Shown here piece after piece: positions 1 through 64,000 of a stretch of 64,000 bases of DNA. Position 1 is the stretch's first letter; the number at the start of each line of letters is the position of its first letter. The notes below the pieces were generated by a model, which ran no database searches, was not told where the DNA came from, and saw nothing but the letters and a program-made list of their open reading frames with translations. Both the position numbers and the translations under genes were made by a program. This stretch comes from Monodelphis domestica (lineage: Eukaryota; Chordata; Mammalia; Didelphimorphia; Didelphidae): NCBI RefSeq assembly GCF_027887165.1, contig NC_077235.1, positions 7,765,378 through 7,829,377 on the forward strand, in the 5' to 3' direction.

Positions 1-2692
1 TGCTTGCTCAAAGGGATCACTCAATTCTGCGACAAAATATTCAATCTTTCCTCAAAAAATTATACCTACAGAATGGAAAGGTCCCTCAGAATCTCCCAAT
101 AAAACCATCACTAAATGATGAGCAGTATCCTGAAGTCTCATATACTCTGATATTCAATATTCAAAAGGATCAAGAAATATTGTTACTCAAGATGGTGAAA
201 GGACATCAGAAGCTCTAACGTCTAATGGCGTTTTATATTCTAAGACACAATATTCAATGGGTTATAGCTCAATTGTTCTAAGAAAATGGGAAAGAACTTT
301 AGAAACAAATTATAAGAACCTCCTAAGTTGATGATGATTGGTCAAAGGGCCCAGTCCAATCTGTGATACAATATTTAATTTTTTATTAAAATATTATACC
401 TACAGAAAGGAATGGGACCTCAGAACCTCCTAATACCCCCATCTCTAAACGATGAGGAGTATCCTGAAGACTCAATATATTCTGTTATTCAATATCCACG
501 ATGTACTAGAAATATTGTTCCTAAGGAATATGAAAGGACATCAGAAGCTCTAAAATCTAATGGCCGTTCACATCCTAAGACACAACATTCAAACTTTTAT
601 AGCACTAATTTTCCATTAAAATGGGAAAAGAGTACAGAAATGAAAAAAACCACTCACTCCATATGATGATAGTTGTTCCAACAGCCCAGTCGTTTCGAAA
701 TACAACACTCAAATTTTTAAAGAAATATAGTTTCCACAGAATTGGAAGGGACCCGTGAAGTTTCAAATCACAGCAAGCATAGGGAATGATGACATTTCTA
801 AAGACCATTTTCATTCTGAGATACAATATTTAATATGTACTTGAAATATTGGATCTACAGAATGTGAAAGGTCCTCAGATACTATGAATACCAAGGTGTC
901 AAGAAGATGATGTGGGTTCTGACCTCTCAATACATAGTCATATACAATATCCTAGTTGATATAGAAACATTGTTGTACAACATGTGAAATGACCTCAGGA
1001 ATTCTAACTTCTAAGGACTCATTCGTTTCATAGAGAAAATATTCAATGAGTTATAGCATTGTTTGTTCAACAGATTGAGAAAGAAACTCTTAAATGGCAA
1101 GATCTTACCTTATCTGTAAGATCATGTGGATTCTCAGGCCCGATTTCATTCTATGACAAAATATTCAGTGTATTAGGAAGATATGAAACAGACAGCAAAC
1201 TGAAGAACTAAATGAAAATAAATACTAATTATAGAAGACAACGAGGATTGTAGTGCGCCATTAAATCGTTCGGTATGGTGTTCAATTCCTTAAGAAATAT
1301 TGCTGTTGCAGACGGGGAAAATTGCTTAGAGACACACAAAATAAATAACCTTTCTGCATGACAATGTGTGCTCAAAGGATCCAATCCATTCTGTGATACA
1401 ATATTCAATATTTTTATAAAAATATTATAGCTACAGAACGAACAGGGCCTCAGGATCTACTAATACCACCATGTCGATAAGATGAGGAGGATCCTTAGGG
1501 CTCGTTATTTTCGGATAGGCAATACTGAAGATGTACTAGAAATGTTGTTTCTATAGAATGTGAAAGGACATCAGAAACTCTAAACTCTAATGGCCTTTCA
1601 CAATCTAAGACACAACACCCAAGGTATCATAGCTCAATCGTTCTAACAAACTCAGAAAGAAACTTAAGAAACGAACCAGAAGAATTGATTTAAATGTTGA
1701 AGCGTGCTCAAAGACCCCACACCATTCTGGAATACAATATTCAATTTTTTATAAAAATATTATACATACAGAATGGAAAGGGACCTCAGAATCTCCTAAT
1801 ACCAGCTTCCCTAAACGATGAGGAGTATCCCGATGTCTCAATATGTATTCTGATATTCAATATTCACGATGTACTCGAAATATCGTCTCTAAAGAATGTG
1901 AAAGGCTATGAGAAATAAAAATGTCTAATGGCCTTTCACATTCTAAGACACAATATTCAAAGGGTTATAAGCAGTACTGTTCCACCAAAACGGGAAAGGA
2001 TCTTAGAAACAAAAAGTGACACACATTCCAGATGATGATTGTTGTTCCAAGAACATAGTCTGTTTTGATCTATAATATTCATTTTTTTTAAAGAAATGTT
2101 GTTCTGACCGAATTGGAAGGGTCCAGTGAAACATCAAATCACAGCAAACATACAGAATGATACAAGTAATAAAGATGCTTTTCATTCTCAGATACAACAT
2201 TCAACATGTACTAGAAATTTTGGATCTCCAGAAGATCCTCAGAGGTTATGAATAGCCACATGTCCAGAAGATGATATGGCTTCTGAAGGCTCAATACATT
2301 GTCATATACAGTGTCCAACATTTGATAGAAACATTTTTCTACAGTACGTGAAACGACCTCAGAAATTCTGATTTCTATAGGCCCATTACATTGTAAGACA
2401 AAATATTCAACGAGTTAAAGAAATGTTATACCAACTGATTGAGAATGGAACTCTGAATTGGCAAGATCCTACCTTATTTGGAAGATGATGAGGGTTCTCA
2501 GGGCCGATTTCATTCTGTGACAAAATAGGGAACATGTTAGAGATACCTACAGAATTGCAAAGAACTTAAAGAAAATCAAAAACCAAACTCCCTAGAAGAC
2601 AATGAAGACTGCAGCCACCATTAAAGTCCGAGATACAATATTTAATTACAGAGTGGGAAATTAGCTCAGAAACCAAAAAATACCCTTTCTAC
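1..2692. repeat. Array copy 1 (class A, lacks the first 7 nt)
   Basis: Position 1 corresponds to unit base 8, so the window starts almost on a unit boundary by chance. Class A markers are present: 'tctcatatactctg' near 139 and 'ttgtagtgcgcc' near 1248. A private change near 1915 ('gagaaataaaa' instead of 'gagaaacaaaa') shortens the recurring small frame, which argues that the frame is not under coding constraint. Confidence 0.93.
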
Positions 2693-5391
2693 ATGCCAAT
2701 GCTTGCTCAAAGGGATCACTCAATTCTGCGACAAAATATTCAATCTTTCCTCAAAAAATTATACCTACAGAATGGAAAGGTCCCTCAGAATCTCCCAATA
2801 AAACCATCACTAAATGATGAGCAGTATCCTGAAGTCTCATATACTCTGATATTCAATATTCAAAAGGATCAAGAAATATTGTTACTCAAGATGGTGAAAG
2901 GACATCAGAAGCTCTAACGTCTAATGGCGTTTTATATTCTAAGACACAATATTCAATGGGTTATAGCTCAATTGTTCTAAGAAAATGGGAAAGAACTTTA
3001 GAAACAAATTATAAGAACCTCCTAAGTTGATGATGATTGGTCAAAGGGCCCAGTCCAATCTGTGATACAATATTTAATTTTTTATTAAAATATTATACCT
3101 ACAGAAAGGAATGGGACCTCAGAACCTCCTAATACCCCCATCTCTAAACGATGAGGAGTATCCTGAAGACTCAATATATTCTGTTATTCAATATCCACGA
3201 TGTACTAGAAATATTGTTCCTAAGGAATATGAAAGGACATCAGAAGCTCTAAAATCTAATGGCCGTTCACATCCTAAGACACAACATTCAAACTTTTATA
3301 GCACTAATTTTCCATTAAAATGGGAAAAGAGTACAGAAATGAAAAAAACCACTCACTCCATATGATGATAATTGTTCCAACAGCCCAGTCGTTTCGAAAT
3401 ACAACACTCAAATTTTTAAAAAAATATAGTTTCCACAGAATTGGAAGGGACCCGTGAAGTTTCAAATCACAGCAAGCATAGGGAATGATGACATTTCTAA
3501 AGACCATTTTCATTCTGAGATACAATATTTAATAAGTACTTGAAATATTGGATCTACAGAATGTGAAAGGTCCTCAGATACTATGAATACCAAGGTGTCA
3601 AGAAGATGATGTGGGTTCTGACCTCTCAATACATAGTCATATACAATATCCTAGTTGATATAGAAACATTGTTGTACAACATGTGAAATGACCTCAGGAA
3701 TTCTAACTTCTAAGGACTCATTCGTTTCATAGAGAAAATATTCAATGAGTTATAGCATTGTTTGTTCAACAGATTGAGAAAGAAACTCTTAAATGGCAAG
3801 ATCTTACCTTATCTGTAAGATCATGTGGATTCTCAGGCCCGATTTCATTCTATGACAAAATATTCAGTGTATTAGGAAGATATGAAACAGACAGCAAACT
3901 GAAGAACTAAATGAAAATAAATACTAATTATAGAAGACAACGAGGATTGTAGTGCGCCATTAAATCGTTCGGTATGGTGTTCAATTCCTTAAGAAATATT
4001 GCTGTTGCAGACGGGGAAAATTGCTTAGAGACACACAAAATAAATAACCTTTCTGCATGACAATGTGTGCTCAAAGGATCCAATCCATTCTGTGATACAA
4101 TATTCAATATTTTTATAAAAATATTATAGCTACAGAACGAACAGGGCCTCAGGATCTACTAATACCACCATGTCGATAAGATGAGGAGGATCCTTAGGGC
4201 TCGTTATTTTCGGATAGGCAATACTGAAGATGTACTAGAAATGTTGTTTCTATAGAATGTGAAAGGACATCAGAAACTCTAAACTCTAATGGCCTTTCAC
4301 AATCTAAGACACAACACCCAAGGTATCATAGCTCAATCGTTCTAACAAACTCAGAAAGAAACTTAAGAAACGAACCAGAAGAATTGATTTAAATGTTGAA
4401 GCGTGCTCAAAGACCCCACACCATTCTGGAATACAATATTCAATTTTTTATAAAAATATTATACATACAGAATGGAAAGGGACCTCAGAATCTCCTAATA
4501 CCAGCTTCCCTAAACGATGAGGAGTATCCCGATGTCTCAATATGTATTCTGATATTCAATATTCACGATGTACTCGAAATATCGTCTCTAAAGAATGTGA
4601 AAGGCTATGAGAAACAAAAATGTCTAATGGCCTTTCACATTCTAAGACACAATATTCAAAGGGTTATAAGCAGTACTGTTCCACCAAAACGGGAAAGGAT
4701 CTTAGAAACAAAAAGTGACACACATTCCAGATGATGATTGTTGTTCCAAGAACATAGTCTGTTTTGATCTATAATATTCATTTTTTTTAAAGAAATGTTG
4801 TTCTGACCGAATTGGAAGGGTCCAGTGAAACATCAAATCACAGCAAACATACAGAATGATACAAGTAATAAAGATGCTTTTCATTCTCAGATACAACATT
4901 CAACATGTACTAGAAATTTTGGATCTCCAGAAGATCCTCAGAGGTTATGAATAGCCACATGTCCAGAAGATGATATGGCTTCTGAAGGCTCAATACATTG
5001 TCATATACAGTGTCCAACATTTGATAGAAACATTTTTCTACAGTACGTGAAACGACCTCAGAAATTCTGATTTCTATAGGCCCATTACATTGTAAGACAA
5101 AATATTCAACGAGTTAAAGAAATGTTATACCAACTGATTGAGAATGGAACTCTGAATTGGCAAGATCCTACCTTATTTGGAAGATGATGAGGGTTCTCAG
5201 GGCCGATTTCATTCTGTGACAAAATAGGGAACATGTTAGAGATACCTACAGAATTGCAAAGAACTTAAAGAAAATCAAAAACCAAACTCCCTAGAAGACA
5301 ATGAAGACTGCAGCCACCATTAAAGTCCGAGATACAATATTTAATTACAGAGTGGGAAATTAGCTCAGAAACCAAAAAATACCCTTTCTAC
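2693..5391. repeat. Array copy 2 (class A)
   Basis: Complete 2,699-bp unit, used here as the reference copy. The halves are about 2693-4056 and 4057-5391. Landmarks of half 1 (near 2761, 3098, 3431, 3550) recur in half 2 (near 4131, 4465, 4806, 4921) at offsets of ~1,367-1,375 bp. Confidence 0.95.
4106..4125. repeat. 20-bp perfect palindrome inside the array unit
   Basis: AATATTTTTATAAAAATATT reads the same on both strands. It occurs once per class A unit at the equivalent place. In class B copies (near 17606 and 20306) it is altered to a '...tatataaatatt' form and loses perfect symmetry. No function is inferred from AT-rich symmetry alone. Confidence 0.85.
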
Positions 5392-8090
5392 ATGCCAATG
5401 CTTGCTCAAAGGGATCACTCAATTCTGCGACAAAATATTCAATCTTTCCTCAAAAAATTATACCTACAGAATGGAAAGGTCCCTCAGAATCTCCCAATAA
5501 AACCATCACTAAATGATGAGCAGTATCCTGAAGTCTCATATACTCTGATATTCAATATTCAAAAGGATCAAGAAATATTGTTACTCAAGATGGTGAAAGG
5601 ACATCAGAAGCTCTAACGTCTAATGGCGTTTTATATTCTAAGACACAATATTCAATGGGTTATAGCTCAATTGTTCTAAGAAAATGGGAAAGAACTTTAG
5701 AAACAAATTATAAGAACCTCCTAAGTTGATGATGATTGGTCAAAGGGCCCAGTCCAATCTGTGATACAATATTTAATTTTTTATTAAAATATTATACCTA
5801 CAGAAAGGAATGGGACCTGAGAACCTCCTAATACCCCCATCTCTAAACGATGAGGAGTATCCTGAAGACTCAATATATTCTGTTATTCAATATCCACGAT
5901 GTACTAGAAATATTGTTCCTAAGGAATATGAAAGGACATCAGAAGCTCTAAAATCTAATGGCCGTTCACATCCTAAGACACAACATTCAAACTTTTATAG
6001 CACTAATTTTCCATTAAAATGGGAAAAGAGTACAGAAATGAAAAAAACCACTCACTCCATATGATGATAATTGTTCCAACAGCCCAGTCGTTTCGAAATA
6101 CAACACTCAAATTTTTAAAAAAATATAGTTTCCACAGAATTGGAAGGGACCCGTGAAGTTTCAAATCACAGCAAGCATAGGGAATGATGACATTTCTAAA
6201 GACCATTTTCATTCTGAGATACAATATTTAATAAGTACTTGAAATATTGGATCTACAGAATGTGAAAGGTCCTCAGATACTATGAATACCAAGGTGTCAA
6301 GAAGATGATGTGGGTTCTGACCTCTCAATACATAGTCATATACAATATCCTAGTTGATATAGAAACATTGTTGTACAACATGTGAAATGACCTCAGGAAT
6401 TCTAACTTCTAAGGACTCATTCGTTTCATAGAGAAAATATTCAATGAGTTATAGCATTGTTTGTTCAACAGATTGAGAAAGAAACTCTTAAATGGCAAGA
6501 TCTTACCTTATCTGTAAGATCATGTGGATTCTCAGGCCCGATTTCATTCTATGACAAAATATTCAGTGTATTAGGAAGATATGAAACAGACAGCAAACTG
6601 AAGAACTAAATGAAAACAAATACTAATTATAGAAGACAACGAGGATTGTAGTGCGCCATTAAATCGTTCGGTATGGTGTTCAATTCCTTAAGAAATATTG
6701 CTGCTGCAGACGGGGAAAATTGCTCAGAGACACACAAAATAAATAACCTTTCTGCATGACAATGTGTGCTCAAAGGATCCAATCCATTCTGTGATACAAT
6801 ATTCAATATTTTTATAAAAATATTATAGCTACAGAACGAACAGGGCCTCAGGATCTACTAATACCACCATGTCGATAAGATGAGGAGGATCCTTAGGGCT
6901 CGTTATTTTCGGATAGGCAATACTGAAGATGTACTAGAAATGTTGTTTCTATAGAATGTGAAAGGACATCAGAAACTCTAAACTCTAATGGCCTTTCACA
7001 ATCTAAGACACAACACCCAAGGTATCATAGCTCAATCGTTCTAACAAACTCAGAAAGAAACTTAAGAAACGAACCAGAAGAATTGATTTAAATGTTGAAG
7101 CGTGCTCAAAGACCCCACACCATTCTGGAATACAATATTCAATTTTTTATAAAAATATTATACATACAGAATGGAAAGGGACCTCAGAATCTCCTAATAC
7201 CAGCTTCCCTAAACGATGAGGAGTATCCCGATGTCTCAATATGTATTCTGATATTCAATATTCACGATGTACTCGAAATATCGTCTCTAAAGAATGTGAA
7301 AGGCTATGAGAAACAAAAATGTCTAATGGCCTTTCACATTCTAAGACACAATATTCAAAGGGTTATAAGCAGTATTGTTCCACCAAAACGGGAAAGGATC
7401 TTAGAAACAAAAAGTGACACACATTCCAGATGATGATTGTTGTTCCAAGAACATAGTCTGTTTTGATCTATAATATTCATTTTTTTTAAAGAAATGTTGT
7501 TCTGACCGAATTGGAAGGGTCCAGTGAAACATCAAATCACAGCAAACATACAGAATGATACAAGTAATAAAGATGCTTTTCATTCTCAGATACAACATTC
7601 AACATGTACTAGAAATTTTGGATCTCCAGAAGATCCTCAGAGGTTATGAATAGCCACATGTCCAGAAGATGATGTGGCTTCTGAAGGCTCAATACATTGT
7701 CATATACAGTGTCCAACATTTGATAGAAACATTTTTCTACAGTACGTGAAACGACCTCAGAAATTCTGATTTCTATAGGCCCATTACATTGTAAGACAAA
7801 ATATTCAACGAGTTAAAGAAATGTTATACCAACTGATTGAGAATGGAACTCTGAATTGGCAAGATCCTACCTTATTTGGAAGATGATGAGGGTTCTCAGG
7901 GCCGATTTCATTCTGTGACAAAATAGGGAACATGTTAGAGATACCTACAGAATTGCAAAGAACTTAAAGAAAATCAAAAACCAAACTCCCTAGAAGACAA
8001 TGAAGACTGCAGCCACCATTAAAGTCCGAGATACAATATTTAATTACAGAGTGGGAAATTAGCTCAGAAACCAAAAAATACCCTTTCTAC
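5392..8090. repeat. Array copy 3 (class A, first unit of dimer)
   Basis: Complete 2,699-bp unit. Diagnostic variants 'gggacctgagaacc' near 5813 and 'gcagtattgttcc' near 7368 are shared only with copy 5 among the class A copies in that combination. Confidence 0.95.
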
Positions 8091-10788
8091 ATGCCAATGC
8101 TTGCTCAAAGGGATCACTCAATTCTGCGACAAAATATTCAATCTTTCCTCAAAAAATTATACCTACAGAATGGAAAGGTCCCTCAGAATCTCCCAATAAA
8201 ACCATCACTAAATGATGAGCAGTATCCTGAAGTCTCATATACTCTGATATTCAATATTCAAAAGGATCAAGAAATGTTGTTACTCAAGATGGTGAAAGGA
8301 CATCAGAAGCTCTAACGTCTAATGGCGTTTTATATTCTAAGACACAATATTCAATGGGTTATAGCTCAATTGTTCTAAGAAAATGGGAAAGAACTTTAGA
8401 AACAAATTATAAGAACCTCCTAAGTTGATGATGATTGGTCAAAGGGCCCAGTCCAATCTGTGATACAATATTTAATTTTTTATTAAAATATTATACCTAC
8501 AGAAAGGAATGGGACCTCAGAACCTCCTAATACCCCCATCTCTAAACGATGAGGAGTATCCTGAAGACTCAATATATTCTGTTATTCAATATCCACGATG
8601 TACTAGAAATATTGTTCCTAAGGAATATGAAAGGACATCAGAAGCTCTAAAATCTAATGGCCGTTCACATCCTAAGACACAACATTCAAACTTTTATAGC
8701 ACTAATTTTCCATTAAAATGGGAAAAGAGTACAGAAATGAAAAAAACCACTCACTCCATATGATGATAGTTGTTCCTACAGCCCAGTCGTTTCGAAATAC
8801 AACACTCAAATTTTTAAAGAAATATAGTTTCCACAGAATTGGAAGGGACCCGTGAAGTTTCAAATCACAGCAAGCATAGGGAATGATGACATTTCTAAAG
8901 ACCATTTTCATTCTGAGATACAATATTTAATAAGTACTTGAAATATTGGATCTACAGAATGTGAAAGGTCCTCAGATACTATGAATACCAAGGTGTCAAG
9001 AAGATGATGTGGGTTCTGACCTCTCAATACATAGTCATATACAATATCCTAGTTGATATAGAAACATTGTTGTACAACATGTGAAATGACCTCAGGAATT
9101 CTAACTTCTAAGGACTCATTCGTTTCATAGAGAAAATATTCAATGAGTTATAGCATTGTTTGTTCAACAGATTGAGAAAGAAACTCTTAAATGGCAAGAT
9201 CTTACCTTATCTGTAAGATCATGTGGATTCTCAGGCCCGATTTCATTCTATGACAAAATATTCAGTGTATTAGGAAGATATGAAACAGACAGCAAACTGA
9301 AGAACTAAATGAAAACAAATACTAATTATAGAAGACAACGAGGATTGTAGTGCGCCATTAAATCGTTCGGTATGGTGTTCAATTCCTTAAGAAATATTGT
9401 TGCTGCAGACGGGGAAAATTGCTCAGAGACACACAAAATAAATAACCTTTCTGCATGACAATGTGTGCTCACAGGATCCAATCCATTCTGTGATACAATA
9501 TTCAATATTTTTATAAAAATATTATAGCTACAGAAAGAACAGGGCCTCAGGATCTACTAATACCACCATGTCGATAAGATGAGGAGGATCCTTAGGGCTC
9601 GTTATTTTCGGATAGGCAATACTGAAGATGTACTAGAAATGTTGTTTCTATAGAATGTGAAAGGACATCAGAAACTCTAAACTCTAATGGCCTTTCACAA
9701 TCTAAGACACAACACCCAAGGTATCATAGCTCAATCGTTCTAACAAACTCAGAAAGAAACTTAAGAAACGAACCAGAAGAATTGATTTAAATGTTGAAGC
9801 GTGCTCAAAGACCCCACACCATTCTGGAATACAATATTCAATTTTTTATAAAAATATTATACATACAGAATGGAAAGGGACCTCAGAATCTCCTAATACC
9901 AGCTTCCCTAAACGATGAGGAGTATCCCGATGTCTCAATATGTATTCTGATATTCAATATTCACGATGTACTCGAAATATCGTCTCTAAAGAATGTGAAA
10001 GGCTATGAGAAACAAAAATGTCTAATGGCCTTTCACATTCTAAGACACAATATTCAAAGGGTTATAAGCAGTACTGTTCCACCAAAACGGGAAGGATCTT
10101 AGAAACAAAAAGTGACACACATTCCAGATGATGATTGTTGTTCCAAGAACATAGTCTGTTTTGATCTATAATATTCATTTTTTTTAAAGAAATGTTGTTC
10201 TGACCGAATTGGAAGGGTCCAGTGAAACATCAAATCACAGCAAACATACAGAATGATACAAGTAATAAAGATGCTTTTCATTCTCAGATACAACATTCAA
10301 CATGTACTAGAAATTTTGGATCTCCAGAAGATCCTCAGAGGTTATGAATAGCCACATGTCCAGAAGATGATATGGCTTCTGAAGGCTCAATACATTGTCA
10401 TATACAGTGTCCAACATTTGATAGAAACATTTTTCTACAGTACGTGAAACGACCTCAGAAATTCTGATTTCTATAGGCCCATTACATTGTAAGACAAAAT
10501 ATTCAACGAGTTAAAGAAATGTTATACCAACTGATTGAGAATGGAACTCTGAATTGGCAAGATCCTACCTTATTTGGAAGATGATGAGGGTTCTCAGGGC
10601 CGATTTCATTCTGTGACAAAATAGGGAACATGTTAGAGATACCTACAGAATTGCAAAGAACTTAAAGAAAATCAAAAACCAAACTCCCTAGAAGACAATG
10701 AAGACTGCAGCCACCATTAAAGTCCGAGATACAATATTTAATTACAGAGTGGGAAATTAGCTCAGAAACCAAAAAATACCCTTTCTAC
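8091..10788. repeat. Array copy 4 (class A, second unit of dimer)
   Basis: 2,698-bp unit with a single-base deletion near 10091 ('cgggaaggatc'). Variants 'gaaatgttgttactc' near 8272, 'tgttcctacagccc' near 8771, 'ctcacaggatcc' near 9468 and 'acagaaagaacagg' near 9531 are shared with copy 6. Confidence 0.95.
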
Positions 10789-13487
10789 ATGCCAATGCTT
10801 GCTCAAAGGGATCACTCAATTCTGCGACAAAATATTCAATCTTTCCTCAAAAAATTATACCTACAGAATGGAAAGGTCCCTCAGAATCTCCCAATAAAAC
10901 CATCACTAAATGATGAGCAGTATCCTGAAGTCTCATATACTCTGATATTCAATATTCAAAAGGATCAAGAAATATTGTTACTCAAGATGGTGAAAGGACA
11001 TCAGAAGCTCTAACGTCTAATGGCGTTTTATATTCTAAGACACAATATTCAATGGGTTATAGCTCAATTGTTCTAAGAAAATGGGAAAGAACTTTAGAAA
11101 CAAATTATAAGAACCTCCTAAGTTGATGATGATTGGTCAAAGGGCCCAGTCCAATCTGTGATACAATATTTAATTTTTTATTAAAATATTATACCTACAG
11201 AAAGGAATGGGACCTGAGAACCTCCTAATACCCCCATCTCTAAACGATGAGGAGTATCCTGAAGACTCAATATATTCTGTTATTCAATATCCACGATGTA
11301 CTAGAAATATTGTTCCTAAGGAATATGAAAGGACATCAGAAGCTCTAAAATCTAATGGCCGTTCACATCCTAAGACACAACATTCAAACTTTTATAGCAC
11401 TAATTTTCCATTAAAATGGGAAAAGAGTACAGAAATGAAAAAAACCACTCACTCCATATGATGATAATTGTTCCAACAGCCCAGTCGTTTCGAAATACAA
11501 CACTCAAATTTTTAAAAAAATATAGTTTCCACAGAATTGGAAGGGACCCGTGAAGTTTCAAATCACAGCAAGCATAGGGAATGATGACATTTCTAAAGAC
11601 CATTTTCATTCTGAGATACAATATTTAATAAGTACTTGAAATATTGGATCTACAGAATGTGAAAGGTCCTCAGATACTATGAATACCAAGGTGTCAAGAA
11701 GATGATGTGGGTTCTGACCTCTCAATACATAGTCATATACAATATCCTAGTTGATATAGAAACATTGTTGTACAACATGTGAAATGACCTCAGGAATTCT
11801 AACTTCTAAGGACTCATTCGTTTCATAGAGAAAATATTCAATGAGTTATAGCATTGTTTGTTCAACAGATTGAGAAAGAAACTCTTAAATGGCAAGATCT
11901 TACCTTATCTGTAAGATCATGTGGATTCTCAGGCCCGATTTCATTCTATGACAAAATATTCAGTGTATTAGGAAGATATGAAACAGACAGCAAACTGAAG
12001 AACTAAATGAAAACAAATACTAATTATAGAAGACAACGAGGATTGTAGTGCGCCATTAAATCGTTCGGTATGGTGTTCAATTCCTTAAGAAATATTGCTG
12101 CTGCAGACGGGGAAAATTGCTCAGAGACACACAAAATAAATAACCTTTATGCATGACAATGTGTGCTCAAAGGATCCAATCCATTCTGTGATACAATATT
12201 CAATATTTTTATAAAAATATTATAGCTACAGAACGAACAGGGCCTCAGGATCTACTAATACCACCATGTCGATAAGATGAGGAGGATCCTTAGGGCTCGT
12301 TATTTTCGGATAGGCAATACTGAAGATGTACTAGAAATGTTGTTTCTATAGAATGTGAAAGGACATCAGAAACTCTAAACTCTAATGGCCTTTCACAATC
12401 TAAGACAAAACACCCAAGGTATCATAGCTCAATCGTTCTAACAAACTCAGAAAGAAACTTAAGAAACGAACCAGAAGAATTGATTTAAATGTTGAAGCGT
12501 GCTCAAAGACCCCACACCATTCTGGAATACAATATTCAATTTTTTATAAAAATATTATACATACAGAATGGAAAGGGACCTCAGAATCTCCTAATACCAG
12601 CTTCCCTAAACGATGAGGAGTATCCCGATGTCTCAATATGTATTCTGATATTCAATATTCACGATGTACTCGAAATATCGTCTCTAAAGAATGTGAAAGG
12701 CTATGAGAAACAAAAATGTCTAATGGCCTTTCACATTCTAAGACACAATATTCAAAGGGTTATAAGCAGTATTGTTCCACCAAAACGGGAAAGGATCTTA
12801 GAAACAAAAAGTGACACACATTCCAGATGATGATTGTTGTTCCAAGAACATAGTCTGTTTTGATCTATAATATTCATTTTTTTTAAAGAAATGTTGTTCT
12901 GACCGAATTGGAAGGGTCCAGTGAAACATCAAATCACAGCAAACATACAGAATGATACAAGTAATAAAGATGCTTTTCATTCTCAGATACAACATTCAAC
13001 ATGTACTAGAAATTTTGGATCTCCAGAAGATCCTCAGAGGTTATGAATAGCCACATGTCCAGAAGATGATGTGGCTTCTGAAGGCTCAATACATTGTCAT
13101 ATACAGTGTCCAACATTTGATAGAAACATTTTTCTACAGTACGTGAAACGACCTCAGAAATTCTGATTTCTATAGGCCCATTACATTGTAAGACGAAATA
13201 TTCAACGAGTTAAAGAAATGTTATACCAACTGATTGAGAATGGAACTCTGAATTGGCAAGATCCTACCTTATTTGGAAGATGATGAGGGTTCTCAGGGCC
13301 GATTTCATTCTGTGACAAAATAGGGAACATGTTAGAGATACCTACAGAATTGCAAAGAACTTAAAGAAAATCAAAAACCAAACTCCCTAGAAGACAATGA
13401 AGACTGCAGCCACCATTAAAGTCCGAGATACAATATTTAATTACAGAGTGGGAAATTAGCTCAGAAACCAAAAAATACCCTTTCTAC
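10789..13487. repeat. Array copy 5 (class A, duplicate of copy 3)
   Basis: Complete unit carrying the copy 3 variants ('gggacctgagaacc' near 11211, 'gcagtattgttcc' near 12765). Private changes include 'aacctttatgcatg' near 12142 and 'agacaaaacaccc' near 12402. Confidence 0.95.
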
Positions 13488-16186
13488 ATGCCAATGCTTG
13501 CTCAAAGGGATCACTCAATTCTGCGACAAAATATTCAATCTTTCCTCAAAAAATTATACCTACAGAATGGAAAGGTCCCTCAGAATCTCCCAATAAAACC
13601 ATCACTAAATGATGAGCAGTATCCTGAAGTCTCATATACTCTGATATTCAATATTCAAAAGGATCAAGAAATGTTGTTACTCAAGATGGTGAAAGGACAT
13701 CAGAAGCTCTAACGTCTAATGGCGTTTTATATTCTAAGACACAATATTCAATGGGTTATAGCTCAATTGTTCTAAGAAAATGGGAAAGAACTTTAGAAAC
13801 AAATTATAAGAACCTCCTAAGTTGATGATGATTGGTCAAAGGGCCCAGTCCAATCTGTGATACAATATTTAATTTTTTATTAAAATATTATACCTACAGA
13901 AAGGAATGGGACCTCAGAACCTCCTAATACCCCCATCTCTAAACGATGAGGAGTATCCTGAAGACTCAATATATTCTGTTATTCAATATCCACGATGTAC
14001 TAGAAATATTGTTCCTAAGGAATATGAAAGGACATCAGAAGCTCTAAAATCTAATGGCCGTTCACATCCTAAGACACAACATTCAAACTTTTATAGCACT
14101 AATTTTCCATTAAAATGGGAAAAGAGTACAGAAATGAAAAAAACCACTCACTCCATATGATGATAGTTGTTCCTACAGCCCAGTCGTTTCGAAATACAAC
14201 ACTCAAATTTTTAAAGAAATATAGTTTCCACAGAATTGGAAGGGACCCGTGAAGTTTCAAATCACAGCAAGCATAGGGAATGATGACATTTCTAAAGACC
14301 ATTTTCATTCTGAGATACAATATTTAATAAGTACTTGAAATATTGGATCTACAGAATGTGAAAGGTCCTCAGATACTATGAATACCAAGGTGTCAAGAAG
14401 ATGATGTGGGTTCTGACCTCTCAATACATAGTCATATACAATATCCTAGTTGATATAGAAACATTGTTGTACAACATGTGAAATGACCTCAGGAATTCTA
14501 ACTTCTAAGGACTCATTCGTTTCATAGAGAAAATATTCAATGAGTTATAGCATTGTTTGTTCAACAGTTTGAGAAAGAAACTCTTAAATGGCAAGATCTT
14601 ACCTTATCTGTAAGATCATGTGGATTCTCAGGCCCGATTTCATTCTATGACAAAATATTCAGTGTATTAGGAAGATATGAAACAGACAGCAAACTGAAGA
14701 ACTAAATGAAAACAAATACTAATTATAGAAGACAACGAGGATTGTAGTGCGCCATTAAATCGTTCGGTATGGTGTTCAATTCCTTAAGAAATATTGTTGC
14801 TGCAGACGGGGAAAATTGCTCAGAGACACACAAAATAAATAACCTTTCTGCATGACAATGTGTGCTCACAGGATCCAATCCATTCTGTGATACAATATTC
14901 AATATTTTTATAAAAATATTATAGCTACAGAAAGAACAGGGCCTCAGGATCTACTAATACCACCATGTCGATAAGATGAGGAGGATCCTTAGGGCTCGTT
15001 ATTTTCGGATAGGCAATACTGAAGATGTACTAGAAATGTTGTTTCTATAGAATGTGAAAGGACATCAGAAACTCTAAACTCTAATGGCCTTTCACAATCT
15101 AAGACACAACACCCAAGGTATCATAGCTCAATCGTTCTAACAAACTCAGAAAGAAACTTAAGAAACGAACCAGAAGAATTGATTTAAATGTTGAAGCGTG
15201 CTCAAAGACCCCACACCATTCTGGAATACAATATTCAATTTTTTATAAAAATATTATACATACAGAATGGAAAGGGACCTCAGAATCTCCTAATACCAGC
15301 TTCCCTAAACGATGAGGAGTATCCCGATGTCTCAATATGTATTCTGATATTCAATATTCACGATGTACTCGAAATATCGTCTCTAAAGAATGTGAAAGGC
15401 TATGAGAAACAAAAATGTCTAATGGCCTTTCACATTCTAAGACACAATATTTAAAGGGTTATAAGCAGTATTGTTCCACCAAAACGGGAAAGGATCTTAG
15501 AAACAAAAAGTGACACACATTCCAGATGATGATTGTTGTTCCAAGAACATAGTCTGTTTTGATCTATAATATTCATTTTTTTTAAAGAAATGTTGTTCTG
15601 ACCGAATTGGAAGGGTCCAGTGAAACATCAAATCACAGCAAACATACAGAATGATACAAGTAATAAAGATGCTTTTCATTCTCAGATACAACATTCAACA
15701 TGTACTAGAAATTTTGGATCTCCAGAAGATCCTCAGAGGTTATGAATAGCCACATGTCCAGAAAATGATGTGGCTTCTGAAGGCTCAATACATTGTCATA
15801 TACAGTGTCCAACATTTGATAGAAACATTTTTCTACAGTACGTGAAACGACCTCAGAAATTCTGATTTCTATAGGCCCATTACATTGTAAGACAAAATAT
15901 TCAACGAGTTAAAGAAATGTTATACCAACTGATTGAGAATGGAACTCTGAATTGGCAAGATCCTACCTTATTTGGAAGATGATGAGGGTTCTCAGGGCCG
16001 ATTTCATTCTGTGACAAAATAGGGAACATGTTAGAGATACCTACAGAATTGCAAAGAACTTAAAGAAAATCAAAAACCAAACTCCCTAGAAGACAATGAA
16101 GACTGCAGCCACCATTAAAGTCCGAGATACAATATTTAATTACAGAGTGGGAAATTAGCTCAGAAACCAAAAAATACCCTTTCTAC
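13488..16186. repeat. Array copy 6 (class A, duplicate of copy 4)
   Basis: Complete unit carrying the copy 4 variants ('gaaatgttgttactc' near 13669, 'ctcacaggatcc' near 14865, 'acagaaagaacagg' near 14927). A private 'atatttaaaggg' near 15446 closes the recurring small frame early. Confidence 0.95.
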
Positions 16187-18886
16187 ATGCCAATGCTTGC
16201 TCAAAGGGATCACTCAATTCTGCGACAAAATATTCAATCTTTCCTCAAAAAATTATACCTACAGAATGGAAAGGTCCCTCAGAATCTCCCAATAAAACCA
16301 TCACTAAATGATGAGCAGTATCCTGAAGTCTCCATATATTCTGATATTCAATATTCAAAACGGTCTAGAAATATTGTTACTCAAGATGATGAAAGGACAT
16401 CAGAAACTCTAACGTCTAATGGCGTTTTATATTCTAAGACACAATATTCAATGGGTTATAGCCCAATTGTTCTAAGAAAATGGGAAAGAACCTTAGAAAC
16501 AACTTATAAGAACCTCCTAAGTTGATGATGATTGGTCAAAGGGCCCAGTCCAATCTGTGATACAATATTTAATTTTTTATTAAAATATTATACCTACAGA
16601 AAGGAATGGGACCTCAGAACCTCCTAATACCCCCATCTCTAAATGATGAGGAGTATCCTGAAGACTCAATATATTCTGTTATTCAATATCCACGATGTAC
16701 TAGAAATATTGTTCCTAAGGAATGTGAAAGGACATCAGAAGCTCTAAAATCTAATGGCCGTTCACATCCTAAGACACAACATTCAAACTTTTATAGCACT
16801 AATTTTCCATTAAAATGGGAAAAGAGTACAGAAATGAAAAAAATCCACTCACTCCATATGATGATAGTTGTTCCAACAGCCCAGTCGTTTCGAAATACAA
16901 CACTCAAATTTTTAAAGAAATATAGTTTCCACAGAATTGGAAGGGACCCGTGAAGTTTCAAATCACAGCAAGCATAGGGAATGATGACATTTCTAAAGAC
17001 CATTTTCATTCTGAGATACAATATTTAATATGTACTTGAAATATTGGATCTACAGAATGTGAAAGGTCCTCAGATACTATGAAAACCAAGGTGTCAAGAA
17101 GATGATGTGGGTTCTGACCTCTCAATACATAGTCATATACCATATCCTAGTTGATATAGAAACATTGTTGTACAACATGTGAAATGACCCCAGGAATTCT
17201 AACTTCTAAGGACTCATTCGTTTCATAGAGAAAATATTCAATGAGTTATAGCATTGTTTGTTCAACAGTTTGAGAAAGAAACTCTTAAATGGCAAGATCT
17301 TACCTTATCTGTAAGATCATGTGGATTCTCAGGCCCGATTTCATTCTATGACAAAATATTCAGTGTATTAGGAAGATATGAAACAGACAGCAAACTGAAG
17401 AACTAAATGAAAGCAAATACTAATTATAGAAGACAACGAGGATTGTAGTCCGCCATTAAATCGTTCGGTATGGTGTTCAATTCCTTAAGAAATATTGCTG
17501 CTGCAGACGGGGAAAATTGCTCAGAGACACACAAAATAAATAACCTTTCTGCATGACAATGTGTGCTCAAAGGATCCAATCCATTCTGTGATACAATATT
17601 CAATATTTTTATATAAATATTATAGCTACAGAACGAACAGGGCCTCAGGATCTACTAATACCACCATGTCGATAAGATGAGGAGGATCCTTAGGGCTCGT
17701 TATTTTCGGATAGGCAATACTGAAGATGTACTAGAAATGTTGTTTCTATAGAATGTGAAAGGACATCAGAAACTCTAAACTCTAATGGCCTTTCACAATC
17801 TAAGACACAACACCCAAGGTATCATAGCTCAATCGTTCTAACAAACTCAGAAAGAAACTTAAGAAACGAACCAGAAGAATTGATTTAAATGTTGAAGCGT
17901 GCTCAAAGACCCCACACCATTCTGGAATACAATATTCAATTTTTTATAAAAATATTATACATACAGAATGGAAAGGGACCTCAGAATCTCCTAATACCAG
18001 CTTCTCTAAACGATGAGGAGTATCCCGATGTCTCAATATGTATTCTGATATTCAATATTCACGATGTACTCGAAATATCGTCTCTAAGAATGTGAAAGGC
18101 TATGAGAAACAAAAATGTCTAATGGCCTTTCACATTCTAAGACACAATATTCAAAGGGTTATAAGCAGTATTGTCCCACGAAAACGGGAAAGGATCTTAG
18201 AAACAAAAAATGACACACATTCCAGATGATGATTGTTGTTCCAAGAACATAGTCTGTTTTGATCTATAATATTCATTTTTTTTAAAGAAATGTTGTTCTG
18301 ACCGAATTGGAAGGGTCCAGTGAAACATCAAATCACAGCAAACATACAGAATGATACAAGTAATAAAGATGCTTTTCATTCTCAGATACAACATTCAACA
18401 TGTACTAGAAATTTTGGATCTCCAGAAGATCCTCAGAAGTTATGAATAGCCACATGTCCAGAAGATGATATGGCTTCTGAAGGCTCAATACATTGTCATA
18501 TTCAGTGTCCAACATTTGATAGAAACATTTTTCTACAGTACGTGAAACGACCTCAGAAATTCTGATTTCTATAGGCCCATTACATTGTAAGACAAAATAT
18601 TCAACGAGTTAAAGAAATGTTATACCAACTGATTGAGAATGGAACTCTGAATTGGCAAGATCCTACCTTATTTGGAAGATGATGAGGGTTCTCAGGGCCG
18701 ATTTCATTCTGTGACAAAATAGGAAACACGTTAGAGATACCTACAGAATTGCAAAGAACTTAAAGAAAATCAAAAACCAAACTCCCTAGAAGACAATGAA
18801 GACTGCAGCCACCATTAAAGTCCGAGATACAATATTTAATTACAGAGTGGGAAATTAGCTCAGAAACCAAAAAATACCCTTTCTAC
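16187..18886. repeat. Array copy 7 (class B)
   Basis: 2,700-bp unit and the first copy with the class B marker set: 'gtctccatatattctg' near 16328, 'aaaaatccactcac' near 16840, 'gaaagcaaatac' near 17409, 'ttgtagtccgcc' near 17445, 'tatataaatatt' near 17611 and 'aggaaacacgtt' near 18721. The A-to-B switch therefore lies between about 16021 and 16329. Confidence 0.94.
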
Positions 18887-21586
18887 ATGCCAATGCTTGC
18901 TCAAAGGGATCACTCAATTCTGCGACAAAATATTCAGTCTTTCCTCAAAAAATTATACCTACAGAATGGAAAGGTCCGTCAGAATCTCCCAATAAAACCA
19001 TCACTAAATGATGAGCAGTATCCTGAAGTCTCCATATATTCTGATATTCAATATTCAAAACGGTCTAGAAATATTGTTACTCAAGATGGTGAAAGGACAT
19101 CAGAAACTCTAACGTCTAATGGCGTTTTATATTCTAAGACACAATATTCAATGGGTTATAGCTCAATTGTTCTAAGAAAATGGGAAAGAACCTTAGAAAC
19201 AACTTATAAGAACCTCCTAAGTTGATGATGATTGGTCAAAGGGCCCAGTCCAATCTGTGATACAATATTTAATTTTTTATTAAGATATTATACCTACAGA
19301 AAGGAATGGGACCTCAGAACCTCCTAATACCCCCATCTCTAAACGATGAGGAGTATCCTGAAGACTCAATATATTCTGTTATTCAATATCCACGATGTAC
19401 TAGAAATATTGTTCCTAAGGAATGTGAAAGGACATCAGAAGCTCTAAAATCTAATGGCCGTTCACATCCTAAGACACAACATTCAAACTTTTATAGCACT
19501 AATTTTCCATTAAAATGGGAAAAGAGTACAGAAATGAAAAAAATCCACTCACTCCATATGATGATAGTTGTTCCAACAGCCCAGTCGTTTCGAAATACAA
19601 CACTCAAATTTTTAAAGAAATATAGTTTCCACAGAATTGGAAGGGACCCGTGAAGTTTCAAATCACAGCAAGCATAGGGAATGATGACATTTCTAAAGAC
19701 CATTTTCATTCTGAGATACAATATTTAATATGTACTTGAAATATTGGATCTACAGAATGTGAAAGGTCCTCAGATACTATGAATACCAAGGTGTCAAGAA
19801 GATGATGTGGGTTCTGACCTCTCAATACATAGTCATATACAATATCCTAGTTGATATAGAAACATTGTTGTACAACATGTGAAATGACCCCAGGAATTCT
19901 AACTTCTAAGGACTCATTCGTTTCATAGAGAAAATATTCAATGAGTTATAGCATTGTTTGTTCAACAGATTGAGAAAGAAACTCTTAAATGGCAAGATCT
20001 TACCTTATCTGTAAGATCATGTGGATTCTCAGGCCCGATTTCATTCTATGACAAAATATTCAGTGTATTAGGAAGATATGAAACAGACAGCAAACTGAAG
20101 AACTAAATGAAAGCAAATACTAATTATAGAAGACAATGAGGATTGTAGTCCGCCATTAAATCGTTCGGTATGGTGTTCAATTCCTTAAGAAATATTGTTG
20201 CTGCAGACGGGGAAAATTGCTCAGAGACACACAAAATAAATAACCTTTCTGCATGACAATGTGTGCTCAAAGGATCCAATCCATTCTGTGATACAATATT
20301 CAATATTTTTATATAAATATTATAGCTACAGAACGAACAGGGCCTCAGGATCTACTAATACCACCATGTCGATAAGATGAGGAGGATCCTTAGGGCTCGT
20401 TATTTTCGGATAGGCAATACTGAAGATGTACTAGAAATGTTGTTTCTATAGAATGTGAAAGGACATCAGAAACTCTAAACTCTAATGGCCTTTCACAATC
20501 TAAGACACAACACCCAAGGTATCATAGCTCAATCGTTCTAACAAACTCAGAAAGAAACTTAAGAAACGAACCAGAAGAATTGATTTAAATGTTGAAGCGT
20601 GCTCAAAGACCCCACACCATTCTGGAATACAATATTCAATTTTTTATAAAAATATTATACATACAGAATGGAAAGGGACCTCAGAATCTCCTAATACCAG
20701 CTTCCCTAAACGATGAGGAGTATCCCGATGTCTCAATATGTATTCTGATATTCAATATTCACGATGTACTCGAAATATCGTCTCTAAGAATGTGAAAGGC
20801 TATGAGAAACAAAAATGTCTAATGGCCTTTCACATTCTAAGACACAATATTCAAAGGGTTATAGGCAGTATTGTTCCACCAAAACGGGAAAGGATCTTAG
20901 AAACAAAAAATGACACACATTCCAGATGATGATTGTTGTTCCAAGAACATAGTCTGTTTTGATCTATAATATTCATTTTTTTTAAAGAAATGTTGTTCTG
21001 ACCGAATTGGAAGGGTCCAGTGAAACATCAAATCACAGCAAACATACAGAATGATACAAGTAATAAAGATGCTTTTCATTCTCAGATACAACATTCAACA
21101 TGTACTAGAAATTTTGGATCTCCAGAAGATCCTCAGAGGTTATGAATAGCCACATGTCCAGAAGATGATGTGGCTTCTGAAGGCTCAATACATTGTCATA
21201 TACAGTGTCCAACATTTGATAGAAACATTTTTCTACAGTACGTGAAACGACCTCAGAAATTCTGATTTCTATAGGCCCATTACATTGTAAGACAAAATAT
21301 TCAACGAGTTAAAGAAATGTTATACCAACTGATTGAGAATGGAACTCTGAATTGGCAAGATCCTACCTTATTTGGAAGATGATGAGGGCTCTCAGGGCCG
21401 ATTTCATTCTGTGACAAAATAGGAAACACGTTAGAGATACCTACAGAATTGCAAGGAACTTAAAGAAAATCAAAAACCAAACTCCCTAGAAGACAATGAA
21501 GACTGCAGCCACCATTAAAGTCCGAGATACAATATTTAATTACAGAGTGGGAAATTAGCTCAGAAACCAAAAAATACCCTTTCTAC
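18887..21586. repeat. Array copy 8 (class B)
   Basis: 2,700-bp unit with all class B markers of copy 7, including 'gtctccatatattctg' near 19028, 'ttgtagtccgcc' near 20145 and 'aggaaacacgtt' near 21421. Confidence 0.94.
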
Positions 21587-22959
21587 ATGCCAATGCTTGC
21601 TCAAAGGGATCACTCAATTCTGCGACAAAATATTCAATCTTTCCTCAAAAAATTATACCTACAGAATGGAAAGGTCCCTCAGAATCTCCCAATAAAACCA
21701 TCACTAAATGATGAGCAGTATCCTGAAGTCTCATATACTCTGATATTCAATATTCAAAAGGATCAAGAAATATTGTTACTCAAGATGGTGAAAGGACATC
21801 AGAAGCTCTAACGTCTAATGGCGTTTTATATTCTAAGACACAATATTCAATGGGTTATAGCTCAATTGTTCTAAGAAAATGGGAAAGAACCTTAGAAACA
21901 ACTTATAAGAACCTCCTAAGTTGATGATGATTGGTCAAAGGGCCCAGTCCAATCTGTGATACAATATTTAATTTTTTATTAAAATATTATACCTACAGAA
22001 AGGAATGGGACCTCAGAACCTCCTAATACCCCCATCTCTAAACGATGAGGAGTATCCTGAAGACTCAATATATTCTGTTATTCAATATCCACGATGTACT
22101 AGAAATATTGTTCCTAAGGAATGTGAAAGGACATCAGAAGCTCTAAAATCTAATGGCCGTTCACATCCTAAGACACAACAGTCAAACTTTTATAGCACTA
22201 ATTTTCCATTAAAATGGGAAAAGAGTACAGAAATGAAAAAAATCCACTCACTCCATATGATGATAGTTGTTCCAACAGCCCAGTCGTTTCGAAATACAAC
22301 ACTCAAATTTTTAAAGAAATATAGTTTGCACAGAATTGGAAGGGACCCGTGAAGTTTCAAATCACAGCAAGCATAGGGAATGATGACATTTCTAAAGACC
22401 ATTTTCATTCTGAGATACAATATTTAATATGTACTTGAAATATTGGATCTACAGAATGTGAAAGGTCCTCAGATACTATGAATACCAAGGTGTCAAGAAG
22501 ATGATGTGGGTTCTGACCGCTCAATACATAGTCATATACCATATCCTAGTTGATATAGAAACATTGTTGTACAACATGTGAAATAACCTCAGGAATTCTA
22601 ACTTCTAAGGACTCATTCGTTTCATAGAGAAAATATCCAATGAGTTATAGCATTGTTTGTTCAACAGATTGAGAAAGAAACTCTTAAATGGCAAGATCTT
22701 ACCTTATCTGTAAGACCATGTGGATTCTCAGGCCCGATTTCATTCTATGACAAAATATTCAGTGTATTAGGAAGATATGAAACAGACAGCAAACTGAAGA
22801 ACTAAATGAAAGCAAATACTAATTATAGAAGACAACGAGGATTGTAGTCCACCATTAAATCGTTCGGTATGGTGTTCAATTCCTTAAGAAATATTGTTGC
22901 TGCAGACGGGGAAAATTGCTCAGAGACACACAAAATAAATAACTTTTCTGCATGACAAT
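21587..22959. repeat. Array copy 9 (partial, class B with an A patch)
   Basis: About 1,373 bp, stopping right at the half-unit boundary ('catgacaat'). It opens with class A sequence ('tctcatatactctg' near 21729, 'agaagctctaacg' near 21801) and becomes class B by about 21888 ('gaaccttagaaacaactt'). It stays B to the end. The last 4 bases (22956-22959, 'caat') are shared with the L1 that follows. Confidence 0.92.
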
Positions 22960-25504
22960 CTCCTTAATGAACACAGATGCAAAAATCTTAAATATGATAC
23001 TAGCAAAAAGACTCCAGCAAGTGATCATGTGGGTTACTCACTACGATCAGGTGGGATTTATACCAGGAATGCAAGGATCATTCAATATTAGGAAAGCCCT
23101 CTACATAATTGACAATATCAACAAGCAAACGAACAAAAATCACATGATTATTTCAATATATGCAGAAAAAGCCTTTGACAAAATACAACTCATTCCTATT
23201 AAAAACACTAGAAAGTATAGGAATAGAAGGGCCTTTCCTAAAAATAATAAACAGTATTTTTCTAAAACCATCAGCCAACATCATCCTCAATGGGAATAAA
23301 GTAGATGCATTCCAAATAAGTTCAGGAGTGATACAAGGATGCCCATTATCACCTCTATTATTTAACATTGTACTAGAAACACTAGCAGTAGCAATTAGAG
23401 AAGAGAAAGAAATTGAAGGTATTAAAATTTGTAATGAGGAGACCAAGCTATCACTCTTTGCAGATGATATGATGGTCTCCTTAAGGAATCCTAGAGAATC
23501 AACTAAAAAGCTAGTGGAAATAATCGACAACTTTAGCAAAGTTGCAGGATACAAAATAAACCCACACAAATGATCAGCATTTCTATATATCTCCAACCCA
23601 TTTCAGCAGCAAGAATTAGAAAGAGGAATTCCATTTAAAATCACCCTAGACAAAATAAAATACTTAGGAATCTATCTGACGAGACAAACACAGGAAATAT
23701 AGAACACAACTACAAAACACTTTCCACACAATTAAAACTAGATCTAAACAATTGGAAAAACATCAACTGCTCATGGGTAGGACGAGCTAACATAATCAAA
23801 ATGACAATCCTACCCAAACTAATTTACTTATTTGGGGCCATACCCATCAAACTACTAAAAAACTATTTAATAGATTTAGGAAAAAAATAACAAATTTTAT
23901 TTGGAAGAACAAAATATCAAGAATATCAAAGGAAATAATGAAAAATATGTGAAGGAAGGTGACCTAGCAGTACCAGTTCTTAAACTGTACTATAAAGCAG
24001 TAATCATCAAACACACATGATACTGGCTAAGAGACAAAAGGGAGGATCAGTGGAATAGACTTGGGGTAAGTGAGCTCAGTAAGACAGTCTATGATAAACC
24101 CAAAGATCCCAGCTTTGGGGGAAAACCCACTATTTGACAAAAACTGCTGGGAAAATTGGAAAACAGTATGGGAGAGATTATGTTTAGGTCAACATCTCAC
24201 ACTCTATACCAAGATAAACTCAGAATGGGTGAATGACTTGAACATAAAGAATGAAACAATAAGTAAATTAGGTGAACACAGAATAGTATACTTGTCAGAT
24301 CTTTGTGAAAGGAAAGATTTTAAGACCAAGCAAGAGTTAGAAAAAAATACAAAATGCAAAATAGATAATTTTGATTACATTAAATTAAAAAGGTCTTGTA
24401 TAAACAAAACCCATGCAGTCAAAATTAGAATGGAATCAACAAATTGTGAAATAATCTTTATACCAAAAACCTCTGACAAAGGTCTAATCACTCAAATTTA
24501 TAAGGAATTAAATCAATTGTACAAAAATCAAGCCATTCTCCAGTTGATAAATGGGCAAGGGACATGAATAGGCAATTTTCAGTCAAAGAAATCAAAACTA
24601 TTAATAATCACATGAAAATTTTTTCTAAATCTCTTATAATCAGAGAAATGCAAATCAAAACAACTCTAAGGTACCACCTAACACCTAGCAGATTGGCCAA
24701 CAGGACAGCAAGGGAAAGTAATAAATGTTGGAGGGGATGTGGCAAAATTGGGAAATTAATGCATTGCTGGTGGAGTTGTTAACTGATCCAACCATTCTGG
24801 AAGGCAATTTGAAACTATGTCTAAAGGGCGCTAAAAGCCTGTCTGCTCTTTGATCCAGCCATAGCACTGCTGGGTTTACACTTCAAAGAGATAAATAAGG
24901 AAAAAGACCTGTACAAAAATCTTATAGCCTCACTCTTTGTGGTGGCAAAAATTTGGAAAATGAGTGGATGCCCTCCGATTGGGCAATGGCTGAACAAATT
25001 GTTGTATCTGTTGATGGAATAGTATTCTGCTCAAAGGAATAAAAAATGGAGGGATTCCATATGAAGTGGAACAACCTCCAGGAAGTGATGCAGAGTGAGA
25101 GGAGCAGAACCAAAACATTGTACATAGAGACATTGTGGTACAATTGAATATAATGGACTTCTCTACTAGCAGCAATGTAATAATGATCCAGGATAATTTT
25201 GTAGGACTTATGAGAAAGAACACTATCCACATTCAGAGGAAGAATTGGGAATAGAAACACAGAAGAAAAACAACTGCTTGATCACATGGGTCGATGGGGA
25301 TATGACTAGTGACTTAGAGTCTACACAATCACCCTATTACAAATATTAATAATATGGAAATAAGTCTTGATCAATGACACATGTATAACACAGTGGATTT
25401 GCTCATTGACTATGGGAAGGGGCAGGAGGGAAAGAATATGAATCATGTAACCATGGAAATATATTCTAAATTAATTAAATAACAATTTTCAATTCAGAAA
25501 AATA
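22956..25504 (+). mobile_element. L1 LINE fragment, 3' half (ORF2 RT to 3' end), at array edge
   Basis: It begins inside L1 ORF2 ([19 protein letters not shown]...) and continues through the RT core, where [15 protein letters not shown] (near 23447) keeps the FADD residues. The C-terminal cysteine motif CWRGCGKIGKLMHCWWSC lies near 24728, and a 3'UTR ends in an A-rich tail near 25500. Reading is broken by several frameshifts and stops, so this is a decayed fragment. The same regions align with the intact L1 at 56741-59296. At the left junction only 'caat' is shared with the array, and the expected target-site duplication was not found on the right side. Confidence 0.93.
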
Positions 25505-26342
25505 AAGTCTCACTTGTCATCTCATAAACCTGATGTAAGATGATCTTATGGGTTTTAAGGGCCTATTACACTCTGGAACACTGTTCTAATTGTTGCAGAA
25601 TTAAACATCTCTTATCTGGTAGAGACCTCAATAGCTAAAAAGACAACTGCAAACATAAAATATTTCTTTAATAGCATAGATATTATGCTGTCTTATAGCA
25701 TTTGAAGGAATATATGCATTGATGGACAAACACCTGCCTCTGAGGCAGCCACTTCTACAGTTTCAAAACTCCATGAGTTTAAAAGACTGACCCATTCAGC
25801 TCTGGAGGAACATATTCAATAAGTCACAGGCTGATGGCACCTTACAGCTGGCATTTTAGCTGCTGTCAAATAAATACTTCCAAAGTAACTCCCAGTAGAG
25901 TACTCATCTTCTCTTACTTACTGTATGAGTCACCAAGACTCACAACCAACAGTGACACCTATGTCCATCCAAGTCTCACTTATATCCTCATACACTTAAT
26001 GGGAAAGATGATAATGTGCATTGTAAGGGGCCATTCAACTCTGAGACATGGTGTTCTCAATGTATGTCAGAGTTGGGAGGGTCCTTAGCAGCTAAAAAGA
26101 TGACTGAACTCATGAAATACAACTTTTCTTTAAGAAAATAGTCATTTTATCACTGTATGGCCCTTGAACAAACATGCCCATTTGGGGGAAAGCCCTTGCC
26201 TCCTGAAGCAGCCAATTCCATTTTTCAAGAACATTATTAGGTCCAAAGGGATTTCATAAGAGAAGTCTGAAATGGATTCTCATAATTTTGTATTCAGTGT
26301 TTCTATAAACTGCCCAAGAGGCAAGGAAAACCATCTAATTTC

Positions 26343-26807
26343 TTTTTTTAAAAAACATTATTTTATTTGGTCATTTACAAACATTATTCATTGGAAAGAG
26401 AGATTATTTTCTTTTCCTCCCCCTCTCCCATAGCCGATGCACGATTCCACTGGGTATCACATGTGTTCTTTATTTGAACCCATTTCCATGTTGTTGGTAT
26501 CTGCATTAGGGTGTTCATTTAGAGTCTCTCCTCAGTCATATCCCCTCCACCCCTGTAGTCGAGCAGTTGCTTTTCATCGGTGTTTTTACTCCCACAGTTT
26601 ATCCTCTGCTTGTGGATAGTGTTTTTTAGATCCCTGCAAGTTGTTCAGGATCACTGCATTGCCACTAATGGAGAAGTTCATTACATTCATTTGTGCCACA
26701 GTGTATCGGTCTCTGTGTACAATGTTCTCCTGCTTCTGCTCCTCTCGCTCTGCATCACTTCCTGGAGGTTGTTCCAGTCTCCATGGAATTCCTCCACTTT
26801 ATTATTC
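26343..26807 (-). mobile_element. 5'-truncated L1 insertion, minus strand
   Basis: Antisense L1 3' end: an A-tail (as T-run) at the left, then L1 3'UTR and the last ORF2 codons reading leftward. Flanked by a target-site duplication 'aaaaccatctaatttc' at 26327-26342 and 26808-26823. It splits one decayed ~720-bp unit. Confidence 0.93.
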
Positions 26808-28772
26808 AAAACCATCTAATTTCACAATGAGAACGTACATCATTCTGCCAGAGGTTCTGTCCCATATATGAATAATAACACCTCGATGATATGCCCCACA
26901 AAGGGTTCTCTCATGTTCTATTAACAACATCCTGTTGCCATCCACCTGATCCAGTCCTTCAGCACTTCCAAGGGGTGGCATACTTTCTAAGGGCCTGTGC
27001 AGCTCTGGGAGACCGTGTTTAATGAGTCACAGAGTGACAACATCTCAGAGCTGGGAGGGACATTAATAGCCATTTAATATACAAAATTAACTCCTAAGAG
27101 AGTTCTTATCTTGTTCTCCTTATAGTAGCAGTCACCAAAGGCCACAACCAAAAATGCATCTCATGTCAGCCTAAGTCTCATTTATTCTCTCATACTTGTG
27201 ATAAGAAATGATGACAGATTCCAGGAGATCACTTAATTCTGGGAAATGCTGTTCAGTCACAGAATTAAAGAATCTCAGAGCTTTTAGGATCCTGTATGAG
27301 AGCTATGTGAGTTTTAAAGATTGTTCATTAGAAAAACGAATGGAATTCTCTTAATTTTGCATTTGATGCTCCTTTAAATTGCCCAAGAGACAAGAAAACC
27401 CAAAGAATTTCACAATAGGAATGTATAGGCCTCTGCTATAGGGTGAAATTCCATGAATAGTAATTTCCCCTTTGGTATCCCTCACAAGAGTTCCCCCCTG
27501 TTTTTCTTAGAAATATACTCGCCCTATTGTTTCTGACATGTTCTTAAACTATAGCAATTCCAATTGTGTACCAGAGAGTGGAACTTTTTCTAAGACCATT
27601 CAGCTCTGGGAAGCTGAGTTCAAAAGAATAATAGCACCCCAGTGTTGGGACATTCATTACTGGCTTTAAGAATCATACTAAAGTAATCTTACTCTATTTA
27701 CAGTAGGAGCCAGCAACATCCCAGACCAGGGATGCAATCCATTTCCATGTCATTCTCTCTCACCCCACAAACCACTGATGAAAGAAGGTAATGTATGTAC
27801 TATGGGCCCATTCAAATTTGGGACACACTGTTCCAAGTGTCACAGACGTAAAGCATTTCAGAGCTGCTGGGATCTTAGCAGCTAAAAAGAGGTCTGAATG
27901 CATGAAATAAATTGATTCTTAAAGACTATTACCAATATGTTGTCTTGGAGACCCTGCATGAATATGTCCATTTAGGGCCAAACATCTTGTCTTTAGGCAA
28001 TAGTCAATACTACTTTTTCACAACTCTGAGATTCATATATTTTTCAAAATGGTAAACATGAACGATAGCCTCATAATTTGTTCACGATGCTCCTTTAAAT
28101 TGCCTGACAGCCAAGAAAACCAATAAAATTTCTACATGGGAATGGATATTTTGGGTTATAATGTAGAACTCATACAAAAATTGCAGTCATATTTACAATA
28201 TGACCTACACATGTTCTGCCATTTTTCTTTGAGAAGGATGCCTGCCAAATTTCCACTGGCCCAATAACAGAATTTCTAAAAACATTGGCTACCAGATGGC
28301 TGAGTATTTTCTAAGAGTCTATTTATCTCTTGTAGGCCATGTATAAAAAGTGAGAAAAAAACATCGTGGATCTAGGGCAGACATCAATTGGTACTCAAAT
28401 ATGTACAAAAAATCTCAGTTGTATCTTTCTCTAATTATCTCATTTGTCCAGTGAGCAATCTATGCCCATCACAGTCTCAATGGTTTCCTCATAGACAGGA
28501 TAAAAGAAGCTGATGCAGATTCTAAGAGCTCAGTCAATTGTGGCTCACACCATTCAAAGGGTCATCAAATCAAAGCATCTCAGGGTTGGTAGAGTCCTCA
28601 GTAGTAAAAAAAAAATGATGACGAAACACATGAAACACAACTTTACCTTATGACTACAGTCAATATACTACACTGTGACCCTTGAGTAAATGTCCATTTA
28701 GGGGCAACTACCTACCTCCCCAAACAGCTAATTCTTGCTTTTGAGAGCTCTAAGACATTTGATGTTTTTCTT

Positions 28773-28903
28773 TTTTTCCTTCAATTTAAACATTATTTTA
28801 TTTGGTCATTTTCAAACAATATTCCTTGGAAACAAAGATCCTTTTCTTTTCCTCCCCCTCACACCACCCCTCCCCTAGCCAATGCACGATTCCACTGGGT
28901 AGC
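28773..28903 (-). mobile_element. Micro-L1 insertion (131 bp), minus strand
   Basis: Only the terminal part of an L1 3'UTR in antisense, ending at 'ccactgggta'. Flanked by a target-site duplication 'tgatgtttttctt' at 28760-28772 and 28904-28916. It explains why the neighbouring repeat spacing is ~145 bp too long. Confidence 0.9.
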
Positions 28904-31900
28904 TGATGTTTTTCTTGAGAGAAGCATAAATGAGATTCACTTAATTTCATAATCAAATGTTTCTTTAAATTGTCTCCAGAGGAAGAAAAAAAATTAATTT
29001 CACAATGGGAATATATAAACTCCTGTTATTTGTTGCAGTGCTTATATAAAGAGTGATCATCTTTATAACATGCCCCATAAGAGTTCTTCTATGTTCCACT
29101 TACAAATGCACCCATCCTATCGCTTCTGACTTTGTCCAGAGCTTTGGCAATTCCAAGTGCATTGGCTATCAAAGGGAAGGATATTTCCTAATTACCCATT
29201 TGGCTCTGGAATACCATGATCAATGAACATGACAGCAACTCAGCCAGGAGGGATATCAATGGCCATCAAATATATACAAGAGAAAATCCCACAAGAACTG
29301 CCATCTTCCTTTATTTCAGGTAGGAGTAACCAAGCTCCAAAAGAAAAGATTCAACTGCTGAAATCCATGGTCTCTTGTTCCTCAGTACACCTTCTGGAAG
29401 AAGATGATATATGTTCTAATGGCCCATTCGATTTGGGGGCGCATTATTTAAAGAGTTATAAAATGAGAACATTTGAGAATTGCTCAGGACCTCAGAGACT
29501 AAAGAGACGACCTAATACATGAAGTAAAATGATGCCTTAAGAACTTACTCTATACATCTTCGTGTGCCTTTGAGTGAACACGCCCATTTAGGGTCAAACA
29601 TGTTCTCAAGGCAGTCAGGTCTACTTTTCTACAGCTTCATGAGGGACAAAAGTTTTTCATAAGAAGCATGAATGGGATTTTTCTTAATTTTGTATCCTTT
29701 GTACCTTTAAGTTACCTAAAGGCAAAGAAAAGAATTTCTCTGAATTTCAAAATCAGAATGTATATCTTTCTATAGGAACCAACTCACATATGAACAGTAA
29801 TAGCCTCGATTGTATAATTCAGAAAAATTCCACTTTAGTGGACACTCACCTTATTGTTTCTGACCTGGTCCCAAGTTTCAAGAATTCCAGTTTTTTATTG
29901 GCTACCAGGTGATGTCATATTTTCTAAGGACTTATTCATTCAGGACTGAGAGGCCTTCTGCAAAGAAGCAAAGAGTTGGGAGGGATATCAATTGGCCCTT
30001 TAATAGATAAAAAAGATGTCTCTGAAGTAACTCTTGAGCTCAATTTATTATAGGACCAATCAAGCCTAAGAAGGCCACCCATGTCTATCACGATCTTCCT
30101 CATTCCTTCATAAATCTAATAGAAGAAGATAATGTACATTCTCAAACACATGCTATAGAGAGTTTCAGGATCAAAGCATCTCAGAGCTAGTGGAGATCTT
30201 GGTGGCTAAAATGACCACAGAACAGATGAGACAAAGTTCTCCTTAGGAATACATATGAAATGCTATCTTATAGCCACAGAAGGATCATAATTATTTAGGG
30301 ACAAACCCTTGCACCTTGAAACACCTGATTCCACTTTTCTACAGATCCATATTTAAAGATTTTTCATAAGAAAAATCTGAATGGTCTTCTCTCAGTTTTG
30401 TCTCTGCTGCTCCTTTAAATTGCCTATGGGTCTAGAAACAGTACAGACTTTTTACAATAGTAATGTATAATATTCTGCTGAATGGTTCAACTCAACTACA
30501 GTAATCACTTTGATAAAATGATCCATGAGATTTCTCTCCAAATATACTGAGAAGGGTGCCACATCTATTGGCTCTGTACAAATCTGGAGCTTCACCAATT
30601 CCAAGTGTATTGGTTAACGGATGGCAGAATATTTTCTAAGGGCGCAGGCAGCTGTGGGAGAATGTCAACAAGTCACAGAACGACAGCAACTCAGCTGTGA
30701 AGAACATCACTGGTCAATGAATATCTAAAAATGTAACTCATGTTGAGTACTCATCTTTCTTTACTTATAGTAGCTGCCACCAATCCTGCACCCTCCCCAA
30801 ATTAGCAGTGTAACCCATTCTCGCCTGTTCCTACAGATCACTGGTGGAAGATGACGATGTGTGTGCTAAGGGCCCATTTAGCTCTGAGAAAGAGCATTCA
30901 GAGAGACACAGAATCAAAGCATCTCAGAGCTAGAAGGAACCTTGGCAGCTAAAAAAGAACACAAAATGTCTAAAATATAACTTTTCCTTAGGAAGAAAGC
31001 AAATACGTTTTGGGGGAGAACTCAGAGGCATTTAGAAGCAAATAGCTGCTTTGCGAGGCAGTCAGTTGGACTTTTCCCAGCTGTCTGAGATTCAAAGGTT
31101 TTTTTTAATAATGCAAGAGGGAATGGGATTCTCTGTTTTCTACAAATTGTTTCTTTAAACTGTTTAGAGGGCAAGAAAAAGGAAATAATTTACAAATAGC
31201 CATGTATAGCCAAAAATATATATATACATAAAACTCTATAATAAGTCCCACAAGTGTTCTTCCACATTCTGTTTAGAAAGATGCCTACCAGATTGCCATT
31301 GATTTAATGTAGAACTTTAGCAAAAAAAAGTACACTAGTCTACCTAATGGTGGGATATTGTCCAAGGGCTGACAACTCTTGGAGGCTGTCTGCACTAAGC
31401 CTGAAAATACTACCACTCTAGAGTGAGACATGCAAAAGGATCTGTCTCAGAAGTACTCATCTTGCTCTATGTATGGTATGAATTGACATGCTTAGGGAAA
31501 AGGCAACCCATGGCCATCCTGGCACTTGTTCTCTCATATACCTGATGGCAGTTGACATGGATTACAGCAGCCAAATAACTCTTGGACACACTGGCCAAAG
31601 AATCAAAACATGATAGTTGGTAGGTATACTGCAGCAAAGGAAAAAAGCCAAATTCATAAAATCCACCTCTTTCTTAAGAACACAGTCAGTGTTGTCTAAC
31701 ACCTGCCTCTTGAGGTAGTCAAATCCACTTTTCCACAGTTCCATGACGCTCATGAGTTTTTCATGGAAGAAGTATAAATTGGATTCAATCAGTTTTGTGT
31801 CCATTGTTCCTTTAAATTGCCTAAGAGGAAAGAAAAAAATTAATATTGGGAATTAATAGCCTTCTTCCATAGGGTCCAATGCAGAAATGACAAATCATCA

Positions 31901-32424
31901 CCTCTATACCATTTCCCACAAGAGTCCTCCCACATTCCATTGAGGATGTTCACCTTATTTCCACTGACACAATCTTGAGATCCAGCAATTCCAAGTATGC
32001 TGGCTACCAGAGGACGGAATGCTGTCTAAGGTCCCATTTGGCTGTAGGAGACCATGTTCCATCAGTTCGAATGACAGCATCTCAGATCGGGGAGGCACAT
32101 CCATGGCCATCGAATGTATGCAAAGTAACTCCTACATGAGTACTTGCCTTGCTCTATTTACAACAGGCGTTACCAATTCTGATATCCAACAGCGCAATCA
32201 ATGCCTGCCTATTTCATTCTTTCACACATATAGCTAAAGAAGAAGATGTATGTGCTGAGAATCTATTCCTCTGGGACTCTGGGACACATTGTTCAAACAA
32301 TCAGAGAGTCAAAGCATATAACATATTTTGAGAAAAAGAAAATAACCTTGTCTTGTAGCCCTTCTGCAAACATACCAATTAGAGACAAACATTTCTGCAT
32401 CCTGAAACAGTTGATTCTACCTTT

Positions 32425-32485
32425 CAATTCAATTCAATTCAATTCAACAAACATTAATTAAACTCCTACTTGTGCCAGGTGCCCA
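32425..32485. repeat. (TTCAA)n microsatellite with short L2-type tail
   Basis: Four to five 'attca/ttcaa' repeats run straight into 'aacaaacattaattaaact' and 'cttgtgccaggtgccc', which is the antisense form of the L2 3' terminus. The microsatellite therefore sits at the L2 3' end, as is usual for L2-type tails. Confidence 0.7.
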
Positions 32486-32919
32486 ACTCATTGTGGTTCA
32501 AAGACTGTTCAGAGGAGTCACGAGTGGGATTCTCTCACTTTTGTGCCTACTCTTCTTTTAAATTGCCTAAGGGGAAGGAAAAGACAGAAAATATCACAAA
32601 GAAAAAGTGTAACATCTGCTAACTCTAACGGGTCCATATAGAAACAATAATCACCTTTATAATATGCCTCATGAGAGCTCTCCATCCCTCCCTCCACTGA
32701 TGATTCCCATCCTATCTCCCCTTACATGGTACCAAGCTTCAGCAATTCCACAGCTATGGATTATGACACAGTAGAATTTTCTGTGCGCCCATTTAGATCT
32801 TGAATGCTGTCTTTAATGAGTCAAAGTTTGAGGGTCTCAGAGCAGAGAGAGACATGCAAGACCCTCAATAATGGGCAAAATGAACTCATAACAAAAATTC
32901 AGTTTGCTCTCCTTATGGT

Positions 32920-33240
32920 TAGTCAGTCAATAAACATTTCTTAAGCATCCACTGTGTGCCAGGTATTGTGCTAATTACTGTGCATATAGAGAAAGACAAA
33001 AATAGCCTCTGGTGAGAAAATGTATAAACAACTAGGCACAAGTAAAATATATGCAGATAGAAGGAAGGCACTAGGGGACTCAGAACAGGTGAGCCAAAGA
33101 AGGTGGAATTTTATTTGAGACTTGGAGGAAAGCATAGAAGTCAGAAGGGAGAAATGAGGAAGAAGAACACTGAAGGCATGGGGAAAGCCAAAGAAAATGC
33201 CCAGACTCTGGAAATGGAGTGCTCCGTATACATGTAAGGA
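32920..33240 (-). mobile_element. L2 LINE 3' fragment, antisense
   Basis: It opens with 'aataaacatttcttaagc' and 'ctgtgtgccaggtattgtgc', the antisense L2 3' end. It continues with 'gtggaattttatttgagact' and 'gaaggcatggggaaagcc', which parallel the longer L2 copy at 45110-46480. It separates the type A and type B cores at 32784 and 33262. Confidence 0.75.
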
Positions 33241-33432
33241 AAAGAGAAGATGGATATCCTAAGGACTAATCCAACTCTGGAATATATTGTTCAAGGATAA
33301 ACAGAATCAAAGCATCTTGGAATTCTTAGGGATTTCAGCAGCTAAAAAGACTACTGAATACATAGAGCACAACGTTGCCTAAAGAACATAGTCAGTATAT
33401 TGTTTTGTAGTCTTTAAGAGAATATTTTCATT

Positions 33433-36400
33433 TTTTAAATTTTTTTTAATTTGGTCAATTTCAAACATTATTCCCTGGTTACAAAAATCATTTTCTATTC
33501 CTCCCTCCCCTCCCCCCATCCCTCCCATAGTCAACTTACAGTTCCACTGGGTATTACATGTGTCTTTGACCAGAATCCATTTCCATATTGTTGGTGGTTG
33601 CACTAGGATGTTCATTCAGAGTCTACATCCCCAATCATATCCCCTCGACCCATGTAACCAAGCAATTGTTTTTTCTTTAGTGTTTTTACTCTCACAGTTT
33701 TCCCTCTGAATGTAGATAGTGTTATTTCTCATAGATCCCTACAAGTTGTTCAGGATCACTGAATTGCCACTAATGGAGAAGTCCATTACATTCAATTGTG
33801 CCACAGTGTGTCAGTCTCTGTGTACAATGTTCTCCTGGCTCTTATCCTTTCGCTATGCATCACTTCCTGGAGGTTGTTCCAGTTTCCATGGAATTCCTCC
33901 ACTTTATTATTCCTTTGAGCACAATAGTATTCCATCACCAACATATACCAAAATTTGTTCAGCCATTCCCCAATTGAAGGGCATCCCCTCATTTCCCAAT
34001 TCTTTCCTACCACAAAGAGCGCAGCTATGAATATTCTTGTACAAGTCTTTTTCCTTATTATCTCTTTGGGGTACAAACCCAGCAATGCTATGGCTGGATC
34101 AAAAGGTAAACAGTCTTTTAGCGCCTTTTGGGCATAGTTCCAAATTGCCCTCCAGAATGGTTGGATCCATTCACAACTCCACCAGCAATGCATTAGTGTC
34201 CCCACTTTGCCACATCCCCTCCAGCATTCATTACTTTCCTCTGCTGTCATGGTAGCCAATCTGCTAGGTGTTACATGGTCCCTCAGAGTTGTTTTGATTT
34301 GCATCTCTCTGATTATAAGAAATTTGGAGCACTTTTTCATGTGCTTATTAATGGTTTTGATTTCTTTGACTGAAAATTGCCTATCCACATCCCTTGCCCA
34401 TTTATCAATTGGAGAATGGCTTGATTTTTTTGTACAATTGATTTAGCTCTTCGTAAATTTGAGTAATTAGACCTTTGTCAGAGGTTTTCGTTGTGAAGAT
34501 TGTTTCCCAGTTTATTTCCCTTCTGATTTTGGTTACATTGGTTTTGTTTGTACAAAACACTTTTTAATTTGATGTAGTCAAAATTATTTATTTTATATTT
34601 TGTGACTCTTTCTAAGTCTTGCTTGGTTTTAAAATTATTTCCTTCCCAAAGGTTTGAAATGTATACTATTCTGTGTTCACATAATTTACTTATAGTTTCC
34701 TTCTTTATATTCAGGTCATTCATGCATTCTGAGTTTATCTTGGTGTAGGGTGTGAGCTGTTGATCCAAGTCTAATCACTCCCATTCTGTCTTCCAATTTT
34801 CCCAGCAGTTTTTATCAAATAGTAGATTTTTGTCCCAGAAGCTGGGATCTTTTGGCTTGTCATACACTGTCTTGGGGTCACTTACCCCAAGTCTATTCCA
34901 CTGATCCTCCTTTCTGTCTCTTAGCCAGTACCAAATTGTTTTGATGACCACTGCTTTAGTGTATAGTTTGAGATCTGGTACTGCAAGGCCACCATCCTTT
35001 GTATTTTTTTTCATTATTTCCCTGGGTATCCTTGATCTTTTGTTCTTCCAAATGAACTTTGTTATGGTTCTTTCTCATTAATTAAAATTTTTTTGGAAGT
35101 TCGATGGGTATGGCACTAAATAAATAGATAAATTTGGGTAGGATGGTCATTTTTATTATGTTAGCTTGTCCTACCCAGGAGCAGTTAATGTTTTTCCAAT
35201 TGCTCAGATCTAGTTTTAGTTGTGTGGAAAGTGTTTTGTAGTTGTGTTCATATAGTTCCTGTGTTTGACTTGGCAGAGATCGATTCCTAAGTGTTTTATA
35301 TTGTATAGGGTAATTTTAAATGGAATTTCTCTTTCTAACTATTGATGAGTTGTGTTGGAAATTTAATGAAATGATGATTCATGTGGGTTTATTTTGTATC
35401 CTGCAAGTTTGCTAAAGTTATTGATTAATCCAGCCATACCATTGCTGGGTTTGTACCCCAAAGAGATAATGGAGAAAAAGACTTGTACAAGAATATTCAT
35501 AGCTGTGCTCTTTGTGGTGGCCAAAAATCGGAAAATGAGGGGATGCCCTTCAATTGGGGAATGATTAAGCAAATTGTGGTATATGTTGGTGATGGAATAC
35601 TATTGTGCTCAAAGGAATAACAAAGTGGAGGAGTTCCATGGAGACTGGAACAACCTCCAGGAAGTGATGCAGAGTGAGAGGAGTAGAACCAGGAGATCAT
35701 TGTACACAGAGACCGATACACTGTGGTATACAATTGAATGTAATGGACCTCTCCATTAGTGGCAATGCAGTGACCCTGAACAACTTGGAGGAAGCTACAA
35801 GAAAAACCACTATCCACATCCAGAGGAAACACTGCAGGAGTAAAAACACTGAAGAAAAAGAAGTGCTTGGATACATGGATTGAAGGGATATGATTGGGGA
35901 TGTAGACTCTAAATGAACATCCTAGTCTAAACAACAACATGGAAATAGGTTCTGATCAAGGACACAGGTAATACCCAATGAAATTGCGTGTTGGCTGCGG
36001 GAAGAGTGGGTGTAGGGGAGGGAGGGAAATAATGTGATTATTGTAACCAAGGAATAATGTTCTAAATTGACTAAATAAACTTATTCAAATGGAAAAAAAA
36101 ATAAAATAAAACTTAAAAAAAATAAAGTTGTTGATTATTTCCATTAGCTTTTTACGTGATTCTCTAGGATTATTTAAGTAGACCATCATATCATCTGCAA
36201 TGGGTGATAGCTTGGTCTCTTCATTGCCAATTTTAATACCTTCAATTTCTTTCTCTTCTCTAATTGCTACTGCTAATGTTTCTAGTACAATATTAAATAA
36301 TAGAGGTGATAATGGGCATCCTTGTTTCACTCCTGATCTTATTGGGAATGTTTCTAGTTTATCCCGATTGTAGATGATGTTGGCTGATGGTTTTAGATAG

Positions 36401-38039
36401 ATAACTGTTTATTATTTTTAGGAAAGGTCCTTCTATTCCTATACTTTCTAGTGTTTTTAATAGAAATGAGTGTTGTATTTTGTCAAAGGCTTTTTCTGCA
36501 TATATTGAAATAATCATGTGATTTTTGTTGGTTTGCTTGTTGATATGGTCAATTATGTGGATGGTTTTCCTAATATTGAACCATCTCTGCATTCCTGGTA
36601 TAAATCCCACCTGATCAAAGTGAATAACCCTCATGATGACTTGCTGGAGTCTTTTTGCTAGTATCCTATTTAAGATTTTTGCATATATGTCCATTAAGGA
36701 GACTGGTCTTTAGTTTTCTTTCTCTGTTTTTGATCTGCCTGGCTTTGGAATCAGTACCATATTTGTGTCATGAAATGAATTTGGTAGAATTCCTTCTTTG
36801 CTTACTATGTCAAATAGTTTGTATAGTATTGGGATTAGCTGTTCTTTGAATGTTTGATAGAATTCACTTGTGAATCCATCAGGCCCTGGGGATTTTTTCT
36901 TTGGGAGTTCTTTGATGGCCTGCTGGATTTCTTTTTGTGATATGGGATTATTTAAGAATTCTATTTCTTCTTCTGTTAATCTAGGCAATTTATATTTTTG
37001 TAAATATTAATCCATATCACCTAGATTGGCATGTTTATTGCCATATAATTGGGAAAAATATTTTTAATGAGTGCTTTAATTTCCTTTTCATTGGAAGTGA
37101 GTTCTCCCTTTTCATCTATGATACTGTTAATTTGATTTTCATCTTTCCGTTTTTTTTTTATTAGATTGACCAGTACTTTGCCTATTTTGTTTGTTTTTTC
37201 AAAATACCAGCTTCTAGTCTTATTTATTAGTTCAGTAGTTCTATCACTTTTGATTTTATTAATTTCTCCCTTAATTTTTAGGATCTTTAATTTGGTTTTT
37301 TTCTGGGGATTTTTAATTTGTTCGCTTTCAAGATTTTGGATTTGCATGTCCAAATCATTGACCTCTGTCCTTCCTAATTTGTTAATATATGAACTCAAGG
37401 ATACAAATTTTCCCCTGAGTATTGCTTTGGCTGCCTCCCATAGGGTTTGAAAGGATATCTCATCATTGTCATTTTCTTCAGTGAAATTATTGTTTCTATG
37501 ATTTGTTCTCTAACCGATTTTGAAGAATCATATTGTTTAATTTCCAATTAATTTTTGATTTGACTCTCCATGTACCCTTTTGAATCATTTTTATTGCCTT
37601 TTGATCTGAAAAGGTTACATTTATTATTTCTGCTTTTCTGCATTTGTATGCTATGTTTTTATGACCTAGTATATGGTCAATCTTTGTGAATGTACCATGT
37701 GCTGCTGAAAAGAAGGTGTATTCCTTTTTGTCCCTATTTATTTTTCTCCATATATCTATTAACTCTAATTTTCCTAAGATTTCATTCATGTCTCTTACCT
37801 CTTATATTTTTTTTGGTTTGATTAATCTAAATTTGATAGTGGTAGGTTCAGGTGTCCCACTAGTATAGTTTTACTATCTATTTCCTCCTTCAATTTTACT
37901 AGTTTTTCCATTAGAAATTGGGTGCTATACCATTTGGTGCATACATGTTGATTAGTGATATTTCCTCATTGTCTATACTCCCTTTTATCAGGATGTATTT
38001 ACCTTCCCTATCCCTTTTAATCAGGTTTATTTTTACTTT
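33433..38039 (-). mobile_element. L1 LINE, 5'-truncated in ORF2 endonuclease, minus strand
   Basis: Read on the minus strand it runs from ORF2 endonuclease ([14 protein letters not shown]-like near 37990, then TFTKIDHILGHKNIAYKC near 37680) through RT ([15 protein letters not shown] near 36890; GCPLSPLLF near 36310; ADDMM near 36180, with FADD changed to IADD). The C-terminus follows ([18 protein letters not shown] near 34200), then 3'UTR and tail near 33435. About 3.9 kb of L1 remains once the nested insert is removed. Flanking duplications 'agaatattttcatt' (33419-33432) and 'agagtattttcatt' (38040-38053) mark the insertion into the decayed repeat. Several frame breaks make it inactive. Confidence 0.94.
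35428..36123 (+). mobile_element. Nested 5'-truncated L1 inside the minus-strand L1
   Basis: A plus-strand L1 3' end begins in ORF2 at 'atccagccataccattgctg' and ends in an A-rich tail with aataaa-like words near 36100. It interrupts the opposite-strand L1 exactly between two copies of 'aaagttattgatta' / 'aaagttgttgatta' (35414-35427 and 36124-36137). It is younger than its host element. Confidence 0.94.
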
Positions 38040-38640
38040 AGAGTATTTTCATTTAGAGGCAAACACTTCACTCCTGAGGTAGCCAATTCTACTTTTCAGA
38101 TGTATTTAATAAGAGAGGGTATTTTATTTTTCAAGGGCTCATTCAGTACTGGGAAACCTTCTATGATGAGTCAAAGAATAACATCTCAGATTGGGGAGGG
38201 TTAGCAACTTGTCTTCTGATATATTCTAACATAACTGTGCAAAACTACTCATCTTGTCAAACTTATGGTAGGAGTCATCATGCTCCCAAGTGAATAATAT
38301 AAACTATGCTGACCACAGTCTCATTTATTCACTCATATGCCATAAGATCATGCATGTACAGAGGGCCCACTCAACTCCAGGATACTTTGTTCACAGAGTC
38401 AAAACATTTCAAGCCTGATAAGGTCCTCAGTAGCTGAAAAGGTGACATTATACATAAAATAAAACATTTCTTTAAAATCACAGCTTTTAAGGTTTTTTAT
38501 GGCCATGAACCTGTCCATTTAGGCTTGGACATCTCCCTCCTGAGCCATCCAGGTCATTTTTTCCATAGTTGCATTGGGTTTGAAACTTTTCGATATTTAT
38601 TTTCAATTTTATTCCCATTGCTCCTTTATATGGCCTGCTA

Positions 38641-38876
38641 GTTTGTTGTTCATTTGTTTCAGTCATGTCTGACTCTTTGTGAACCCATTTGGAGTTTTCT
38701 TGGCAAAGATACTGGAGTAGTTTTCCATTTCCTTCTCCAACTCATTTTATAGAGGAGAAACTGAGGCAAACAGGGTTACGTGACTTGCCCAGGATCACAG
38801 TTAGTAAGAGACTAAGAAAAAATTGGACCTCAGGAGAATGGGTCTGGCACTCTAACCACTGTGCAACCTAGCTGCC
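38641..38876 (-). mobile_element. MAR1-like tRNA/CORE-type SINE, minus strand
   Basis: The plus strand reads 'cagtcatgtctgactctttg', 'ttttcttggcaaagatactg', 'tgaggcaaacagggttacgt', 'acttgcccaggatcac' and ends 'caacctagctgcc'. That is the antisense of a marsupial SINE whose sense strand starts 'ggcagctagg' with tRNA-like promoter sequence. A decayed flanking duplication is visible: 'ctttatatggcctgcta' (38624-38640) and 'ctttatgttatctaa' (38876-38890). Confidence 0.88.
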
Positions 38877-39380
38877 TTTATGTTATCTAAGGGGAAATAA
38901 AAATCAAAAGTTTTCACTAGGTTTCATAAATTGATGCTCTCTAAATGGTTCAAGATCTAATACATTTCTATTGTATTTATTCTAAGATGCTGCAGTATTT
39001 TCTAAGTACCAACTCAGCTCTGGGAGGACATCTGCAATAAGCCCAAGAATAACAGCCTCTCTCAGCTAGGAGGAACATAATATTTGAAGACATGCAAAAG
39101 TAACTCCTACATCAGTAGTTCCCCGTCTCTCATTTTTCTGTACTTACAGTAGGTGGGAACCACAACAACTCACCACAAGCTTACCTGTGGGCACATACAA
39201 TAGAAGGAAGAAGTTGATTTGTGTTCTAAAGGCCTGTGTAACTCTGGGATGCTTTGATCAAAGAAAGAGGGAATCAAAGCAATCCAGAGCTAATACAGAC
39301 TTCAGCAGCAAAAAAAAAAATAAATAAAAGGCAATGCTATATAGGAAATAAAATGTTTCTTTAAGACTTGTACCCTATCC

Positions 39381-39622
39381 TGGGTGTGATGCGATGGCTC
39401 ATACCTGAAATCTGTCACCAAGGGAGGCCGAGGCTGGAAAATTGCTTGAGTCCAGTAATTCTCAGTCATAGAAGGGGCAATGACAAATGGTGTCTACATT
39501 CATCGTGGCTCTGAAATCATGGCATTCTGAGAATAGGGGACTCCAAGGTTTCCCAAGGAAGAGCCAATCAGTCCAGGCTGGAAAGTATCCAGGTCAGGGT
39601 GATGACTCTATCAGGGAAAAAA
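39381..39622 (+). pseudogene. 7SL (SRP) RNA retropseudogene, 3'-truncated
   Basis: It aligns colinearly with mammalian 7SL RNA. The 5' Alu-domain part is present ('gggaggccgaggctgg', 'attgcttgagtccag'). The S-domain part follows ('ggtgtctacattcatcgtgg' region, 'aggggactccaaggtttccc', 'ccaggctggaaagtatccag', 'gtcag'). About the first 245 of ~300 nt are represented, with an A-run straight after (39617-39623). Because S-domain sequence is present this is not an Alu-type SINE. Many substitutions indicate an old, untranscribed copy. 'ttcctttagagatt' after the insert resembles 'ttctttaagactt' before it, a possible decayed target duplication. Confidence 0.85.
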
Positions 39623-39775
39623 AGCTTCCTTTAGAGATTTTGCCTGTAAAAATTGCCTTTGGGGCAAATACCTACCTTTTGGGATAGCCAGTTCCACTTT
39701 TTTTCATAGCTCCATTAGGTTAAAAGCTTTTCCATAGAAGTAGTACAAATAGGCATCTCTTCATTTTATACCAAT

Positions 39776-40080
39776 TGCTGGCCTCTTTCTACCTTTTTCT
39801 TTTTCTTACACTTTTCTCTCCATCTCCCATACATTGTGATCTAGTGACAATGGCCTCTGCTCTGTCCCTTGCAAATACCATTCCCAATTCCCCTTCATGC
39901 TAGTGCCTTCTCTCTGGGATTTTCTCTAATTTATCCAGTCTATCGCTGTTTACATGCTGTCTTCCTCATTAGTCTGGAAGTTCTTAAGGGCAGGAACTGG
40001 CTTGATGCCCTCTGGGTAGCCCTAGCACTTGGCATGGTACCTGATACATAGAAGGTGCTGAAAAATGCTTGTTGATGACT
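39776..40080 (+). mobile_element. L2 LINE 3' end, sense
   Basis: It ends with the classic L2 3' terminus: 'agtctggaagttcttaaggg', 'caggaactggcttgatgccc', 'agcacttggcatggtacctg' and 'atagaaggtgctgaaaaatg', followed by 'cttgttgatgact'. The pyrimidine-rich sequence before it fits the L2 3'UTR. No frame is preserved. Confidence 0.85.
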
Positions 40081-40850
40081 ATTATTCACACAGCATACAC
40101 CAGGCCTTGAATACGGAGTAAACAATAATGGTGGCACAACCAAAAAAGAGAAAGAGCTAAATCCATCAAAGAATCTTGATTCTCTCCAGTGCTTCGGATC
40201 CACTTGTCAGAGCTACTTCAATGTACCTTATTTTGGCCAGTACCTGGAGTCAGAGAAATGACATTATCTTCTTCTCTGTGATCATGTGATTAGGCAACTC
40301 TTCATTATGTGCTTTCCTTGATGGAATCTTCTGAAGCCACTTACTCATTTTGTGAAGTGATGTAGCTAAAACGAGATAAAATGGCATGTCAATATGCTTA
40401 ACCAGGAATGGGGCAAACTGCAACAAACATACTGTAATATCCAGAAAGGGAAAGAAGCACTGAGTGTGCTACTTTCTCCCCTCCAAATCCTTGGCATTCC
40501 CCATTTGACCACAAGGTTATCTGGCATGTGGACCGAGTGAGAGAACATCAGTGACCACCTGTACACTCGACATCTTCAAAGTTTCATTTTGTAAGATCAA
40601 AATCTATACATAAAGATCTACTCATTTATTGTCACCCTTCTCCCAATGGATCATCTTACACATTACACACCCCAGCCTGAAAACTCCTGCAAATGATCGC
40701 CAATTGGGCCTTTGAATGAAAATCTTGAATTGGGAGATGAGCCCACCTCCTGACACAACTGTGAAAAACGTCCTCATATTTAGCTCAAAACTATATTCCT
40801 CTAAGACAGCAGTGACAAGTTCATGTAGTTTGGGGATTCTGTTTTAAGGG
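40081..40850. other. Unassigned sequence, no gene seen
   Basis: No repeat family or coding signature is recognisable. A 66-codon minus-strand frame (40366-40566) has no family features and is taken as chance. This stretch separates two differently organised parts of the decayed repeat domain. Confidence 0.6.
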
Positions 40851-42344
40851 GTCCAGAATCACAGTATTTCTGATCTGATTAGAACTTCACAGGTCGCCTA
40901 GTCCAAGTGGGTCCCGAAAAAGTATCACTTTTAACAACACACGCAAAAAGCGATCTTGAACATAGATCTCCAATGAAGGGGAATCTGTTGTCTCCTGATA
41001 AGCACCTTGAGAATGAATGCCTTTTATTGATTAGGACAGTCTTATTTTATCGAGCTACTGCCTCTCTCTGACTTCCACTTTGTTCTAACCGCTATGTCAA
41101 GCAGATTCCTGGAATCTCAAAATGGCAAGAACCTCAGTCAAGAATTCTGGTCCAAATGATACCTGGAAAAGAATTCCTTCTATCCTATGTTCCCCAAAGA
41201 GTCATCCAGCCAATGAAAGGGAATTCAGCATTTCTCCCAGACAGTCCATTCCACTTTGAGATAGCTCTTATTGTTAGGAAGATTCTCATTATATGGAGCA
41301 CATACTGGTTTCCTAACTTTTCCCCTTGTTCTTGATCTGCCCTCTAGGGTGAACGGGTCAAGAATAGTCACAGAATGTAACTGGGTTATCCAGTGTATCT
41401 CAAATGTGAACAAGAATGCCCTCGATAACACGTTCCACAGGTATTCAAACAGGTTTTCTGAAAAGAATGGTTCTCCAACTTTATGGTCTCAGCAGGACCC
41501 CTTCACACTCTGTAACACTGAAGAGTGCCCCAAAATGCTTTTGTCTACAGGAGTCATATCTACCAATACTTACCACACGAGAAACTAAAACGTCTTCATT
41601 TTACTAAGAAAATAGTTTGGACCTTGCAGGCTCCCTCACCGAATCTCAGGGAAGCCTATGGACCTTAAAAAAAAGCCTTCCCCCACACCTAATCCTAGGC
41701 TCTGTCCTAGTTAACAGAGTTCGACCCAGGCTAATGTTGTATATTCTAAGGGCCCATTTAGCTTGGTGAGGCAATATTCAAAGCATTCCAGAGTCAAAGC
41801 ATTTCAGAACTGTTAAGGACCTGGGAGGCCATACTATTCCAGATAAAGAATTCCCTCTACACACAGCTAGTGTACATCTGTCTTCCTCAACCCAAGTCCC
41901 TCAAACCCTGACTTACCCTGATCTCTCTTCTTCCTAAATGTAACTGTTATGAAACAAGGCTGAGCTTTCTAAGAGCCCAGTCAGCTCTGGAAACTGTAAT
42001 CAAAGTCACAAAACTGAAGTATCTGAGAGCTGACAGGGACCTCAGAAGCCCTCTAGAAGCTGCAAAAGAACACTATTTAACCATCCTGCTTCTGGCTAGG
42101 AGCACCTGTCCCACCACCAAGCACAAACCCTACACCTGAACCTGGTCTTATGTCTTCCTGTGCATACCTGCTTCAACATGATGATGTTTTCCAAGGGCCA
42201 AAAGAACTCTGGGGTGCAGTGTTCAATGAGTCACAGAAACACAGAACCTCAGAATTAATTAGGCACCTCAGTGATCGCTCAGTCCAACCTGTGCTTGGAA
42301 AAAGAGATTGCCTCAAGACCACATCTACCACCATTGATCATAGA

Positions 42345-42680
42345 GCTTGTGAGTCAATGAATCAAATCAATAAGCATTTATCAAAGATGTCCTCTGTGCC
42401 AGACCCTGCACCAGACACTAGGGAAACAAAGACAAAAACAAAATGCCATCACCCTCAAAAACAAGCCAGTGCCCTCAAGAAGCTTATCATCTAGCTAGGA
42501 GAGAAAGCAGACAGAGATATAGGAACATCCAAAACACAACCTAGAGAAATACAAAGTGATTTAAGTGAGAAGGCACTTGCAGCTGGGGAGACTGAGAAAG
42601 GATTCCTGAAGTCTGATCTAAGCCTTGATGAAAAACTAAAGTTTGTGAGTGATGGAGATGAGGCGGGCATCCATGTCATC
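42345..42680 (-). mobile_element. L2 LINE 3' fragment, antisense
   Basis: It begins 'aatcaataagcatttatcaa' and 'cctctgtgccagaccctgca', the antisense L2 terminus, and continues 'cagtgccctcaagaagctta' and 'gagaaaggattcctgaagtc'. This is the same order as in the longer antisense L2 at 45110. Confidence 0.78.
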
Positions 42681-43088
42681 GAATTATTGCGTTGGTCTCC
42701 AAATTGTTCTTACCACTTCAAATTTCTCTCCACTCCAATCATTCCTCCGCACAACTGCAAAAGTGAGGTTCCTTAAGCATAGATCTAATCATGCTACTTC
42801 TAGTCCCACCTCAAGTCAATAAACTCCAGTGACTCCCTAGCTTTTCTATGACCAAATATAAGCTTCTCTATTTGGGTTTTAAAAACCTTCCCAACTGGGC
42901 CTCAAACTTTCCAGGCTCAATTATAGACTAGCCCCCTCCCCACACTCTCTAGTCCAGCCAAACAGAATTTCTCCCTATTCTTCACACATAGCAGAATTCC
43001 ATGCTTTGCACTGCCCATCCTTCATTCCCAGGGTAACACATGCTTCCCATTCCCCATTCACATCCCCTTACCTCTCCACAGGCCAAGG
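42681..43088 (+). mobile_element. L2 LINE fragment, sense
   Basis: It reads as sense L2 downstream of the reverse transcriptase core: 'ttggtctccaaattgttctt', 'ctctccactccaatcattcc', 'aataaactccagtgactccc', then pyrimidine-rich C-terminal sequence with 'ctagtccagccaaacagaat'. It abuts the antisense L2 piece directly, giving a convergent, tail-to-body arrangement. Confidence 0.72.
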
Positions 43089-44969
43089 ATGGCTCACCTC
43101 CAGGACTAATCCTTCGAAAATATATTTGCTATAGTCAAATGCCATATGATGACAATATATACACCGAGGATCCATTCAGCCCTAGGAGGTGGTATTAAAT
43201 GAATCACAGAATCACAGCTTCTCAGAGATGATGGGGGCATCAGTGACCATCCTGTACCTAAAACAGAGTCAATACTGTCTATACCAAAAACCACATGTGG
43301 CCTAGCTGCCTCTGCTAAGAAATCTAACCCTCCTCCAAACCTTGGAGCTTAGGGCCACCCTAGTGTCAGTCCTTCCCTCATGTGTACTTGCTACATGACA
43401 AGTTGTATGTTCTGTTGGCCCTCTCGACTCTAGACCGAAGTAATAACAACTGAAGTAATAGAATAACAACAACCCAGCGCTAATTGGGACATTAGAAGCC
43501 ACCTAATACCTGTGAAAGGACTCCATCCGCACCCCCAAAAGGGCATGTTCCACAATTACACATCCTGCCTTTGCTAAGAAACGTGGCCCCTTTACCAACA
43601 CCAGATCGCTTACCAGCTCTGGATTTATACCTTCTCAAACATACTTGGTAGAAGACAACAATGAGTGTCTGAAGAATCTGTCAGCTCTGGGGATAAGTGT
43701 TTTTAAGATCACAGAGCTAACATGAACCTCAGAAACCAGCTAGGCCAACCTGTATGTGTAAAAAGAGGGAAAAATACCACAAACAGCTATGAAGCCTTCA
43801 GGTGAAGATTCGTATTTTGGGGTTATCGAATGCCTTTGGGGCAGTCCATTCTACCACTGGATAGCTGTTTGTTAGAAGGTGTTTTAAAAAACATGAAGCA
43901 TAAGTTTACCTCTCTGAAATTTCCATCTATTGCTCTTGGTTCTGCCATTTAGGAGAAGTGTCACAATATCAGAGTTGAAATGTATCTATTTGCCTCCCAG
44001 GCCAACTCATATATGAAAAAGACACCCCTCCATAACAGCTCACTTAAGCAGTCAGTCTACTTCTGCTGGGGCAGCCTCGCCTCCACCTCCCACCCCACCC
44101 CCAGCTTATTAACCCTGGGTTCATTTCTTCCCAAGTATAGTTAATAGAAGATTTTATTTTATTCTATTTTAAAGGCCCATTCAGTTCGGAGGCAATGCAA
44201 TTACAGAATTCTGTAATCACAAACTTCCCCGAGAACTCAGAGGCCATGAAGTTCGAACCACAAATTAAAAAGATTCCCCTCTCTGTGATGCATCACAAGA
44301 GCTCATCCTGCCATTGACTGACGATCTCTGATAAGAGGGAATTCACTGACTTCTGACACAGCCTTTTGGATCACTCTGGTTTTTAGGAAAATTTTCTCTT
44401 ATCCAGCTAAAATGTGAATTTTCCTACCATTCATTAATATTGGTTCTTTCTTGTGGGGTCAAAAAGGATTATAGAATCTCAGAGGGAGCATGGGCCAAGG
44501 ATGCTACTTAGAATAACAAGTACCTGAACCAAACCCTTCACATTGTGACCCGCAAAGAGTCAATCAGCCTTTGATAGAAGATCTCCATTGTGTAGGGACT
44601 CGTGGTTCATTCTGCTTTGGCATGGCTCTAATTGTTAGGAAGTGTTCACATATCAGAAAAAAACTGGCTCCTCTGAGAGAAGCTTTCATTCATTGTGCCT
44701 AGATATGCCTCCTGGGGCAAAGCAGAATCCCCAAATTTCAACAATGGGTCATACTCATAGGTAAGCATGAATCTCCTCAATAACATGGGCCATCAAACGT
44801 TCAGCTAAACGAGGATTAAAGGAAAAGGAAGCCTCAGCACCACGACCCAGGACCAACCTCTGGGCTCTGTCCTTGACAGACGAACTTGTGAATGACGATG
44901 CAATTTCTAAGGGCCCATTGAGTTCTGGGAGGAAATGTTCAAAGACTGAGAGCCACAGGACATTTGTAA

Positions 44970-45056
44970 AACCCAATGGAATTGCTTGTTGGCTCTGGGA
45001 GAAAGAAAAAAAATGAATCATGTAAACAGAAAAATATTTAAACATTTTTAAAAAGA
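44970..45056 (+). mobile_element. Micro-L1 3' end, sense
   Basis: It reads 'aacccaatggaattgcttgt', 'tggctctgggagaaag', 'atgaatcatgtaaacag' and an A/T-rich tail, matching the L1 3'UTR near 59189-59296. It lies within a CR1/L3-type unit between 'gagagccacag' and 'aagaatcacag', which may be a decayed target duplication. Confidence 0.72.
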
Positions 45057-45109
45057 ATAAGAATCACAGCTACTCAGAACTGGAAGGGAGGTGAGGGTCT
45101 TCCAGTTAT

Positions 45110-46480
45110 GTAAAAAGCCTACTTGTTACTTGCTTCCCTTGTGCCAGGTACTGGATACCAAGAAGAGCAAAAACAACCCCTGCCCTCAAAGAGCTCACCT
45201 TCTAATGAGGGAAACAACATGCAAACAATATATAGACAGGGAAGATTAGAGGGGATGCCCGAGGAACCAGGAAAAGGCTTCCTGGAGAAAGTAGGATTTT
45301 ATTAGGGATTTGAAAGAAGCCAAGAGAATCGGGAGGCAGAGGTGAGGAGGGCGAGAATACCTGGAGTGGGGAAAAGCCAATGAAAAAGGCATACAGTCAG
45401 GATATGGATTGTTTTGTGCCAGGAACAGCACAGAGTCAGTCCAGTGTCACTGGATCACGAAGTATGTAGAAGGGAGTAAGGGGTTCTGAGATCAGAAAGG
45501 TAAGAATGTGCCATGATATGAAGGGCTAAGAACACCAAAGAAAGGATTTTACATTTGATTCTGAAGGTCACAGGGATTCACGGGTATTTATTGAATATAG
45601 AAATTACATAGTCAGAACTATGCTTTAGGAAAAACAACTTAAGAGCTGAGGGAAAGATAGGCAGGGCCAGACTTGAGGCAGGGAGATCAACCTGGAGGCC
45701 AATGTGAGATAATAAGGGCCTGCCCCCAAGGTGGTGGTAGTATCAGGGGAGAGAACATGATGCATATGAGTGATGCTGAGAAGGTAAATTGACCAGGTCT
45801 CCATGACAGATAGAACTCATGTGGTAAGAGAGAATGAAGGGTTGAGGACAAAGTCTGGGTTGTAAGTCTAAATGACAAGGTCAATGACGGTGCCTGTAAT
45901 CATGATGAGGAAGTTTGGGAGAGTGTAGGCTTTGGGGGAAATTTGATGAGCTCAATTTTGAACACGGTGAACTTAATCTATCTACAAGCCATGTAGTTCA
46001 AGATATCCAACAGACAATTAGAAATGTAAGACTGGAAGTAAGAAGAGAGGTTACAGCCGGATGAAAAAATCTGAGAATCATCTTCATAAGATGAATCCTT
46101 GGGAGCTGATGAGATATAGTATATCCTACATGCATATATATATATATATATGCATATCAAAATCTTTTTATCTAGATAGAGAAGCGGGGTGCAGAGCCTT
46201 GGAGGGCACAGACAAATAAGAAAACAACCAGGAAAAAGCACGAGTCATGAAAACCTGGAGAGAAGAGATTATCCAGAAGAAAACAGAAGATAAAACGTGC
46301 CAAAGGCTGCAAAGAGGTGAAGAAGAATAACACTGAAAAAGCCATTAGTTTGGACGTTAGGAAATTTGGAGACAGGAGTTTCCATTAACAGATGAGGCCA
46401 GAAGTTATAGTGTAGAGAGGAAGCAGAGGCATAGATTATACATAGCTTTCTTAAGGAATTTAGTTGCGAAAGGGAGGAGA
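45110..46480 (-). mobile_element. L2 LINE fragment with RT segment, antisense
   Basis: The plus strand runs from the antisense 3' end ('cttgtgccaggtactggata', 'ccctcaaagagctcacct') through 'gaggccaatgtgagataata' and 'gatgagctcaattttgaaca'. It reaches 'ctgagaatcatcttcataag', which in the minus frame reads SYEDDSQIF. This is the decayed form of the L2 reverse transcriptase YADDTQIY motif (near 46085). Length from the YADD site to the 3' end is ~1 kb, as expected for L2. Frames are broken throughout. Confidence 0.82.
46131..46157. repeat. (AT)n microsatellite, palindromic
   Basis: 'tgcatatatatatatatata' continues to 'tgcatat', an alternating AT tract with symmetrical TGCA ends, inside the decayed L2. 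Confidence 0.9.
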
Positions 46481-46914
46481 GCTACACAATAATGTCCTTT
46501 ATAGCATTTTCTAAAAGTTCTCAACTTACCGCTGCTATGAATTCTAGCCTAGCCTTGCTCCTACCCACCTGCACATCTTACTTGGCCATGATGTATGATC
46601 TAAAGGCCTCTTTAACTCTGAGAACCAGTATTCAGAGACACAGAACTACAAGAACTCAGAGCTAATAGGGGCATTAGGGGCCCTCTGATCCTGGCAAGAA
46701 AACTCTCTTCATACCATTGCTTAGACTTGCCATGCCACCAACCAAAAACATCAGACCAAGTCTGCTGGGAATGAGATGAAATGATGTGTTCCAAGGGCCC
46801 AGCCAACTCCAGAAATCTGTGTTCAAAGAGTAAAAGAATTACAGAATCCTAGAGCTGGGAGGGACCTCAGAGACTGTCTTATGAAAAGTGATCCGAAAAG
46901 GAATGAACTCAAAC

Positions 46915-48255
46915 AGTTTATTAATTAGAGATCAATATCTCACACTCCACCCCAAGATAAATTCAGAATGGGTGAATGACTTGAATAGAAAGAAGGAAAT
47001 CATAAAAGTAAAATAGGGGAACACAGAATAGCTTACCAGTCAGATATTTGGGAAAGGAAAGATTTTAAGACCAAGCAATAATTAGAAAAAATTACAAAAT
47101 GCAAAATAAATAATTTTGATTATATTAAATTAAAAAGCTCTTGTACAAACAAAAACAATAAAACAAAAATGAGAAAGGAAGCAACAAATTTACAAAAAAA
47201 TCTTCATAACAAGAGTCTCATTACTCAAAAATATGAGGAGCTAAATCAATTGTACAAAAAGTCAAGCCATTCCCCAATTGATAAATGGGCAGGGGATATG
47301 AATAGGCAGTTTTCAGATAAAGAAATCAAAACTATTATTAAGCACATGAAAAAGTGCTCTACATCTCTTATAATCAGAGATATGCAAATCAAAACAACTC
47401 TGAGGTATCACCTCATACCTAGGAGGTTGGCAAACATGACAGCAAAGGAAAGGAATAAATGCTGTAGCAGATGTGGCAAAATTGGTACATTAATGCATTG
47501 CTGGTGGAGTTGTGAATTGATCCAACCATTCTGGAGGGCAATTTGGAACTATGCCCAAAGGGCAATGAGACTGTCTGCCCTTTGATCCAGCCATAGCACT
47601 GCTGGGTTTGTACCCCAAAGAGATAATAAAGAAAAAGACATGTACAAGAATAATCATAGCTGCGCTATTTGTGGTGGCCAAAAATTGGGAAATGAGGGGA
47701 TGCCCTTCCATTGGGGAATGGCTGAACACATTGTGGTATATGTTGGTGATGGAATACTCTTGTGCTGAAAGGAATAATGAACTGGAGAAAATCCATTTGA
47801 GCTGGAGCAACCTCTGGGAATGGATGCACAGTGAAAGGAACAGAACCAGAACCTTATGCACAGAGACGGACACACTAAGGCACAATTGAATTTAATGGAT
47901 TCTCTACCAGCAGCAATGCAATGATCCAGGACAATTCTGAGGGACTCATGAGAAAGATGTTATCCACATCCAGAGAAAGAAGTATGGGAGTAGAAACTCA
48001 GAAGAAAAACCACTGCTTGATTATGTGGGTCAATGGGGACATGATGGGGGATGTAGATTCTAAGAGATCACCCTAATACAAATGTTAATAATATGGAAAT
48101 AGGTCTTCATCAATAACATATGTAAAACAACCCAGTGGAAATACTCCTTGACTACAGAGGAGGGGGAAAGGAAAAGAACATCAATCGTGTAACCATGGAA
48201 AAATAGTCTAAATCAATTAATTAAATAAATTTAAAATAATTAAATAAACAAACAA
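46915..48255 (+). mobile_element. L1 3' half, plus strand
   Basis: It starts in ORF2 (INSEWVNDLNRKKEI-like) and includes a good frame at 47169-47585 with the cysteine motif region (RCGKIGTLMHCWWSC). Frame 47608-47889 follows (YPKEI...CPSIGEWLN). The 3'UTR has a 'taaccatgg' word, and the tail 'aaataaacaaacaaacaaa' lies near 48240. Stops and frameshifts break ORF2 into at least three pieces. Confidence 0.92.
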
Positions 48256-48267
48256 ACAAAAAAAAAA

Positions 48268-48392
48268 CAGCAGCTGGGTAACACAGTGGATGGAGAGCCA
48301 GGCCTCAAAATGAGAAGACCCTGAACAAGTCACTTAACTCCCATTGCCTAGCCCTTACCACTCTTGATTCCAAGGCAGAAGTTAAGGTTTTT
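48268..48392 (+). mobile_element. tRNA-derived marsupial SINE, internally shortened
   Basis: The head 'agcagctgggtaacacagtg' and 'gatggagagccaggcctc' contains the tRNA-like box A region. The body 'acaagtcacttaactcccat' follows, then the tail 'gattccaaggcagaagttaa'. The box B region is largely missing compared with the fuller copy at 61171-61338. It sits immediately after the A-rich L1 tail. Confidence 0.85.
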
Positions 48393-49568
48393 CAAAAATA
48401 AACAAATGAAAATTACCACCAAAAAAAAAAACACCAAAAGCATACAATTACTTGAGAGTCTATCTAATGAGATATACCTTAGCAATTACATGAAAACTAC
48501 AAAATTTTGTTTGCAGAAATAAAAACAGACTTAAATAACTGGAGAACTATTGATTCCTCATGGGTAAACTGAGGCAGAGTAATAAAAATTACATTACCAC
48601 CAAGAAAAAATATAAAATAAAATGAAATAAAAATAAAAGATAATTATTAAAAATATAAAGGAGGGAGGCTGAGTAGTGCCAGATCTTAAACTGTACTCTA
48701 AAGCAGTGGCCATCAAAACATTTTGGTACTGATTAAGAGACAGAAGGGAGGATCAGTGGAATAGACAGGGAGTAAGTGACCTCACAAAGATTCTGTACGA
48801 TAAACACAAAGATCCCAGGTTTGGAGGAAAAAATGTAGTATTTGATGAAAAATGCTGGGAAAATTAGAAAACAGTATAGGAGAGATGAGTTATAGATCAA
48901 CATCTCACACCCTACCCCAAGATAAATTCAAATGGGTGAATGACTTGAATATAAAGAAGGAAACTATAAGTAAAAAAGGTGAACACAGATTAGTTTACCA
49001 GTCAGATCTTTGGGAAAGGAAAGATTTTAAGACCAAACAAGAGTTAGAAAAAATTACAAAATGCAGAATAAATAATTTTGATTACATTAAATTAAAAAGC
49101 TTTTGTACAAACAAAATCAATGCAACCAAAATTAGAAAGGAAGCAATACATTTACAAACAATTTTATAATCAAAACCTCTGACAAAGGTCTAATTACGCA
49201 AATATATAAGGAGCAAGATCAATTGTACAAAAAATCAAGGCATTCCCCCAAGTGATAAATGGGCAAGGGACGTGAATAGGCAATTTTCAGATAAAGAAAT
49301 CAAAACTATTAATAAGCACATGAAAAAGTGCTCTACATCTCTTATAATCAGAGAGATGCAAATCAAAACAACTCTGAGGTATCACCTCACATCTAGCAGG
49401 TTGGCTAACATGACAGTTATGGAAAGTAATGAGTGCTAGAGGGGATGTGGCAAAGTTGGGACACTAATTCATTGCTGGTGGATTTGTGAATTGATCCAAC
49501 CATTCTGGAAGGTGGTTTGGAACTTTGCCCAAAAGGCTTTAAAAATTGCCTGCCCTGACATCCAGCCA
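48393..49568 (+). mobile_element. L1 ORF2 segment, composite copy a
   Basis: L1 ORF2 from the region after the RT core ([14 protein letters not shown]-like, near 48440) to the DPAIALLG-like region ('gacatccagccat', near 49556). A readable part at 48852-49169 includes [17 protein letters not shown]. It then jumps directly into a SINE tail, without L1 3'UTR. It is preceded by 'ttcaaaaataaacaaatg', which recurs in copies b and c. Confidence 0.88.
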
Positions 49569-49610
49569 TACCTGCCTTGAGTCCAAGGCAGAAGGTAAGG
49601 GTTTTTCAAA
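49569..49610 (+). mobile_element. SINE tail remnant, composite copy b
   Basis: 'cctgccttgagtccaaggca' continues to 'gaaggtaagggtttttc', the 3' end of the same SINE as at 48366-48392, followed by the same 'aaaaataaacaaatg' linker. Confidence 0.82.
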
Positions 49611-50850
49611 AATAAACAAATGAATATTACCACAAAGCATACAATTACATGAGAGTCTATCTAATGAGATATACCTTAGCAATTACATGAAAACTACAAA
49701 ATTCTGTTTAGAGAAATAAAAACAGACTTTAATAACTGGAGAACTATTGATTCCTCATGGGTAAACTGAGGCAGAGTAATAAAAATGACATTACCATCAA
49801 GAAAAAATATAAAATAAAATGAAATAAAAATAAAAATTAGTTATTGAAAATATAAAGGAGGGAGGCTGAGTGGTGCCAGATCTTAAACTGTACTCTAAAG
49901 CGGTGGCCATCAAAATATTTTGGTACTGATTAAGAGCCAGAGGGGAGGATCAGTGGAATAGACAGAGAGTAAGTGACCTCACAAAGATTCTGTACGATAA
50001 ACACAAAGATCCCAGGTTTGAGGAAAAATCTAGTATTTGACAAAAACTGCTGGGAAAATTAGAAAACCGTATAGGAGAGATGAGTTATAGATCAATATCT
50101 CATGCCCTACCCCAAGATAAATTCAAATGGGTGAATGACTTGAATATAAAGAAGGAAACTTTAAGTAAAATAGGTGAACACAGAATAGTATACTTGTCAG
50201 ATCTTTGGGAAAGGAAAGATTTTAAAACTAAGCCAGAGCTAGAAAAAATTACAAAATGCAGAATAAATAATTTTGATTATATTAAATTAAAAAGCTCTTG
50301 TACAAACAAAACCAATGCAACCAAAATAAGAAGGGACATAATAAATTTACAAACAATCTTTATAACAGAAGTCTAATTACTCAAATATATGAGGAGCTAA
50401 ATCAATTGTACAAAAAGTCAAGCTATTCCCCAATTTATAAATGGACAAGGGACATGAATAGGTAATTTTCAGATAAAGAAACCAAAACTATCAATGAGCA
50501 CATGAAAAAGAGTTCTAAATCTCTTATAATCAGAGAGATGCAAATCAAAACAACTCTGAGGTATCACCTCACACCTAGCAGGTTGGCTAACATGACAGCA
50601 AAGGAAAGTAATGAATGCTGGAGGGGATGTGGCAAAGTTGGGACACTAATGTACTGCTGGTAGAGTTGTGAATTGATCCAACCATTCTGGAAGACAATTT
50701 GGAACTAGGCCCAAAGGTCTTTAAAAAATTGCTTGCGCTTTTGTCCAGCCACAGCACTGCTTGGTTTGTACCCACTAAAGATAATGAGGGAAGAGTCCTG
50801 TACAAAAATATTTATAGCCATGCTCTTTGTGTTGGCAAAAACTGGAAAAT
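49611..50850 (+). mobile_element. L1 ORF2 segment, composite copy b
   Basis: Near-copy of 48393-49568 beginning 'acaaagcatacaattacatg' and sharing unusual features such as 'gatcttaaactgtactctaa' and an AT-rich stretch near 49800. It includes the frame at 50080-50376 ([20 protein letters not shown]). It extends ~80 bp further into ORF2 than copy a before switching to SINE tail. Confidence 0.88.
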
Positions 50851-50855
50851 GAAAA

Positions 50856-50905
50856 TGGAATCAATATTGATTCCAAGGCAGAAGATAAGGGTTTTTTAAA
50901 AAAAT
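50856..50905 (+). mobile_element. SINE tail remnant, composite copy c
   Basis: 'aatcaatattgattccaagg' continues to 'cagaagataaggg' and a T/A run, again the terminal part of the same SINE family with the 'aataaacaagtgaa' linker. Confidence 0.82.
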
Positions 50906-51300
50906 AAACAAGTGAAATTACCATAAAGCATACAAATACTTGAGGGTCTATCTAATGAGATATACCTTAGCAATTATATGAAAACTACAAAATTATGTTT
51001 ACAGAAATAAAGGCGGACTTTAATAAGTGGAGAACTATTAATTTCTCCTGAGTGAACTAAGGCAGTATAATAAAAATGACATTACCAAGAAAATAAAATA
51101 AAATAAATAAAAAATAATTATTGAAAATGAGGAGGAGATCCTACTGGTTTACTAGATCTTAAACTGTACTATAAGGAACATAAATCATGTAACCATGGAC
51201 AAATTCTCTTTATTACTCTATTAAATAATATTTTTAAAAAACCACTAGAGAAAATAAATAAACAAACAAACAAACAAATAAACAAACAAATAAAGATAGG
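50906..51300 (+). mobile_element. L1 segment, composite copy c, with L1 tail and (AAAC)n
   Basis: It repeats the start of copies a and b ('aagcatacaaatacttgagg', 'aatgagatataccttagcaa'). At about 51170 it jumps from 'cttaaactgtactataagg' to the L1 3'UTR ('aacataaatcatgtaaccat') and ends in an A-rich tail with repeated 'aaac' units (51255-51296). Confidence 0.84.
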
Positions 51301-51470
51301 TACTGGTGTTTGTGTTTTCTTAAAAATATCATCAGGATTCCCTGCCAAGTCCCTTCCTCATTCTACAGAATCATCCCATATAAGAAATATTTTTAAAGGA
51401 AAAAAGTGGGAAACTGCCAAAAAGTGAATCCAAAAAGTCTTAGAATATAAAGAATGTCACATATCAACAA

Positions 51471-52290
51471 CCTACACCTCTGAACAGGAATAGGGAAGAA
51501 GGTTCTTCTCATTTCTCTTCTTTGAGGTTGTGTTTATTCTGGATAATTTTAAAACATTCAAATATTTTAATTGATTTCTGCCTCTTATTGTTGTGGTCAT
51601 TGGGAATACTCTTTTCGGGGCTCTGCTTACTAGTTCAACTCGTGCAAGTGGCTCCATGCTTCTCTGCATTCACTATAGTTATCATTTCTTACAGGACAGT
51701 AATTTTCATTCTCATTCATGTACCATAGTTTGTTTAGATCTTCCCCAGTCAGAGGGCATCCATTTTGTTTCCAGTTCTTTGCTCCCACAAAAAGTGCAAC
51801 TACAAATACTGTGCTATATACAGGAACTTCCATCTCACCAATAACCTCCTTGGAATATAAGCCTATTGATCGAATTTCCAAATCAAAGGGTAGTCACTTT
51901 ATTTGGATCATTCTAGACTGCTTTCCAAAACGGTTGTATTTTTCACAGCTCTGCCAATAATTCGCTTATGTCCCTTTCTTCCACCAATTCCTCCAACATT
52001 ATGGAATCCCAGTTTTAAAAATCATCTTTTTCAATTTTTCTGAGTATGATGTCAGGGATGTATTGATTTTCATTTCTCATATTAGTGATTTTTAGATTCG
52101 TCTTTCATATGATGGTTAATAATTTGCCATTCTTTTGAGAACTCTGTTTACATATTAACATTTTTAACTAATGAGGAATATCTTTTAGTCTTCATCAGAG
52201 AACTTTCCCCTACCTTTAGATCATTTTCCTTTTTCTCCTAGATGAATTACGTTGTTTGTTCAGAAGCTTATCTTTAAGAACACTCTTTAC
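51471..52290 (-). mobile_element. Older L1 subfamily, 3' region, minus strand
   Basis: The minus frame 51630-51881 reads IGLYSKEVIGEMEVPVYSTV then FVVALFVGAKNWKQNGCPLT and GEDLNKLWYM. This is clearly related to the C-terminus of L1 ORF2 (compare GLYPKEI...[15 protein letters not shown] in the intact element) but diverged, so an older subfamily. The 170 bp before it (51301-51470) holds nothing recognisable. Confidence 0.8.
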
Positions 52291-52946
52291 AAAAAATAAA
52301 GAACTAAAAATAATTGGGCTACTATTCATTGTTCTTGGGCAAGTTAAATCAATGTAATAAAACTGACGGTACCTGAATTAATTTACTGGTTCAGCGTCAC
52401 AACAATCAAACGACTAAAAGATTATTTCTTAAAGTTGGAAAAAAATAATAAAATTCATCTGGAGAAATAAACGGTCAAGAATTTCATAGAAAAGTGGGAA
52501 GCAAGGGGCCACGTACCAGGTCTCAAACTATACTACAAAGCATTAATCATGAAATGGTTTACTACTGGTCAGAAATTAGATCATTCTGCAGGGGAACAAA
52601 TTAGGTACTCAGCATATAGTAGCAAATGAATAGGGTTTAATAATATGAATGACTGTGATAAATACAAAGACTATAACTACTGGGTAAGCACTCACTATTT
52701 GACTATTGGGAAAAGTGGAAAATAGTCTGGCAAAAATTAGGTGTAGACCAGTACCTCACATCATATATGAAGAGAAACTCTAAATTACTAAGATGTAAGA
52801 AGCTGCATCAGAAGCAAATGAAGGAAGGAAAAATTTACCCTTTAAATTTATGGAAGGAAGGGGGGGTTTGTGATGAAACAAAGGACAGAGTCAGGTAAAA
52901 GAGATAATTTTGATTATGTATAATTAAAAAGGTTTTATGCAAACAA
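52291..52946 (+). mobile_element. Older L1 ORF2 segment, plus strand (left part)
   Basis: Decayed L1 ORF2 words in order: NKFIWRNKRSRIS-like near 52450, GLKLYYKALIMK-like near 52530, a tryptophan-rich YWEKWKIVWQKLG-like stretch near 52700, and FDYV/LKRFYANKTN near 52910. It is interrupted by the intact L1 and continues at 59329. Its junction with the opposite-strand piece at ~52290 suggests an inversion of the twin-priming kind. Confidence 0.78.
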
Positions 52947-52959
52947 AACTAACACAGTT
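52947..52959. repeat. Target-site duplication, left, of the full-length L1
   Basis: 'aactaacacagtt', identical to 59316-59328 apart from merging with the poly(A) run. It defines the L1 5' end at 52960. Confidence 0.95.
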
Positions 52960-53652
52960 GGACTTCCGGTTAAGATGGCGGCTTAGAGAAAGCTAAAGCT
53001 CAGATCTCCGGAAAACCCTTCCCGACCAATCTCAAACGATAAGCTCCTAAGGCGCCGAAATTCAAAACGATCAACAGCACAGACCCTGGGAACCCTCCTC
53101 CTGGACCTGGACCTGGACCCGGTTCAAAAGGTACGGCTCCCCTTAAAAGCCAGAACCCGAGATCACTCGGACCTCAGGGGTAGGAGCGCAGAGTCCAAGG
53201 CTCCCGGAAGCCGCAGCCCGGCCGGCTCAGAGAGCAGGGTCCTCGGAAACAACAACCCTCAGGGCCTTCTACAGTCCCGGTGAAAGTTACTGCCTGGGGC
53301 TTCCGCTGCAGAGAGCTGGTCAAAACAACAGCAACCCTCAGGGCGGGCAAGACAGCCTCACGGGCTGGATCCTGCTATCCAAGTCTCAGTGAAAGTCTGT
53401 GCTCTCGGAGCTTGGGGAAGCGGCAGCCCATCCCCCCGCAGGCCGACGAAACAGCCTCACGGCCAGGGATTCTGAAGGCAACTTCCGGAAATCGAGCCAG
53501 GGGGAGAGTGTGGCCTCGTGGTCCGACCCTTCCATTCCAGTTCCAGTGAGGCATATTCAGTTTAACCCAGGGAAAGCCCATAGAACTATCTGCCCAGGAC
53601 TGCCTCTGAACACCAGAAAGAGACAAGAAAAACTAATCCTCCACATTCAGAG
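52960..53652 (+). promoter_or_regulatory. L1 5'UTR / internal promoter
   Basis: 693 bp, GC- and CpG-rich in an AT-rich neighbourhood, as for L1 internal promoters, which drive transcription from their own first base. It contains imprecise internal duplications: 'caaccctcagggc' near 53253 and 53332, 'cagtcccggtgaaagt' and 'aagtctcagtgaaagt' near 53272 and 53380, and 'acagcctcacgg' near 53350 and 53450. This suggests a short monomer-like structure. No TATA box is seen. Confidence 0.85.
52972..52982 (+). promoter_or_regulatory. YY1-type site at L1 start
   Basis: 'aagatggcggc' begins 13 nt into the element. In primate L1 a YY1 site of this form at the same location sets the transcription start. 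The same role here is an inference from position and motif. Confidence 0.75.
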
Positions 53653-54618
53653 ATGACAAACTCCACAGAACCACAGAAGCCCCAAAATACCAAGAAAAAT
53701 AAGAAGAAAGGGGCGACTTTGGACACATTCTATGGAGCCAAAATACAAAATACAGAGCAGACAGAAGATAATATAAAAGAAAATGCTCCAAAACCTTCCA
53801 AAGGAAATGGAAACTCTCCACAAACCTATGAAGAATTTGAATCAGAAATGACCAAAAAGATGGAAGCCTTCTGGGAGGAAAAGTTGGAAATAATGCAAAA
53901 GAAATTCACGCATCTACAAAACCAGTTTGACCAAACTGTAAAAGAAAACCAGGCTTTAAAGGCCAGAATCAGGCAGCTGGAAGACAACGATCGTGTAAAA
54001 GAGCAAGAATCAATAAAGCAAAGCCAAAATACCAAGAAATTAGAAGAGAACATAAAATATCTCACCGACAAGGTGATAGATCTGGAAAATAGGGGGAGAA
54101 GGGATAATTTAAGAATAATTGGACTCCCAGATAAGCCAGAAATAAACACCAAACTGGACATGGTGATACAAGATATAATCAAAGAAAATTGCCCAGAGAT
54201 TCTAGAACAAGGGGGCAATACAGCCACTGACAGAGCTCACAGAACACCTTCTACACTAAACCCCCAAAAGACAACTCCCAGGAATGTAATTGCCAAATTC
54301 CAAAGCTATCAAACAAAAGAAAAAATCCTACAGGAAGCCAGAAAAAGACAATTTAGATATAAAGGAATGCCAATCAGGGTCACCCAAGACCTTGCAAGTT
54401 CTACTCTGAATGATCGTAAGGCATGGAACATGATCTTCAGAAAGGCAAGAGAGCTGGGTCTCCAACCAAGAATCAGCTACCCAGCAAAACTGACTATATA
54501 CTTCCAAGGGAAAGTATGGGCATTCAACAAAATAGAAGACTTCCAACTTTTTGCAAAGAAAAGACCAGAGCTCTGTGGAAAGTTTGATACCGAAAATCAA
54601 AGAGCAAGGAATACCTGA
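53653..54618 (+). CDS. L1 ORF1p, RNA-binding chaperone of the L1 RNP
   Basis: 321 codons, uninterrupted. ORF1p trimerises, coats L1 RNA and acts as a nucleic-acid chaperone in cytoplasmic RNPs. Seen in the protein: a basic N-terminus (KKNKKKG, residues 14-20); a heptad-rich coiled coil from about 60 to 147 (EFESEMTKKMEAFWEEKL onward); an RRM from about 149 to 240 opening with RRDNLRIIGLPD; and a C-terminal domain from about 245 to 312 with RISYPAKLTIYF (YPAKL at 286-290), the hallmark of mammalian ORF1p. Length is close to the human protein (338 aa). The start codon has a purine at -3 and is the first ATG of the open frame after the 5'UTR. The downstream ORF2 is in the same element, 532 nt away. 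Confidence 0.95.
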   Translation: MTNSTEPQKPQNTKKNKKKGATLDTFYGAKIQNTEQTEDNIKENAPKPSKGNGNSPQTYEEFESEMTKKMEAFWEEKLEIMQKKFTHLQNQFDQTVKENQALKARIRQLEDNDRVKEQESIKQSQNTKKLEENIKYLTDKVIDLENRGRRDNLRIIGLPDKPEINTKLDMVIQDIIKENCPEILEQGGNTATDRAHRTPSTLNPQKTTPRNVIAKFQSYQTKEKILQEARKRQFRYKGMPIRVTQDLASSTLNDRKAWNMIFRKARELGLQPRISYPAKLTIYFQGKVWAFNKIEDFQLFAKKRPELCGKFDTENQRARNT

Positions 54619-55150
54619 AAAGGTAAATATTAAGGAAAGGGGAAAATGTTATCTTCTTCTTTTACTCAAACTCTCTTCTATAAGGACTACATTTATATCA
54701 ACCTATGTATACTAACATGTGGGGAAAATGTAATGTATAAATAGGGGGTAAAGAAAGACCAAATAGAATAATCATTCTCACACAAAGATTCACATGGGAA
54801 GGGGAGGGGAAGAAAACTCCTATAAGAAGGAGAGGAAGAGAGGGGGGGGGGTTACTTAAACCTCAATCTCAGGGAAATCAGCTCTGAGAGGGAAAAACCT
54901 CCAGATCCATTGGGATCTTGAATTCTATCTTACCCAACAAGGGTAAGGAGAAGGGAAAACCAAGGGGGGGAGGGGGAGAGGGAGAACAAAAAGGGAGGGT
55001 AAGAGAGGGGGGAGAGGGAGGGAACAAAAAGGGAGGGACTAAAAAGGGAAACATCAAGGGAGGGGACAAGGGGGACTGTTTCAAAGTAAATCACTGGACT
55101 AAAAGGTAGAGCCGAAGAAGAAAAGGTTAGAATTAGGGAAGGCAATCAAA
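54619..55150 (+). promoter_or_regulatory. Long purine- and G-rich inter-ORF spacer of L1
   Basis: 532 nt between the ORF1 stop and the ORF2 start, much longer than the roughly 60-nt spacer of human L1. From about 54790 to 55080 the sense strand is almost pure purine with many runs of 3-10 G (for example 54842-54851 and 54965-55020), so it could form G-quadruplexes. Small frames here are low-complexity translations of that tract. It may bear on how ORF2 is translated, but that is inference. Confidence 0.8.
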
Positions 55151-58100
55151 ATGCCAGGGAGTCCACAAATGACAATCATAACTTTGAACGTGAATGGGAT
55201 GAACTCACCCATAAAACGTAGACGAATAGCAGAATGGATTAGAATCCAAAACCCTACCATATGTTGTCTTCAAGAAACACACATGAGGCGGGTTGACACC
55301 CACAAGGTCAGAATTAAAGGATGGAGTAAGACCTTCTGGGCTTCAACTGATAGAAAGAAGGCAGGAGTGGTAATCATGATATCTGATAAAGCCAATGCAA
55401 AAATAGACCTGATCAAAAGGGATAGGGAAGGTAATTATATTTTGTTAAAAGGGACTATAGACAATGAGGAAATATCATTAATCAATATGTATGCACCAAA
55501 TAATATAGCACCCAAATTTCTAATGGAGAAACTAGGAGAATTGAAGGAAGAAATAGACAATAAAACCATACTAGTGGGAGACTTAAACCAACCATTATCA
55601 AATTTAGATAAATCAAATCAAAAAATAAATAAGAAAGAGGTAAAAGAAGTGAATGAAATCTTAGAAAAATTAGAATTAATAGACATATGGAGAAAAATAA
55701 ATAGGGATAAAAAGGAATACACCTTCTTCTCAGCACCACATGGCACATTCACAAAAATTGACCATACATTAGGTCACAGAAACATAGCACACAAATGCAG
55801 AAAAGCAGAAATAATGAATGCAGCCTTCTCAGATCACAAGGCAATAAAAATAATGATTAGTAATGGTACATGGAAAACCAAATCTAAAACCAATTGGAAA
55901 TTAAACAATATGATACTCCAAAACCGTTTAGTTAAAGAAGAAATCATAGAAACAATTAATAATTTCATCGAGGAAAATGACAATGGCGAAACATCCTTCC
56001 AAACCTTTTGGGATGCAGCCAAAGCGGTAATCAGAGGTAAATTCATATCCCTGAATGCTTATATTAACAAACAAGGGAGAGCAGAGATCAATCAATTGGA
56101 AATGCAAATGAAAAAACTGGAAAGCGATCAAATTAAAAACCCCCAGCAGAAAACCAAATTAGAAATCCTAAAAATTAAGGGAGAAATTAATAAAATCGAA
56201 AGTGATAGAACTATTGATTTAATAAATGAGACAAGAAGCTGGTACTTTGAAAAAACAAACAAAATAGACAAGGTACTGGTCAATCTAGTTAAAAAAAGGA
56301 AGGAAGAAAAGCAAATTCACAGCATTAAAGATGAAAAGGGGGACAGCACCTCCAATGAGGAGGAAATTAAGGCAATCATTAGAAATTACTTTGCCCAATT
56401 ATATGGCAATAAATACACCAATTTAGGAGAAATGGATGAATATATACAAAAATACAAACTGCCTAGACTAACAGAAGAGGAAATAGAATTCCTAAATAAT
56501 CCCATATCAGAAATTGAAATCCAACAAGCCATCAAAGAACTTCCAAAGAAAAAGTCCCCAGGGCCTGATGGATTCACCTGTGAATTCTATCAAACATTCA
56601 GAGAACAGTTAATCCCAATACTATACAAACTATTTGACATAATAAGCAAAGAGGGAGTTCTGCCAAACTCCTTTTACGACACAAACATGGTACTGATTCC
56701 AAAACCAGGCAGGTCAAAAACAGAGAAAGAAAACTATAGGCCAATCTCCCTAATGAATATAGATGCAAAAATCTTAAATAGGATACTAGCAAAAAGACTC
56801 CAGCAAGTGATCAGAAGGATCATTCACCATGATCAAGTAGGATTCATACCAGGGATGCAGGGCTGGTTCAACATTAGGAAAACCATCCACATAATTGACC
56901 ACATCAACAAGCAAACCAATAAGAATCACATGATTATCTCAATAGATGCAGAAAAAGCCTTTGATAAAATACAACACCCATTCCTATTAAAAACACTAGA
57001 AAGCATAGGAATAGAAGGGTCATTCCTAAAAATAATAAACAGTATATATCTAAAACCAACAGCTAATATCATCTGCAATGGGGATAAACTAGATGCATTC
57101 CCAATAAGATCAGGAGTGAAACAAGGATGCCCATTATCACCTCTACTATTTGACATTGTACTAGAAACACTAGCAGTAGCAATTAGAGAAGATAAAGGAA
57201 TTGAAGGCATCAAAATAGGCAAGGAGGAGACCAAGTTATCACTCTTTGCGGATGACATGATGGTCTACTTAAAGAATCCTAGAGATTCAACCAAAAAGCT
57301 AATTGAAATAATCAACAACTTTAGCAAAGTTGCAGGATACAAAATAAACCCACATAAATCATCAGCTTTTCTATATATCTCCAACACAGCTCAGCAGCAA
57401 GAACTAGAAAGAGAAATCCCATTCAAAATCACCTTAGACAAAATAAAATACCTAGGAATCTACCTCCCAAGACAAACACAGGAACTATATGAACACAACT
57501 ACAAAACACTCGCCACACAACTAAAACTAGACTTGAACAAATGGAAAAACATTAACTGCTCATGGATAGGACGAGCCAATATAATAAAAATGACCATCCT
57601 ACCCAAACTTATTTATCTATTTAGTGCCATACCCATTGAACTACCAAAATACTTCTTCACTGATTTAGAAAAAAACATAACAAAGTTCATTTGGAAGAAC
57701 AAAAGATCAAGGATATCCAGGGAAATAATGAAAAAAAACACATATGATGGGGGCCTTGCAGTCCCTGACCTAAAACTATATTACAAAGCAGCAGTCATCA
57801 AAACAATTTGGTACTGGCTAAGAAATAGAAAGGAAGATCAGTGGAATAGACTGGGGGAAAGCGACCTCAGCAAGACAGTATACGATAAACCCAAAGATCC
57901 CAGCTTTTGGGACAAAAATCCACTATTTCATAAAAACTGCTGGGAAAATTGGAAGACAGTGTGGGAGAGACTAGGAATAGATCAACACCTCACACCCTAC
58001 ACCAAGATAAATTCAAAATGGGTGAGTGACTTAAACATAAAGAAGGAAACCATAAGTAAATTGGGTAAACACAGAATAGTATACATGTCAGACCTTTGGG

Positions 58101-58957
58101 AGGGGAAAGGCTTTAAAACCAAGCAAGATATAGAAAGAATCACAAAATGTAAAATAAATAATTTTGACTACATCAAACTAAAAAGCTTTTGTACAAACAA
58201 AACCAATATAACTAAAATCAGAAGGGAAACAACAAATTGGGAAAAAATCTTCATAGAAACCTCTGACAAAGGTTTAATTACTCATATTAATAAAGAGCTA
58301 AATCAATTGTACACAAAATCAAGCCATTCTCCAATTGATAAATGGGCAAGGGAAATGGATAGGCAGTTCTCAGATAAAGAAATCAAAACTATTAACAAGC
58401 ACATGAAGAAGTGTTCTACATCTCTTATAATCAGAGAGATGCAAATCAAAACAACTCTGAGGTATCACCTCACACCTAGCAGATTGGCTAACATAACAGC
58501 AAAGGAAAGTAATGAATGCTGGAGGGGATGTGGCAAAGTAGGGACATTAATTCATTGCTGGTGGAGCTGTGAACTGATCCAACCATTCTGGAGGGCAATT
58601 TGGAACTATGCCCAAAGGGCGACAAAAGAATATCTACCCTTTGACCCAGCCATAGCACTGCTGGGTCTGTACCCCAAAGAGATAATGGACACAAAGACTT
58701 GTACAAAAATATTCATAGCTGCGCTCTTTGTGGTGGCCCAAAACTGGAAAATGAGGGGATGCCCATCAATTGGGGAATGGCTGAACAAACTGTGGTATAT
58801 GTTGGTGATGGAGTACTATTGCGCTAAAAGGAATAATAAAGTGGAGAAGTTCCATGGAGACTGGAACAACCTCCAGGAAGTGATGCAGAGCGAGAGGAGC
58901 AGAACCAGGAGAACACTGTACACAGAGACTAATACACTGTGGTATAATCGAACGTAA
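55151..58957 (+). CDS. L1 ORF2p, endonuclease and reverse transcriptase
   Basis: 1,268 codons, uninterrupted (human ORF2p is 1,275). It nicks target DNA and primes reverse transcription of L1 RNA at the nick. The N-terminal APE-type endonuclease spans residues 1-~236, with N15 in LNVNG, E42 in QETH, Y114 in MYAPN, D144 and N146 in VGDLN, D204-H205 in KIDH and D228-H229 in SDH. The linker is followed by [17 protein letters not shown] near 464. In the reverse transcriptase, motif A D599 lies in [24 protein letters not shown] is near 655, and FADD is at 699-702. The C-terminal cysteine motif has C1123, C1127, H1135, C1136 and C1140. The start [16 protein letters not shown] lines up with the known L1 start, favouring codon 1 over the ATG at codon 7. 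Confidence 0.97.
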
Positions 58958-59296
58958 TGGACTTCTCCATTAGTGGCGGTGTAATGTCCCTGAACAACTT
59001 GCAGGGACCCAGGAGAAAAAAACACCATTCATAAGCAAAGGATAAACTATGGGAGTGGAAACACCGAGAAAAAGCAACTGCCTGAATACAAAGATTGAGG
59101 GGACATGACAGAGGATAGACTCTAAATGAACACTCTAATGCAAATACTATCAACAAAGCAATGGGTTCAAATCAAGAAAACATCTAATGCCCAGTGGACT
59201 TACGCGTCGGCTATGGGGGGTTGGGGGGGGGGAGGAAAAGAAAATGATCTATGTCTTTAACGAATAATGCTTGGAAATGACCAAATAAAATATATT
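58958..59296 (+). other. L1 3'UTR with G-tract
   Basis: 339 nt. It contains a G-run region at 59213-59233 ('atggggggttgggggggggg'-like), a conserved type of L1 3'UTR feature capable of quadruplex formation. 'ccaaataaaatatatt' just before the tail holds the likely AATAAA polyadenylation signal. Confidence 0.88.
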
Positions 59297-59315
59297 AAAA
59301 AAAAAAAAAAAAAAA
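59297..59315 (+). other. L1 poly(A) tail
   Basis: Uninterrupted A run before the right target duplication. Its exact left edge within the A's is ambiguous. An unmutated tail fits a recent insertion. Confidence 0.9.
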
Positions 59316-59328
59316 AACTAACACAGTT
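59316..59328. repeat. Target-site duplication, right, of the full-length L1
   Basis: 'aactaacacagtt' repeats 52947-52959. The host L1 sequence resumes straight after it. Confidence 0.95.
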
Positions 59329-59435
59329 ATAATAAAGAAAAATAGATATCTAGAAAAAAATCTTTGCAGCTAGTCTCTCTTAGAAAAGTCTCATTTCCAT
59401 GATACATTTGACAATATAAAATGGGCAAGAAGTTT
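59329..59435 (+). mobile_element. Older L1 ORF2 segment, plus strand (right part)
   Basis: Continuation of the segment at 52291-52946. It matches the L1 region after [15 protein letters not shown] ('tagaaaaaaatctttgcagc', 'gacaatataaaatgggcaag') and then dissolves into T-rich sequence. Confidence 0.75.
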
Positions 59436-59899
59436 CCTTTTTTTAAGTTTTTCACATCGCATTTCTCAATTTTTAAAGTATTACTTTTTTTTATAAATAT
59501 TTAATTTCTCTTCCTCTCATTTCCAAAACATTTCCTTATAACAAATAGGGAAAATGTATATCTTATCCTACATTTCTTTAGAAATGAGGAATTTATCTCA
59601 GAGGAAATTGAGAAGATTGCTATAAGCTGAGGCAGTATGAAATAAGCTGAAAGAATTGAGAGGACACGTACACTAGTATACAGAAACAAACCAGAATGAC
59701 CATATAATTCTGATCGTTGTGGTAATAAATTACAAGTCTAGAGATTAAAAGATGAAAGAGGCTACCCATCTCCTGCCAGAGAGCTAATGAACTTAAAATG
59801 CAGAATGTTCTACATTGGTTATGAATGTTTGGTAAGTCCTTCTGGCTACAGAGGCTCTTGAGAAATAGAGGGAGATTATGACTTGTTCAATTCCTTTAA
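59436..59899. other. Probable old LINE 3'UTR debris, unassigned
   Basis: AT-rich sequence. 'gaggctacccatctcctgcc' and 'agagagctaatgaacttaaa' near 59760 resemble old marsupial LINE 3'UTR wording, but I cannot name the family. No gene is seen. Confidence 0.4.
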
Positions 59900-60525
59900 T
59901 TTAAATAATCTGTTCATTTTTTTAAATTAAACTGGGTTACTTTATATTTTTGAAATGTTCACCCATTCCCTGTTAAGTTTTAAGTTTTGTTAGCCTGAAA
60001 ATGGTAAAATTGATTTCCTTTATTTTCAATTCAATCATTTTAATTTTGATTTTTAATTTTGGAGGTAGATTATTTGGTTTTCATCTTTCTTTGAAAAGCA
60101 GACTGGTTATTTATTTAATTGGTCTTTTTTTCTTCAATAGACAAACTCCTACTTTTATTAAATTTATTTTTTTTGTTTTTAGTTATCTTAAGTCCTTCTT
60201 TCACTTTTAGAAATTCTACTTTGATATTTAGTTGGCAGGTTTTTTGATTTATTCTTCTTCTAGATTTTTTTGGTGTCGTGCCCAATCTACTGATTTGTTC
60301 TTACTCTTTTTTTATAGAAAGGTTTAGAGATAAATTTTCTCTAAGGACTGCTTTAGCTGAATCCCATAAATCTGGCACGTTATCTCATCACTGCCATTGT
60401 CTGTTGTTTCTGGAGTTTGTTCTCTCCAATTCCATTACTGTCTCTCCAAATTTACTTTTCTTTAAAAGCCTCTTAATAAATTGAATATGTTTACATTATC
60501 AATAGCGTTTTGTGCCAATTCCCCG
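59900..60525 (-). mobile_element. Older L1 ORF2 middle segment, minus strand
   Basis: T-rich plus strand with 'aaggactgctttagctgaat', 'cccataaatctggcacgtta' and 'tctcatcactgccattgtct'. It parallels the antisense L1 at about 37030-37500 ('tattgctttggctgcctccc'). It is joined head-on to a plus-strand L1 3' end at ~60525. Confidence 0.72.
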
Positions 60526-61090
60526 TGCATCCGATTTGCAAAGAGGACCAAAGGGGAAAATTACAAACATCGGAGGAGCTACAGGATAACACGTATATTA
60601 ATATACTACAGTGAACCTGGCCAATCCCCAAATTAGAAAAATGTACATCCCTTTTGATCCAGTGACAAGAAGTGTGAAGAAATTGTGGTATATCCATGTA
60701 ATAGAATAAACAATGAAATGAACAACTTCAGAGGAAACTGGGAAGACCTATATAAACTGCTGCAAAACGCAAGGGGCACAAACAAGTAAGCGCATCAGCT
60801 GGGGGGGGGGGGAGAAGAGAGGGGGAAGAAGGGGAGGGAAAGAACATGAATCTTGTAACCATAGAAAAATATTCTTTTTTTTCCATTTGATTTAGTTTAT
60901 TTAGTCAAATTAGAACATTATTCCTTGGTTACAATAATCACATTATTTCCCCCCCTTCCTTCCACCCACCTATCCCGCAGCCGACACACAATTTAATTGG
61001 GTATTACTTGTGTCCTTGATCAGAACCTATTTCATGGAAAATATTCTAAATTAATTCATTAAATAAAACTTTTCAATTAAAAAAAAAAAA
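60526..61090 (+). mobile_element. Older L1 3' end, plus strand
   Basis: Words such as 'cttttgatccagtgacaaga', 'gaaattgtggtatatccatg' and 'ggaaactgggaagacctata' are L1 C-terminal and 3'UTR sequence. There is a G-run at 60800-60812, and the tail ends 'ttcaattaaaaaaaaaaa' near 61091. Interrupted by a small minus-strand L1 insert. With the preceding minus segment it forms a 5'-inverted L1. Confidence 0.78.
60875..61036 (-). mobile_element. Micro-L1 insertion (~162 bp), minus strand, nested
   Basis: Antisense L1 3' terminus ('tttatttagtcaaattagaa', 'cattattccttggttacaat', 'aattgggtattacttgtgtc'). Flanked by 'gaaaaatattc' (60864-60874) and 'gaaaatattc' (61037-61046). Confidence 0.88.
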
Positions 61091-61170
61091 GAAACGAACT
61101 CCAGGTGTGAGTGATCAGAGAAAGTTATGGCAGAATTATGACCTTTTGTGTTTTCGATATTATTACTTTC

Positions 61171-61338
61171 TTTTTTTTTTTAAACCCTCACCTTCTACCT
61201 TGGAATCAATACTGTGTATTAGTTCCAAGGCAGAAGAGTGGTAAGGGCTAGGCAATGACTTGCCCAGGATCACACAGCTGGGAAGTATCTGATCCAAATT
61301 TGAACCCAGGACCTCCCATCTCTAGACCCAGCTGCCTC
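61171..61338 (-). mobile_element. tRNA-derived marsupial SINE, near full length, minus strand
   Basis: The plus strand starts with a T run, then 'aaaccctcaccttctacctt', 'caagtatct'-type body, 'gacttgcccaggatcacaca', 'gaacccaggacctccc' (antisense box B region), and ends 'agacccagctgcc'. Flanked by 16-bp duplications with one mismatch, 'cgatattattactttc' (61155-61170) and 'cgatattattattttc' (61339-61354). Confidence 0.93.
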
Positions 61339-61479
61339 CGATATTATTATTTTCTTGACGCAGCCTAAGATTTTGTTAGCTTTTTTGACTTTCTGGTAGT
61401 TTTCACTCATAACTTCTCAGTTCAATATGACACTCATTCAAATATTTTTTCAGATACACTTCAGATATGCCCATCTTAT

Positions 61480-61605
61480 TTTTATTTTTAAATATTTAAT
61501 TTTATTTAATTAATTAATTTAGAATATTTTTCTATGACTACAAGATTCACATTCTTTTCCTCCCTTCCCCCCACCCCCTCCCGTAGCCAAGGCGCAGTTC
61601 CACTG
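61480..61605 (-). mobile_element. Micro-L1 insertion (126 bp), minus strand
   Basis: Antisense L1 3' terminus ('gaatatttttctatgactac', 'cccgtagccaaggcgcag') ending 'ttccactg'. Perfect target duplication 'tatgcccatcttat' at 61466-61479 and 61606-61619. Confidence 0.92.
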
Positions 61606-61619
61606 TATGCCCATCTTAT

Positions 61620-61920
61620 GGATGTAAATTTTATTTTTAAAGCACAAAGAACTTTATATTCACGCCGATAAAGTTTAATCTTATTGGATTTACTAATAAT
61701 GATTAACATTTTTCTAGTGCTAAGCACTGAACTAATAAAAACAAAACGCAATGAGCAAAACTAAGACCAACGATGTACATGGGGACAATATCTCATACTA
61801 TCGTGTCAAAAGAAAAGCCCCAAAGACGCAATTTGAGTAAAAACTGGGAAAATACAGAGGGAAATGACTTAGCCAATAATAATAGCGCTCTAAAAACAAA
61901 CAGCTATTAAAAAAGTACAA
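61620..61920. other. Unassigned AT-rich sequence
   Basis: No gene or clear repeat is seen. 'gctaagcactgaactaat' near 61722 has a faint L2-like flavour, too weak to call. Confidence 0.4.
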
Positions 61921-62242
61921 ATTTGGTTAGTCCCCAGTTTTGTTCCTCCCAGTCGCTCAAGTGCCCCCCCCCCCGCCTTCGGTCCCCCCCTTGTATCTCC
62001 CCCATCCCTCCAGCTCCCCCCACCCCTGAACCCCCTCCCCAACTCCCTGCCACTGCCAACGCTATCATAATGCCGCCCCTTTCACATCGCATCTTTCAAA
62101 TAGTGGTCATTGTTGAGAAGGTTTGGTTCTTACCATGAACATAGATGGTTCTCCAAAACCCTGGTCCTTCTTAAAGCCGGTCCTGCCCAGGGCTGTGGTG
62201 CCCTTGGAGCTCGTGGTCTCCAGAGCTGGAAGACGCTTCTGT
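61921..62242. other. C-rich, CpG-enriched segment without a gene call
   Basis: It contains a C run at 61964-61976 and pyrimidine-rich sequence to ~62050. The Pro- and Gly-rich frames here follow from base composition. On the minus strand near 62133-62150 'gttcatggtaagaacc' combines an ATG with a good splice-donor word, but nothing further supports an exon. Confidence 0.45.
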
Positions 62243-62460
62243 ACTCATGTAACTTCTGCGTCATCATGGCTCTGAGTGCGCGTGACTCCGGAAGTCTACC
62301 CAACCCAACATGGCTCCCTCATCATGGCGTTCCAAACTCATGTGACTTCAGCCACATCATGGCTTCCCAACCAACATGGCTTCCCCATCATGGCATCATG
62401 GCATCCCAATCTCATGTGACTTCAGCCGCATCATAGTTTCCCCGACCCAACATGACTTCA
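62243..62460 (+). repeat. Short degenerate minisatellite with promoter-like words
   Basis: 'ctcatgtgacttcagccaca' near 62338 recurs at about 62414 (76 bp later), with an earlier diverged form near 62243. Between them 'catcatggc' and 'aacatggct' recur several times. Nearby words include 'tccggaagt' (ETS-like, near 62286) and 'tgcgtcatcatgg' (near 62257). Frames across it are low-complexity. Confidence 0.6.
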
Positions 62461-62723
62461 GGTCCCATGTGGCGGCTACTGCAGTGGGGAGCTTCTCACT
62501 AACTTGCAACGCCCCCTCCAGGCAAAGGCCATTGCTGCTGCACCACTCGCAGAAAAGTGTGGAGAAGGAGCTGAGGCATGTTGGGAGGGGCACCGGAACC
62601 AGGAAGCCAGCCTAGCAACAGGGGAAGCCAGAATATACCCCCAGAAGGAGCCAGTTTTATGTTATGTAGCAACAATGGCAGGGGTGGGTTGCAGCCTGAG
62701 GGTCCTCCCAGCAAGAAAGAAAG

Positions 62724-62756
62724 CAAAAAAAAAAAAACAACAACAACAACAAAAAC
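62724..62756. repeat. A-run and (CAA)n microsatellite
   Basis: A 13-nt A run followed by five to six 'caa' units. It could be the tail of an old retroposed sequence on the plus strand, but no source was recognised upstream. Confidence 0.85.
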
Positions 62757-63099
62757 CGATCATATAAGTGGCCCACCCAGCTAATGGTCTGGTGGCAATG
62801 AGGTGATCCCACCACTGCTCCGGATGTTTTGAGACTCTGTGCTGAGGGCCCCTGACTTTGAGGGACCCCCCCATGTCCAAGAGTAGCAATGTCTGGGTGA
62901 ACCTGAGACTTCAGAGCACTGTGTACCTAAGATGGGTTGTTTGGTCCCTTCCCTCTCCCCCTCCCCCAAACTGGGTAACTTCTCCTGGACTTTCACCACA
63001 TTTTCACTACATGCTTTAGTTTTGTATCTACCACCCAGTTCTGAGGGTTCCCAGGGCAGGCCAAGGCCAAATCTGGGGTGGAGAAAGTGACAGCTTCCT
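62757..63099. other. Unassigned sequence, no gene seen
   Basis: Moderate GC content, without repeat or coding signatures that I recognise. Overlapping short frames on both strands show no family features. Confidence 0.5.
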
Positions 63100-63240
63100 T
63101 GGTCTACCTCTGTGCCTTGTGGGAAAGTCATCTCTTCTCTTTTCCCAACCTTCTCAATGTCCTCTCCTGGAAATGAGGGGGTCTGATGTGATAGCCTCTA
63201 GGGCTCCATCCAGATTCAGCTGTAGAACTCTATCTGCCTC
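63100..63240 (+). mobile_element. Decayed MIR-like SINE with L3/CR1-type tail
   Basis: 'tgccttgtgggaaagtcatc', 'cctctcctggaaatgagggg' and 'gtctgatgtgatagcctcta' followed by 'gggctccatccagattcagc' match, in order, a CORE-SINE body and the sense L3-type tail (ancestral form 'ggttggactagatgacctct'). This tail is the reverse complement of the core seen in the decayed repeats at 40851-46910. Confidence 0.5.
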
Positions 63241-63665
63241 TGTACCCGTGAGGAAGCCTTTTCCTTGTGGACATGGGCTTTAAAACCTGGGCTACTGCCT
63301 CTCAACTCACTGCCCCTATGCCCCCCTCACCACAAAACATTTCTCTGTAGGGACTTATGCAGCCTGCTAATCCGCCCAGCAGTTTGGATTGATCCATAGA
63401 GACTGCAGCCACTCAAGCTAGAAGATTCTATGATGGAAGCACCAGAGTTTGTTCCACCCCATCCCAGCCTCACCATCCTTTATCTCCAAGTCACATGCAT
63501 ATCAGCTCCTCCTGAGACAGGAACTAGAAAGAGCTTTGCCAGCTTCCAAGGCGGGAAGAAGGCTGAAGGACAGGGTTAAAGGCTATCTATGTACGACAGA
63601 GCCCCTTATTTCATTATCCCCCAAGGATACCATATTCAGTATTTCAACCAAACATCTCTTCTAGC
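63241..63665. other. Unassigned sequence, no gene seen
   Basis: No recognisable repeat or gene. The 71-codon plus-strand frame at 63449-63664 has no identifiable domain. Confidence 0.5.
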
Positions 63666-64000
63666 TAGCTAATGACCATGGCGAAGCTACAATAATCAGT
63701 GACTCAACTTTCTCTCCACTCAATGGAAACTCTTCCATCTGGTTTCCAACCTCATCTTTCAACTGAAACTGCTAACTCCAAAGTTATCAATGATCATTTA
63801 ATTTAATTTCAAAATCCAATAGCCTTTTCATTCTTCATCCTTCCTGATCTCTTTGCAAGCTTTGGCACTGTTGATGAGCCTCTTCTCCTGAATAATCTCT
63901 CCTCTGGCTCTCTCCTGGTTCTCTCTCTACCTCTCCAACTGCTCCTTCTCAGTCTCCTTAGCTAAACCTTCATCGAGGTCATGTTTAACAACCAGGGATA
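63666..64000 (+). mobile_element. L2 LINE RT segment, sense, running off the window
   Basis: 'ctaactccaaagttatcaat', 'gatctctttgcaagctttgg', 'cactgttgatgagcctcttc' and 'tctcctggttctctctctac' give, allowing for frame breaks, the L2 reverse transcriptase order ...FDTVDHSLLL...LSWFSSYLSDRSFSVS. The piece continues past position 64000. Confidence 0.75.

Follow-up and report, generated by a model that had tools for sequence, protein, structure and literature searches.

The inter-ORF spacer of human L1 is ~63 nt long, compared with 532 nt in the opossum element described here. Opossum transposable elements reportedly received a treatment by Gentles et al. in 2007. In the excerpted text of PMC4072516, spacer lengths range from 18 to 580 bp over 31 species, with long spacers among some marsupials, and the megabat L1 family 1A, which is extinct, has a 445 bp spacer that is inhibitory in culture. 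The American opossum L1 is stated there to have been omitted from the alignment, so that the paper may not cover the young opossum family. As to L1 activity in marsupials, the excerpts of PMC4476161 note that a scarcity of U6 pseudogene copies would point to its loss, but that L1 nonetheless seems active in some marsupials, citing opossum SINE-1, and opossum is counted among the species with recently active families in the excerpts of PMC7140322. The excerpts of PMC5851578, PMC5399452, PMC12424770, PMC6036668 and PMC3820666 contain nothing specific to the present copy, and no description of this particular copy was recognised in our literature search, in which papers were mostly judged without full texts.

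The element studied here lies in a 64,000-nucleotide stretch of Monodelphis domestica DNA (the window) on contig C9, which, from the karyotype, is most likely the X chromosome. It is a genuine LINE-1 copy of full length and very recent origin on the plus strand (52960–59317), with both ends present and both ORFs open. Taken as a whole, the evidence leaves us highly confident that it is a recent full-length L1 insertion from a young opossum family, where it forms the tip of a small sub-lineage.

Overall organization and insertion site

The coordinates of the element and of its insertion site are collected in Table 1. The initial annotation had proposed a start at 52960, two uninterrupted frames, an unmutated A tail and matching target-site duplications (TSDs), all of which are borne out; the end that it placed at 59315, however, falls within the A run, two bases short of its last A. 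The YY1-type motif at 52972–52981 was matched by eye to the known motif. The ORF1 domains, an ORF2 with an APE-type endonuclease, a reverse transcriptase (RT) and a Cys-rich region, and the poly(A) tail with a TSD place the element in the LINE-1 clade.

Table 1. Features of the L1 copy and of its insertion site, in positions of the window
Feature	Positions	Strand	Remarks
Ancient L1 ORF2, left part (insertion target)	52309..52959	+	Alignment picks up again at 59329-59364
Left target-site duplication AAAACTAACACAGTT	52945..52959	+	15/15 match to right copy
5'UTR	52960..53652	+	693 nt, GC 57%, 32 CpG, one ATG only
YY1-type motif AAGATGGCGG and overlapping 3-codon uORF	52972..52986	+	uORF Met-Ala-Ala-stop, ATG at 52975
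Stretch carrying one additional 6-bp tandem unit	53094..53125	+	Private tag vs young relatives
ORF1	53653..54618	+	321 codons; RBD-like and dsRBD-like domains
Inter-ORF spacer	54619..55150	+	532 nt, purine 69%, six ATGs
ORF2	55151..58957	+	1,268 codons
Endonuclease domain	55178..55837	+	ORF2 residues 10-229; Pfam PF03372
Reverse transcriptase domain	56696..57463	+	ORF2 residues 516-771, FADD at 699; Pfam PF00078
Sub-lineage diagnostic patch	56917..56938	+	ORF2 codons 589-596
ORF2 codon 842	57674..57676	+	Asn here; Thr in human, both sisters and 16/19 C1 copies
ORF2 codon 1047	58289..58291	+	Asn here; Tyr in human, both sisters and 20/20 C1 copies
C-terminal Cys motif CX3CX7HX4C	58517..58570	+	
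3'UTR	58958..59296	+	339 nt; G-rich run, AATAAA at 59284
A tail	59297..59317	+	21 A, no interruption; final four common to TSD
Right target-site duplication AAAACTAACACAGTT	59314..59328	+	First four A common to A tail

When the two flanks are joined to give the empty site, an alignment to L1 ORF2 runs through the join (72% over 104 columns); the insertion thus lies inside an old L1 that runs in the same direction. The further L1 pieces of the window had been described as fragmentary; blastn detects ten of them, 13–29% diverged, of which two stop short of ORF2, and the eight covering ORF2 codons hold 1 to 9 stops each.

A nick at TTTT is linked to L1 target-primed reverse transcription, and the pattern at this site, with the lower strand opened after TTTT, fits that process. 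A source element of the young, numerous opossum family would have been transcribed into full-length LINE-1 RNA, which would then have been copied into the contig by target-primed reverse transcription, inside the ancient L1. An endonuclease nick on the lower strand would have allowed the 3' TTTT to prime on the poly(A) tail, and reverse transcription would have run through to the 5' end, with the insertion producing the 15-bp duplication. Since the split from its sisters, the element has acquired about three substitutions and one 6-bp slippage.

Encoded proteins

ORF1 contains L1 RBD-like and dsRBD-like domains (Pfam PF02994 and PF17490) and matches human ORF1p (2ykp). In ORF2, Pfam identifies an endonuclease domain and RVT_1, and the score of 1,550 bits against human ORF2p excludes chance, with 670 of 1,253 aligned residues identical. 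The domain order is the same as in human L1 (ORF2p structure 8sxt). Among the residues examined, nine endonuclease positions, the three RT aspartates and four Cys-motif residues are identical to those of human ORF2p, in agreement with the earlier view that these motifs are complete. Three of the four PIP-box positions are also identical to human, and the remaining one is changed from Tyr to Phe. The endonuclease, RT, Cys-motif and PIP-box positions are presumed here to be the important ones. With open ORFs and the known catalytic residues intact, the proteins could work.

Older window copies cover 1,164 codons, each at least once. At 22 of these codons the element departs from a residue common to human and all older copies present there; since a single older copy underlies 12 of the 22, most of these differences are weak. 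An IMG/VR protein search for L1 relatives returned none. Among solved structures, CFAP61 (chain 9d2f_J) matches ORF2 residues 1082–1121 with an E-value of 1.5e-10, as would be expected if a fragment of L1 had become an exon of that protein.

A young family in the opossum genome

The assembly that contains the window, 3.59 Gb in 13 contigs, was used for the genome-wide searches. With the whole element as probe, 24 places were scored among 6,762 candidates, one being the element itself, and all 23 others are full length at 99–100% identity. A 401-base ORF2 probe, for which 40 places were scored among 1,045 candidates, gave 39 other places at 100% after rounding, one score step under the self-match. 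Twenty copies from C1 were then taken from those best matching in the 3' part of ORF2. Seventeen of the 20 are full length and lie 0.36–1.46% from the element, and 13 of these 17 have ORFs of exactly 321 and 1,268 codons, a fraction that is not a genome-wide rate because the copies were picked for similarity. A simple exact search detected TSDs of 12–19 bp, some of them A-rich, in 18 of the 20. At the other end of the element, ORF1 is open over 321 codons in all of 29 loci (L030–L058) out of the 39 other scored 5' matches.

The young family shares with the element its length, ORF lengths, spacer and uORF. The element is set apart from it by 6 bp extra in the 5'UTR, by Asn842 and Asn1047 of ORF2, and by a patch found at 11 places. 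The suggested check, a search of the genome for full-length copies nearly identical to the element, found many, among them the whole-element matches, the C1 copies and two sisters described below. The family was spreading very recently, and the element, as one of a large and near-identical family, is a good example of it and not a surprise. One apparent peculiarity was set aside. A private stop loss at the end of ORF2 had been suspected since all five older window copies that reach codon 1267 read TGA there, where the element has CGA; however, the same 1,268-codon ORF2 in 13 of the 17 young full-length copies and in both sisters identifies CGA as the young family's state.

Sub-lineage, sisters and age

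The element differs at nine sites from all C1 copies covering each site (17 or 20). A 41-mer over the codon 589–596 patch occurs at 11 places genome-wide, the element included. Two of the ten other patch-bearing places were examined. In the whole-element search these two copies, both located on C3, rank directly after the element itself among the 24 places scored of the 6,762 candidates; they are referred to here as its sisters. Over 6,330 bp they differ from the element by 4 and 9 substitutions, in addition to the 6-bp unit. Each is full length, carries two open ORFs and has its own TSD. A FastTree tree of 20 rows places the element and the two sisters together with a support of 0.999, the tip of the element being 0.00054 long.

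Relative to both sisters, the element is changed at sites 2056 (spacer), 4716 (T842N) and 5330 (Y1047N), and carries the additional 6 bp. The state at site 2056 is also seen in one C1 copy, and Asn842 in 3 of the 19 C1 copies covering the codon. Of the three sites, only the one of Y1047N has a state shared by none of the 22 other young copies retrieved. The 6-bp long form occurs exactly at 4 places in the genome, compared with 4,197 for the 26-base short form of the stretch, and the other three long forms lie in copies that are only 87–94% identical.

At a neutral rate of 2–3 substitutions per billion sites per year, the three substitutions would correspond to ~0.2 million years; if their number is raised to its Poisson upper limit of 8.8, the age becomes about 0.5–0.7 million years. 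The open ORFs alone limit neutral divergence to less than 0.33–0.68% (95%, varying with the assumed indel rate). The description of the copy as intact and very young is upheld; it has near-identical full-length relatives, and the nearest sister found differs by 4 substitutions plus 6 bp. As a sign of selection on the lineage, the third-position bias among the ORF2 changes private to the element is modest (24/46 vs 80/221; one-sided Fisher p 0.033, uncorrected), and a shared-versus-singleton test for selection within the young family was not significant (p 0.15).

Prospects for movement

The initial annotation had regarded the element as a candidate active copy. The part of this claim that concerns an intact and very young element stands, but the copy is not special in this respect, as the ORFs are equally open in the two sisters and in 13 of the 17 C1 copies of full length. 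ORF changes at conserved residues had been named as evidence that would speak against activity, and Y1047N and T842N are in part such changes. Its competence for retrotransposition is therefore to be stated with reserve: the ORFs are open, and a private change is present at a conserved residue.

A nearly balanced, though still tentative, reading is that the copy is a recent fossil, young and open, whose movement was abolished by Y1047N or another private change. Tyr1047 is present in human ORF2p, in all five older window copies covering it, in all 20 C1 copies and in both sisters, and the exact 36-base context occurs genome-wide 1,910 times in the Tyr form and 4 times in the Asn form. The three other Asn places are more diverged copies, 93–98% identical, which miss the neighbouring states of the sub-lineage wholly or partly. 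However, codon 1047 lies outside the catalytic motifs checked, and most recent copies are expected to have no offspring anyway.

The origin of the sub-lineage offers a second alternative, in which the codon 589–596 patch was acquired from another L1 by gene conversion or template switch and not by point changes. The clustering of four of the nine sites that distinguish the element from the C1 copies within 22 bp of ORF2 would agree with such a mosaic, and part of the patch is similar to both older window copies that span this region. Neither of these two, however, has the whole patch, and its presence at 11 places and in both sisters indicates that it is older than the element copy. We consider a mosaic origin unlikely, though worth retaining.

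Less probable still is that the element is a live source producing new insertions now. Its open ORFs, its complete 5' end and the very recent spread of the family would favor this, but its private tags are shared by no offspring-like place. Exact genome-wide searches for the 6-bp and Asn1047 tags yielded no offspring, within the reach of such searches: a daughter copy lacking its 5' end would no longer carry the 6-bp tag, and both searches would miss a daughter whose truncation extends past codon 1047 or that is altered within a tag. The other places with either tag were considered as progeny and rejected, since the tags recur only in more diverged copies and so represent recurrences. As the exact 36-base search returned no young Asn1047 copy, there is no sign that the element served as a source. 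Chance similarity or a pseudogene is ruled out by the open ORFs, the catalytic residues and the TSD. The individual copy, a recent insertion from the young family, is otherwise ordinary and not exceptional in its genome, and represents well-confirmed biology.

A microRNA array in the same window

The window also contains a tandem array (window 1–22959; G000:C9:7700967–7787381) with a 2,699-bp unit that is 98.4–100% identical within the window and is composed of related monomers ~335 bp long. Each unit has three mir-7360 hits, plus mir-7359 hits on the minus strand, and both Rfam families score full length in the window. All 32 places in the assembly with an exact 59-base match to mir-7360 lie inside this single 86-kb stretch. 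The array ends where a 5'-truncated L1 starts (window 22956–25441; ~16% diverged from the young element), and no more pieces of the 2,699-bp unit were found beyond that L1 within the window. A literature search for mir-7360 found no paper. This higher-order-repeat microRNA array is possibly more interesting than the L1.

5'UTR and inter-ORF spacer

The 5'UTR is a predicted internal promoter, on account of its GC-rich composition and YY1-type start. It is the most variable region in the 20 rows (76/661 sites, vs 111/3,807 in ORF2). All 19 full-length relatives and all 29 loci mentioned above, two sets that partly overlap, have exactly one ATG in this region, near its start; the uORF peptide is identical in all 29 loci, while one of the 19 relatives deviates from the exact uORF string searched. 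Among three more diverged copies, two (L060 and L061) have additional ATGs and one (L059) has a single ATG. The single AUG compares with 4.07 expected, but 5.3% of 2,000 shuffles are equally low, so the scarcity of AUGs is only suggestive. The single ATG is compatible with selection against upstream AUGs in a leader that is capped and scanned, with the qualification that the copies are close relatives and that shuffling gives a marginal result. In three young copies (L021, L031 and L035) the 5'UTR varies in length by tens of bases, beside the 6-bp variant of the element, which suggests that the promoter region often undergoes slippage or duplication. Weak internal repeats with spacings of 79–210 bp are also observed in the 5'UTR.

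The spacer is 531–535 nt long in the 18 of 19 relatives in which the script could measure it. A long spacer is already known in kind, although perhaps not for the young opossum family. The likeness to megabat L1 family 1A consists in the spacer, 445 bp there and 532 here; however, that family is extinct and its spacer inhibitory in culture, according to the excerpts of PMC4072516, whereas the opossum family is recent and numerous. We put forward, as a possibility that we hold to be somewhat doubtful, an ongoing opossum L1 wave in which many open-ORF, long-spacer L1s coexist, making ORF2 protein across a purine-rich 532-nt spacer with six AUGs, behind a 5'UTR that is free of AUGs except for the 3-codon uORF.

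The element itself is a roughly dated, tagged and nearly unmutated marsupial L1 copy with two identified near-identical sisters. Since the long spacer is found in a young and numerous family, a living species is available in which to study how ORF2 is translated beyond it. If the proposed wave is real, the opossum would provide a living natural system for the problem of long-spacer L1 translation that was posed by the extinct megabat element.
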